Shown: positions 1 through 47,141, counted from the stretch's first letter. The stretch is DNA of 47,141 nucleotides from Nitrososphaeraceae archaeon (GCA_009377575.1 WHTU01000022.1:1-47141), one strand, 5' to 3'. Notes: a model not told the origin generated them from the sequence alone. A program made the numbers and translations.

Positions 1-723
1 GGTCAGAGTGTCAATATTGGTACCCCAAGGCCATACATTGTAGTTGAGGATGATGCTTCGGGCACAACTGATATCACAAATTCAGAATTAGCATACCTTG
101 GTTATGAAGCAGGATATGGTGCAGGGCGTACTGGTCTAAGATATGAAGCTGGTGATAATAGTATAATAAAAGGAAACGAGATACACAATCTATACTTTGG
201 CTTATATACAAGGGGAGTAGGAGGAATGATAATCGAAAATAATCATATACATGATAACATTCACTATGGATTAGACCCGCATACTGGCACTCATAGTATG
301 ACAATTAGAAATAATACTGTACATGACAATGGTTCAACTGGTGTAATCTGTTCATTAGATTGTTACAATATAAGTATTGAGAATAACAAAATATATGACA
401 ATACTAAGAGCGGAATAATGTTTAGCAGAAATATGTTTGATTCTATTGCAAGAAATAATATCGTTAGCAATGAAGATAACGGAATAGTGATTTCTGAATC
501 GCACAATAATGAAGTTTATAATAACATTGTTTCAGATAGCGGCACTGGAATAGATATAGATGAGGATTCATTTGATAATGTAGTGTACAACAATACTATA
601 ATCAATATACCAGAGCCCTCTGAAGCACTATATTTGCGCGATGGAGCATCTCAACAAAATATACTGTATTCTAATGTTCTCATTAATGAAAGTGGCCAAG
701 AAATCAGTTTAGATAATAACTAG
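1..723 (+). CDS. Right-handed beta-helix protein, C5-epimerase/NosD-like (5' partial)
   Basis: The frame is open from base 1 to the TAG at 721, so this is the 3' part of a larger gene. The translation is an Asn/Asp-rich parallel beta-helix, with repeats such as IENNHIHDN, IRNNTVHDN and IENNKIYDN. It contains DPHTGTH, close to the DPHD motif of AlgG-type mannuronan C5-epimerases. It aligns along its length with the complete protein at 20803-22173, so it is a paralogue of that gene and probably had a similar signal-bearing N-terminus outside the window. By family, the likely role is binding, epimerising or cleaving an extracellular polysaccharide. The fold is clear; the enzyme activity is inference. 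Confidence 0.8.
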   Translation, partial: GQSVNIGTPRPYIVVEDDASGTTDITNSELAYLGYEAGYGAGRTGLRYEAGDNSIIKGNEIHNLYFGLYTRGVGGMIIENNHIHDNIHYGLDPHTGTHSMTIRNNTVHDNGSTGVICSLDCYNISIENNKIYDNTKSGIMFSRNMFDSIARNNIVSNEDNGIVISESHNNEVYNNIVSDSGTGIDIDEDSFDNVVYNNTIINIPEPSEALYLRDGASQQNILYSNVLINESGQEISLDNN

Positions 724-754
724 CTCAAAACCAAAAAGAATAAGATGTTTAATG

Positions 755-2647
755 TCATTGATTAATGTGATCATCTGTTCTTAAAGTAAATGAAAAAGTC
801 GCTCCCTCATTCATATGAGGATGATATTTATTAAAAGGGCAACCATTACTAAGATCGTTATTATTATGTGCACACATTTTTCCACTATGAGCCTCAACAA
901 TGTTCTTAGAGATGTATAAACCAAGACCTAAACCCTGATCAGAATTGGTAGCAAATTTGGCAAAAATCCTCGGCAGAACTTTTGGATCGATGCCTGATCC
1001 CGTATCGGTTATGCTTACCAGCGCAAAATTGCTATCCACGATTCTAATATTAATCGCTATGAATCCTTCTTTTGTGAATTTTATGGCATTATCCACTAGA
1101 TTCGAAATAACCTGTGTTATTCTTGCCTTATCTCCAATTACATGTATATCATCATCCTTAGCATCATATTTTAACAATAACTTACCGCTATCAATGAGCG
1201 AAGAATATTCTTCGATTATTGATGCTACAACCTGATTGAGGTTTAGTCTTTCTGTGGTTAGCTTCAAAGACTTGCTCTCTATTCTGGTAATATCAAGAAT
1301 CTCATTTACTAGTTTCTGAAGCCGTATGGCGTTACGTGTGATTGCGTCTATAGATTCATGTCCTGAAGTAGGATCAATGGATAACAGATTGGAATGCAAT
1401 AATATTGTCTGCGTAGGCGTCTTCATTTCATGACTAGCGATATTAAGAAATTCTTTTTGCATTAAATCATGAATCTTAAGTTGTTCATTGGCAGCTATTA
1501 AATAACTATTCATTTTTCTCAGATCTCCTGTTCTTTGATTAACAACATCCTCAAGACCTTTATTCCAAAACAGAATTATCATGGCTATCACGAACGCGAC
1601 AATGCCAATGAGTATGATCATTATACTGCTAAAATTATTTTGGAGTTCAAGGAGTGTGTTTACATCATGCGTGAGCAGATGAGGAGCCAAGACATATAAT
1701 GTCCATACCTGATCGCCATCTAAGTATACAGGTTCAGATATCATGCTCATGGCCTGGTCATGAAATGTAACATCCCAGGATGTAGGTTGTGAGATATTGA
1801 GTAATGTTTCCTCTGTAAATGAATCAGATCCTGCTTCTGGAACAGGCTCTGAGATTTCGATCTGTTTAAAATATTGAGAAACTGGTCTGCCTATTAAAGA
1901 ATTGTTATTGGATTCAAAAATGACTCGTCCCTTGTCTACAACTAAAACTATATTCTGCTTCACCTCATCTGAAGATTGTGTCCTTAGGAGGCTTGCTTTA
2001 GTACTGGTATCGTTTTCGAATTGAATAGCTGCTGCAACAGCTCCTATATGTAAATTAGAAGGAGGGGAACTGAGTGCGAAGCTGGATTGATTGATTACGG
2101 GATACGCCATCAAGCTATACATTTTCCCAGATAATGGATCTAGGGTTCCATTGCTAAAAAAAGGGTTATCTCCTTGAGGAGAGATGTCATCGTCATGATC
2201 CCCTCCTCTTTCATTACCGAAATTGAAGAATTGCTCCCTCAAGAGATTCGAAATAGAATCGGTATAGTCGTTAGAACTTCTCTCAGGCCAAAGTATCCTT
2301 CCATTCTGATCTAACCACAGGTACTCTACTGATAAACCGGCAGATGAAGTTCGAACGATGTTAAAAAGTGGATTCCCATTTTCATCCGGATCTATTACCT
2401 CCTGAGAGGTAGAAAGAATATCTAGGTTAGAAGAGACTGAAGTTAATGCATTAGATAACATTGATCTTAGATCATGCGCTTGAATTTTCGCATTAGATCT
2501 TATATCCTCTGATGCTAATTCCAGAATCTGATGGGCTGCAGACGAGGAATAATAGTAGGACAACAAAGACAATAGAACGGAACAGACCACAAGAACAGTT
2601 AGAAGGATATAACTTCTCTTGGAAAATCCTAAAAATACTTTTCTCAT
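755..2647 (-). CDS. Membrane sensor histidine kinase
   Basis: A 630-residue sensor kinase. A first membrane segment lies at residues 12-33, followed by a large extracytoplasmic Cache-like sensor region (about 35-335), a second membrane segment (about 339-361) and a short linker. The HisKA domain has the phospho-acceptor His406 in ASHEMKTP. The HATPase domain has an N box (NLVDNAIKF), a G1 box (DTGSGI) and a G2 box (GLGLGLYISKN). All catalytic boxes look intact. It lies 34 bases after the response regulator at 2682-3527 on the same strand, so the two probably form an operon and a phosphorelay. The ligand cannot be read from the sequence. Confidence 0.93.
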   Translation of the reverse strand: MRKVFLGFSKRSYILLTVLVVCSVLLSLLSYYYSSSAAHQILELASEDIRSNAKIQAHDLRSMLSNALTSVSSNLDILSTSQEVIDPDENGNPLFNIVRTSSAGLSVEYLWLDQNGRILWPERSSNDYTDSISNLLREQFFNFGNERGGDHDDDISPQGDNPFFSNGTLDPLSGKMYSLMAYPVINQSSFALSSPPSNLHIGAVAAAIQFENDTSTKASLLRTQSSDEVKQNIVLVVDKGRVIFESNNNSLIGRPVSQYFKQIEISEPVPEAGSDSFTEETLLNISQPTSWDVTFHDQAMSMISEPVYLDGDQVWTLYVLAPHLLTHDVNTLLELQNNFSSIMIILIGIVAFVIAMIILFWNKGLEDVVNQRTGDLRKMNSYLIAANEQLKIHDLMQKEFLNIASHEMKTPTQTILLHSNLLSIDPTSGHESIDAITRNAIRLQKLVNEILDITRIESKSLKLTTERLNLNQVVASIIEEYSSLIDSGKLLLKYDAKDDDIHVIGDKARITQVISNLVDNAIKFTKEGFIAINIRIVDSNFALVSITDTGSGIDPKVLPRIFAKFATNSDQGLGLGLYISKNIVEAHSGKMCAHNNNDLSNGCPFNKYHPHMNEGATFSFTLRTDDHINQ

Positions 2648-2681
2648 ATACTAGGATAATACCATCTCCTATAATTAGGAG

Positions 2682-3527
2682 CTACACACTTGTAGGAAAA
2701 GATGCAGAGGGAGAGAAGTTATGTGATGTTGATGATGATGACGAAGAGTCCTTTTCATCTTCAACGTCACCTGTTATCCTATTTATTCTATCGACTAAAT
2801 CCTCCAGAGTTACAGGCTTTTTGATAAAGAACTTTTCATTCATTGTCGGAAATCTCTTTACAATCTGTTCGTACGCAACTTCAAAAGCGGTCCAGAAACA
2901 GACTTTTGTTCTGTTGTCTAGTTTTCTTATAACTTGATACAACTCAAATCCATCCATCTCTGGCATTCTGATATCCATTATCAAAAGATCATAGTAACCT
3001 GATTTATAACTTGATAACATAGATAGAGGATTATTGTTAACTTCTACAGTAAATCCATATTTTTCTAGCCCACGCTTTAAAGCTGATGTTATATCTGCTT
3101 CATCATCGATAATAAGTATCCTCTTGGTTATCACCTGAGATGCAGAACTTGATATTGCATTACCTAAGGATCTAGTCTTGGCCTTATTGATATTATTATC
3201 CTTATTTGTTGGTGTAGTTATTGCAAATAACCTCTGGATTTGATTGTAAAAGTGGATCAATTCTTTTCCTTTATCAGTAGTTCTATAATGTATCCTCCGA
3301 TTGTTTTCATTATCAATATAAGTAGAAAGTAGATCATTGTACAACAAAATGGAGATATAGTGATTTGTCATAGAATCACTAAAATTGCCTTTACCGACTA
3401 TATGGTTTTTCAAACTGCCATCAATGCATATATGCAAGATGGTGGCTATGACATCGAATTTGGACCTTTGTCCGCCTATATTATCGGCTTCCAGTTCAGT
3501 GACTTCTATATGTGCTGATGATGACAT
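2682..3527 (-). CDS. Winged-helix/receiver response regulator
   Basis: A 281-residue protein in an order unusual for bacteria. The N-terminal half (about 20-100) looks like an archaeal ArnR-type winged helix, with YRTTDKGKELI near its end. The C-terminal half (about 135-258) is a CheY-like receiver. The receiver has the acidic pair Asp141/Asp142, phospho-acceptor Asp185 in MDIRMPEMDG, a Thr in WTAF and the Lys of IKKP. The tail is Ser/Asp-rich. It is the first gene of a two-gene unit with the histidine kinase downstream and is the likely cognate output regulator. Direct DNA binding is inferred from the winged helix; target promoters are unknown. Confidence 0.85.
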   Translation of the reverse strand: MSSSAHIEVTELEADNIGGQRSKFDVIATILHICIDGSLKNHIVGKGNFSDSMTNHYISILLYNDLLSTYIDNENNRRIHYRTTDKGKELIHFYNQIQRLFAITTPTNKDNNINKAKTRSLGNAISSSASQVITKRILIIDDEADITSALKRGLEKYGFTVEVNNNPLSMLSSYKSGYYDLLIMDIRMPEMDGFELYQVIRKLDNRTKVCFWTAFEVAYEQIVKRFPTMNEKFFIKKPVTLEDLVDRINRITGDVEDEKDSSSSSSTSHNFSPSASFPTSV

Positions 3528-3721
3528 GTTAATATCATTTAGGTAATAACAGATACACTAATAATAATAGTTTGTCCTCTTATTTATTTTGAAAACTATA
3601 CTTATAACTAGCACTTAATAGCAGAGTGAAACAGAATAACATTCCGCAAGCATAATGGGGAAAAAGTTAAGGGAGAAATGACTCATATTCACTACGAAAA
3701 TAGGAGTCTTATGGGTAGGTT

Positions 3722-4615
3722 CTAAGTATTCAAATAGGGATACCATTTTTCATTCCCATCATGAACGCTCATACAGCTATTGCGGACAAAATCAGGATTC
3801 TGACTTAATTCACAGAATGAAAGAATTTTCGTTATCGATTGTCTATGATCAGATACTAGGTCTTCGTAATGCAGTTCAAGGTATCTATGACCTCTAAATG
3901 AAATCGCTTCTCTAGCTCTGCTAATTATAATTTGAATAGCAAGCTCAAAATTGAACAGTTCTGGAGATTCACCGTAACGAGTATTTCCAAGTATTCTGTC
4001 AAGGTTCTGGAAATAAGGATCATCATTTGATATGGATTTTTTATCCATAGATTTAACGAACATGGAACATGAAACTATTCTTTGGTTTCTAATGATCTGA
4101 ATAAACTTGGCATTAGGAAATATTGCATTGAGTGCGAGGACCCTGAATGAATGTTCAGGCATCGTACTAACAAATCTTGGTCTATTATTGAAATGCTGTA
4201 TTTGAGAGACTACAGATCTGTAATAATTCGCGATCTCGTCAGTAATCTCTGAGTCTGTGGTATGGATATAGGGTTCAAAATATTTGTTCCAAAACTGCCT
4301 TTCATTGTATTGAATCTGATTTCTGGTTGCAGAATGTATGAGTTTCTTGAGCCTCGACAACAACAGCGATAATGAAGAGGTCTCTAACAACGAACGGGAT
4401 TCTTGTATATCATTTTTTTGTCCAAAATGAGGAATTATGCTTTGCACAGAGTTTGATGTGATAGACGCTACTTGGTGATGAGAAGTTAGGATCTGATGAA
4501 TGATCCCTAAACCAGATCGAGGAGCTCCGGTAATAAAAATGGGTTTTTGGACTTTAATATCGTTATCGCTGTGGTTACCACCCCTATCTGTAATTTCATC
4601 CATCAAACCTATCAT
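3722..4615 (-). CDS. Sulfotransferase-family protein
   Basis: A 297-residue protein. Near the N-terminus, IFITGAPRSGLGIIHQIL matches the 5'-phosphosulfate-binding loop of PAPS-dependent sulfotransferases, although the usual Thr after PRSG is replaced (GLG). A mid-protein FIQIIRNQRIVSCSMF fits the 3'-phosphate-binding segment (R..R..S). The C-terminal HYEDLVSD resembles the YEDL motif of the family. By family it would move sulfate from PAPS to a carbohydrate or small acceptor, possibly in surface polysaccharide modification, which fits the nearby beta-helix proteins. The altered phosphosulfate loop leaves activity open. It stands alone, with its own upstream region. Confidence 0.72.
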   Translation of the reverse strand: MIGLMDEITDRGGNHSDNDIKVQKPIFITGAPRSGLGIIHQILTSHHQVASITSNSVQSIIPHFGQKNDIQESRSLLETSSLSLLLSRLKKLIHSATRNQIQYNERQFWNKYFEPYIHTTDSEITDEIANYYRSVVSQIQHFNNRPRFVSTMPEHSFRVLALNAIFPNAKFIQIIRNQRIVSCSMFVKSMDKKSISNDDPYFQNLDRILGNTRYGESPELFNFELAIQIIISRAREAISFRGHRYLELHYEDLVSDHRQSITKILSFCELSQNPDFVRNSCMSVHDGNEKWYPYLNT

Positions 4616-5022
4616 GCTCCATAATGAGTGATTTTATCACATTGGATAGATACAATTAATTTCGCATGGTATAAAAGTACATCCTAAGGTATATGGGGAA
4701 GTATTTTCGTTATTTACTCTCCTTTGAGCGATATGATAAATAGAACATTTCGTGAGATCTCGTGTTATCATGCACTTAATAGTTATTGTATTAACGAATC
4801 ATTATCTTAACGTCTATACATGTTTGCATGATTGCATATGCATTATTTAGGTCATTATTTTACCTTATTTTTTAGCTATGATAAAGTGATTAGAGATATG
4901 ATAAAGTGTTTTAGATGGCGATCTCAACGGCAATTCTTTTTGGGGAAGTTGAATCTGAAACTTTATACAATAGTACACATTCATAAAGTATGTATTATAG
5001 ATTCTGATCTACTTTTGTACTT
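4616..5022. other. Intergenic stretch without a supported gene
   Basis: About 400 AT-rich bases between the divergent sulfotransferase-like gene and the Ala/Gly-rich gene. I see only a short near-repeat of GATAAAGTG around 4878-4910 and possible TATA-like stretches for both flanking genes. Confidence 0.4.
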
Positions 5023-5298
5023 ATGAAAAAGTTGCAATATCAGACAGTTGCGTTAGTTGCAATAGCTACAATTGCAGCACTCTTAGTCACAGCAGCTACG
5101 GTAGCCGATCCAGAAGATGCTTTTGCCAAGAAAAAGAAGAAGAAAGGTGGTTCAGCGGCAGCGGCAGCGGCAGCAGGCGGAGCAGCCGCAGCGGCAACAG
5201 CATCCGGTGGTTCAGCGGCAGCGGCAGCGGCAGCAGGCGGAGCAGCGGCAGCGGCAGCGGCATCAGGCGGAGCAGCCGCAGCGGCAGCATCGAGCTAA
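5023..5298 (+). CDS. Secreted Ala/Gly-rich repeat protein
   Basis: A 91-residue protein. A hydrophobic signal segment (about 8-28) is followed by DPEDAFA, a run of six lysines, then a low-complexity tail of Ala runs broken by GGS and GGA. At DNA level this is a roughly 60-base unit repeated from 5146 and 5206 plus a partial third copy. It is strikingly GC-rich in an AT-rich window. The signal segment and the clean stop argue for the Ala frame; the other frames of the repeat give Gln/Arg-rich or Leu-rich chains without a signal. The function is unknown; a cell-surface or matrix role is a guess. Confidence 0.7.
   Translation: MKKLQYQTVALVAIATIAALLVTAATVADPEDAFAKKKKKKGGSAAAAAAAGGAAAAATASGGSAAAAAAAGGAAAAAAASGGAAAAAASS
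5146..5292. repeat. 60-bp GCAGCG-rich tandem repeat
   Basis: Two near-identical 60-base units (5146-5205 and 5206-5265) and a partial third encode the Ala/Gly tail of the gene at 5023. The period is divisible by three, so copy-number change keeps the reading frame. Confidence 0.85.
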
Positions 5299-5403
5299 TA
5301 ATCATTGGAATCATACTGACAAAAACCGTCAACTACTTTTTTTTGTTAATTTTGGAATGATTGAGGGTATCAATCATCTTTAAAAATAAAGACTCGTAAT
5401 TTA

Positions 5404-5598
5404 ATGATCATATATTGCGTGAGTAACACCTATGCTACGCGTATCTTTCAGGAATTTGACGATATGGTGACTGCCTACTTTTGTGACTTTGGAGATGATC
5501 AAACTCAATCCACTACCTACTCCTTCATTCTGATCCCCGTAGGGGTCACAATTATTGCTGCCGCCGTTGCAGAAAAAGCAAGACAGGGTGGCACTTAG
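5404..5598 (+). CDS. Small membrane protein, hypothetical
   Basis: A 64-residue ORF with one clear hydrophobic segment near the end (SFILIPVGVTIIAAAVA) and a basic C-terminus (EKARQGGT). A TATA-like TTTAAAAATA lies at about 5381-5390. That is rather close to the first ATG, so the ATG at 5464 (44 residues) is an alternative start that fits a short leader better. I do not recognise the family. The short length and uncertain start keep confidence modest. Confidence 0.4.
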   Translation: MIIYCVSNTYATRIFQEFDDMVTAYFCDFGDDQTQSTTYSFILIPVGVTIIAAAVAEKARQGGT

Positions 5599-5827
5599 GT
5601 CTCTTGTCTCTTAATTTCCTGGTTGTATCTTAATCAAGACATTCATGCTAGACATCATAATTTTTGTGTGGCCCAAAAAATGAGTATATTTCTTGCGAAA
5701 ATGTTTCGCCAATTGCCACCGTTACTTCGCCTGAGTCTTTTGAAAATAACAAAACGAACCAAAAAGGCAAAGAGGTAAATGTGCACTATAATATGCATTA
5801 ACATGTTCAATTGTATACAGATAGAAA

Positions 5828-6004
5828 AGAAGTTGTATCAATCAAGGGTTCAGGATCCAGGACGAGTACAATTTACGAAAGTATGATAATCCAACAAACG
5901 ACCCAAGTATTCAGGTGCTCACTCAGGAGGACTTAGAGGACGAACCAGAATTAACACTTTACTACTGTGCAGTTTGTTACCTGAGACCCAATCGTAGAGG
6001 TTAG
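5828..6004 (+). other. Coding-like remnant with a CxxC pair
   Basis: An open frame without ATG or GTG. It translates into a hydrophilic segment with protein-like composition (QVLTQEDLEDEPELTLYY) followed by CAVC and a short basic end. It may be the 3' part of a decayed small zinc-binding gene. No family is recognised and chance is possible. Confidence 0.3.
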
Positions 6005-6011
6005 TAGTAGG

Positions 6012-6191
6012 TCAGGAATGAAGGCTAGGTAATAATTTATTTGCTAGGGCAGCCTCTTCTTCAACTAGGGTTACATTTTCCCAGCCATGTATATGTTGTC
6101 TACTTTCCTCCTTCATAGAGGCTTCGATTAGTTCCATAAATGATTCTCCTTCTATGACTTTAGAACACCACAGACATTTCCACTTACCCAT
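6012..6191 (-). CDS. Small zinc-finger-like protein, copy 1
   Basis: A protein of about 59 residues beginning MGKWKCLWCSKVIEG, so it carries a CxxC knuckle at the N-terminus. The rest is helical and acidic, with HGWEN and a Leu-rich end. I chose the internal ATG at 6191 because the paralogue at 12151 starts at the same place after a conserved upstream block. The two proteins are almost identical in an unlinked position and opposite orientation. The upstream DNA is also conserved (TTAATAGGGAAAGTTTTTCT block). Only one CxxC is seen, so metal binding may need a dimer or His47-type ligands. Function unknown. Confidence 0.65.
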   Translation of the reverse strand: MGKWKCLWCSKVIEGESFMELIEASMKEESRQHIHGWENVTLVEEEAALANKLLPSLHS

Positions 6192-6203
6192 ACTCAAATA
6201 AGA

Positions 6204-6250
6204 ACAGCATTCTTATTAAGAAAAACAGAAAAACTTTCCCTATTAAGTAT
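6204..6250 (-). promoter_or_regulatory. Conserved promoter block of zinc-finger copy 1
   Basis: Read on the minus strand: ACTTAATAGGGAAAGTTTTT, then CTG, then CTTAATAAG about 20-25 bases before the ATG. The same block precedes the paralogue at 12151 and the nuclease gene at 10260. The CTTAATAAG part fits the archaeal TATA position; the GGGAAA-T5 part would be an upstream element. Confidence 0.6.
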
Positions 6251-6488
6251 ACTACTAAACTGAGGTCTTTCATATCGATTATCGTTCGAGTCGATAATAT
6301 TTCTTAACGAAGAATTCTAGAGTGATACCATATCACAATAGTTGGATTACCAATATTAGTATGAGCAAAGCAATCAAGAAACTAACTTCCTTGGGGAACA
6401 GACTTCGGAAATGATTTCAGGGAAATCCCTTTATTTGATTTGACAAGTGTTAAATAAAAGGATCCCATTAGATTTGATATAACGGCAC

Positions 6489-6743
6489 ATGAACAATCTC
6501 TTACAAAATAAACACAGCGACCTTGATACTACCAGAAATAATGAACGTTGTATATGTAATCCAGATAATATCACAGTCATTCCAATATATCATACCAACG
6601 ATAGTTTGTCCTATCAAGCATCTCGGTGTAACTATTGTAGAGAGGAATGGGCAGAGTATTGGATAAGTTATAAGTACATATTTTCTTCACTCATATATCA
6701 ATATCAACACCTACATCAGGGTAAAGCAATACACGTTAGTTAA
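6489..6743 (+). CDS. Small CxxC protein, paralogue A
   Basis: An 84-residue protein with CIC near the middle and SRCNYCREEW, a zinc-ribbon-like half, after it. It is clearly related to the protein at 19814-20113. Both share PDNIT-IP-YH--DSL, then SRCNYC-REW-E-W-SY and a Gln-rich end. Two short Cys pairs suggest one zinc site. Its role is unknown; conservation of two copies 13 kb apart suggests a real family rather than a chance ORF. Confidence 0.6.
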   Translation: MNNLLQNKHSDLDTTRNNERCICNPDNITVIPIYHTNDSLSYQASRCNYCREEWAEYWISYKYIFSSLIYQYQHLHQGKAIHVS

Positions 6744-6821
6744 AGCATTGGGCCAAAAATAGTTAGGGAATCATGTATATTCTATAATTGTATAAATACT
6801 CATGTAGAGTGATATAGTTTT

Positions 6822-6962
6822 GTGGCTGATCTTGAATCCAATTTTGCAATAGCCATCATAGGTATGACAATAGTCTGTATAATCCTAATAGGTTTTCCTA
6901 TAACCTTCATGTTGACAAAGGGCTTCAGAATAAAAGGAAAGAAAATAAATCCTCACACTTGA
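6822..6962 (+). CDS. 46-residue single-pass membrane protein
   Basis: Starts with GTG and ends with TGA at 6960. It encodes MADLESNF, then a long hydrophobic helix (about 8-32), then a basic tail (KGFRIKGKKINPHT), a typical small membrane protein with a cytoplasmic C-terminus. A TATA-like TGTATAAATACT lies at about 6789-6800, so transcription would begin at or next to the GTG, as in leaderless archaeal mRNAs. No family recognised. Confidence 0.55.
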   Translation: MADLESNFAIAIIGMTIVCIILIGFPITFMLTKGFRIKGKKINPHT

Positions 6963-7479
6963 CCAGTATACTAACAATTATCCTTGCGGCCATACTAGAA
7001 CACCAATGCAGTAACCAGCATTAATTATACTTGATCTATTCATAATTGCAAACCTACTCTCATTCCATTCTTAATAGGCTAACAGAAATCACAAACCCTA
7101 GCCGAGATATGCTATTTTTCTAATTCAATTTCCTTTTGTGTAAAGTCAGATAATGACGTCCGATGATTGCATCAACTAATTTCAACTAAACTTAGATTTA
7201 AGGCATTAAAATCTAGTCCCGCTTCCTTTTTTTTATTCACATATAGAATATATCGGCTTGCGCACAATTTGAATGACCATGATTTGTCTCATCCGGAGTT
7301 GTTCTATACCGTTGCTAGTTGTCCAAGTTGAATAAAACAGAACGATAAGATAGCCTAGTATTTGTCACAATCGGTTAAATTTTAAAGAATCTGTTAGAAT
7401 GGTCTCATCTACATGAAGATTTTACAAGGAGTGACCTTTATATCAAATGTATAAGTACAAATGACCGTATATCCAGAGA
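6963..7479. other. Long intergenic region, no gene seen
   Basis: About 500 AT-rich bases. I see only a T-run near 7215-7232 and a TATA-like stretch near 7440-7462 just before the broken cation-efflux gene. No convincing coding frame on either strand. Confidence 0.4.
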
Positions 7480-7920
7480 TTGGATGACTATAGTAACCAT
7501 AGAAATAGCTATAGACCTTCTGCAGATTATGATGAAAGTATCAACAGCTTCAATGATGACAGAGCAGAAAAGAACCTCAAAAGCAAGGATTCGGATTCGG
7601 ATCTGGTATCCGACGGATTGCCTGAAAAATCAAAATCATTTCATGCACTTGGTTCCAAGAACCTTCTTAATGAAGGGATCCTGGCGTGACAAAGAATTGC
7701 AAAAATATCTGTTATTACACTCGTAAGCATTGGGATTGCAGAAATTCTTATTGGGTACTATAGCGGTAGCGTAGTAGCAACAGCAGATCGTCATTTTGGC
7801 TATCACAAAGTAGAAAGCTTTGGTGCTTTGATGGCTGCTATTGGAATAGTAGCAATAGGGGTTGTAATATTCTACAATTCGTATCAGGCTTTGTTGCATC
7901 CATGTTCATGTTTTTATCAA
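7480..7920 (+). pseudogene. CDF-family cation efflux transporter, broken
   Basis: One frame runs from 7480 to the end of the similarity with an in-frame TGA at 7687-7689. Before the stop is a hydrophilic N-terminus. After it come RIAKISVITLVSIGIAE, a GYYSGSVVATAD motif of TM1-TM2 and then directly HFGYHKVESFGALMAAIG. In intact transporters about 25 residues separate the Asp of ATAD from the FGYHKVES motif, so an internal deletion has removed a membrane helix and a metal-site Asp. The gene then runs into a 148-bp repeat at 7921 and never regains the C-terminal half. The early stop, the deletion and the missing end together make it non-functional. By family it exported divalent metal ions. Confidence 0.75.
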
Positions 7921-8068
7921 ACCTCTCCAGCAGTTAATGGGTTTCGTTTACAGAACCATATTACACTCATTCGAAAGGAACGAGTGACATCTCTTAAAGT
8001 ACGTAATACAAGTACTCAGCTATAAAGTTTTTGCTTATCTTAATTATTTGCGGGCAACGGAGCCCACA
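7921..8068 (+). repeat. 148-bp structured repeat, copy 1 (inverse copy at 17069)
   Basis: The segment from ACCTCTCCAGCAGTTAA to the hairpin GGGC-AACGGA-GCCC matches the minus strand of 17069-17215. Two hairpins keep their position while their bases differ: here CTC(a)TTC-GAAA-GGAA(c)GAG in the middle and GGGC/GCCC at the end. It lies right where the cation-efflux similarity stops. It could be a structured RNA or a small mobile element. Confidence 0.65.
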
Positions 8069-8180
8069 AACTTGATCAATAATAAGCCTGGGGTACCTGT
8101 ACTATACACTCCTTCGAAAGGAAGAAGGGCTTGTCGTAGCAATACCACATATCGCATCTATCATTAAAAAGAGTTCGCAG

Positions 8181-8348
8181 CTAGTTATTGCTGTCTTCCT
8201 CTGAGTTGTCTTCTTCCTCTTCAGACGGTTGCTCCTCAGTTACTTCTGGCTCCTCTAGCATACAGAGACCAGTATCTTCATCCGAGACTTGACCCTCTGG
8301 ACAAGCTGGGACAAGTTCCTCTTCTACAGTGGCAGGTTGGGTTCCCAT
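8181..8348 (-). CDS. 55-residue acidic protein or remnant
   Basis: A short frame starting at an ATG. It contains CPEGQVSDEDTGLCM and then a Glu-rich tail ending EEDSNN. The CPEG...C spacing resembles the CPEGFG and CPSGYH repeats of the secreted protein at 11150-11995, so it may be the leftover 3' end of such a gene. It has no signal segment and lies 27 bases after the RTX-like gene on the same strand. Confidence 0.4.
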   Translation of the reverse strand: MGTQPATVEEELVPACPEGQVSDEDTGLCMLEEPEVTEEQPSEEEEDNSEEDSNN

Positions 8349-8375
8349 CCGCTTGATCACTGTCTTTTAGATATG

Positions 8376-8981
8376 TTACCGAGATGGTCTTTCCTCATTT
8401 TCTATTATTTCACAATTATTCAGAGCATAATCCCCTTCAGAAGAATTAAAATCATCTATGCTATCTCTTCCAGGTCCGCAGTCAAAATAGTCTGCTCCTT
8501 CTCCGCCGGAGAGAACATCATCTCCTGCTCCCCCATAAAGTGAGTCTATCCCGGGTCCTCCTTGGATAAAGTCCCCCCCATCATTGCCATATATCACATC
8601 ACTTCCAGGCCCCCCACTAAGGTGATCGCTGCTACTGGAACCCTGAATTTCATCATTACCATAATCTCCATAGATAAATTCACTCATATCGTCTTGACTT
8701 ACCTGTACTTCTTCTGGTGCCACTGCCACTCCCATATGACCTGTTTGAATATTATTACTGCCCTCGCTCATATTGCTTATCAGCAAGTCATCATACATAG
8801 TTCCACGTGTCATTGCCAAAACGCTGTTGTTATTAGATAAAATGCCAATTGATACTGCTCCAATAAGAGTAAAACAAAGTAGCCCAAAGCCACGAAGTGA
8901 GGATAGCGACATTTTGTTGGCACCGTTTCCATTTTTATGCTCTATGGATCTTGGTCTTGATAACATCAGATCATATATCAA
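8376..8981 (-). CDS. Secreted RTX-type calcium-binding repeat protein
   Basis: A 201-residue protein. A hydrophobic signal/anchor (about 28-55) is followed by a linker and then a run of GGxGxDxxx nonapeptides from about residue 105: SGGPGSDVI, YGNDGGDFI, QGGPGIDSL, YGGAGDDVL, SGGEGADYF. These form calcium-binding parallel beta-rolls in hemolysin-type proteins. A Cys pair (FDCGPG and NNCEI) closes the domain. The ATG at 8981 was kept as start; the Met just before the hydrophobic part (MSLSSLRGFG) is an alternative. Probably a surface or exported structural protein; no catalytic domain is visible. Confidence 0.8.
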   Translation of the reverse strand: MIYDLMLSRPRSIEHKNGNGANKMSLSSLRGFGLLCFTLIGAVSIGILSNNNSVLAMTRGTMYDDLLISNMSEGSNNIQTGHMGVAVAPEEVQVSQDDMSEFIYGDYGNDEIQGSSSSDHLSGGPGSDVIYGNDGGDFIQGGPGIDSLYGGAGDDVLSGGEGADYFDCGPGRDSIDDFNSSEGDYALNNCEIIENEERPSR

Positions 8982-9398
8982 TAGTTTTATAGCGAATAAA
9001 TGGAATACTACTTTATTTTATAGTATATATAACCTATCGATGGATTACGTTAAGTGTATATTCTCACTACATTATCAGCTCCAGTTGGAATAAACATGTA
9101 TTAATCAGTTGCTCTCAAGGTTCTCAAATATTAATAATTGGGAACCAGCTTGTCACCTGCTGCTAGATTAGATTGGATTAAGTAACAGATACTTAATAGG
9201 GAAAAGTGTTGGAGATGGCTCTTAGGCTAGGAATTGTTACCAAATCTACATGACGGAATGATATGCAACGCAGCGAAGAGATTTAGTGATAATCCCAAAT
9301 GCTGCATCATCTGCGAGTCAGTATACGACTAATTCTGAAGCAATGCCAAACATGTCATTCGATAAACTTTATTATATCGTCACCATACTATCATTGTA
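8982..9398. other. Intergenic region before the cupin gene
   Basis: Contains an ACTTAATAGGGAAAAGT match to the shared promoter block (about 9187-9206) and a TATA-like AACTTTATTATATCG at about 9365-9379 that fits the cupin start. A short coding-like patch at about 9288-9400 is too weak to call. Confidence 0.4.
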
Positions 9399-9761
9399 AT
9401 GGCAACCTCAAACAGAATACAAAAAAAGAGTATTAATTCACCAGAAGAAACACGCTCATTTGACAAAGGAAAAATCGAGATTGCAAAAGTTGCTGATACG
9501 AATATTGCCAAGGCGTACTTTGAACCTGGTTGGAGTTGGGAAAAGTGTGTAAAGCCAATTGTTAAAACAAATAGTTGTGAAATTGCACATACATCATATA
9601 CAATATCGGGAAGAATCAGAGTCAGAATGGACGATGGAAGTGAAGAGGAATTTGGGCCGGGTGATGTTGGCTATGTTCCCCCCGGACACAATGCATGGGT
9701 TGTCGGAGATGAACCATTTATAGCAATAGACTTTACCGGTATGGAGAAATATGCAAAGTAA
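9399..9761 (+). CDS. Cupin-domain protein
   Basis: A 120-residue single-domain cupin. The first cupin motif is degenerate around the central HTSYTISGRIRVRMDDG. The second motif is well seen as FGPGDVGYVPPGHNAWVVGD. The start is supported by a TATA-like stretch about 25 bases upstream. Small cupins bind a metal or small ligand, and many are conserved without a known reaction; the FEPGWSWEKCVKP segment is typical of uncharacterised archaeal and bacterial homologues. It stands alone, with no partner gene. Confidence 0.8.
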   Translation: MATSNRIQKKSINSPEETRSFDKGKIEIAKVADTNIAKAYFEPGWSWEKCVKPIVKTNSCEIAHTSYTISGRIRVRMDDGSEEEFGPGDVGYVPPGHNAWVVGDEPFIAIDFTGMEKYAK

Positions 9762-10193
9762 TTCAGAGTACAGATAATATTAACCAAGAAAATATTCTCT
9801 ATAATTTTTTATAATTATGGTATATTGTTATTACTCTCATACTACAACTGGAACCGTTTACACTACTACACTTGGTTTTATATCCTTTTTCTGAAAAGTT
9901 GTCTCCTTGTTGGTCTAGCTTCACTTTGTTACCATTTTGAATATGACTCTCTTATCATGGTGACCGAGTAAGTATACCGAAAAAGTTTAGGTTATTGGTA
10001 TAAAATATTGCAAAAACATTCTCGAAAGGAAATATAGATCCCTAAGAAAGGAGGAAACTAATCCATAAAGTGTACCCGATCGTGGGCCCCTGCTCCTACT
10101 AATATCTACTTTTGTACACGTAATTGTTATTCACTGCTCAACTTAGTGATAGCTATCAATATACCAAGGTGTATTATCTAAGTTTGTGTAGTG
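9762..10193. other. Intergenic region, no gene seen
   Basis: About 430 AT-rich bases with no credible coding frame on either strand. The last part leads into the promoter block of the secreted nuclease gene. Confidence 0.4.
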
Positions 10194-10233
10194 GTTTAAT
10201 GGGGAAACTTTTTCTGGTTATACTAATAAGATA
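10194..10233 (+). promoter_or_regulatory. Shared promoter block before the nuclease gene
   Basis: TTTAATGGGGAAACTTTTTC, then TGG, then TTATACTAATAAG, which ends 29 bases before the ATG at 10260. Apart from a few bases it equals the block before the small zinc-finger gene at 12151. TTATACTAATAAG sits where an archaeal TATA box should be. Confidence 0.65.
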
Positions 10234-10259
10234 GGAGTTTTTTGTGATTCTTAGAATTC

Positions 10260-11042
10260 ATGAATTACAGTGAAGGGACACAAAAAATAACTTTGGAAAG
10301 AACTAGAAAAAGATTTGTCTTCTGTATTAGTCTGATAACTTTAATCTTAAACATACAAACAATAGAACAGTTACAATTACAACCACCACAACTACACCAT
10401 CAATCATACAAACTAATTGAAAATGTATATGCATCTACCGCTGATTCTATTCCAGTCAATAATTTAGATGGAATAATTACTAATGTTATTGATGGAGATA
10501 CGCTTGAAATAAGAACAAATGAAGGAGCTGCAATAACGATACGACTTGCCTTAGTTGATGCTCCTGAGATAAATGAATTAGGATACGATGAAGCCAGAGA
10601 TTTTGTTTCTGAAAACTGTAGTGATAAGCCTGCGATTGTTGATCCTGATAACAATCAAGGTCTTTCATATGGTCGCCTTGTTGCTCTAGTTTATTGTGAC
10701 GGTCTCAATATTAATGAGGCTATAATTGCTTCAGGTCATGCTAAAATTTACGAGAGCTTTTGTGAAATATCTGAATTCAGCGATAGCGATTGGGCACAAG
10801 AAAATGGCTGTACCGAAGATGATATCGATTCATCTAATAGCAGGGTTGTGGAAGGAGGTGATATAAATAGTGAAGACGGAAAGATATCAAATAATTGTGA
10901 TTCCGCGTATTCTGGTGTATGCATCCCTTCACCTCCTCCTGACTTGGATTGTAAAGATATTCCACACAAGAATTTCAATGTTAAATCACCAGATCCACAT
11001 CAATTGGATGGAGATGCTGATGGCAAAGGTTGTGAGACATAA
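10260..11042 (+). CDS. Secreted thermonuclease-like (SNase) with C-terminal Excalibur-like domain
   Basis: A 260-residue protein. An N-terminal membrane/signal segment lies at about 18-34. The SNase domain (about 68-190) keeps the catalytic set of staphylococcal nuclease: Arg95 in TIRL, Asp100 and Glu103 in VDAPE, and Arg139 in YGRL. A Cys-rich C-terminal part (about 210-260) ends in DGDADGKGCE, an Excalibur-like calcium motif preceded by CIPSPPPDLDC. It should cut extracellular DNA or RNA with calcium, for nutrient uptake or defence. It is a single gene with the shared promoter block directly upstream. Confidence 0.88.
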   Translation: MNYSEGTQKITLERTRKRFVFCISLITLILNIQTIEQLQLQPPQLHHQSYKLIENVYASTADSIPVNNLDGIITNVIDGDTLEIRTNEGAAITIRLALVDAPEINELGYDEARDFVSENCSDKPAIVDPDNNQGLSYGRLVALVYCDGLNINEAIIASGHAKIYESFCEISEFSDSDWAQENGCTEDDIDSSNSRVVEGGDINSEDGKISNNCDSAYSGVCIPSPPPDLDCKDIPHKNFNVKSPDPHQLDGDADGKGCET

Positions 11043-11149
11043 TTACACCATTAACTTACCAGCTAGAATGGAATTCCTTCTACCAATACACTATCAAAAT
11101 AATACTGAAAAATATGGTCAACTAGACCTCCCTACTATTCTGGTTTGGG

Positions 11150-11995
11150 TCAGTTGAATTTTATTGTCCTGCTGAACGGTTCTCCCACAATGGTTGGCAG
11201 CGTGAAGTTTTGGCATTGTCCTTTATCATCCTCTGTCAGACACAACGTCCCAATTCCTTCAGTATAGTTGAGTGCCAACACTGCATTATCTGTATCGAGA
11301 CGGTCTGTAAACTCCTTCGTTACGGTCTTGCTATCGAAGATGGCATTCACGATGACATCGATTATTATGCTGGTTGCATCTGTCCTACATGTCTCTAGGT
11401 GTGGATGCTGTTGACATACAAACTCTGCTCGGTCACAACTTGGAAAATCGGGGTTCCTGACATAGCCCTCATCACATGGTACATCATCAGGTATGCATCT
11501 TCCGCTTTCATCATCTTCCTGAGAATGGTACCCGCTGGGACACTGTTCATGAATGGGGAAACACTGACCATCATCGTTTGTGCCAAATCCTTCAGGGCAT
11601 CCTTCATCGTTTGGAGTGCATTCTGGCAGATCTGGGTTGAAGAGGCAATCATCGTCCGGCCCTCCCTCTTCTTCTTGTTCTTCTTCTTGTTGTTCTGTAT
11701 TTTCGATAGGTTGTAATCCTTCGTTTCCGTCTTGTGGAGCCGCTCCTGGTTCTGGAACTGCAGAAGGATCATCGCTACTATCGTCCGATCCTGGGGGCGT
11801 GTTGCCGGCACTGCCTGGAGCGTTGCTTCCTCCGTCGCCATCGCCACCATTACCATCGCCACCATTACCATCGCCACCATTACCATCGCCACCAGTTGTT
11901 GCTAATGCAACCACGAACACATTACTACTTGGTATGCTTGACATCATGATTGAAACTAATACCAACACAAGTAATAATGAATAGGTGAACTTCAT
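11150..11995 (-). CDS. Secreted Gly/Asp-repeat and Cys-rich protein
   Basis: A 281-residue protein. A signal peptide (about 1-31) is followed by GGDGN pentapeptide repeats (about 35-57), a Pro/Ser/Glu-rich linker and a series of Cys modules (CLFNPDLPEC, CPEGFG, CFPIHEQCPSGYH, CIPDDVPCDEGY). The C-terminal domain of about 70 residues has DATSIIIDVIVNAIFDSKTV and a final CLTEDDKGQC. The pattern is typical of exported thaumarchaeal proteins of unknown role. Its Cys modules are echoed by the remnant at 8181-8348. A surface or adhesive role is a guess. Confidence 0.75.
   Translation of the reverse strand: MKFTYSLLLVLVLVSIMMSSIPSSNVFVVALATTGGDGNGGDGNGGDGNGGDGDGGSNAPGSAGNTPPGSDDSSDDPSAVPEPGAAPQDGNEGLQPIENTEQQEEEQEEEGGPDDDCLFNPDLPECTPNDEGCPEGFGTNDDGQCFPIHEQCPSGYHSQEDDESGRCIPDDVPCDEGYVRNPDFPSCDRAEFVCQQHPHLETCRTDATSIIIDVIVNAIFDSKTVTKEFTDRLDTDNAVLALNYTEGIGTLCLTEDDKGQCQNFTLPTIVGEPFSRTIKFN
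11834..11894. repeat. 15-bp tandem repeat inside the secreted Gly/Asp gene
   Basis: A 15-base unit (GCCACCATTACCATC on the plus strand) repeats nearly perfectly about four times and encodes the GGDGN array. Confidence 0.85.
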
Positions 11996-12083
11996 CTATC
12001 TATCTACTTATCCGATCTCTTCTGTATTGATAAACCTATAGCAAGTTGGTCTTATCGACCCAATAGCTTAGGTTTTTAGTTTG

Positions 12084-12124
12084 GTAGTATACTTAATAGG
12101 GAAAGTTTTTCTGTTATACTAATA
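12084..12124 (+). promoter_or_regulatory. Shared promoter block of zinc-finger copy 2
   Basis: ACTTAATAGGGAAAGTTTTT, then CTG, then TTATACTAATAAG, which ends about 26 bases before the ATG at 12151. It is almost identical to the block before copy 1 on the other strand and to the one before the nuclease gene. Confidence 0.65.
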
Positions 12125-12150
12125 AGAAACATTGCTGTTCTTATTTGAGT

Positions 12151-12330
12151 ATGGGTAAGTGGAAATGTCTGTGGTGTTCTAAAGTCATAGAAGGAGAATC
12201 CTTTATGGACTTGATCGAGGCCTCTATGCAGGAGGAAAGTAAAAAACACATACATGGCTGGGAGAATATAACTCTCGTAGAGGAAGCGACCAAGCTAGCG
12301 AGTAAATTACTGCCCAGCCTTCATTCCTGA
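12151..12330 (+). CDS. Small zinc-finger-like protein, copy 2
   Basis: A 59-residue protein, MGKWKCLWCSKVIEG..., differing from the copy at 6012-6191 in only about ten residues. The start at 12151 is preferred over the TTG two codons earlier because the ATG is shared with copy 1. The distance to the TATA-like element fits a very short leader. One CxxC is present. Strong conservation of protein and promoter with little else conserved around it suggests recent duplication and retained function, for example as a regulator or stress protein. This is inference. Confidence 0.68.
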   Translation: MGKWKCLWCSKVIEGESFMDLIEASMQEESKKHIHGWENITLVEEATKLASKLLPSLHS

Positions 12331-12418
12331 CCCTCTTCTTCTTCCTTTGCCAATAGTGCCTCATTGCCTGAGATTCTACGTTTGGTTAGTTGTGAATGTG
12401 ACGTAGGTAAATACAACA

Positions 12419-13162
12419 TTGTTTGTGATGATTACCGGGTGGGCCATACACATAATAAGAGTTATACTACTCTATTTATTATTGTTGTCCAATAGTAATG
12501 CACAAAGGGTTAGTTTTTCACACAAATACTTGAATGGCTCAACTGTAATTGTTACAGGGGTGTTTATTTTGGCAATAATAATGGTAACGCAGCCGTTTGG
12601 ATATATTGAAAACAATATCTCAATGGCCTTCCCGCAAGGCCTGCAAGGGGGCAACTATTCTTTTGGAATAATATCAAGTATTCAGAATAATGAGAGCAAT
12701 GAGCCATTTTGGATAGTATCAGGTAACTGGAAATCAAATCTTTTGGAAACAGCTAATCAGCAGTCAAATATGACAAGTCAAGGAAATGCATCACAGCTAG
12801 GAACATCAGCAACAACAACTCCAACATTCAATACATCAGTTAGAATGATATCTCTAAACGGTACCGATGAGCACACACATACGATTACGAATTTTGTATT
12901 AGAGAATACTACTATTCCAAATAATGCGACGGTTGTGTTTGAAGGAACATCAACTGCGAGTATGAGAGAAGGTCCTGTAACCGATATTCCTACCACTATA
13001 ACGATCTCAAATGGGAAAGTAATCAGTATATGGCTTGATCCTCTTAAAATTAACAATCATTATGGCGATACTCCAATCTACGGCAGAGTAATTGATGGAG
13101 CAGATTTTCCGCAGCAAGAATATCAATCTAACTACTCAAGAGGGCCTAATAGTACGGGTTAG
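12419..13162 (+). CDS. Secreted conserved thaumarchaeal protein
   Basis: A 247-residue ORF. Two hydrophobic stretches (about 8-24 and 43-60) precede an exported domain beginning near residue 80 with FWIVSGNWKSNLL. Later motifs include SVRMISLNGTDEHTHTITNF, ASMREGPVTDIPTTI and WLDPLKINNHYGDTPIYG. I recall this as a multi-copy exported family in soil thaumarchaea, with no known activity. The real start may be a later Met or GTG near 12530, since the first 35 residues look more like leader than protein. The conserved His residues (HTHTI, NNHYG) could bind metal. Confidence 0.68.
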   Translation: MFVMITGWAIHIIRVILLYLLLLSNSNAQRVSFSHKYLNGSTVIVTGVFILAIIMVTQPFGYIENNISMAFPQGLQGGNYSFGIISSIQNNESNEPFWIVSGNWKSNLLETANQQSNMTSQGNASQLGTSATTTPTFNTSVRMISLNGTDEHTHTITNFVLENTTIPNNATVVFEGTSTASMREGPVTDIPTTITISNGKVISIWLDPLKINNHYGDTPIYGRVIDGADFPQQEYQSNYSRGPNSTG

Positions 13163-13549
13163 GCCACGACCTGACCCAAGAAATGAAGTTAACTTGGCCA
13201 GAAGCTACTCTTCGTTATGATAATAATCACATAATAAATTTTTTTATGAACGAATCAATCGACCTTTTCGAAACTGACGCATTATTAATATATTCAGTTG
13301 TTTTGAATGAAACCTAATGTTAGATAATTTGTTTCATGTTAAACCTGTCTTCGTTTACCAGTATCAATACTTACTTATCAGAAATTTATTCATCTCAATG
13401 TCATGCATAATATGCTTTGTCATATCAATTACAAACCCCCCTGTAGAATGAATACAGATTCAAGAAAAATATCCTTATTACTATTATTAATGGCGAAAGT
13501 TTTCTGTCTATATTAATATGGTAAGTATTTAATGCCTTTATTTCTATAC
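13163..13549. other. Intergenic region with an orphan promoter block
   Basis: About 390 bases. At 13487-13524 the plus strand has TTAATGGCGAAAGTTTTCTG followed by TATATTAATATGG, a further match to the shared promoter block. There is no plus-strand gene after it; it points into the 3' end of the methyltransferase gene. Nothing else is supported. Confidence 0.4.
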
Positions 13550-14407
13550 TCATTTTCTTCCGGCAATACATACAGCTTCGTTACTGAGCTTCACTGTGCC
13601 TGTATTATTATCAGCATATTTTCCAGCTGATTCGGTAATTGCTTTTAATATTTCTTCTCTTCTTTTTGGTGTTTCATTTGCTAACATTGCGCGAACAGGT
13701 GCAGCTATCCCATGTATGTAACTTGAATAATCCTCAGCTGAATCAAAATCAAAAACCACATTTATTCTTTCAATAGTAATGTCTGTGAATCCTGACTTGA
13801 TAAAGGTGCCCTTAAGAATATTTTCATCAGATAGATTAAACGGTCCAGGGGTTCCTGGTGGAGGCTGTGGGCTGTTGGTTTCTTTCATTACAGTATTAAG
13901 TGCCAACGAAATAACGGGAACTTTATCTGGTGAAGCCCAAACAGCAGCTGCCAAATGCCCACCATCTACTAATGATTTGTGTATATTAGATAAACCAGCC
14001 TTAAGATCTGGCAAAAACATCAATCCCCATCTACAAAGTACTGCGTTAAATGTTGAAGTTGGTAAGTCAATTGTTTCTGCATCACCCTCTTTGAATTCGA
14101 TCACGTCTTGTAAGCCTAATGAGATAGCTCTCTGTTTTGCAATAGATAGCATCTGTGGCGATATATCTGTAGCTAATACGCGACCACCGTTAACTTTTTT
14201 TGCCGCGCTAATAGCTGGTTCTCCAATACCTGTTGCAATATCTAGAACTTTAGAACCTGGTTCTATCTCTGCATGTGATATTAACCATCTGCTAACTTCC
14301 TCAGCAGCTGTCTCAGTCGTCTTCCACCACCTTTGCCATTCAGCAGCTACACTATCCCAGCTTTGACGTTGACCCTCCTTATATTGGTGACCATCTAGAG
14401 TTGACAT
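13550..14407 (-). CDS. Class I SAM-dependent methyltransferase
   Basis: A 285-residue Rossmann methyltransferase of the UbiE-like type. The N-terminus has WDSVAAEWQRWWKTTE, motif I is VLDIATGIGEPAISAA, the acidic loop is VLATDISPQML, motif II is FKEGDAETIDLP, and motif IV lies around AVLCRWGLMFLPDL. The length fits stand-alone small-molecule methyltransferases with a variable C-terminal cap. The acceptor is unknown and no pathway partner sits beside it. The start is the only ATG before motif I that keeps the tryptophan-rich N-terminus. Confidence 0.87.
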   Translation of the reverse strand: MSTLDGHQYKEGQRQSWDSVAAEWQRWWKTTETAAEEVSRWLISHAEIEPGSKVLDIATGIGEPAISAAKKVNGGRVLATDISPQMLSIAKQRAISLGLQDVIEFKEGDAETIDLPTSTFNAVLCRWGLMFLPDLKAGLSNIHKSLVDGGHLAAAVWASPDKVPVISLALNTVMKETNSPQPPPGTPGPFNLSDENILKGTFIKSGFTDITIERINVVFDFDSAEDYSSYIHGIAAPVRAMLANETPKRREEILKAITESAGKYADNNTGTVKLSNEAVCIAGRK

Positions 14408-14552
14408 ACCTTTTCTCTAAAATCTGTGGAAGTTAAATAGCTTATCTCAATGTTTCTCCCTAAAAAATTTGGGTTCTTATTTTTATATCATATTTATGTA
14501 GGAGACAACTGACAGTCGAATCTTTAAATCACTCGTAAAGAAACTGGCCAAA

Positions 14553-14590
14553 GGTAGACGGCCTGGTGACTAAGCATGGACCGTCCTACC
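14553..14590 (+). ncRNA. Bulged GGTAG hairpin C
   Basis: GGTAGACGG at 14553 pairs with CCGTCCTACC ending at 14590. It resembles hairpins A and B at 17.4-17.6 kb (GGTAGG-A-CG... stems) but uses different inner pairs (ACGG/CCGT instead of CGACC/GGTCG), so pairing is kept while the sequence changes. A half copy, AAGGTAGGCGGCCG, follows at about 14659. Whether it is transcribed cannot be seen. Confidence 0.45.
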
Positions 14591-14886
14591 TTTTCATATT
14601 TTATTCCACCAAAAAGAATTTTTATCTCATTATACATAATAAATACATAATGTCCTCAAGGTAGGCGGCCGCTTTGTGTTTCCAACACCATACAGCAGGA
14701 ACCTAATCTATCCTTATTATGATGCCTGGGATCTGGTCAGAGAAAAGGTTTCAATTTGTCGAATAAGTATATCGCATATTGAATTCCCTAAAAAGAAAGT
14801 CTGAGGTTGCATATTAGCCATAAAAAATGAGATAATAAGCGCAGGTACTATACAAAACTACCTAACCAATATAATATTAGTGACTA

Positions 14887-15284
14887 CTACTGCATGGCAG
14901 TTGCTTCTATTTCCACCATTAACTCGGGAAAGGTAATCTGTTTACTTCGAGAAGCGTCATTGCGGGACTGCACTTTGCATGTGAAAGTCTAATAACTGTT
15001 CGTTCGTATGCTGAGATGAGTTTGTTTACATCTGTTGTATATATGGTCATGCGAACTATATCGGACAGTGAAAAGTCCGCTTTTCGAAGCACTTCTTCTA
15101 GGTTATCTAATGCCATCTTCAGCTGAGCACCAATGTCGTTTGGATACGCAGCTTTCCCTTCGGCGTCAATGGCCGTCTACCCGGAGCAGAGAAGAGTTTT
15201 ATTGACGTTGCTGATTTCGATTGCCTGCACGAACCCATATCTATCCTGCCAATTCCAGGGATTTATTATTCGTCGTTCTACCAT
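14887..15284 (-). pseudogene. RidA/YjgF-family enamine deaminase, broken
   Basis: Reading from the ATG at 15284: MVERRIINPWNWQDRYGF, ...LLCSG, then an in-frame TAG where the family has Gln (CSGQTA). The frame continues through AIDAEGKAAYPNDIGAQL, DIVRMTIYTTDV and CSPAMTLLEV. A frameshift near the end then moves the terminal FPELMVEIEATAMQ into another frame, with a stop at 14887-14889. Both breaks hit conserved positions, so this is a recent pseudogene. By family it hydrolysed reactive enamines/imines from amino-acid metabolism. Confidence 0.8.
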
Positions 15285-15778
15285 AGCACTCCTGGAGTAG
15301 CTTATGTATTTAAAGTATTCAAAGAGTATAGAAAAATCCGTATCTAAATTCAGAACTTTTATCTTGGATGATTTAATACGGTTTTGATTCATGGTTTCTG
15401 ATACGTTAACGATTAAATCTCCTACAGAAAAGCAGATAATAAATGAGATGATGTGGGTTGAGGAATTTTACGGATAATCCAAGAACGTTGAGAGTATAAG
15501 ATATATAATAATAATCTATAACGGATAAAGAAGTATTTTGAACAAGGTCGCAGGATAGCTAACAATCGAGAAGTATCCAACTAACAAGATCATAATCGAA
15601 TTTCCTACCATCACAATTTCCTTCACTTATTTTCTACCTTTAGAAAATTAAATTTCCTGGAGTTTGTGTGGAAAATTCTTCTTTAGCCCTCCGTCTTCTT
15701 CTAACAAGATATCTGATATGGGATATTTGATATTATACAGAATATCATATCATCACTAATCCCAATATCATATTCCTG
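15285..15778. other. Intergenic region, no gene seen
   Basis: About 490 bases between the RidA remnant and the cupredoxin gene. It has several GATAT/ATATC repeats near 15709-15770 with weak dyad symmetry, and no supported coding frame. Confidence 0.35.
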
Positions 15779-16204
15779 CTACTGCACGATGATTTTACCT
15801 TTCATGTCTTGGGGATGAAGCGAACAATAGTATTCATAAACCCCCGGTTCCGCCGTGATTGTCGTCTTGAATTCTTCATCCTTGTTGAGAATCCCTGAGT
15901 CAATTTTTAAGCTCTCTACATTAATATCATGTGGAGTAGAATCCTTATTTACTAATACAAGTTCTTGTGGAATATTCGCTTTCAGGTTAATATCTGGATT
16001 GGTGCCATTGAATGCTCGATCCTGTGAAACTATGAGTACACCACTATCGACATTTAGGGCATCAACTTCTCTTTGTTGTTCTAAAGATTGTTGCTGCTGT
16101 CTCTCAGATTCTCGTCCATCTGAGCTAAATATTATTGCTACAGTCATAACCGTTCCTGCAACAATTATCAAAGTAATAAACAAGCTAATTATGATCTTTA
16201 GCAT
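15779..16204 (-). CDS. Membrane-anchored cupredoxin (blue-copper-like)
   Basis: A 141-residue protein. An N-terminal membrane anchor (about 4-26) and a Gln-rich linker precede a plastocyanin-like domain (about 55-141). The type 1 copper ligands are visible: His92 in TPHDIN, then Cys127, His130 and Met134 in YYCSLHPQDM. Thaumarchaea encode many such proteins as electron carriers at the outer face of the membrane. It is a single gene whose start lies 66 bases before the 260-bp repeat copy at 16270. Confidence 0.87.
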   Translation of the reverse strand: MLKIIISLFITLIIVAGTVMTVAIIFSSDGRESERQQQQSLEQQREVDALNVDSGVLIVSQDRAFNGTNPDINLKANIPQELVLVNKDSTPHDINVESLKIDSGILNKDEEFKTTITAEPGVYEYYCSLHPQDMKGKIIVQ

Positions 16205-16269
16205 CTATATCAATTCACCTTCCTTTGCTGCAATTTTTATCAGATCTCTTGTCTTTTGGTTTATCGTAC

Positions 16270-16526
16270 CTACCATTGCTTTGATTCGGTAGAAGTTTGA
16301 TTTTATGGCCTTTTCAAAAAAGTTCTCCCCAGAATTTGTAATCCTCACTAATATCATGAGAAGATGACATTAGTAACTGAAACATTACAATACGTTCTAG
16401 TGATTGCTCTAAGCCATAAGATAAAATGTAAAGGGGACATTATTTGAGCACGATAATGTCCCTTTTCGGGACATTATATGGCGTCATTGATCTAGCGTAA
16501 AAGCTGTTCCCATCGGTGTTAGTGAT
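16270..16526. repeat. 260-bp direct repeat, copy 1
   Basis: From CTACCATTGCTTTGATTCGG to CGGTGTTAGTGAT this matches 24364-24625 in the same orientation, with scattered substitutions and small indels (roughly 85% by eye). It contains the dyad GGACATTAT/ATAATGTCC and a third GGACATTAT. The start has CTACC...GGTAG symmetry. Both copies begin 65-70 bases upstream of a minus-strand gene (cupredoxin here, ASCH there) and have primase-type sequence on the other side. Confidence 0.8.
16435..16477. promoter_or_regulatory. GGACATTAT dyad plus third half-site
   Basis: GGACATTAT, a nine-base spacer TTGAGCACG, and the exact reverse complement ATAATGTCC (16435-16461), followed by a direct GGACATTAT at 16469. 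Related dyads lie at 24525, 23867 and 23759. It looks like an operator, replication or integration site. Confidence 0.6.
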
Positions 16527-16628
16527 GACAACATCAAAGTTGGAGAGGATTCAGAGATATCCCAGTTGAAGAAGTCAAAAGGATTATGAAAGAAAATATA
16601 ATACTATTAAGGCATTTCTGGCAGATAT

Positions 16629-16829
16629 GTGCCATATAATTTAGGCGCACTTGATTACGTTACTCCATCCCGGGTATTATATGATGAGTGTAAGGATTAC
16701 TGCAAACAAAGAAGAGAAAGACCACTCGACGCGAATATTTTTGGGATGGAATTAAAAAAAGTAGGGATTGAAAGGAATCGATCAAGAACTCATGGCGTTG
16801 GGGAATATTCTTATCTCGGAGTGGCATAA
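16629..16829 (+). pseudogene. Primase/helicase C-terminal domain remnant
   Basis: A 66-residue frame, LGALDYVTPSRVLYDECKDY, CKQRRERPLDANIFGMELKK, then GIERNRSRTHG. The pattern (helix, Y--YC----PL---FG--L---G, then R-R--G---Y-G) is that of the winged-helix tail of D5/P4-type replicative primases of viruses and plasmids. The catalytic parts are missing, so this is the leftover end of a replication gene from a lost element. It sits directly after copy 1 of the 260-bp repeat. Confidence 0.55.
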
Positions 16830-16867
16830 GAAATTTTGGGGTCTTTGGAGCCCATCCTTTAAAAGAT

Positions 16868-17035
16868 ATGGCCACTGGCGCTATAATCGATATTGAGCCC
16901 GCCGAGGCCGAGTGGACGCTTTGGATTCTAAAATTGCTACTTGATCACTACGTAATACGTCCGGTAGAATCAAAGAAAATGAAAGATAAGGTAAATTCTA
17001 AACTAAGGGCTGCTAATAGACCTGAGATGAAATAA
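16868..17035 (+). CDS. 55-residue hypothetical protein
   Basis: An ATG-to-TAA frame encoding MATGAIIDIEPAEAEWTLWI, a hydrophobic helix and a basic tail (SKKMKDKVNSKLRAANR). The composition and codon usage look coding. It follows the primase remnant by 38 bases on the same strand, so it may be another survivor of the same element. No family recognised. Confidence 0.45.
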   Translation: MATGAIIDIEPAEAEWTLWILKLLLDHYVIRPVESKKMKDKVNSKLRAANRPEMK

Positions 17036-17068
17036 ATCGCGAAACTGGTCACCAATAAAGACCTTTCT

Positions 17069-17215
17069 GGGCTGCCAACGGCCCACAAATGGTTAAGATA
17101 GTAAAACTTTTACAGCTAATTACTTGTATTATGTACTTAAGAGATTGTCTCTTTCTCCTGTAGAGGAAGTGTCTGTTTGTAATAATGGAACAAACTCGTT
17201 AACTGCTGGAGAGGT
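17069..17215 (-). repeat. 148-bp structured repeat, copy 2 (inverse of 7921)
   Basis: On the minus strand it reads ACCTCTCCAGCAGTTAA..., ...TAATACAAGTA..., and ends in TGGGC-loop-GCCCA. Compared with copy 1 at 7921-8068 the middle hairpin is rebuilt with other bases (CCT-CTAC-AGG) and the terminal loop differs, while the GGGC/GCCC stem is kept. Substitutions that preserve pairing favour a functional RNA structure. Confidence 0.65.
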
Positions 17216-17366
17216 TGTCTAATCAGCCTCCTCCTAGCCATTCCTGCCTGTTAGCGTTACCAGAACCTGCTGAAACTGGCGCCTACCTTTTGGTTTTACG
17301 GTATAGGTTTGTATTATATGGTATTATAGACTATAAATTACTTTTCCATTAATTATGAAAGAAAGA

Positions 17367-17413
17367 TAGGACGACCCAAAATGAATCGACTCAGAATACA
17401 TGGGTCGCCTACC
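17367..17413 (+). ncRNA. Bulged GGTAGG hairpin A
   Basis: TAGG-A-CGACCCA at 17367-17378 pairs with TGGGTCGCCTA at 17401-17411; only one A is bulged. The stem is 11 bp with a 22-base loop. The same stem with the same bulged A occurs in hairpin B, 170 bases downstream. A TATA-like CTATAAATTA ends about 30 bases upstream, so a short transcript starting at the stem is plausible. Confidence 0.5.
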
Positions 17414-17539
17414 TATGCAGTCCAGCTAATGTCTACAACAATAGCAATGGTTTGGACCGCAGTTGCATCATTACAAATATAATATAAAAAAGTTGAGGGA
17501 GTAGGCATATTTGTTATACCGAAACATATTAGGGAAAAA

Positions 17540-17591
17540 GGTAGGACGACCTATCATGGATGATAGGCGTAGAATTTATGGGTCGCCTACC
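17540..17591 (+). ncRNA. Bulged GGTAGG hairpin B with inner stem
   Basis: GGTAGG-A-CGACC at 17540 pairs with GGTCGCCTACC ending at 17591, an 11-bp stem with one bulged A. Inside, CCTATCA-TGGA-TGATAGG (17550-17567) forms a perfect 7-bp hairpin. It shares the outer stem with A, but the loops differ completely. Confidence 0.5.
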
Positions 17592-18006
17592 TTAATGCTT
17601 CACGCAGATGCTTGCTTCTGTCTATAGTAGCAGTACGTCTGTGTATTGCGACTACATTTTCCACAAACTATAAAAAAAGAGAAGCAGGACTGAAAGTAAT
17701 GCTTTACAATAAATTTATGAGCTTATAGACTGAAAAGATCTAGTAAAACTACCACAGTACGATTTCTTTTGAATGAATTAAGCTACAGTCTACCCATAAC
17801 CATAAAGCAACATGACCCCTTCCTTCTTTCCCAAATGGTTTGATTGCTTTATATGTATTTCTGAAATTTAGGCCTAGAAAAAAAAATCAAATATGCTTAT
17901 GGAATATGAGATAATGTCTGCAACCATAGCTTTATCGCAAAGTTAACAGGGTCATAATGACATTTAGAATTCTTATATATTTGATACCACCATATTTACT
18001 AGGTTT

Positions 18007-18519
18007 ATGCATGGCAACACGGAGCTAAACATTATTGCAGCTGGATCGGTACTAGGGCTATTAGGCATACTTGTGTCTCTATCAATGCAGTCATCATTGA
18101 GCCCAATACAGAATATATCTGCTCAGATTACACCAGCAGATCCGTTTAAAGCTATGGATACGACAGTACCATCTGAGACGGAAATCTTGAGTGAGGATAA
18201 TCAGTCGACGTCTAGTACTCCTGTTGGAACCCTACAAAATGCTACTGTTGCCAATTCTTCAAATATTATTCAATCTGCAGTTCTTCCACCGCAGCTGCCA
18301 ATTATTCCAGTATCATCAACTAGCAATACTGATGACGATGATGATGATGAAGATGAAGATGATAGAACTAATTCTAATGGTAACGACGACAATGGTGACG
18401 ATGATGAAGATGATAGAACTAATTCTAATGGTAACGACGACAATGGTGACGATGATTCGGGTAGGCGATCTATATCTATACGAAGCGGCGGCGGCGGAGT
18501 TTCCGTATCAGTAGGTTAG
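18007..18519 (+). CDS. Secreted or membrane-anchored Asp-rich repeat protein
   Basis: A 170-residue protein with one N-terminal hydrophobic helix (about 8-30), a Ser/Thr/Pro-rich stalk and an acidic repeat region: poly-Asp/Glu, then two identical 17-residue units (EDDRTNSNGNDDNGDDD). It ends with RRSISIRSGGGGVSVSVG. Composition suggests an exposed, calcium-binding or surface-coat protein. A TATA-like stretch lies at about 17975-17985. No enzymatic domain. Confidence 0.65.
   Translation: MHGNTELNIIAAGSVLGLLGILVSLSMQSSLSPIQNISAQITPADPFKAMDTTVPSETEILSEDNQSTSSTPVGTLQNATVANSSNIIQSAVLPPQLPIIPVSSTSNTDDDDDDEDEDDRTNSNGNDDNGDDDEDDRTNSNGNDDNGDDDSGRRSISIRSGGGGVSVSVG
18355..18456. repeat. Perfect 51-bp tandem duplication
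   Basis: Units 18355-18405 and 18406-18456 are identical base for base and encode the acidic 17-residue repeat. Perfect identity implies a recent duplication. Confidence 0.9.
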
Positions 18520-18807
18520 ATACAAAATTCCAATTATTTTAAATATTTTCAATATTTGTGTGACTCCATCAAGTTACACCCTCCGGTAATATTGGTCCCA
18601 CAAAAGACATGAAAGTGACGTTTATAATGTACACAAATAACATACGTAAAAAGGCATCCAATTATATTCATGTCTTAAATTGTATTCATCGTGTCTGCTA
18701 GGATAGTAATCATCAGAATTTGAGACGATTGGTGGGTTGGGTGGGAAGTAGCAGTAGGGCTCACCAGAGTCAGCAATAATAATAAACAGAACAGCGACTA
18801 GGCCACT

Positions 18808-18921
18808 TCACAACGCCAGCAGCAGTTTATCCCTTTCCAATTCAGGCTCTTCTAGTAATGTTATATTTTTCCAGGCGTGTATGGGTTCCCCCTCTTTACG
18901 GATTCCCTTAACGAGACTCAT
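18808..18921 (-). pseudogene. Third, truncated copy of the small zinc-finger protein
   Basis: A 37-codon frame, MSLVKGIRKEGEPIHAWKNI, then TLLEEPELERDKLLLAL. The second half lines up with HGWENITLVEEATKLASKLL of the proteins at 6012 and 12151. The CxxC N-terminus is gone; upstream the sequence changes into the methyltransferase fragment on the other strand. It is a decayed third member of the family. Confidence 0.55.
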
Positions 18922-18923
18922 AA

Positions 18924-19286
18924 GAAGAAGCAGTCGTAGCAGATGTTGGATGTGGTCATGGTGTTTCGACTATTATCATGGCGAAAGCATACATTAAGTC
19001 CAAGTTTGTTGGATTTGATAACCATCCTGCTTCTATAGAAAAAGCCAGACAACTAGCAAAAGAAGAAGGTTTAAGTGAAGAGCAAATAAAATTTGAAGTT
19101 TCTTCAGCTACTGACTATTCCTCATACTCTAAAGCTAACTCGCAGTATGATCTTATCGCATTCTTTGATTGTCTTCATGATATGGGAGATCCCAAGGGTG
19201 CCGCTTCTCATGCATTACAATCTCTAAAACCAGATGGGACAATAATGATCGTAGAACCCTTTGCAAGCGACTCTCTCCACTTCTAA
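18924..19286 (+). pseudogene. SAM-dependent methyltransferase fragment
   Basis: An open frame with motif I VVADVGCGHGVSTIIMAKA, then FVGFDNHPASIEKARQLA, the motif IV region LIAFFDCLHDMGDPKGAASH, and DGTIMIVEPFAS. It starts inside the domain (no N-terminal helices) and stops abruptly after EPFASDS, where the family continues for well over 50 residues. It is truncated at both ends, on the left by the zinc-finger remnant and on the right by a DUF202 fragment. Not functional. Confidence 0.7.
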
Positions 19287-19452
19287 CAATCAATCCGAAT
19301 TGTTCTAGGAAGAATCCGAGTCTAGCCACTATAAATCCAAGTCCAATGAGTGCAATATAAATTCTCAACCATGATAAGAACGTTCGTTCATTAGCTAAAT
19401 GCTGTTGAGATCGCTGCTGTTCATTAGTTTTTTCTCTATTCTCCTTTGCCAT
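19153..19452 (-). pseudogene. DUF202 (YidH-like) membrane protein, truncated
   Basis: From the ATG at 19452: basic N-terminus, QQHLANERTFLSWLRIYIAL, IGLGFIVARLGFFLEQFG, i.e. the conserved LA.ERTFL.W.R and first membrane helix of DUF202. After about residue 60 the frame runs antisense through the methyltransferase fragment and has no second helix. The genuine part ends near 19270, the joint with that fragment. A rearrangement cut both genes here. The N-terminal 60 codons could still be expressed. Confidence 0.6.
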
Positions 19453-19813
19453 GAATACTTAAATGTCTACTATACGATCCAGAAGGTAAACATTGCTGAC
19501 GAGCAACTTTTAATGAGTCACCGCTAGTGGATTAGGTACGGTACTCGGATGCTGCTCGAGGATATTCACAGCTATATCTTTCTGCACTAATAAATAATAG
19601 GGATAGCATTAGGGACGGCAGTAATTACATTTGAAAGCAATACTTTCAGCTGAACTGCAAAGATAGCATTCTACCATACTATTTCTACCTTTTTCAGACC
19701 AGCCATTTATAGCCGCCGCCAAATTCGACTCGATAAAATCGCGTTGACTTTTTACCTAAGCTTTTTCCTGATCAGCTTTACGATTCGAATAAATCTGATT
19801 TCGTTAAAATCAA
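19453..19813. other. Intergenic region with a possible AN1-zinc-finger scrap
   Basis: About 360 bases. On the minus strand at about 19612-19680 a short frame reads MVECYLCSSAESIAFKCNYC and then stops, resembling the start of an AN1-type zinc finger. It is too short to call. The rest is plain AT-rich spacer. Confidence 0.3.
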
Positions 19814-20113
19814 ATGAGAAATATGGTAAATGTAACGATGGCTGGATGTGGCAATGTAACTGGTGCTATGATTAATGAATGCGATGCATGTATCCCAGAT
19901 AATATAACGATCATCCCAAACTATCATATCAGTGATAGCTTAACCGATCAAGTATCACGATGTAATTACTGTGGGAGAGAATGGAATGAGTTCTGGGTTA
20001 GCTATTCGCATGTAACTTTATCGTTGATAAATCAGAGACAGAGACAACTCAAAAGAGGTAGAATATATGTGGCTACAGATGACAAGGATAGCCTATTAAT
20101 AGGACAACATTAA
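19814..20113 (+). CDS. Small CxxC protein, paralogue B
   Basis: A 99-residue protein related to 6489-6743: CDACIPDNITIIPNYHISDS and SRCNYCGREWNEFWVSY are the matching blocks. CDAC and CNYC form two CxxC knuckles, so a single zinc site with four Cys is likely. Paralogue A has CIC in place of the first knuckle. The C-terminus here is longer and basic. I would expect a small nucleic-acid-binding or regulatory protein, but no function can be shown. The start could also be the Met at residue 4 or 9. Confidence 0.62.
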   Translation: MRNMVNVTMAGCGNVTGAMINECDACIPDNITIIPNYHISDSLTDQVSRCNYCGREWNEFWVSYSHVTLSLINQRQRQLKRGRIYVATDDKDSLLIGQH

Positions 20114-20127
20114 CCTATTTTGTTGAA

Positions 20128-20235
20128 TTGGAATTGTTAAACGTTATCAAAAATTTAGCCAATGAAAAACATTTAGCCGTATCAGAAATAGTTAGTGATT
20201 GCTTTACTAAATATCTAAATCAGGAGCCAGACTAA
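20128..20235 (+). other. Short helical frame, RHH-like remnant
   Basis: A TTG-initiated frame of 35 codons: ELLNVIKNLANEKHLAVSEI, then VSDCFTKYLNQEPD. It looks like the two helices of a ribbon-helix-helix or antitoxin-like protein and directly follows paralogue B. It could be real and very small or a leftover C-terminus. Confidence 0.35.
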
Positions 20236-20356
20236 CCTAATCTATATTGGCCAATTTTTTTGATCTTCGAGGAGGGCACTAAGTCGGCATTAAGACCCTT
20301 AAATTGGTTCTCCTTTAAGGGCTGAAAGATTCAAGCTTGTGTTCATATCGAATCTA

Positions 20357-20479
20357 TTATGCCAATAAATTAAGTATCTGGTCTGGTTTAACTATCGCCC
20401 CTGGCTGAATAGTGAGTGTCGAGAATTCTGCGGCAACCTTTATTTTCAGATCAGCAGTTGCATTTCCAAATGATGTACT
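20357..20479 (-). other. C-terminal coding remnant
   Basis: A minus-strand open frame without a start reads STSFGNATADLKIKVAAEFS, then TLTIQPGAIVKPDQILNLLA, and stops with TAA-TAG. Codon usage looks real, but upstream it hits stops at once. Probably the decayed end of an exported protein; family not recognised. The remaining bases to 20802 hold only the promoter of the next gene (TATA-like TGTATATATTG near 20767). Confidence 0.35.
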
Positions 20480-20802
20480 CTGTCAATTACATATCCTATT
20501 AATCAGCGCCAGTCGTCTATAATATATAAATGATTTTCATAGCATAAGAGCTATTGGGATAACTACCAGAACTATGCAGAGTGTCGTCATACCTGTAATA
20601 GCTATTGCAAAATTGGATGCTAAATCAGGCATGTGTAAATTGTGCAATTTTAGTTTTAAAGTTTTTACGTAAAAAGCATAGTGAATCAAATTGGTGAAAA
20701 ATAATGAGCAAATTATATTAGATGCGTGGATATAAAATTATGAGCGTGCATAGCAAACCTATCATTGTATATATTGACCACAGTTTTTTTATTAAATCAT
20801 AA

Positions 20803-22173
20803 TTGAAATGCAATATCAATAATATTCATATTTTAAGTACCTGGAAAGTGTTATCTTCTTTTTTAATATTTGGCGGTACATTTTATGCATTTACATTCTT
20901 AATATCCGTATCCGCACTGGAACCAGTATCTTATATGGAAAATGCATTTGGACAACAACAGGAAGAAAAGTCCTCCAATTCTTGTATAACATATGATTCT
21001 GAAGAGAAGATAATTACAATCACTTGCAACTCGGCAAATCTAACAGATATTGATATACACCTAAAAGATCCAAATATATTGCACAAGGAGATTGCTGTTG
21101 ATGATGATGACTACGATGATGATGCTGTTGGTCACGTATGGGTATTGAATGCAGGTATTGTTGTGGCTCAGGACGCTTTACTTTATATTAATTCTACAGA
21201 TACTTCATGGCTAAAGATAACTCCAGAGGAGACAACTACTATTGCAAACGGGATACAAGTCCATGGCAGCCTAAAGATTGATTCTGTAAAAATATCTTCT
21301 TGGGATCAAGAAAAAAATGATTATGTAGAGTTTGAAGTTCTGCATAAGCCTAGAGAAGAAGGTGCAAAAACAGATTATGATACTGTATCGAGACCCTATA
21401 TAAGAATAGAAAGCGATGCAACAGGAATTACTGATATTACAAACTCAGAGCTTGCTTATCTGGGATATGAAGAGGAAGACGACAATCATGGTAGGTCTGG
21501 TCTGCTCTACTATGGCGGTGATGGAAGTATGGTGAAAGGTAATCATATACATCATCTTAGAATGGGCTTTTATTCAAGTGGAGTAGGCAATGTAGTACTT
21601 GAAGACAATCATGTGCATCATAATTATATGTATGGTTTTGACCCTCATACAGGAACACATGATATGATAATCCGAAACAATACAGTTCATGACAACGGTG
21701 CGATGGGGATTATTTGTTCTTTGGATTGCTACAACATACTAATTGAAGATAACGAAGTATACAATAGCTTTGGTTCGGGAATAATGTTTAGCAGAAATAT
21801 GTATGATTCAGTTGCAAGAAATAATTATGTTCATAATGAAGATCAATGTATATTTGTATCAGCGTCCCATAACAATCAAATATACAACAATACAGTTTCT
21901 AATTGTGGAAATGGAATATATCTAAGATCAGAGTCTTCCAACAATAATATATATGATAATACTATCAAAAATACCGAAAAAGGGCTTCTTATCAATACAG
22001 ATGCGTCAGGTAATAATTTCAAAACAAATACAATAATCAATGCTACAGAACTTGGAATAAGTGAGAATGAAGATGCTGGTAGTGATAATACTTTTGCAGA
22101 TAACACATTAGTCGATGCAAAACTTTCTGATGCAGAAGAAGAGGGAGAAGAAGAGGATACAGAAGGAGACTAA
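20803..22173 (+). CDS. Secreted right-handed beta-helix protein, C5-epimerase/NosD-like
   Basis: A 456-residue protein with an N-terminal signal/anchor (about 15-37), an Asp-rich region, a beta-rich domain and a parallel beta-helix from about residue 190 to 440, rich in NNT, DN and NxIYxN turns. GFDPHTGTHDMIIRNNTVHD resembles the DPHD catalytic motif of AlgG/AlgE-type mannuronan C5-epimerases, and CSLDCYNILIEDN is shared with the partial paralogue at 1-723. The acidic tail (EEEGEEEDTEGD) may bind cations. Likely acts outside the cell on a polysaccharide. Fold certain, reaction inferred. Confidence 0.83.
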   Translation: MKCNINNIHILSTWKVLSSFLIFGGTFYAFTFLISVSALEPVSYMENAFGQQQEEKSSNSCITYDSEEKIITITCNSANLTDIDIHLKDPNILHKEIAVDDDDYDDDAVGHVWVLNAGIVVAQDALLYINSTDTSWLKITPEETTTIANGIQVHGSLKIDSVKISSWDQEKNDYVEFEVLHKPREEGAKTDYDTVSRPYIRIESDATGITDITNSELAYLGYEEEDDNHGRSGLLYYGGDGSMVKGNHIHHLRMGFYSSGVGNVVLEDNHVHHNYMYGFDPHTGTHDMIIRNNTVHDNGAMGIICSLDCYNILIEDNEVYNSFGSGIMFSRNMYDSVARNNYVHNEDQCIFVSASHNNQIYNNTVSNCGNGIYLRSESSNNNIYDNTIKNTEKGLLINTDASGNNFKTNTIINATELGISENEDAGSDNTFADNTLVDAKLSDAEEEGEEEDTEGD

Positions 22174-22295
22174 TACTAAGACGAAAAGAAGCAATAATTA
22201 CTGAATGTCGTACTGACAATAAGGCCCTGTTATAGTACTTACCGTCATTTCTTCTGGAACAATGTTTATATCTGTGCTCCTCGTATATTTGTCTC

Positions 22296-22499
22296 ATGAC
22301 CAGTTTTTGGGGTGTGTTCGGAGCGGGACTCGTAGGTGCAGCAGTTGCTATTTTGGCGTACGGGATTTGGAGCAATGCTTCTGAACCTCAAAGGCGCGCC
22401 TTCTTAAATTCTACAAGTAAACTCAGACTTTGTACAATCGAACAAATGAATTTTCAAAAAGGAACGGGTATTCAGTCATTTCTACCCAGACATAGTTAA
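22296..22499 (+). CDS. Small membrane protein, hypothetical
   Basis: A 67-residue ORF with one membrane helix at the start (MTSFWGVFGAGLVGAAVAIL) followed by AYGIWSNASEPQRRAF and a less convincing tail. TATA-like TGTTTATATCTG lies about 25-35 bases upstream, which fits a leaderless transcript. The first 40 residues look more coding than the rest, so a frameshift near 22420 is possible. Confidence 0.42.
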   Translation: MTSFWGVFGAGLVGAAVAILAYGIWSNASEPQRRAFLNSTSKLRLCTIEQMNFQKGTGIQSFLPRHS

Positions 22500-22719
22500 A
22501 CAGGATAAATCAAAATGTCTGTATGAATGTAAGAATGTCAGGGGATTCCCAGGATATGGTTACGACTATTGTGTAGAAGTTTTTTACATACGGTCAGATA
22601 GCGAGAAAGACTTACATCACAGGCAGGTATTAAATCTTTTTTTGATGTCTATTCCTAAAAAGGGGATTGAGGAGTGGTCTTATCATAGAGACCGGAATAG
22701 ATTCACTGGAGAGATATGA
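22459..22719 (+). other. Open frame without a start, coding-like
   Basis: A frame with plausible protein composition: CLYECKNVRGFPGYGYDYC, VEVFYIRSDSEKDLHHRQVL, MSIPKKGIEEWSYHRD. It ends in an ATGA overlap with the next ORF at 22716. No initiation codon is visible, so it may be a 5'-truncated gene. No family recognised. Confidence 0.35.
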
Positions 22720-23003
22720 AGTTAATAAACTGGATGGTGTCACTCGAGACAAAAGGTAAACAACATGAAAGAGATGACATGACAAAGTTTTTTGCGCTAT
22801 ATCAAAAATTACATGATATTTCCGAGCCAACAAATTTGAGGGAAGAAATAAACCTAGTATGCTATCTAAATCTCATGGATAGGGATCCAAATTATGTAAA
22901 TATATATCGATTAGATATGTATCTGAAAGAATCAGAAACGCATACAACTAAACGGGCCTCAAATCCAGCCAAGCTACTTATTGAGCCACATATAGTGTAT
23001 TGA
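22716..23003 (+). CDS. Hypothetical protein
   Basis: A 95-residue ORF, coupled by ATGA to the preceding open frame. The core FFALYQKLHDISEPTNLREE and YLNLMDRDPNYVNIYRLDMY looks helical and coding. The Met at 22779 may be the true start. The last 26 bases overlap the 3' end of a broken gene on the other strand, so the C-terminus may be accidental. Function unknown. Confidence 0.4.
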   Translation: MKLINWMVSLETKGKQHERDDMTKFFALYQKLHDISEPTNLREEINLVCYLNLMDRDPNYVNIYRLDMYLKESETHTTKRASNPAKLLIEPHIVY

Positions 23004-23349
23004 GATTATTGAGTCTGCCTAATATTATAGACCAATCTATGTCTGTAAGTCCATAAGGCGAACCTGCAGGAGTTGGTTTCTTAAGTATTCTTTTACCACC
23101 GACTTTTGTTTGTTGTTCGGTATGACTAACTGCTTGGAGATCCCTCAATTGCAGTTCGAATTCATATCGTCATCTCGGTGTTAATAAAACACTGTAGAAT
23201 GCATATGGGTGAGTCCCCACTGCTCGCTTCGCTTTGACAAAACCAGATTCTTCTAGAATGGAAATTGCATCATTGATTTCACCCGGAGTCAGATCTATTA
23301 AAATCGCCTGCAACACATCTAATTTTGACACCTTTCTTTTTAAGACCAT
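22978..23349 (-). pseudogene. Winged-helix small protein with in-frame stop
   Basis: A single frame of 124 codons from the ATG at 23349 to TAA, interrupted once by TGA at codon 60 (23170-23172). Before it: VLQAILIDLTPGEINDAISI, EESGFVKAKR and YSVLLTPR, a winged-helix wing. After it: RYEFELQLRDLQAVSHTEQQ and PTPAGSPYGLTDIDWS. Many thaumarchaea have a protein of this plan: winged helix, then a P-GSP-G-TD-DW motif, then a C-terminal domain. Here that domain is cut short. The point stop and the truncation mark it as a pseudogene. Confidence 0.6.
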
Positions 23350-23538
23350 AATATGTATTTTTTATCTTCTCAGTTGAAAGAATTACAGACGGCCCGTTAC
23401 AGTCAGTGCAAACATCAAAGCTATATTTCACCAATGCTAAACTCTGTATTATAAAATTAATAATATTCTCTACGCCATATAGTATGTCTGTTCTTTCCCC
23501 ACTTGTGTTGACAGGGTCTCTACCATACTCCCCGGAAC

Positions 23539-23570
23539 GAAAAGAATATTTTAATGGTAATATTCTTTTC
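23539..23570. repeat. Perfect 12-bp inverted repeat
   Basis: GAAAAGAATATT, eight bases TTAATGGT, AATATTCTTTTC. It could be a hairpin terminator, a protein-binding dyad or an insertion-sequence end; no gene ends right beside it. Confidence 0.6.
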
Positions 23571-23866
23571 TATGACTTCAAGGTTATCGATTTAATGTGG
23601 CCAATTGATTTAGGTATCATGTTGTTTATTTTGAATCTCTTGTAAGTTGCTTATCATATTTTCTATATTCGCCTGTGCCTGTGGAACTGTAGGATCTAAG
23701 CCCGTCTCACTCTATCGACTTTCTAATTGAGTCTACATCCTTAGAGGAAAATTGATCTGGACATTATGCGAGCACGATAGAAGAGACCAGAGAAAGTAAA
23801 TTTTACTTATCCTTAGGCTTTTTCTATTTTATTAATTATTATACATTCCATAAAGAAGTGGAATAC

Positions 23867-23891
23867 GACATTATTTGAGCACGATAATGTC
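23867..23891. promoter_or_regulatory. GACATTAT dyad, third copy
   Basis: GACATTAT, then TTGAGCACG, then ATAATGTC: same arms and same spacer as the dyad in repeat copy 1. It lies 21 bases from the stop codon of the ASCH gene. A fainter version is at 23759-23780. Confidence 0.55.
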
Positions 23892-23911
23892 ACCCTTTGC
23901 GACATTAAAGA

Positions 23912-24295
23912 CTACTTGGTAAAAAAGAAAAAGCGTTTACCTGGGATACCGTAAACTGGTTCTACTTTTACTACATTGTCCAATATGAATCCATAATCAT
24001 ACTTCCCAAAGAACTTACAATGGTGTCTTGGATAGTCTACTGCAAAATCTTTTGAATTGGTATACTCCTTTACCTCTACAACTTGCACCTTTCCGATTAC
24101 CGTCCTTGGGGGGCTGGAGATAATATTATATTCTTTACACATTTTTAGGTCTGCTATGGTGGGTACGTGAATGTAGAAATCTTTTATCCATTCTGGGGGT
24201 TTCCAGCTCCTTAACTCTATATCCTTCTTTCCTTCTATTATTAGTGTTGCGTAAGGTTCCCGTATAGAAAGAGCTGGGATTTTGCTGTCAAGCAT
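23912..24295 (-). CDS. ASCH-domain protein
   Basis: A 127-residue single ASCH domain. ALSIREPYATLIIEGKKDIE followed by LRSWKPP is the family signature (S-R-P-A-LI--G-K--E-R-W). VIGKVQVVEVKEY and YDYGFILDNVVKVEPVYGIP supply the rest of the beta-barrel. ASCH domains bind RNA or modified nucleosides and some act as nucleoside amidohydrolases; many travel with mobile elements. It lies between the dyad at 23867 and copy 2 of the 260-bp repeat, at the left edge of the integrated element, and may be element cargo. Confidence 0.82.
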   Translation of the reverse strand: MLDSKIPALSIREPYATLIIEGKKDIELRSWKPPEWIKDFYIHVPTIADLKMCKEYNIISSPPRTVIGKVQVVEVKEYTNSKDFAVDYPRHHCKFFGKYDYGFILDNVVKVEPVYGIPGKRFFFFTK

Positions 24296-24363
24296 TCTAA
24301 ATCCTATTTTTAGTAAGAGAATAGTGACTACATAAAGCTATGGTGTGTGAGTCCTGGTATTAT

Positions 24364-24625
24364 CTACCATTGCTTTGATTCGGTAGAAGTTTGGATTTTA
24401 CGGTTTTTTCAAAAAAAAAGTTCTAGAATTTGTATCCTAACTAATATCATGAGAAGGCGATATTAACAACTGAAACATTACAATACGTTCGTGATTACTC
24501 TAAGCCATAAGAAAAAATGTAAAGGGACATTATTTAAGCGTGATAATGTCCTCATTCGGGACATTATATGGCATCATTGACATCATTGATCTTGGGTAAA
24601 AGCTGTTCCCACCGGTGTTATTGAT
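24364..24625. repeat. 260-bp direct repeat, copy 2
   Basis: Matches 16270-16526 along its length, from CTACCATTGCTTTGATTCGG to CGGTGTTATTGAT. The dyad at 24525-24551 keeps GGACATTAT/ATAATGTCC, but the spacer has changed to TTAAGCGTG. Its right end lies 258 bases from the stop codon of the primase-helicase gene. Confidence 0.8.
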
Positions 24626-24745
24626 CGGAAACTAGCTGAGATATTCGTCAGACCGTTTAGGTTCTTCCACTACAGCAATATCATTGGCAGTCATTACTTT
24701 AACTCCTCATTGCGGAAAATGTCTTGGTTGTAAGGTACGTACAAT

Positions 24746-24932
24746 ATCGTTCGAAGCGTTCGTATGATTCGCAACCTCATTTTGAGCACGAATTTCAGGT
24801 GTTTTTCTGAATGATACTTTGTCATTGTCTAAAACATCGTTCGGAATATCGTTCGGAATATCGTTCGGACTTTTTGGCTCATTTTAAGCGTGATTTTGGT
24901 CTTCCGAACGATTGAACGATTCGAACGATACT
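24746..24932. other. Iteron-like array, candidate replication origin
   Basis: Three perfect or near-perfect tandem 12-mers, ATCGTTCGGAAT, at 24836-24871. Three inverted copies of the core (CCGAACGAT, TGAACGAT, TCGAACGAT) lie at 24904-24929 inside the 3' end of the primase gene. A further ATCGTTCGAAGCGTTCG cluster starts at 24746. CATTTTGAGCACGA (near 24779) and CATTTTAAGCGTGA (near 24880) repeat the two spacer variants of the GGACATTAT dyads. Direct repeats beside the replication gene are the usual form of plasmid or virus origins. Confidence 0.6.
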
Positions 24933-27301
24933 TTACATATCTTAATTTTTTTGACTCTTGTGCCTGGATCTTGGATATAGTCTATGGAAATATCGGCGTC
25001 TCTAAGGCTAGTCTTTATCTCATTTAGTCTACGACTTAGGACATTTGCGGCCTTAGGCCATGAGTTACTTTGTGTGTTTATCTTTAATTCTGCTGTAACT
25101 AGTTCCAAGTCGGTTAATAATTCCGTCGTTGTACCTGTCCAACCATATTCTTCCTTGCCTTCCATAAGTTTGACTATTGCCATTGCTACTGGACTGCCTT
25201 CAATGACTACTTCTGTTTGTAACTGTTGGTTCTTGTAGTATGCTTCAATGAACTTGCCGCTTTCGGTGCCCATGCATCTACTGATGATCTCTGCATATTC
25301 CTCAAAGTCCGCCATTCTGGACCTGGTTTCTAATTTAATGCCGCCGCTGTTCTTGACCTGTAACACCTTCACCAATATGTCGAATATGTATCCAAGTAGT
25401 TGCGCCATCATTGGTTCGAACTCTTCTAATATCTCTTCTATTTTCCTTCGGTTTTCCTTTGGTATGCGTTCTAATTCTATAATTATGCCTCTATCTAACA
25501 GGTCCGCTTTTGTTGCTGCCAGGTTTATGCCGTTGAAGCCAAGGCAGCGTTTGAAATTATAAATTATGTCGTCGTCGTCGCTATATAATTCCCTCTTTGA
25601 GAACCCTGCGCCTGTAACCGCGCGACATAATTGGTCCGAAATCCATTCCTTAATGAAGGAAATGTTGTCGTAATAAGCGACGTAATTGTGGGACATTTGT
25701 TGTATCAATTCTTCATTGGACCTAGGGAATGTAAGTGAAATTATGATACTCGGGTCTACTAACCTTTTGACTAGTTCCTGTAATGTCGACTTTGCGCTCC
25801 CCTGTTCCCCATGCAACATAAGTATTGGTTTAGGTACGCCCGGCAAGAATAATGAAACAATATAACATCTTAATAGTAACTTGTTGCTGTCGTCCTTGAC
25901 ATTTATTAGGTTCATAAACCGTTCGAATATGTCTTCTGGATAGTCGGTTGAGGGTGTTATTTGTGGTAATTGGTTTGCATATCTTGTGAACATGATTGGC
26001 ATATCACATGATTCTTCGACACTCCAACCTTGTTGTGTTATTCTGACAACCTGCCATTCCTTGTTGGTGAGATCGTAACAAATTGATCTGTCTTCTGGAT
26101 TCTTACTCGTGCGTAATTCCAAGTCTCTTACATTGTTACCGAATAATGCTTCTGCCTGCAGTAAGTCTGTAATTTGTTTCAAGTCCTCTGCTCTTATTGT
26201 CTTATGTAAATGTTGGTAATTAAGTCTGCAAATCCATTTCTTGAACCTGCCACTCTTAATTGGTAATGTTTCAAAATGTTCGCCTATTTGAACCGCCGCG
26301 AATGCTGTATCATGTTTGTCTACTAATAATTCTCGTGTCCTTTCATTTATTAGATCGAGTAATTCATTGCGCCTATCCTGACTTTGTTCGTTCTCTTTAT
26401 CAGCTGCTTTCTGACCATTGTCCTGCCTCTCCGCTCTTACTCTTTCATGCAATTCATCTCGTTTTACTCTAAACTTCTCTATTGCCCATTTACACATACT
26501 GTCGAATTCATGCCTAGACCTCGGCGGGTTACAATGTGCTAAGTGCCACTCCCATGCTCGTTCGAAGCGTTGTTCGTCGGATAAGTTAAGCCATTCACCA
26601 TCATATTTCCAATAGTAACGGATTATCTTGAACTTGGTCGCATCATGTCTTCCTTGGTTCTCACCTAAGATAGTTGTAGGAAGATCCAACCATTCATCAT
26701 ATGCCTTCTTATCCTCATCTGACATGTAACTTTGGGAGATAGAGTCTATCTTCGACTTTAATGCGAGTGCCTTGTCGCCATTTAGTATTGTTAATTGATT
26801 TGTTCCTAATGGTGTGTATGGTTTCCCGCCTTGATGTATACTAGGGGAGGCGAACAAAGCATTTCGTTCGCATCTGATCTCCAGAAATGCATTTTTGATA
26901 TGTAATTTTCTATTTTGGAATGGTATCTTTGATAGGAAGATAACATGTATTTTACCTTTGTCCTGATGCCACTCTATAATTGTCTTTTTTGATAATGATA
27001 CTACGCGATCCCAATTTCCGAACCATTCTACTACTGCGTCCCGTCCATCAAAGTCAAATGCGACTGCATAGTATTTGCCTGACAAAGTCTTACCCATTCT
27101 TATGGCAATACCCTTATCATATTCACCGTTTTCTAGTTTAGATCTAAAGTCTATCTTGCTAAAGTCTATGTCTTGCCAACTGCTTAACCATATCTTTTTG
27201 TTTCTTGTATCTGCTGGAAATATGGGAATGTCGTTCCGTTCCGGCCACTGCAGTATTGCTTCTCGCTGTTCTGGTGTTAGTGTCGTAGTTATAGCAGTCA
27301 A
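24884..27301 (-). CDS. Primase-helicase (prim-pol plus SF3-like ATPase) of an integrated element
   Basis: An 805-residue replication protein. The N-terminal region (about 20-180) fits an archaeo-eukaryotic prim-pol: Asp83/Asp85 in AFDFDG, His119 in KIHVIF, then LEIRCERNALFASPSIHQGG. A middle linker is charged and helical. The C-terminal ATPase (about 470-640) has Walker A GEQGSAKST (498-506), a Walker B-like VAYYDN (541-546), sensor GFNGINL and an arginine finger in LLDRG. The last part (about 690-800) is a winged-helix-like tail. By family it primes and unwinds DNA for replication of a plasmid or virus. It is the last gene of a leftward operon and overlaps its neighbour by 4 bases. Confidence 0.82.
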   Translation of the reverse strand: MTAITTTLTPEQREAILQWPERNDIPIFPADTRNKKIWLSSWQDIDFSKIDFRSKLENGEYDKGIAIRMGKTLSGKYYAVAFDFDGRDAVVEWFGNWDRVVSLSKKTIIEWHQDKGKIHVIFLSKIPFQNRKLHIKNAFLEIRCERNALFASPSIHQGGKPYTPLGTNQLTILNGDKALALKSKIDSISQSYMSDEDKKAYDEWLDLPTTILGENQGRHDATKFKIIRYYWKYDGEWLNLSDEQRFERAWEWHLAHCNPPRSRHEFDSMCKWAIEKFRVKRDELHERVRAERQDNGQKAADKENEQSQDRRNELLDLINERTRELLVDKHDTAFAAVQIGEHFETLPIKSGRFKKWICRLNYQHLHKTIRAEDLKQITDLLQAEALFGNNVRDLELRTSKNPEDRSICYDLTNKEWQVVRITQQGWSVEESCDMPIMFTRYANQLPQITPSTDYPEDIFERFMNLINVKDDSNKLLLRCYIVSLFLPGVPKPILMLHGEQGSAKSTLQELVKRLVDPSIIISLTFPRSNEELIQQMSHNYVAYYDNISFIKEWISDQLCRAVTGAGFSKRELYSDDDDIIYNFKRCLGFNGINLAATKADLLDRGIIIELERIPKENRRKIEEILEEFEPMMAQLLGYIFDILVKVLQVKNSGGIKLETRSRMADFEEYAEIISRCMGTESGKFIEAYYKNQQLQTEVVIEGSPVAMAIVKLMEGKEEYGWTGTTTELLTDLELVTAELKINTQSNSWPKAANVLSRRLNEIKTSLRDADISIDYIQDPGTRVKKIKICKVSFESFNRSEDQNHA

Positions 27302-27630
27302 TTTATTACCCTCCTGGAGACAGGATCGTAATCTCCTTTTCTCCTTTCAAACAGATTTCTCTTTTCTACTGCTATTGCGCTAATTACACTTGCTCTGGTT
27401 ACGTTGTCTGCTGGGTGTCTATGCTTCCGTCGTTGCTCTGGATATTTATCATCTAACTCGAATGTCTCGACTTGATGTGTTCTAAGATTGTATGTTATGA
27501 TGGTCGGCTCGCGGCATTGATTACATATTCGCGATTGTTCTTTGCAGTACCAACAATTATCATTATTCTGCTTCTTAACAGTATATTTATATGCAGCCCT
27601 TCCGTAGCTATTTGTGGACATTATCATCAT
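27298..27630 (-). CDS. Small zinc-finger protein of the element operon
   Basis: A 110-residue protein with two Cys pairs close together: CWYC and CNQC separated by seven residues, probably one zinc site, then a basic stretch (EQRRKHRHPADNV). It overlaps the primase-helicase gene by ATGA, so the two are translationally coupled. A regulator or replication accessory is likely. The start may be the Met at residue 3 or 4. Confidence 0.6.
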   Translation of the reverse strand: MMIMSTNSYGRAAYKYTVKKQNNDNCWYCKEQSRICNQCREPTIITYNLRTHQVETFELDDKYPEQRRKHRHPADNVTRASVISAIAVEKRNLFERRKGDYDPVSRRVIN

Positions 27631-27638
27631 CTCTTTTT

Positions 27639-27977
27639 TTATTTACTTGATACCTCGATAGCCGTTATTATTATTGGGGGCGTTCCATCATTACATGATT
27701 TTCGTCCTGAATCAGGTAACATATTGGATCGCCTTTCTCCCATTTTGTTGCCTCGATAACTTCTATTGGAATGGATATCATCCAAGTTTTCGTATGTGAA
27801 TTCTATTGAACCCTTACTAATCTGGGTTTGTCTTTGTTGTAACGTAGTTCGTTTCTCATCTCTAATTATACTAATAGAGCTATCATATTCCTGCCTTTTA
27901 AAGACTATTTTCTGTAGTCTATAGCTCCATAAATGCTGTCGTAATAGTAGTATTCTTATTCTTTCTCTTAGTATCAT
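27639..27977 (-). CDS. Basic protein of the element operon, hypothetical
   Basis: A 112-residue Arg-rich ORF without a recognised domain. It starts one base after the end of the upstream gene (27979-28725) and ends 8 bases before the next, so the tight spacing is the main argument that it is real. Its unusual Arg/Ser/Ile-rich composition lowers confidence. Confidence 0.5.
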   Translation of the reverse strand: MILRERIRILLLRQHLWSYRLQKIVFKRQEYDSSISIIRDEKRTTLQQRQTQISKGSIEFTYENLDDIHSNRSYRGNKMGERRSNMLPDSGRKSCNDGTPPIIITAIEVSSK

Positions 27978-27978
27978 A

Positions 27979-28725
27979 TCAATAACACTCAGTCTCTAAA
28001 CTGCGTTCCTTCAATACTGCCAATTCATTCTGCAACCGTTCTAATCTTCTTGTCTTACTTTCAGGACTTACTAGACTAAGTAATTCTCTGAATGGTTTTA
28101 CTTCATCGAGTTGTTTCTTTAGGACCACATTTTCTTCTTGGAGATGTATTATATCATAAGTATTTTCTTCGTTGCGTTCGTCCAGCCATTGCACTAGCTT
28201 AATGAGTGTGTCCTTGTCATAAAGATGTAAGTCTCCTAGATTGTATTCTTCAGGAACAATATTGTGAACACCTTGTACTTCTTTCAGTCCTGGTTGTTCC
28301 ATCTGAGGCTCGCTTAAGCGATCCTCGCAGGTGATAGGATTTGCCGCGGCTATAGATCTGTTTTCTTGCTGTTGTGGCAGTGTTGCCACATCGGTTACGG
28401 GTTCTACCGTTACTTTATCTGCTGGGACTTCTATTGGTTTACGCTCAGAACCGGACATTTTGTCCGGTTCGGCCTTGCGCCTGCTGGTATGTTCTGTATG
28501 CTTGGCGGTTTCTGGTAAGATCCTTTGAATGGTTCTTTCGGAATAGTGTTTCCTCAATTCGGTCCTAATCATAGAACCTATTTCCATGTCTGTTAGTCCT
28601 TCCTTCCGGCCCTGTTCGAATACTGCATCTATCTTGGGCTTTAGTTTGCCAAAGTCCGGTGCAAGATCTGCTAATAGCTGCTCTAGTTTCTTAGAGGGTT
28701 TTTGCTTCTGAATTTGTACTGTCAT
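27979..28725 (-). CDS. HTH and coiled-coil protein of the element operon
   Basis: A 248-residue protein. The N-terminal part (about 10-75) is helical and has GLTDMEIGSMIRTELRKHYS followed by ERTIQRILP, which reads as a helix-turn-helix. A Pro/Thr/Glu-rich linker follows. The C-terminal part (about 175-245) is a coiled coil (LQEENVVLKKQLDEVKPFRE; LERLQNELAVLKERSLE). This plan suits a DNA-binding dimer such as an initiator or partition protein. It overlaps the upstream gene by 4 bases. Confidence 0.65.
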   Translation of the reverse strand: MTVQIQKQKPSKKLEQLLADLAPDFGKLKPKIDAVFEQGRKEGLTDMEIGSMIRTELRKHYSERTIQRILPETAKHTEHTSRRKAEPDKMSGSERKPIEVPADKVTVEPVTDVATLPQQQENRSIAAANPITCEDRLSEPQMEQPGLKEVQGVHNIVPEEYNLGDLHLYDKDTLIKLVQWLDERNEENTYDIIHLQEENVVLKKQLDEVKPFRELLSLVSPESKTRRLERLQNELAVLKERSLETECY

Positions 28726-28976
28726 AGCTGCTGTTGGTCCCTACGGTAACGTCGAAATAGTATAGTCTCTCCGTCTCCTGCTAGCTCTTGTTTGAAATAG
28801 TCATTGGCAGTCAGACGGAGCTTCTGGACAATTACTGGATCTACGTTTACGAACCCATACTTTTCTTCCCTTCCATATGCACAAAACCTGTATATGCCAT
28901 CTATCTGCTCCGGTAATGAAGATTCGAAACCTTTATTGGCTGCTACTCCCTTAGAGGAGTTAGTTGTGGTGGCCAT
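28722..28976 (-). CDS. Small AbrB-like or hypothetical protein of the element operon
   Basis: An 84-residue protein. The core YGFVNVDPVIVQKLRLTAND followed by FKQELAGDGETILFRR has the strand-turn-helix rhythm of small swapped-hairpin DNA-binding proteins, but no signature is decisive. It is coupled to the downstream HTH gene by an ATGA overlap. Confidence 0.55.
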   Translation of the reverse strand: MATTTNSSKGVAANKGFESSLPEQIDGIYRFCAYGREEKYGFVNVDPVIVQKLRLTANDYFKQELAGDGETILFRRYRRDQQQL

Positions 28977-28981
28977 TCCTA

Positions 28982-29245
28982 CTAATATGGACCTCCATTA
29001 ACCACCTGCGTCACTAACTGATGGTGCATCTGGGCTTGTGATTGGTCTCGTGGGCCCGGGTTACTTTCTTTTATGTCTGAAAGTGCTTCACTTGTGACCA
29101 CATTGTACTTCACCTTCACATGGTTTCTACATGCCCCGCACGTAACAAAGTTCAGGGTACTTCGAGACAACCATATATGACCGCAGAAATTGCATTTTAT
29201 CAACACACCATTCCTTTTCCCTACTCGTAATTGCTGTTGAGCCAT
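28982..29245 (-). CDS. Zinc-ribbon protein, first gene of the element operon
   Basis: An 87-residue protein. CNFCGHIWLSRSTLNFVTCG with a following AC gives two CxxC knuckles 17 residues apart, a classic zinc ribbon, followed by a short strand (HVKVKYNVV) and a disordered tail. A TATA-like AGATATATATCT lies about 22-33 bases before the ATG, so the mRNA may be leaderless. As the first gene of a replication operon it is a natural candidate for the element's own regulator; that is inference. Confidence 0.7.
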   Translation of the reverse strand: MAQQQLRVGKRNGVLIKCNFCGHIWLSRSTLNFVTCGACRNHVKVKYNVVTSEALSDIKESNPGPRDQSQAQMHHQLVTQVVNGGPY

Positions 29246-29426
29246 ACACTATCTGATATGTAGACGCAGATATATATCTATTCTCCTCTGCATACCATTA
29301 TAAGTAGTCATACGTAGATTTTAATCTATATCAAAGCCATATTCAAGAGAAATAGACTCGACTGACTTAGAGATCTTACACCTTATCACGAAAGGCTGTA
29401 CTTCTTCTTATGCAGTCTGGTCAGGC
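29246..29426. promoter_or_regulatory. Divergent promoter region of the element
   Basis: A 181-base spacer between the leftward replication operon and the rightward gene at 29427. It has the palindrome AGATATATATCT at 29267-29278 as TATA-like element for the operon, and AT-rich ATTTTAATCTATATC near 29320 for the rightward gene. It is the most likely control point of the element. Confidence 0.5.
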
Positions 29427-30137
29427 ATGAAAAAAGAGGCAAAGGAAAGTACTGGTAGTAAGAAAGTTATGGCATATATCAATATCAATAAAAGGGTTAC
29501 AGAACTTACAAAAATGGAGTTCTTAGAAGAACTGAAGCCCGATTTAAATACTGTGAATATTCACGGTCGTAGAGATTACAAGATAACAATGAAAGGACTT
29601 GAACAACTAATCCCCCGTCTATTAGAGCACCCAGAAGAAATTGAAAACATTATTAGATATATGGGTAAGTTTGGACTTGACAAGGAGAAATTCTTGGATT
29701 CATTATTTTATAGGCTTTTAGCTACGGTATCTACCTTGCAGGAATATATGAAAAGGTACAGTTTCGAGATCACGATAGCTAAGGATGGAAGTGAGTTAGA
29801 ACAAAAAAAGAGTGGACTCAAAGAGATACTGTTAAGGATGGAAAATGAAAAACTTCGCGCAAATACCGAGAAAATACATAATTCTCTTTTAGAGATCTCG
29901 GAAGCCAGAAAACGAATAGATAAATTCGATATGACTATTGAGGAATTGAGTAAGTACTATGGTAATTGTGAAACTTGTGCCAAGTTTTCATTGGAATTTC
30001 CGAATTATATAGTTAGTCATCCTGATGGTAAAAGTAATTTCAAAGAACCTAGATACAAGAACGAGAAACTATTCCTGGGACAACTAAAGAAATTCCTAGA
30101 TCACTACGACGAGAAACATATGAACAAAGTGAGGTAA
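29427..30137 (+). CDS. Coiled-coil protein divergent from the element operon
   Basis: A 236-residue protein. The first 65 residues (VTELTKMEFLEELKPDLNTV, ...YKITMKGLEQLIPRLL) look like a degenerate winged helix. A long helical or coiled-coil middle follows (about 115-190). The C-terminal part has CETC and an acidic or basic helix. No family recognised. Divergent position to the replication operon suggests a regulator, but this is inference. Confidence 0.6.
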   Translation: MKKEAKESTGSKKVMAYININKRVTELTKMEFLEELKPDLNTVNIHGRRDYKITMKGLEQLIPRLLEHPEEIENIIRYMGKFGLDKEKFLDSLFYRLLATVSTLQEYMKRYSFEITIAKDGSELEQKKSGLKEILLRMENEKLRANTEKIHNSLLEISEARKRIDKFDMTIEELSKYYGNCETCAKFSLEFPNYIVSHPDGKSNFKEPRYKNEKLFLGQLKKFLDHYDEKHMNKVR

Positions 30138-30276
30138 TTGGGTTTTGGTAAATGTTAATCTAAAAACCCTACCATAGATATTTACCAATAAGCATGAATA
30201 AACTACGAACTCAAAATAATCAATTATACCTAATTGTTGTACTTCCAGACATAGGTGACAATTTAGCTAACTATAT

Positions 30277-30435
30277 GTGAACAAACTCTGTAAGGCTAAA
30301 GCAGACGGTGACGTATGCAAGAAGAGTATGTTTGTGGGAATGGATGTACACAAGAACTATCTACAGGTCGCTGTTCTGGATGAAAAGGGAAAGGTACCGG
30401 ATAATTCTAAAGTAGACAATACTTTGTTGTCCTTC
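30277..30435 (+). pseudogene. IS110-family transposase, N-terminal fragment
   Basis: From the GTG at 30277, or more likely the ATG at 30328, the frame gives MFVGMDVHKNYLQVAVLDEK and GKVPDNSKVDN. This is the start of the DEDD nuclease domain of IS110 transposases (VGxDVHK-Y----V-D--G). After about 37 residues the similarity ends where the integrase gene tail begins on the other strand. The rest of the transposase is not in the window. Confidence 0.7.
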
Positions 30436-31600
30436 ATTTCCTCTGCTTCTGCTTCTGCAGATCCGGATCGTGCGCTGGTCCCTCCTGTAACATACCTATG
30501 AGTTTCTCTGGTTCTCGAAGCATCGCTTGCATCTGCTTTTTAAACTGCATTAGCTCAGCTATTTGTACGTTCTTTTCTGCATCTGCACGTTTTAACTGTT
30601 GAATTGCTTTATCTTTCTCCTTAAGTGTAGTTTCTATTGTGTTGTCCCTTGTTTCCTGGTATATGGTAAGGAAGGGCATACACTTACTGCGGTATATTTC
30701 ACGACGTTCTTGTTCCTTATGAGTCCAGTATACTGAATGGTTGTGTCCTAGGAACCAGTTTGCAAATTCACTGTTGGTATTCTCGTTAATGATACTGAAT
30801 GCCGTCCGTCTGAAACTATGAAGGGTAATTTTATGCCTCTTACTGTTTTCCTTCCGCTGGTCCTTGTCTGCTATCTTTTGTAACTTTTCGAATTGATGCA
30901 ACATTTTATAATATATGGTATCTGGTACCTTACTTCGTTTTTGTATTGAAAATATTAATGAGTCAGGTTGCATTTCGTTCTTTCTAAACTTTAATAACTT
31001 TTGTAGGTGAATGGTTGCCTCGTCACTACAGTATACGACTCTACCCCGTTTGGTCTTGGTTATTTCCTTTCTTATGTTAATTCTAGTTGGACTGGTTGAA
31101 AAGTCTACGTCCTTTATCCTTAATGAGGCTGCTTCCATTGGTCTAAGTCCAGAACTAGCTAACAGAAGTAGGTAACATGTTAACCTGGCATTATTGCAGA
31201 ATTCCAATAGGTCCCTTATGTCTGATAATGTTAATGGTTCTTCTGGGTCTGCATATGACTTGGGCATTTTAACTCTACGTCTAAACTTCGAAGGAACAAT
31301 GTCAATATCCTGGAATTCTAGGTAGGACCTGACTGCTGCCATGTACAGGTTTATGGACGTTACTGCTGCAATGTTCTGTTTAGTTAGATAGGAAACAAAT
31401 TGGTCGAGTAGCTCGTACACGTTAACCTTTCCTTTGACTAAACTCGAAATTATGGTATCGGGTTTTTGGTTCTTTGACTTCAGGAATTCTGCAAAGTGTG
31501 CTAAACCTGTTCCATACGTCCTTTTGGAATTCCTACTGTTCCGACCTATGCTCTCGAGGAATGTAGTAACTCTTGCGTCATTAATTAGAATCTGTTGCAT
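30434..31600 (-). CDS. Tyrosine integrase, thaumarchaeal type
   Basis: A 388-residue tyrosine recombinase. The N-terminal SAM-like core-binding domain (about 10-110) is followed by the catalytic domain: Arg153 in SSGLRPMEAASL, Lys in TKTKRG, His261 and Arg264 in LHSFRRTAF, His286 in FLGHNHS, and the nucleophile probably Tyr303 in ERREIYRSK. A coiled-coil tail with Gln/Lys follows. All catalytic positions are present, so the enzyme may be active. It should integrate and excise the element. It is flanked by an IS110 fragment and a PPK2 gene cut at its N-terminus. Confidence 0.88.
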   Translation of the reverse strand: MQQILINDARVTTFLESIGRNSRNSKRTYGTGLAHFAEFLKSKNQKPDTIISSLVKGKVNVYELLDQFVSYLTKQNIAAVTSINLYMAAVRSYLEFQDIDIVPSKFRRRVKMPKSYADPEEPLTLSDIRDLLEFCNNARLTCYLLLLASSGLRPMEAASLRIKDVDFSTSPTRINIRKEITKTKRGRVVYCSDEATIHLQKLLKFRKNEMQPDSLIFSIQKRSKVPDTIYYKMLHQFEKLQKIADKDQRKENSKRHKITLHSFRRTAFSIINENTNSEFANWFLGHNHSVYWTHKEQERREIYRSKCMPFLTIYQETRDNTIETTLKEKDKAIQQLKRADAEKNVQIAELMQFKKQMQAMLREPEKLIGMLQEGPAHDPDLQKQKQRK

Positions 31601-31657
31601 GTTTATTAATTAATATTAGAAAAACACGTTCAAGTACTTATACTTTCTTTTTATGGC

Positions 31658-32248
31658 TTGATAAGACATGTTATCAGTGCTTTCAATCCACAAAGCTGTA
31701 CGGTTAAAGCCTTCAAAGAACCAACAACTGAAGATTTATCACACGATTTTCTTTGGCGTATTCACAAAAGAGCCCCTTCAAGGGGAGAGATAGTTGTATT
31801 CAACCGTTCTCATTATGAAGATATTATCCAACCAAGAGTTCATAAAACAATTCATAAATCAATTTGGTCACAGAGATATGAACATATCAACGCGTTCGAA
31901 AGATGCCTATCAGATAATAGCATAAAGATCATTAAATTCTTTTTGCATATCAGCACAGAGGAACAAAGAAAAAGACTCGAGGAAAGAATGAATGATCCCT
32001 CGAAACAGTGGAAGGTCTCTGAAAGGGATATAACAGATCGAAAATTCTGGAATAGCTATACTGTTGCGTATCAAGATATCATCAACAGATGCAGTAACTC
32101 ATGGGCACCTTGGTATATCATCCCTGCGAATAAAAAATGGTTTAGAAACCTTGTAGTAGCCTTGATTATAGTTGATACGCTTGAAAGAATGAAGCCAAAA
32201 TTTCCGAAACCGACCATTAATCTCTCGAAAATGACGACTGATATTTGA
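31658..32248 (+). pseudogene. ppk2: Polyphosphate kinase 2, 5'-truncated
   Basis: Begins exactly inside the PPK2 fold: IRHVISAFNPQSCTVKAFKE, DLSHDFLWRIHKRAP, GEIVVFNRSHYEDIIQPRVH, ending with the WYIIPANKKWFRNLVV motif. Intact PPK2 has about 60-80 more residues upstream, including Walker A (GxDAAGKDGTIRHV); here the similarity starts at the last residues of that motif. The upstream neighbour is the integrase start, 58 bases away. Without Walker A it cannot phosphorylate nucleotides from polyphosphate. The TTG start is only formal. Confidence 0.8.
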
Positions 32249-32425
32249 GCAATCTAAACCTAACGATGAAAAAGTTTTCTGTTGAAAATTAGTATGCAGA
32301 ACAAGCGACGCATAAAAAGCTCTGGATAAGGTCTTAATGCTAGTGAAAAATAGAGAAAGGTGCAATACAACATGGTTGTAGAGTCGTATGATCTTGCTTG
32401 CTACCCTTATCTTTAACTTTCAATT

Positions 32426-33433
32426 TTACCTGCCGATACAGAGGCCACTTGGGTTACTTACTCCGCAGTTGTTTTCAGCATACTGATTGGAATTGATATT
32501 TATTGGTAGTCCGTTTGCATTATTGATGTCGATCTCATTACCTAATACGTTGTTGGTACTTACGGTGTTACCAGCGCTCTGTTCATCTAGAAAAACTCCG
32601 TCTTGACTTCCTTGCACATTATTCATGTCAATGGTGGAACTCTTCGTGTTAACGAATGTAACACCAGATAATAGATTCCCATTCACAAGATTTGATTTTA
32701 TTATTGAACCGATACTTGAATGCGAAGCTATGCCAATGTTATTGTTTTGAATCATATTTTGTTGCACTTCGGCATTATCAGCTCCTGTCATAAATATTGC
32801 GATTCGGTTATTTTCTAATGTTGTAGAACCTATCTTGAACCCATTTGCGCCAGTAAGAAGAATACCTGCCTGAAAGTGGCTAATTGAACCTGGCCCATTT
32901 ATTACCACATTGTCGACATTAGAAGCCACTATTCCCACTCTGGAACTGTCCTCTCCAGGTCCAGTAATTGAAAATCCGTTCATATTAATTACTGTATTTG
33001 GGCCACCTACTATGATGCCATCTCCGCTGCTGCAGTTTAGGTCCGATGTTAATTCTACCACTCCACGTGAGACCTGTCCACAGGCGGCATTTGTGGTGGC
33101 TGCGTCTGTTAGTGATGGCAGGTCCTGTTCTTGTAATGAAGAGGGCGAAGTAGAAGAGTCAGGAGAGGGAACGTTATCACTATCGCTAGCTATATTACCG
33201 ATATTCATACCCTGGCGAGATGGTAATGATGACAATGATAGTGTCGATAATTCACTGTTTTTAATACTGTCAATACCAATATCGTCATACTCTTCTCCTC
33301 CTCCTTCAGCGGCTACTACCAATGACGTATTCATTGCGGCGCTGAATGTCAATAACGTTGTCATAATGGATATCATAGTTATGGATAAAAAAGTATTGCT
33401 ACTGTTATTTTTATTCTCTTTTAGATTTTTCAT
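32426..33433 (-). CDS. Secreted right-handed beta-helix (NosD-like) protein
   Basis: A 335-residue protein. A signal segment (about 15-42) and an acidic/Ser-rich linker precede a CGQVSRGVVELTSDLNCSSG motif typical of exported beta-helix proteins in thaumarchaea. The parallel beta-helix follows (about 150-320): NTVINMNGFSITGPG, NVVINGPGSISHF, LENNRIAIFMTGADNAEV. It closes with CGVSNPSGLC, probably a disulfide. It is not closely related to the epimerase-like pair at 1 and 20803. Role: binding or processing of surface polysaccharide, inferred from fold. Confidence 0.8.
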   Translation of the reverse strand: MKNLKENKNNSSNTFLSITMISIMTTLLTFSAAMNTSLVVAAEGGGEEYDDIGIDSIKNSELSTLSLSSLPSRQGMNIGNIASDSDNVPSPDSSTSPSSLQEQDLPSLTDAATTNAACGQVSRGVVELTSDLNCSSGDGIIVGGPNTVINMNGFSITGPGEDSSRVGIVASNVDNVVINGPGSISHFQAGILLTGANGFKIGSTTLENNRIAIFMTGADNAEVQQNMIQNNNIGIASHSSIGSIIKSNLVNGNLLSGVTFVNTKSSTIDMNNVQGSQDGVFLDEQSAGNTVSTNNVLGNEIDINNANGLPININSNQYAENNCGVSNPSGLCIGR

Positions 33434-33770
33434 TCTTATTCAAAAGTCACTGGTGAACAAATTATATATGTAGAAATGACTACTTTATAGAGTCTATTGT
33501 TTATTGCTTTTCATTATGATTTTCCAACAAAGTCATTAACAATAAGAAATAATTGGAATAAAGTAAGAGCTCTCTATACTTAGCTAATATTTACTAATTC
33601 GAGGGAAAAGCATGATCAACTATAGACGTTAAGGATAAGTAGCTCTTTTTTGGTGAGAATGAATGTACGAATGATATCCTAGTCCATTATGCTATAGTTT
33701 AAAATGTCCTATGTCAAGATGCCCAGTGCTGGTCTATAGCACTTGAGCTCTGGCATATACCTAATTACTA
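33434..33770. other. Intergenic region, no gene seen
   Basis: About 340 AT-rich bases between the beta-helix gene and the 3' end of the response regulator. No coding frame, repeat or hairpin stands out. Confidence 0.4.
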
Positions 33771-34214
33771 TTACAAATCCTGCAATAAATAATCTACATG
33801 CTCTTTCAATTTTTTCATTGTTATTGATTTTGAAATATAACATTCTTGATCAAGCTCGGGAAATATTTCTTGCAACGCTTTATAGTTTACCTCATATCCT
33901 GTAATAAAGCAGACTGTGATTATTGGATCTAGTTTTTTTAGCTCCTTATACAGGTCAAAACCATCCATACCTGGCATTCTTACATCTATTAATGAAATAT
34001 TATAATAGTGTGGTTTGAAATTTGATAATGCTTCTCTAGGATCATTATATGTATCCACCTTAAATCCCGCTTGACCTTCCAAAGTAGCTTTATATAGTGA
34101 GGTGATATCGGGATCATCATCTACTACCAGTATCTTCATATTTTTCCGTTCAGCGTCCCCTATGTCCGATATCCGACCAGACTGCATAAAAGGAGTCTGA
34201 TTGTCGTTAGCCAT
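33771..34214 (-). CDS. Single-domain response regulator
   Basis: About 147 residues from the ATG at 34214. The start is chosen because it overlaps the stop of the upstream gene by 8 bases (translational coupling), while the longer frame to 34253 would overlap by 47. The receiver domain has ILVVDDDPDIT, the phospho-acceptor Asp in SLIDVRMPGMDG, Thr in FITGYE and Lys in YISKSIT. No output domain, so it probably acts by protein contact. No kinase is adjacent. It resembles the receiver of the gene at 2682-3527 and may share its kinase. Confidence 0.83.
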   Translation of the reverse strand: MANDNQTPFMQSGRISDIGDAERKNMKILVVDDDPDITSLYKATLEGQAGFKVDTYNDPREALSNFKPHYYNISLIDVRMPGMDGFDLYKELKKLDPIITVCFITGYEVNYKALQEIFPELDQECYISKSITMKKLKEHVDYLLQDL

Positions 34215-34578
34215 TATCAGGACTAAAGAACTTTTGCGTTTCGACAGTAGCATTACCTAATACTTCAGAGGTCTCGTTTATGATGGTTCCAGCTGATTTT
34301 GATGTAGCAACCTTTTCAGTAACATTACCCAGGAATTCTCCTGTCTCAATCATAGCTCCTCGTATCGATTGTGATACTTCATCATGAGCCGATGTTGTCG
34401 ATGCTGGAGGAGAAGGAGTGATGGTGGTGGTAGAGTTGGTATTCTGATTAATTGTCGAATCTGTCTGGCCATATACTGAATCTAAAGATCCTCGTACTGC
34501 CGATATCAAGCTAAAAATCAATAAAAGTACAGTGATCACAGGTACCATTCGATCTATTTCCATTGGATGCAAAAACAA
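34207..34578 (-). CDS. Small membrane-anchored protein coupled to the response regulator
   Basis: A 123-residue protein with an N-terminal signal/anchor (about 10-30), a Thr/Ser/Pro-rich linker and two related helices: GAMIETGEFLGNVTEKVATS and INETSEVLGNATVETQKFF, i.e. an imperfect internal repeat. The stop overlaps the start of the response regulator by 8 bases, so they form an operon. It may be an exported sensor or surface component of that circuit. No family recognised. Confidence 0.6.
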   Translation of the reverse strand: MFLHPMEIDRMVPVITVLLLIFSLISAVRGSLDSVYGQTDSTINQNTNSTTTITPSPPASTTSAHDEVSQSIRGAMIETGEFLGNVTEKVATSKSAGTIINETSEVLGNATVETQKFFSPDNG

Positions 34579-34641
34579 TATAAAATAATCAACTTAATAT
34601 CCTTTCATCTTGATAAAGCATATAATACTCATTTCAATTAG

Positions 34642-34809
34642 ACCGTAGAAGGAAATAGAAAGTGTGACTACTTTTTTGATTGCCAATCTACTTCTGCTAG
34701 CGGCTCAAAAGGAAAAGATTTGGAGAATCTCTATGAAATAATAAGCCACTTTGACGAAGTATCGTGCCCTAGCGTTCATTATGGGTCAAGCAGATGCTTC
34801 ACATTGTAA
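34642..34809 (+). other. Open frame, possible gene remnant
   Basis: A 55-codon frame without a normal start: CDYFFDCQSTSASGSKGKDL, ENLYEIISHFDEVSCPSVHY, then stop. It contains three Cys and looks coding, but has no initiation codon or family match. The remaining bases to 34966 contain only the promoter of the next gene (TATA-like CTTTAAAATC near 34935). Confidence 0.28.
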
Positions 34810-34966
34810 AAGGTAAACAACACAAGCTCAGATTTCTAACTACCGCCGAACTCATTTCTTTTTTTAAGTCTTATTTAATATGCCGCCTCGAAAGTTTAGC
34901 TTTCAATATTGCTACACAGGACCCATATGCAACACTTTAAAATCAATCATTGATTATATTAAGTAG

Positions 34967-35773
34967 ATGTCATCCTCTTTACAGAGAAATGAAGTGGTGT
35001 ACTCCTCGGCCAACATGCCACAGTTACAATCGCCGTTTTTGATCTGTGGCTTTCCTGGAAGTGGGTATGTTGGAAAGATTGCAATCGACCATTTGATTCA
35101 GGAACTAAATGCAAGTCATCTTGCTGATATTTACTCGAGTTCGTTTCCTCCACAGATTGTGATTAGAGGTGATGGCATCGCAGAGCTTATGAAAAATACA
35201 ATTTTTTACTCAAAGGCGTCTACTACTCCTGGTTCCAATCACGATATGCTTTTATTGACTGGAGACTCACAACCAGAAAATCCGAATTCTGCATATTTTT
35301 TATCCGACCAAATCATAGATATCGCTAACAAGTTTAGTACAAAAAAGATCATCACTTTGGCAGCATATGTTACTGGAACTTTTGTGGACAAGCCTAGGAT
35401 TTTCGGAACAGCTACTGATTCAAACATTGTGAGGACATTTAAGGAAAAAAATATTTTGACCATGGATAGTGGCACTATTGCAGGAATGAATGGCCTAATT
35501 ATCGGTGTGGGAAAACTTCGGGGATTGCAAGGCACTTGTTTATTAGTAGAAACATCAGGTTATGTCGTTGACGCCAAAGCTTCCAAGGCTATTCTAGAAA
35601 GCCTACTTTCAATACTTGGACTAACGGTGGATATGAGTAACCTCGAAAAGAAAGCACGAGACACGGAGGCATTAATCCAAACAATACAACAGCAGGCTGC
35701 AGAGAAAGTATTGGAGAATCAACAACACCCAGGTGTTCTACGTAAACCAGTTAACACAGGTTATATTAGCTAA
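34967..35773 (+). CDS. PAC2-family protein (proteasome assembly chaperone-like)
   Basis: A 268-residue protein. FLICGFPGSGYVGKIAIDHL is the family's N-terminal signature. DMLLLTGDSQPENPNSAYFL, IITLAAYVTGTFVDKPRIFG and TIAGMNGLIIGVGKLRGLQG follow in family order. A C-terminal helix (about 230-255) ends the protein. PAC2 proteins are related to eukaryotic proteasome assembly chaperones 1/2; in archaea they form oligomers and some are ATP-independent proteasome activators. A TATA-like CTTTAAAATC about 27 bases before the ATG suggests a leaderless mRNA. This is core-genome-like, unlike its neighbours. Confidence 0.9.
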   Translation: MSSSLQRNEVVYSSANMPQLQSPFLICGFPGSGYVGKIAIDHLIQELNASHLADIYSSSFPPQIVIRGDGIAELMKNTIFYSKASTTPGSNHDMLLLTGDSQPENPNSAYFLSDQIIDIANKFSTKKIITLAAYVTGTFVDKPRIFGTATDSNIVRTFKEKNILTMDSGTIAGMNGLIIGVGKLRGLQGTCLLVETSGYVVDAKASKAILESLLSILGLTVDMSNLEKKARDTEALIQTIQQQAAEKVLENQQHPGVLRKPVNTGYIS

Positions 35774-36179
35774 TTATCTAGTTGAAACCCGGGTTTCATG
35801 ATCAAACTGATAATATTCTGCATTATTTTCAAATCCTTTCATCATACTGCTATTTCTTGAATGGTATAATCTAGGGAATAAGAGATGGATATTTCTTAAA
35901 TAATTATCCATAACTTCATTACGCACTACACATTAAATTCTTAGAAATTGCTTTCGTGCGGATCACGTATTTCTTATTAGACATATTTGAAAGATTCCCC
36001 AGACAATGAATAGAACAAAATCAGAACTAGCAAAACAACAATCGAAGTATTAAGATTAATCGGATTCAAATAGATAAGTATTAAATATTGCACTTCTATC
36101 AATAATGATGAATAAAAATTGAAACTAAAACTAAATGATCATGTCTGATTCTCAGTTCTCAGTTATTCGGAGATAAATT
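35774..36179. other. Intergenic region before the restriction-modification locus
   Basis: About 400 AT-rich bases. A perfect 16-bp palindrome TGAAACCCGGGTTTCA lies at 35783-35798, just after the PAC2 stop. No gene seen. Confidence 0.4.
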
Positions 36180-37037
36180 ATGAAGCATCAGGAAAAAATA
36201 CTGGATGAGTATGGGCCTAAATGTTACCCTTTTTTAAAATGGGCAGGTGGTAAAACTCAGTTGTTACCTAAAATAAGTAAGGCTGTACCTCATTCTTATG
36301 ATCGATATTTTGAGCCTTTCTTAGGTGGAGGAGCAGTGTTCTTTTATATGATATCAAACAATACTTTGAGATCTGAGGCACATCTTATTGACTCCAATAA
36401 GGAGCTAATTAATACATATAATGTGATAAAGTCTAATGTCGAAGAACTTATTATGATCCTTTCTAAATATCAAGAAGAATACAATAAATCACCTGTAAAA
36501 TCCTACTATGATTTGAGGAATAAATTTAATCGTAACTTAACTAGTATAGAAAAAGCAGCGCGAACTATAGCGCTTAACAAGACTTGTTATAATGGATTGT
36601 ATAGAGTCAACAGAAATGGTGAGTTCAATGTCCCTATCGGGAGGTATAAAAAACCTGTCATTTGTGATAGCGAAAATCTAAGAAACATACATAATGCACT
36701 TCTTAATTCCAAGACATACCTTTATGTAGATGATTATAGATCGATTCTAGTTGATAAAACTAATGAGAATGATTTTATTTACCTAGATCCACCATATGAC
36801 CCTGTAAGTGCAACAGCTAAATTCACCGGATATACCGAATGTGGATTTACTAACAAAGATCAGAGGGATCTATCACGAGTATTTATGAAGCTAACCGACC
36901 GAGGATGCAAAGTTCTGTTAAGTAATTCTGATACTCCATACATTAGAGATTTATACAAGGACTTTTCAAGATATATGCATCAAGTCTACGCTTTAAGAAG
37001 TATTAGACCTACGAAAAAGGTCCTATTAATAACTTGA
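36180..37037 (+). CDS. D12-class DNA adenine methylase 1
   Basis: A 285-residue alpha-class (Dam/DpnM type) N6-adenine methylase. Motif I (SAM binding) is FLKWAGGKTQLLP and then FEPFLGGGAVFF. Motif IV is FIYLDPPYDP. Target-domain motifs include NKTCYNGLYRVNRNGEFNVP. Compared with methylase 2 the last part is shortened: after RSI it reads RPTKKVLLIT and stops, missing the usual INS...G..EL..NY ending. That may be a small deletion; the enzyme could still work, since the catalytic motifs are intact. First gene of the locus. Confidence 0.88.
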   Translation: MKHQEKILDEYGPKCYPFLKWAGGKTQLLPKISKAVPHSYDRYFEPFLGGGAVFFYMISNNTLRSEAHLIDSNKELINTYNVIKSNVEELIMILSKYQEEYNKSPVKSYYDLRNKFNRNLTSIEKAARTIALNKTCYNGLYRVNRNGEFNVPIGRYKKPVICDSENLRNIHNALLNSKTYLYVDDYRSILVDKTNENDFIYLDPPYDPVSATAKFTGYTECGFTNKDQRDLSRVFMKLTDRGCKVLLSNSDTPYIRDLYKDFSRYMHQVYALRSIRPTKKVLLIT

Positions 37038-37332
37038 AGAAAAATAACCATACGCCTGCTAAGAAACAGAGGTTTGATTTCCATATTTCCAGCTTAGGAT
37101 TGATACGTAGTCAAAGCTTCAGGCATGAGTACAAGATTATAATTTGTCAACTTTGCCTAAGTGTCTTCGCTTTTGTTAAGTTTGAAATCCTTGTGGTTAA
37201 TTATCAAGATATGTTTGAAGCCTTCTTCTGCTTAAGAAATAGGTCTATGGTTGCTTGCTGTGGGCTCCTAGTAAGATCAAGCCTACAGAAATCATTTAAA
37301 TGATTGTGCAATAATGTCAAGATAGGGTACCC

Positions 37333-38238
37333 TTGGTGAGAATATATACTCATGAGACATTTGAGAATAGCCTCATGGATCAAAGGTTACCTCAGACCTT
37401 CCCCTTTGTGAAATGGGCGGGAGGAAAAACTCAACTATTAGATAGAATTGATAAACTCGTTCCTAAAGCATTTGACCGCTATTTCGAACCTTTCTTGGGG
37501 GGTGGTGCCTTATTCTATCATTTGGCGATGAATAGGCAGTTCATCGCCTATTTATCTGACATAAATCAGGAACTGATAAATGTCTATGAAGTCGTTAAGT
37601 CAAATGTTGAAGGATTAATAGATGTTCTTAGGGTTTTTAAGGAAGAATATTATAAAGCACCCGAAATTTTCTATCGTGAGCTAAGGGATGAATTCGATAC
37701 TGAGAATAGAAGTCGTGTTGAGAAGGCTGCTAAGCTTATTACACTAAACAAAACTTGCTACAATGGACTCTATCGCGTGAATTCCCATGGTAAGTTCAAT
37801 GTTCCTATGGGGAGATATAAAAATCCGATTATATATGATAGTAAAAACCTGCGCAATGCAAGTTTGATACTTGGATCATTAGAATCTCATCTATATTGGG
37901 AAGACTATCAGAAAATATTAGCTGATAAAGCCCAGGAAGGGGACTTCGTTTATTTGGATCCTCCTTACAATCCTATGACTTCTACCGCAAATTTTACAGG
38001 GTATACCGGTACTGGATTTACTAAAAAGGACCAAGAATGTTTGGCTAAAATTTTTAAGGAGCTAGATACAAGAGGATGTAAAATTCTCCTGAGCAATTCC
38101 GATACTGAGTATGTTAAAGAGTTATACGCTGATTATGCGAAGAATATACTTCAGGTTACCGTACGAAGGAATATCAATAGTAGAGCCTCCAAGAGGCTAG
38201 GACATATGGAGTTATTAATCCGTAATTACTCAAACTAG
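37333..38238 (+). CDS. D12-class DNA adenine methylase 2
   Basis: A 301-residue paralogue of the preceding gene with all motifs: FVKWAGGKTQLLD, FEPFLGGGALFYH, FVYLDPPYNP, and a complete C-terminus (RRNINSRASKRLGHMELLIR). The TTG at 37333 and the GTG at 37336 precede an ATG at 37375; the conserved part begins only after that ATG, so the shorter form is possible. The roughly 300-base spacer before it has no supported gene. Two similar methylases next to one nuclease suggest an asymmetric site with one enzyme per strand, or a duplication. Confidence 0.9.
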   Translation: MVRIYTHETFENSLMDQRLPQTFPFVKWAGGKTQLLDRIDKLVPKAFDRYFEPFLGGGALFYHLAMNRQFIAYLSDINQELINVYEVVKSNVEGLIDVLRVFKEEYYKAPEIFYRELRDEFDTENRSRVEKAAKLITLNKTCYNGLYRVNSHGKFNVPMGRYKNPIIYDSKNLRNASLILGSLESHLYWEDYQKILADKAQEGDFVYLDPPYNPMTSTANFTGYTGTGFTKKDQECLAKIFKELDTRGCKILLSNSDTEYVKELYADYAKNILQVTVRRNINSRASKRLGHMELLIRNYSN

Positions 38239-38259
38239 CAAATATACATTTTACCAATC

Positions 38260-39570
38260 TTGACTATACAAACTACGGATGGTAAAGCAAAACGAAAAAG
38301 ACTAATTGAAAAGTGGGAAGACATAGTTAATTATCTAGGTCTTGATTTAGATAGGGATAATATCTACTATATCAAAGCTAATCAGATTAAGAAAATTACC
38401 AAACAAGAACTACGACTTATGGCAAAAATGGATACCTTAGAAAGTGTCCCTTCTATATTACGTAAAACCAAAAGGTTTCTTCTTCCTATCAATAGAAACG
38501 AGTACGCAATTCCAAAAGGTAAGGGATATCATATCCTAGAGAACCTTCAGAATAAACCTATAACTTACTTTTCACATCTTCCATTTCCAAAATCCGCACT
38601 GCGGACAGAAAGTGAGAGTGTGTTTCTAGATTATGCCAATTCATGCGGCTTACTTGAGAAGTTTACAAATCAAAGTGGTTTTGTACTAACTATGAGAAAT
38701 AGAACAACAACACCGACATTCAGTTTCTTTGTTAATGATAAAACCATAGAGGTAAATCATGCTCAAATAGAAATAGATGCCTGCTATGAAAGTTTGAACC
38801 AGATTGTTATCTTCGAAGCAAAGATAGGAATACCCAGTTCGTTCAGTATAAGACAACTTTACTATCCGTTTAGAACATACTATGAACACAATAAAGAGAT
38901 CAGAACTATTCTGTTCTGCTTGGAACCCAAAGAAAAAATATACTCATTCTGGGAATATGGGTTTAGTCCGTATGATAGGCCTGAATCCATTAATCTCATA
39001 AATGCTGCACATTATAAAATTGTAATATCAAAAACTATTTCAGCCAACAGCTTCAAAGGTATTCCTGAAGATAAAAATTTAAGAAGAGTCGGAATACCTC
39101 AGGCCGATGACGTAAATAAAATAATTGAATTTTCTATACGCGTTCTCGAAGGATATGATAACGCGGAGAGCATCAGAAACGTTCTAGGTTTTGTCAATCG
39201 TCAGAGCTCCTATTATCGTCAGGCTGCTGAAATGTTAGGCTTAGTGGAAACTACAGAAGGATATAGATATAGGCTGACTGACAAAGGAGAAAAACTTGTA
39301 AAATTGAGCGGTCAGGCTAGATCTAGTTTTGTTTGTAAGTTATTACTACAATTTCCAATTATAAATGAAATATTTTTGGAGATCAGTAGTGACAGAAACA
39401 AGGTAGTAACAAGAAGAGAAATAGAAGATTTGATAGTTAGAAATTCTAGTATAAATGGAAGTACCGTGTTGAGAAGAAGTAGAACTATAATTTCGTGGTT
39501 TAAATGGATAAGAAATAATCTAGGAATAGTTAATGTAGACACGAACGGGATAATTAGGTTTGCAAGCTAA
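38260..39570 (+). CDS. Type II restriction endonuclease, PD-(D/E)XK
   Basis: A 436-residue protein starting with TTG 21 bases after methylase 2. The middle contains the nuclease core: VNHAQIEIDACYESLNQIVI followed by FEAKIG, i.e. an acidic residue, D...EAK, as in PD-(D/E)XK enzymes. The N-terminal part (about 1-120) is probably target recognition. The C-terminal part (about 310-436) has a winged-helix pattern (YRLTDKGEKLVKL) and a second one near the end. Position directly after two methylases makes a restriction role very likely. The recognition sequence cannot be read. Confidence 0.8.
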   Translation: MTIQTTDGKAKRKRLIEKWEDIVNYLGLDLDRDNIYYIKANQIKKITKQELRLMAKMDTLESVPSILRKTKRFLLPINRNEYAIPKGKGYHILENLQNKPITYFSHLPFPKSALRTESESVFLDYANSCGLLEKFTNQSGFVLTMRNRTTTPTFSFFVNDKTIEVNHAQIEIDACYESLNQIVIFEAKIGIPSSFSIRQLYYPFRTYYEHNKEIRTILFCLEPKEKIYSFWEYGFSPYDRPESINLINAAHYKIVISKTISANSFKGIPEDKNLRRVGIPQADDVNKIIEFSIRVLEGYDNAESIRNVLGFVNRQSSYYRQAAEMLGLVETTEGYRYRLTDKGEKLVKLSGQARSSFVCKLLLQFPIINEIFLEISSDRNKVVTRREIEDLIVRNSSINGSTVLRRSRTIISWFKWIRNNLGIVNVDTNGIIRFAS

Positions 39571-39723
39571 CTAACTCCATAATTAATTACGTCAGTTTTT
39601 AGTCTTTTGAACAGTATATGGTGATTTAGATGAACTCTCTAGGAGTGTTGCACCACAGAGTCTTTTTTGGCCTAAGCTCCGGATCGCAGTTGCAAAAGGC
39701 ATATAGCAAGTCTCTTATAGAAA

Positions 39724-39969
39724 ATGTATCAAGCGGAAAGCAACAATACAGGGGATTCATTGACAGAGAAGTTTGTAGATCCAGAGTCACTAATGCTAGG
39801 TGCTCCAGAGCAGACAGAGGAGAATGACGCACTAAGTCGAATGGTTGACGAATGTGGAATAATCAAACCTAGTAGTGAAATGGAAGAAGGTGAGGAAATA
39901 GCAGAGTGTCAAGAGAGGATTATTAATAAGACAGACTCTACCACAAACACTGAAGGAACTGAAAGATGA
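39724..39969 (+). CDS. Acidic hydrophilic protein, hypothetical
   Basis: An 81-residue Glu/Ser/Thr-rich ORF with no domain recognised. Its stop overlaps the ATG of the short frame at 39966 (ATGA), which argues that it is real. It lies after the restriction locus in a region of decayed mobile genes. Confidence 0.42.
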   Translation: MYQAESNNTGDSLTEKFVDPESLMLGAPEQTEENDALSRMVDECGIIKPSSEMEEGEEIAECQERIINKTDSTTNTEGTER

Positions 39970-40305
39970 CTATTACATTATACTTAATGGCCTTAGCCTT
40001 CATGTTCTTAGGCCTGCAGCTACAACTAGCTTGCGGGCCTAGCGAGAGTGTGGATTTGACCCTAATGTAGACCCAGAAGCATTAACAGATGCTCAAAAGG
40101 AATTGAATCAATCAAATCGCGGCTAAACCACTTTTTATTTACTCCTTTCGCTTCTGCCGCTGCAGTCATTGCTATTGGCGAAGGAGTAGGCAAAGCATAT
40201 GCAGAGACAAGATTTACAGATAGTGACATCAGAGCAAACAAAAAGACGAAAACTACTGCCGTCGAACACTCCTTAGTTAACACGATCTATGGTAAGCTAT
40301 TCTAA
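39966..40305 (+). pseudogene. Possible frameshifted small membrane protein
   Basis: The ATG at 39966 opens a hydrophobic leader (YLMALAFMFLGLQLQLACG) that stops at 40070. Other frames then continue with protein-like segments in order: CGFDPNVDPEALTDAQKELN, IAAKPLFIYSF, and finally AAVIAIGEGVGKAYAETRF, TDSDIRANKKTKTTAVEHSL, then a stop at 40303. Joined, these would be one membrane protein with two or three frameshifts. A competing minus-strand frame (40062-40283) has a signal-like start, so the reading is uncertain. Confidence 0.35.
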
Positions 40306-40307
40306 AA

Positions 40308-40574
40308 TTACTCCTTATCAAGATCAATCACTGCTAGCCTTACACGTCTAATCCTTTTCACTGCAGCAGCCGCTTCTGATTTATTGTCCCCATCTATTTC
40401 AATCTCCGTGTTTGATTCCTCTTCTGCTTTATCTAGCAGATTCAGGAGAAACCTTAAATCTCCTTTGAATCTAGTAATGTATTTTTGCTTAGTCTGTTCA
40501 GCATTAATAGCAAATATGAATAAACTGTAAGGGTCATCTGATCGCTCTTCATCATCCAAATATGGCATATTCAA
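40308..40574 (-). pseudogene. Tyrosine integrase N-terminal fragment
   Basis: An 88-residue frame starting DPYSLFIFAINAEQTKQKYI, then TRFKGDLRFL. This matches the opening of the core-binding domain of thaumarchaeal integrases (DPYSLF-AI---T---Y--R-K-FLDF). It then turns into an unrelated acidic tail and stops. No catalytic domain is present. It marks the scar of a second element. A T-arm-like sequence (GGGTTTGATTCCC) follows at about 40643. Confidence 0.5.
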
Positions 40575-41066
40575 TTCGTTCTCTCTCTTTTTTCTGGTCA
40601 GAGAATCCCATTTGAGAACTAATATTACTGTGGGCCCAAGGGGGTTTGATTCCCGTAGGTAAAGGGGCTCATTACCAGTATCAGATATATATTTGATTTA
40701 CTACCTAAAAAGTGTTTCAATTTATAGAATCATAATGGTCTATATGCAAACATTTGGAATCTTTAATGATGCCTCATATACACCCCATTCAACGCATCCG
40801 TGGAACGCTCAATATTGTAAACTAGGTTAGATCTCCAGCTGAATTTAAGCAATTTTGTAAGGCTGTTCTGAAGTAACAGACACTGGTCATGAAGAATCTG
40901 GCAAGAGCACCTAGTTGTACACTACTTCGACTTAAATGTTGGTTGGTAACTCGTATAGGAGGAGTTGAACCCAAAAGAATATTCCGAAAAATAATACGTT
41001 TGGAGAATGGGTTTCAAGGAGCATTTAACTGGCTGGATTGCTTATATATATTCGATGTGAACGCAT
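40575..41066. other. Intergenic region with a T-arm-like scrap
   Basis: About 490 bases. At about 40631-40672 the sequence around GGGTTTGATTCCC recalls a tRNA T-arm but lacks the normal C56 and a full 5-bp stem; at most it is a decayed attachment site. A weak 61-codon frame at 40889-41074 is not supported. Confidence 0.3.
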
Positions 41067-41414
41067 ATGATTAACATTAAAGGAAAGAAAATAAGCCAAC
41101 CACGAATTACAGCTGCAGATTCAAATGCAGAGTATGTCTACATAATTGAGGATCATGAGGTTTGGTTTATAGACTATATTGTAGGAATCGCATTTAAGAC
41201 ACCCGTAGACTTTAGGACTATAAACAGATACAATATCGGATTACTGGAATCGGGAAGATCCTATACTGAACTTTATGATATCAAAGATTTTCAAGATTAT
41301 ATGGAAGAGAAGGTCGGCCAAGAAATTGATATAGAGTCCTCAATAGACCCTGTAACAATGCTAGAGAAAGATGATAAAAGGATAGTGTTTCACCCCCATG
41401 AAAAATGTGTCTAA
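41067..41414 (+). CDS. Hypothetical protein
   Basis: A 115-residue protein with mixed alpha/beta composition: AEYVYIIEDHEVWFIDYIVG, DFRTINRYNIGLLESGRSYT, then an acidic end. It reads as a genuine soluble protein but matches no family I know. It lies in the same decayed mobile region as the terminase and integrase fragments and on the same strand as 41550. Confidence 0.5.
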   Translation: MINIKGKKISQPRITAADSNAEYVYIIEDHEVWFIDYIVGIAFKTPVDFRTINRYNIGLLESGRSYTELYDIKDFQDYMEEKVGQEIDIESSIDPVTMLEKDDKRIVFHPHEKCV

Positions 41415-41549
41415 CGAACTATGTAAAAGACCTCTAATTATTAATCAAATTGTGAAATTTTAACATTCAGTTGCCTTCTGTCTCTATCAAGTTCACTTCC
41501 TTCTCCTCGTTTATTCCGGAAAACACTATAAGCGATTTCAATGTAGGAA

Positions 41550-42071
41550 TTGCAAGGAATATTTCAAGAGAAGGTTAAAAGTAGTAGAAGTATCAAATCC
41601 TATCATTACTCGCCAGCCAGCCTGAACCCTTTGAATAATCCAAAGGAAATATTTCCTTTATCTTTTGATGAAGAGATAAGTATGGCTTTAACCCTTAGAT
41701 ATCATAACATGAAAGGTCCTACTGAGATAGATTGTGATAGAGAAAGCATATTCTATCGTGTTAAAGGTGGCAGCAGTACTATTGATCCTTCAAAAGAGAG
41801 ATGTTTCAAATATACTAGTGACGACAAATCGTTGTCCTGTGTATTATTTTCTACGATACATACTGGTGATAACGTTAAATTTTACAATAATAAAGATGGA
41901 ACGGTAAGACAGGAACCCGAGAATAAATACCTTATCTATCCTCTAGAAGGAAAGGATAGATTAGAAGAAATCATGAAGGAACAGAAAATAGCTAATGATT
42001 TTCCAATTGAATGTAAAACTAAAGAGGAAGCAGAAGAGAAACTTAAGAAATTATTAGGTTATGATAACTGA
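41550..42071 (+). CDS. Hypothetical protein
   Basis: A 173-residue frame with a TTG start; the first 40 residues are less convincing than the rest, so the ATG within EISMALTLRYHNMKG may be real. Segments such as ALTLRYHNMKGPTEIDCDRE, CFKYTSDDKSLSCVLFSTIH and IECKTKEEAEEKLKKLLG look like a compact alpha/beta protein. No family recognised. Another frame at 41500-41640 contains CRNCKEYFKRR, a zinc-ribbon-like scrap. Confidence 0.48.
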   Translation: MQGIFQEKVKSSRSIKSYHYSPASLNPLNNPKEIFPLSFDEEISMALTLRYHNMKGPTEIDCDRESIFYRVKGGSSTIDPSKERCFKYTSDDKSLSCVLFSTIHTGDNVKFYNNKDGTVRQEPENKYLIYPLEGKDRLEEIMKEQKIANDFPIECKTKEEAEEKLKKLLGYDN

Positions 42072-42091
42072 TTATATATTAAATCTTATAC

Positions 42092-42577
42092 TTACTTGGA
42101 CTTCTCCTCTTCCTTCTTTCGCCGCTGCCAGTATCGTTTCATACCCTTCGACATCGACTTCTGTAGCAGTAGCTCTCTGTATGTGTATTTTGCCCAGTCC
42201 AGTTTGTATGAAAGAAACATTCGTTTGTAAATACACTTGTCTTCTGGTTCTGCCTTTATCTGGTCCATTGGATCCATTGGTCTAGCTGGAGTACTGCACA
42301 GTACAATTGTTGGATCTGATTTTGCCCAGTATCTTTCTACAGTTTCACGAGCTTCCTGTATCTGGCTTGTATCAAAGTAACTAGACTCGTCTGCTACTAT
42401 CATCTTTACGTCAGTTAAACCTCTCGTACCTTTAAGGCCTAAATGTGAAGGGGACGCTTCTATTCTTACATTGTTCAGGTAGCAGACAGTATTCTTTGTT
42501 TCAAACTGAACGTAGTTACTATCAGCTTGACGGTTTATGATTTGGAACTTTTCTCTCTGCCTTTTTTTAGAATGTAC
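42092..42577 (-). pseudogene. Terminase-like ATPase fragment (viral)
   Basis: The minus-strand frame is open from 42577. It gives VCYLNNVRIEASPSHLGLKG, then GLTDVKMIVADESSYFDTSQ (Walker B hhhhDE), IQEARETVERYWAKSDPTIV, LCSTPARPMDP and EDKCIYKRMFL. The pattern follows the large terminase-like ATPase of thaumarchaeal proviruses. The Walker A part is missing. After LSY a frameshift is visible: the next frame reads GLGKIHI, where the family has GLGKIYT. It is a dead viral packaging gene. Confidence 0.6.
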
Positions 42578-42717
42578 CTACTGGCAAGGTAAGCCGCAAA
42601 GGCTGAGGCAATTGCAATAGCAATTCTTTTTTTTATTGACAATATTTGTGATGCTACATTAACTGATTTAATACTATTATAATCTTGGCTTTGTCTTTGA
42701 ATTAGTCTTTTACCGAT
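42535..42717 (-). other. Open frame with a membrane helix, no start
   Basis: A 61-codon frame ending at 42535: SIKSVNVASQILSIKKRIAI, AIASAFAAYLASRYILKKG. One hydrophobic helix with a basic end. It overlaps the terminase-like fragment in another frame and has no ATG; it may be the end of a truncated membrane protein. Confidence 0.3.
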
Positions 42718-42749
42718 TGCTTAATTAGGAATTAGTCATTTACCGATTG
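42697..42749. repeat. 21-bp direct repeat
   Basis: GAATTAGTCTTTTACCGATTG at about 42697 and the same with one change at about 42729. Together with flanking remnants it could be a small deletion or integration scar. Confidence 0.5.
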
Positions 42750-42879
42750 TACTGATGTTGTTTCAATCATTGTTAATGCAATTACGGCAACAACACACAC
42801 ATAAAGTTCGTGACATTACGTGGCATTCGGTTAAGTAATGAAAAGGTGTTGTCGTCGTACATTAATGATGTATAGTAGT

Positions 42880-43239
42880 TCAGAATGCGAGAATGCAAAC
42901 AAATACAAAGTACGATTCATTACTGATAGAAATGGCACACGAACAGGATTGTTCTACAAGAATTAATACAAACTGCAATACTAAGTCACCAAGACAAAGA
43001 ACAAACCACATTACCAGATATCCTTTATTTTGTAAATACCTCTGAATTAGGCCTGTAATCAATAAGGTATCCCTACACTTTCCAATCGCATTCTCAATCC
43101 CTTCACCTAATTCTTCCGGCGCCTTCGTTACCGAAAGAAGTACCTGAACCAACTCTCCAATAGTTTGATATAGATTTCCTCGATTAATGAATGCACGGTA
43201 GAGGAAAAACTTGTTAGTCATGAAATTCATTTGAAGCAA
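42880..43239 (-). CDS. Hypothetical protein, uncertain
   Basis: A 119-residue ORF. NRGNLYQTIGELVQVLLSVT, KAPEELGEGIENAIGKCRDT and GLIQRYLQNKGYL look coding; the C-terminal 45 residues are very hydrophobic and Cys-rich. It overlaps the start of the oxidoreductase on the other strand by 9 bases. No family recognised; may be a remnant of the neighbouring viral region. Confidence 0.35.
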   Translation of the reverse strand: MLQMNFMTNKFFLYRAFINRGNLYQTIGELVQVLLSVTKAPEELGEGIENAIGKCRDTLLITGLIQRYLQNKGYLVMWFVLCLGDLVLQFVLILVEQSCSCAISISNESYFVFVCILAF

Positions 43240-44232
43240 CGTCCAGTTGGAATGCCTACCGAAGACGACTTCCAGCTTGTTAAAGTAGGTGTTCCAGATC
43301 TAAAGGATAGTGAATTCTTGGTACGTAGCATATGGATGTCAGTAGATCCATATATGCGTGGACGTATGAGAGAAATTAGGAGCTATATATCTCCATTTGA
43401 AATAGGTAAGCCACTAGAAGGTGGATGTGTAGATCAAATTATAAAATCAAATAATGACCGATTTACTGTTGGTAACTACGTTCTTGGAAATTTAGGCTGG
43501 AGAGAATATTGGATTTCTGATGGTAGTGGAAGCGATATAATGAAGATCGACCCCAATTTAGCACCGATTCAATGGTACTTAGGTATCTTGGGTTTAACAG
43601 GTCTTACAGCTTATGTAGGTCTTTTAAAAATTGCCCAATTAACTGATAATAGTAATAGTACTGTGTTTGTCTCTGCTGCTGCAGGAGCAGTCGGTTCTGT
43701 GGCATGTCAGATTGCAAAAATAAAGGGCTGTCGTGTTATAGGAAGTGTTGGCTCACAAGAGAAGGTAAAATGGTTACTTGATCAGGCTAGAATAGATCAT
43801 GCTTTTAATTATAAAGAGGTAGGCGAGAACAATATTTCAGATGAGCTAAAAAAAATTTGTCCTCGTGGAATTGATATTTATTTTGATAATGTAGGTGGAA
43901 AGCATTTAGAAGCAGCTCTTGATAATATGAAAACTTTTGGTAGAATTGTACTCTGTGGGATGATATCACAGTACAATCTAACTTCAACATCCACTGGTCC
44001 GTCTAATCTCTTTCTAGCAGTACCTAATCGACTCAAACTTCAAGGATTTATTGTAAGAGATCATTATGATATGTTAAATGATTTCTATGCTGATATGTCC
44101 AATTGGATTGGTGAAGGAAAAATAAAATGGAGAGAAACGGTGATTGAAGGTATAGAAAATGCACCTAAAGCGTTCTTGTCTCTGTTTAAGGGAGAAAATA
44201 TTGGCAAAATGTTAGTTAAAGTTGGATTCTGA
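43231..44232 (+). CDS. MDR-family NADP-dependent oxidoreductase
   Basis: A 333-residue zinc-independent medium-chain reductase of the CurA/leukotriene B4 reductase type. RPVGMPTEDDFQLVKVGVPD opens the catalytic domain. SVDPYMRGRMRE and the Rossmann segment VFVSAAAGAVGSVACQIAKI with GCRVIGSVGS follow, then YFDNVGGKHLEAALDNMKTF and GRIVLCGMIS. By family it reduces alpha,beta-unsaturated ketones or aldehydes with NADPH. The frame is open upstream to 43174 (SHEIHLKQRP fits the family's usual start), but no ATG is left there, so initiation at TTG 43231 is probable. The 3' end overlaps a remnant on the other strand. Confidence 0.9.
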   Translation: MKQRPVGMPTEDDFQLVKVGVPDLKDSEFLVRSIWMSVDPYMRGRMREIRSYISPFEIGKPLEGGCVDQIIKSNNDRFTVGNYVLGNLGWREYWISDGSGSDIMKIDPNLAPIQWYLGILGLTGLTAYVGLLKIAQLTDNSNSTVFVSAAAGAVGSVACQIAKIKGCRVIGSVGSQEKVKWLLDQARIDHAFNYKEVGENNISDELKKICPRGIDIYFDNVGGKHLEAALDNMKTFGRIVLCGMISQYNLTSTSTGPSNLFLAVPNRLKLQGFIVRDHYDMLNDFYADMSNWIGEGKIKWRETVIEGIENAPKAFLSLFKGENIGKMLVKVGF

Positions 44233-44330
44233 TCCATCGAATTCAGCCAGTCTTTCATCTGCTTTAACATCGAATAGAACCAATAGATACTCTAGGAAGC
44301 TCTCATAATCAGGCTGATCTACTTTTGCAC
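44212..44330 (-). pseudogene. C-terminal fragment of an unknown protein
   Basis: A minus-strand frame reading KIFGAKVDQPDYESFLEYLL, VLFDVKADERLAEFDGSESN and then TAA. Upstream another frame continues with FHAAEQKLDRFTK, so a frameshift separates two coherent parts. The composition is protein-like; no family recognised. It overlaps the end of the oxidoreductase gene by 21 bases. Confidence 0.4.
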
Positions 44331-44428
44331 CAAAAATCTTTAGTAAAACGATCTAATTTTTGTTCAGCAGCGTGGAATGGATTCCGAGAATTGGCTTAAC
44401 CTAACCATAACTGTCAGTCATTCAATTA

Positions 44429-44770
44429 TTATTGAGGCGGCTGTTGATAGAATACTCTTTCTGGTTTTATCTTTAGAATGACTCTCTTTTCGTCTGGTGT
44501 ACGATAAGGATATTTGTCTATACCCAGGTACTTCTTCGCAAGCCTGTCAGTATGTTCATCAGCTCTTCTTTGATTTGCTCAGTAACTTTTCCTCTAATTG
44601 AAACCATATTATATCTGATCAGATATTGAAATTGCTACTCTTGGATCCCTTGAAACATTCTTGTGTTTTATCCTTCCTTCAGCCGTGTTTATCAAAATGC
44701 TACTGCCATCTTCGTCAAGATCAACTCATGTAGGAGTAACTTATGGTGAGCCATACTTCATTAGTTGTTG
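44429..44770 (-). pseudogene. PPOX-class (pyridoxamine phosphate oxidase-like) flavoprotein, decayed
   Basis: On the minus strand: YGSP-stop-VTPT-stop-VDLDEDGSSILINTAE, GRIKHKNVSRDPRVAISISD, then stops and frameshifts, then DRLAKKYLGIDKYPYRTPDE and KRVILKIKPERVFYQQP. The order is exactly that of Rv1155/F420-type PPOX proteins (SPHVTPVWV, NT..GR.K..N..RDPRV, RVI.KI.PER). TAA replaces His or Gln, TGA replaces Trp, and at least one frameshift follows. Non-functional. Confidence 0.75.
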
Positions 44771-45353
44771 TACTTATACAGATAGGTTACATTTCTGATT
44801 ACCTACATGGGTTATGGGCTATGTTAGGAAGTACAACAATTAGTAAAGCAAAATTTTTTCCGTTAAGAAGTTTGATTCTGTTACCTGACTCATGATAGAG
44901 TCCCCTTACGTAAGTAAAAAACATAATTGAAACGTTAAGCCTCAGATAGCTTCTCTCTAGCATCTTCTGAAATAGCCTTCAATATTTGTAATAGCTGTCC
45001 TCGAAGGGAGCTAAAGCGCAGGATAGGAGAGTAGCTGAAATAGCCCATTTTTACGGAATACGAAATGTGGATATGACAGCGGTGAACTAGATATGCACGA
45101 AAAACTACTAATGCGCTCTAATGGTAATAACTACCATTTAATACCAGTGTTTATATATTGATGGACGCAGAATTAAAAATTAATCATATACTAAATGATC
45201 ATGATGAGTAACCTATTCACTGCCTTATAGTATAGGAGAATGATTGCTCAAACGTTCCATCTTGACGTTATTGTTCATTTGGTCCGTCTAGTTGCAATAG
45301 GGAAACCCATATAGCATTTAGCCCCTATTCTAATGATATGAGAGGTATAAGAA
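44771..45353. other. Intergenic region with a short remnant
   Basis: About 580 bases. On the minus strand 44935-45048 encodes a 37-residue frame (MGYFSYSPILRFSSLRGQLL, ...AISEDAREKLSEA) that looks like the end of a helical protein. GAGGTATAAG at 45340-45349 is TATA-like but too near the Rieske start to be sure. Confidence 0.35.
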
Positions 45354-45671
45354 TTGAGTGCAGATTTTGTAAAGGTTGCTGAAACAAAAGACATCCAACC
45401 ATCTACCATGAAACCAATCGACCTAGCAGGTGAGAGAGTCTGTATTGTTAATGTCGAAGGAAATTACTATGCATTAGGAAATGTATGTACTCACGTTGGT
45501 GGGCCTCTAGATGAGGGTACACTTGAAGGATACGATGTTGAATGTCCTTGGCATGGTTCTAAATTTGATGTTAGGAGCGGTGAGCCGACTAAGCCTCCAG
45601 CACGCCAAGCAGTTCCAACTTATGAAGTAAAGGTAGAAGATAATAACATACTAGTTAGAAAGCAACAATGA
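45354..45671 (+). CDS. Rieske [2Fe-2S] ferredoxin
   Basis: A 105-residue Rieske domain. Ligands are Cys45 and His47 in NVCTHVGG and Cys64 and His67 in ECPWHGSKFD. The length and lack of a membrane segment fit soluble ferredoxins that feed electrons to oxygenases or nitrite reductase-like enzymes rather than a cytochrome bc1 subunit. TTG is the start because the preceding bases offer no better codon and the N-terminus (FVKVAETKDI) is family-like. No oxygenase partner is adjacent, so its partner is unknown. Confidence 0.92.
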   Translation: MSADFVKVAETKDIQPSTMKPIDLAGERVCIVNVEGNYYALGNVCTHVGGPLDEGTLEGYDVECPWHGSKFDVRSGEPTKPPARQAVPTYEVKVEDNNILVRKQQ

Positions 45672-45777
45672 CGAGGGATAATGCAAACAAGCTACGCGAA
45701 GGATAGAATAACAGTGACAAGTAGCAACAACATGCGAAAAGTAATGGAACGATTGTAGGTTTCACCAGACTGATTTG

Positions 45778-45990
45778 CTATTTTCTTGAAGTAATAGAGG
45801 GGATCTTGCTTCGTAGTTCTCGGCATCTATTTCTGATTGTTACGTCTGTTACCTCAGCTATTTCAGCAAAGTACTTTTGAGTTTTGCTTATGTCTCCATA
45901 GCTTTGACATGAAAGATAGAGAACTGTTGCTGCTTACTTGCTCCTTCGAGTAGCTGATTTCTACTAGTCTATGTCTACCTTTTTGTATAT
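45778..45990 (-). pseudogene. Transcription factor B (TFB) C-terminal remnant
   Basis: On the minus strand: LEGAS, a frameshift, then AATVLYLSCQSYGDISKTQK, YFAEIAEVTDVTIRNRCREL and a stop at 45778-45780. This is the last part of the second cyclin fold of archaeal TFB (ILEGKSP..LAAA..YLA..., then I...AGVTEVTIRNRCKEL). Only about 60 residues are left, with no zinc ribbon or first cyclin repeat. A decayed extra TFB copy. Confidence 0.7.
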
Positions 45991-46011
45991 CAGATCAGCA
46001 TCAGCATCTCT

Positions 46012-47016
46012 TTATTCCTTTATGCTGCTACTACCATACAGACTGTAAATATCTCCAGTATCATTACTAACATAACTCCAAACATCGGAACTAACTGGCA
46101 GAACTTTAAAAGTGGACCTTTGTGTATGATCCAGTACATCATATACTAACTGACCAATTACAATTTGATTGGGCTTTGCAAATCCTGTCATTTTCGATGC
46201 AATACTGATAGTATATCCTAGAACATCAAGATGAGGTTTTTTAATTATCTGCTCATCCCCGATAACATACATGTGAGTCGACAAGCCATATTGCACTACT
46301 AAATTCTCACCAACATCTATACCTACCCGCACTCCCACCTCTTGATAATCATATTCATTTAGGATTGGATTCAAACCCTGCAACATTACCTTAACCATAG
46401 AATGTGCACAATTTACTGCGTTAACACATGGTAGATGCAGATCATCGATATATACAGGAAAAAATGCTAGAATTGCATCTCCAACATACTTTAGTACATA
46501 TCCACCGTATGCTGCAACGATAAGGGACATTTCCTGCGTAAATGTTTGAATTATAGTTGCAAGCCTGTCAACTGGTAGAGTCATTGACATTCTAGTTGAG
46601 TCTGCAATATCAATATGTAAAATTACAAGCATGACCTTAGATTTTGCATATCCTTCAAGAATATTCTGTGTTTCTTCCATTGGTATATTAAACTCCGGTA
46701 CTGCTCCTTGCAAAGCCTTCCACATACTATGTTGTGCATGTTTGATAGCCAAGTCGACATTAATAACTGCATCAAGGTAGAACATATCTAGTGAAGATGC
46801 ATTTGAAACATGTTTGACAGATGACTTTTTTCTTAGTTCTTCACTAGCTGCATTTTTTATAACCTGATAAACTTCATCTTTACTAATATCTAGCTGCATT
46901 GCAATTATATCTGGTAAAATTCCAGAATTATACAAATTGAGGATAGTCTGTTGGTGGAATTGATGTTCTCCTAGCTTCAAATTATCATACCTCTCTGATT
47001 TCTTATTATAGGGCAA
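46012..47016 (-). CDS. Class III adenylate/guanylate cyclase-domain protein
   Basis: A 334-residue protein. The N-terminal part (about 20-60) has ILNLYNSGILPDIIAMQLDI followed by SKDEVYQVIKN, which looks like a helix-turn-helix. The cyclase domain (about 128-330) has the metal-binding Asp136 in VILHIDIADST and Asp180 in YVGDAILAFFP, the glycine-rich GVRVGIDVGENLVVQYG, and the later VIGDEQIIKKPHLDVLGYTI and ASKMTGFAKPNQIVI. By family it makes cAMP or cGMP, although single-domain archaeal members are little studied. It needs to dimerise. No effector gene is nearby. Confidence 0.83.
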   Translation of the reverse strand: MPYNKKSERYDNLKLGEHQFHQQTILNLYNSGILPDIIAMQLDISKDEVYQVIKNAASEELRKKSSVKHVSNASSLDMFYLDAVINVDLAIKHAQHSMWKALQGAVPEFNIPMEETQNILEGYAKSKVMLVILHIDIADSTRMSMTLPVDRLATIIQTFTQEMSLIVAAYGGYVLKYVGDAILAFFPVYIDDLHLPCVNAVNCAHSMVKVMLQGLNPILNEYDYQEVGVRVGIDVGENLVVQYGLSTHMYVIGDEQIIKKPHLDVLGYTISIASKMTGFAKPNQIVIGQLVYDVLDHTQRSTFKVLPVSSDVWSYVSNDTGDIYSLYGSSSIKE

Positions 47017-47030
47017 GAACCGGCGTATAT

Positions 47031-47141
47031 CTAACGTCTGGTATTACCATGATGTATTGCTACTAAAGTTTCCGCGATCTCACCAAGTTCTTCAAAATTT
47101 GTATCCCTTAATTGAGTATAAAAGTTGGATTGACTGTTTCT
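47031..47141 (-). CDS. C-terminal end of an unknown protein (5' outside window)
   Basis: The minus-strand frame is open from the window edge and ends at 47031-47033. It reads NFYTQLRDTNFEELGEIAET, LVAIHHGNTRR. Helical and protein-like; the family cannot be told. It precedes the cyclase gene by 14 bases on the same strand and may be co-transcribed. Confidence 0.5.
   Translation of the reverse strand, partial: RNSQSNFYTQLRDTNFEELGEIAETLVAIHHGNTRR

Follow-up and report, generated by a model that had tools for sequence, protein, structure and literature searches.

Cuckoo RNAs fold into two stem-loops with pyrimidine-rich single-stranded loops, which carry a fixed C-rich motif resembling an anti-Shine-Dalgarno sequence, and REP elements carry a GTAG motif. 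The cuckoo or CcsR small RNAs of alphaproteobacteria are named in PMC10253847, which cites Reinkensmeier and Giegerich 2015. In archaea, intergenic trans-encoded small RNAs are described for Methanosarcina mazei and Haloferax volcanii, and an archaeal Lsm protein binds some trans-encoded small RNAs in Haloferax (PMC3432209). According to PMC3110155, a betaproteobacterial repeat element of ~90 bp, linked to the bprJ small RNAs, overlaps expressed small RNAs and occurs in several copies at one locus.

We analyzed a window of 47,141 nucleotides, which is contig C144 in the draft genome of a soil ammonia-oxidising Nitrososphaeraceae archaeon (380 contigs totaling 3.89 Mb, 99% complete). In it, a sequence-only reading had singled out three hairpins, A, B and C, which could be an undescribed archaeal small RNA family, a bound operator or a miniature mobile element. 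Among these options the small RNA family is the best supported, on account of the wobble asymmetry, the covariation, the promoter and T-run, the bounded conservation and the lack of a match in Rfam. The best explanation overall, to which we assign a probability of roughly 0.7, is that the copies represent tandem multicopy small-RNA genes, in which the 3΄ stem is conserved and the loop variable and pyrimidine-rich, and whose products would act in trans. Judging from the sequences, it is highly probable that short non-coding RNA genes make up this multicopy family and that the hairpins are their 3΄ ends.

Like the cuckoo or CcsR RNAs, the family consists of tandem, multicopy and related small RNAs; however, CcsR RNAs are bacterial and arise by processing of a single operon that includes a DUF1127 protein gene. 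In the present family every unit has a promoter box of its own, and the copy number is much higher. Membership in the cuckoo/CcsR group was rejected because a fixed loop motif is absent: the loops of the present family are variable and its stem sequence is fixed. An integron attC site was also rejected, since the RYYYAAC and GTTRRRY core boxes are absent and the arms are GGTAGG and CCTACC. The family resembles the archaeal trans-encoded RNAs in being intergenic and short, but the literature searched, including the available sections of PMC3432209, reports no high-copy family with a shared hairpin, whereas here one stem occurs ~45 times per genome. It shares with REP/RAYT and MITE-like repeats the form of short intergenic palindromes in many copies, but differs in that the GTAG lies inside the stem, no Y1 transposase was found, a promoter box and a T-run belong to the unit, and wobble pairs are biased toward an RNA strand. 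The bprJ-linked repeat is likewise a repeated intergenic element, but it is bacterial, reaches a maximum of 29 copies and has some of them within coding sequences, and the accessible part of PMC3110155 describes neither stem covariation nor promoter linkage for it.

The places given earlier for hairpins A (17367), B (17540) and C (14553) were correct, as was the 11-bp stem with a single bulged A that A and B share on the plus strand; on the minus strand, probably that of the RNA, this base is a bulged U. Read in this orientation, A and B are two tandem candidate units on the minus strand, and C is a single candidate unit on the plus strand. Scores below refer to the covariance model R2, built from 49 oriented copies, which followed a model from ten copies (R1). 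Hairpin A, the 3΄ stem-loop of predicted small RNA A, extends from 17365 to 17413 on the minus strand (45.4 bits on that strand; RNA folding z –4.5), where it reads GGTAGGCGACCC...GGGTCGTCCTATC. A terminator-like T-run, TTTCTT, follows it at 17359 to 17364 on the same strand, in keeping with the T enrichment just 3΄ of the hairpins across copies. The TATA-like box TTTTTTATA (17483 to 17491, minus strand) falls in a conserved alignment block and is consistent with a TATA peak 80–89 nt upstream; with a start placed ~25 nt after it, the predicted small RNA A would run from ~17460 to 17359 on the minus strand (folding z –5.8). Hairpin B, the corresponding 3΄ stem-loop of predicted small RNA B, lies at 17540 to 17591 on the minus strand (43.3 bits on that strand; z –5.3), and its additional inner stem, CCTATCA/TGATAGG, is indeed perfect. 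It is followed in sequence by the T-run TTTTTC (17534 to 17539, minus strand) and preceded by the TATA-like box TTTTTTTATA (17669 to 17678, minus strand), recognized in the alignments; the putative RNA would span ~17645 to 17534 on the minus strand (z –3.7).

Hairpin C, at 14553 to 14590 on the plus strand (33.5 bits on plus, 28.6 on minus; z –3.7), retains the outer pairs GGTAG/CTACC and has ACGG/CCGT as its inner pairs, as had been noticed. It would be the 3΄ stem-loop of a predicted small RNA C running from ~14512 to 14596 on the plus strand (z –2.6), with both ends estimated. On this strand it is followed by a TTTT run at 14591 to 14594 and preceded by the TATA-like box TTTTTATA at 14480 to 14487, whose promoter and leader repeat elsewhere: the segment from 14479 to 14539 recurs with 81% identity at G000:C320:22556-22616, and the leader motif CTTTAAATCACTC (14522 to 14534, plus strand) is, by sequence comparison, common to other copies (L092, L048 and L163). 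Loop composition had suggested the minus strand for hairpin C, which was ruled out, as the covariance model, the T-run and the leader homology all indicate plus. TATA-like stretches, previously reported for two of the hairpins, are present in all three, although those of A and B lie on the minus strand. The description of the loops as unrelated needs correction: they are not wholly unrelated, since when oriented they are pyrimidine-rich (mean 0.62) and some can be aligned.

Several other elements were observed in the window. Lone half-arms, AGGTAGGCGGCC and GGCGCCTACCTTTT, occur at 14659–14670 and 17276–17291 with no partner nearby, and are perhaps decayed members of the family. A dispersed repeat at 17676–17793, directly upstream of the promoter of small RNA B, has 85–87% identity to G000:C345:7393-7508 and G002:C18:1332-1442. 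A direct repeat of 84% identity, unrelated to the hairpins, recurs ~8 kb apart (16267–16526 and 24361–24625), and a further dispersed repeat family is found at 6484–6719 and 19888–20005, with copies at L038:9754-9907 and L040:5522-5740 and 8735-8978. An L-PSP/RidA-like gene at 14919–15392 is seemingly frame-broken, with pieces in different frames, and is possibly a pseudogene.

We determined the size of the family in the draft genome and found ~45 distinct places with the two covariance models (E ≤ 0.05), many of them clustered 90–300 bp apart. A purpose-written hairpin finder gave 76 matches compared with 1 in the reversed control in 242 kb of loci chosen because copies were present, and a plain pattern applied to the whole genome gave 16 places compared with 4 in its reversed control. 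The hairpins are a dispersed intergenic family, far above chance. Further copies, expected in relatives if the family is real, were matched by R2 in each of the five genomes from the genus, whereas 56 sampled genomes from other genera of Nitrososphaeraceae gave no match; R1 gave the same distribution among 36 relatives. An exact-pattern scan of ~85,000 prokaryote genomes gave matches in TH526, TH5895, TH5896 and plot3_rep3_bin15, all four of them Nitrososphaerales, and in a single Acidimicrobiia MAG, the latter probably by chance. Rfam 15, searched at both thresholds, gave no match above the curated score in the window (a single match in the A/B region was at chance level), a tRNA and tmRNA scan of the window found none, and the family is not described in the open-access literature searched. 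Genes neighboring the copies have no common function (GNAT, CHRD, M23 peptidase, PNPOx and unknowns). Copy number and distribution are thus supported by sequence comparison, as is the conserved unit of promoter and hairpin described below.

Alignment of copies with their flanks indicated a conserved unit of ~150 nt that extends beyond the hairpin alone. Among related copies the mean identity was 0.90–0.92 in the arms and 0.81 in the loop; upstream it was 0.79–0.83 in the first 60 nt, 0.74 at 60–110 nt and 0.55 beyond –110 nt, and downstream it was 0.82 over the first 10 nt, declining to 0.64 past +60 nt. TATA-like words peaked 80–89 nt upstream of the hairpins, and the T fraction directly after the hairpin was 0.8 across copies, some of which have weak T-runs. 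Two main promoter types were distinguished. One is the box GTTCCGGAANNNCTTTTATG; in the other, CTTTTTTATAATTTGTTGTG precedes a leader stem-loop, which often reads GCAGTAC-N6-GTACTGC. A genome search for the promoter boxes, run blind to the hairpin, provided an independent test. All eight GTTCCGGAANNNCTTTTATG boxes with at most two mismatches were followed by a GGTAG-type hairpin, the distance from box start to hairpin being 65–80 nt for seven and 149 nt for one (GATAG); boxes with three mismatches, 12 of 14 of which had no such hairpin downstream, were at control level and were not used. The second type of box gave 14 matches compared with 1 in the control, and most were followed by a hairpin. 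On the basis of these patterns, the units appear to possess their own promoter and terminator. The predicted RNAs also appear to be non-coding: ORFs with a minimum length of 120 aa cover 42% of the loci of 36 hairpins in the archaeon's own genome, yet contain none of these hairpins, and no excess of small ORFs was found in the predicted RNAs.

Since the copies are nearly palindromic, their strand has to be inferred. When they were oriented by loop pyrimidine content, a T-run lay downstream in 54 copies compared with 8 in the mirror image, and stem mispairs were G-U rather than A-C at a ratio of 53:18 (P = 4e-5, close relatives removed), whereas orientation by the T-run only gave 49:15 (P = 2e-5). 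These P values are optimistic, because relatedness among the copies makes the wobble and covariation events partly dependent on one another; the loci were selected for containing copies. The G-U excess appeared alike in mispairs derived from A-T (18:2) and from C-G (21:10), so that a simple C-to-T strand bias is insufficient as an explanation. Among 49 aligned copies, from loci selected in the same way, 87.6% of stem cells pair, two-sided stem changes numbered 29 compared with 15.9 in shuffles, and the covariation score was higher than in 500 of 500 shuffles. Compensation, on which the proposal of a selected structure had been made to depend, was seen between species, GGTAGG/CCTACC in L050 being replaced by GATAGG/CCTATC at the corresponding site in L088. 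Strongly altered inner stems among the hairpins downstream of the searched boxes, such as GGTAGTAGCGATCAG with CGGTCGCACTACT and GATAGGAATAGTCGCCAGG with CCTGGTTATATTTCCTATC, still pair, which is what the sequence-only reading had seen in hairpin C. These comparisons support selection on the stem at the RNA level and, as read from the alignments, a conserved RNA secondary structure with compensatory change. A possible pairing between CAGAA in the leader and UUCUG in the loop was observed in group 2, and is too short to claim.

We infer transcription, the start and end sites, promoter function and the action of the predicted RNAs from the arrangement of these elements. Each unit has a predicted promoter box of the TATA type, a leader usually folding into a stem-loop of its own, the conserved hairpin and often a U-run that probably ends transcription, giving a predicted RNA of ~85–130 nt; the units are intergenic and either single or head-to-tail. 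The stem, GGUAGG-CGACC / GGUCG-U-CCUACC, closes a variable pyrimidine-rich loop. In the model, the uniform stem would serve as a shared handle for protein binding or stability, and the variable single-stranded loops could base-pair with purine-rich stretches of target mRNAs. As the likeliest action we propose, though only tentatively, that the multicopy RNAs are trans-acting regulators of this kind, with the stem as handle and the loops pairing with mRNAs. The main alternative is that the RNAs are decoys, or sponges, for an RNA-binding protein that recognizes the GGUAGG stem and leaves the loops free to vary. This would account for a stem uniform over ~45 copies with variable loops, and genus-specific stems would fit coevolution with one protein; however, among related copies the loops are better conserved (0.81) than the outer flanks (0.55–0.64) and are pyrimidine-rich, which suggests that the loops matter too, and we regard the decoy as unlikely.

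Further explanations were considered. If the unit were a non-autonomous mobile palindrome, REP- or MITE-like and copied by a transposase, its structure would matter as DNA and any RNA would be incidental. The dispersed, intergenic, tandem and inverted copies, the copying of arrays without flanking genes and the restriction to one lineage would be expected of such an element, but a Pfam search of the own draft genome found no Y1 (REP-associated) transposase, PF01797, whereas the same search found it in 5 of 14 control genomes. In addition, the arms are conserved while the loops diverge, the G-U/A-C asymmetry requires an RNA strand, each unit has a promoter box and many have a T-run, and several copies have stayed at matching positions from one species to another (L050, L083 and L088), with compensated changes. 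No counterpart of the A/B array stands at the same place in the other four genomes of the genus, which indicates that some arrays move or arise quickly, and pieces of the array recur elsewhere, so that copies do spread. Target-site duplications were not seen at the copies, whose edges are too vague for a firm test, and A/B gave no same-place empty site. The mobile element of the sequence-only reading survives as an account of copy spread, whereas the missing Y1 transposase and the several copies at conserved places speak against it, and as a whole it is quite improbable. The hairpins might instead be only intrinsic terminators of short or unknown transcripts, as the T-run directly adjoining the stem would suggest. 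In archaea, the main known requirement for termination is a U-tract and not a stem, which disfavors this explanation, and the conservation of the stem in sequence as well as pairing, the similar conservation of leader and promoter, and the many copies in divergent intergenic regions make it very unlikely. Least credible is a palindromic operator in the DNA to which a dimeric regulator would bind: the palindromic arms have a fixed core sequence and lie upstream of some genes, but their spacing varies from ~14 to 35 nt, the promoter box stands at a fixed distance on one side only, and the strand-specific wobble, unexpected in a DNA site, disfavors the operator that had been suggested.

Tandem multicopy small-RNA genes thus remain the preferred reading, and related arrangements were sought in other genera. 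The second type of promoter box occurs in other genera of the family in 1–3 copies each, and almost never in the control. In the sister genus g6, a conserved hairpin of another kind, CTGATGGGCC...GGCCCATCAG, whose loop is variable, lies downstream of most boxes of this type; these hairpins stand in tandem in one contig, and most copies lack a clear T-run. A strict scan for this stem gave 4 matches in a 189-kb sample of one g6 genome and a further 5 at other g6 loci; reversed sequence gave 0, and 184 kb from the window's genus gave 1, the pattern being one of few copies and a single sampled genome. On the strand defined by the box, wobble mispairs of the g6 hairpins, read by eye, are mostly G-U. 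The box with such hairpins was observed at loci of G018, G055 and G009 (L195, L196, L171, L180, L173 and L182), and the hairpin density in the one sampled genome is roughly comparable to that of the window's family. Because the same box precedes another hairpin in g6, the promoter-hairpin architecture seems to predate the genus, with a stem sequence that is genus-specific. In genus g11 (L174, L175, L183 and L184), a similar box starts a repeated AT-rich leader near contig ends, without a GGTAG-type hairpin; it may be the edge of another repeat and is not counted as support.

RNA regulation in soil ammonia-oxidising archaea is little known. According to a recent metagenome study (PMC12625717), which uses TH5896 as a genus name, the genus including TH5896 is the most abundant Nitrososphaeraceae genus in the floodplain sediments it sampled, and it is probably the genus of the window's archaeon. 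If expressed, the family would provide dozens of sibling RNAs per cell with one handle and many loops, which would place it with the largest families of small RNAs in archaea. Existing soil metatranscriptomes would allow a direct test by means of the promoter boxes and covariance models. Since the sister genus has a different stem, one may ask what constrains ~45 copies to a single stem. It is a doubtful possibility, suggested by the sequence patterns, that Nitrososphaeraceae possess many small-RNA genes with one shared promoter type, a genus-specific stem (GGUAGGCGACC in one genus, CUGAUGGGCC in another) as a lineage-specific handle, probably with a dedicated protein, and individual targeting loops. 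If true, such a family-wide system would constitute a large post-transcriptional network in soil ammonia-oxidising archaea.
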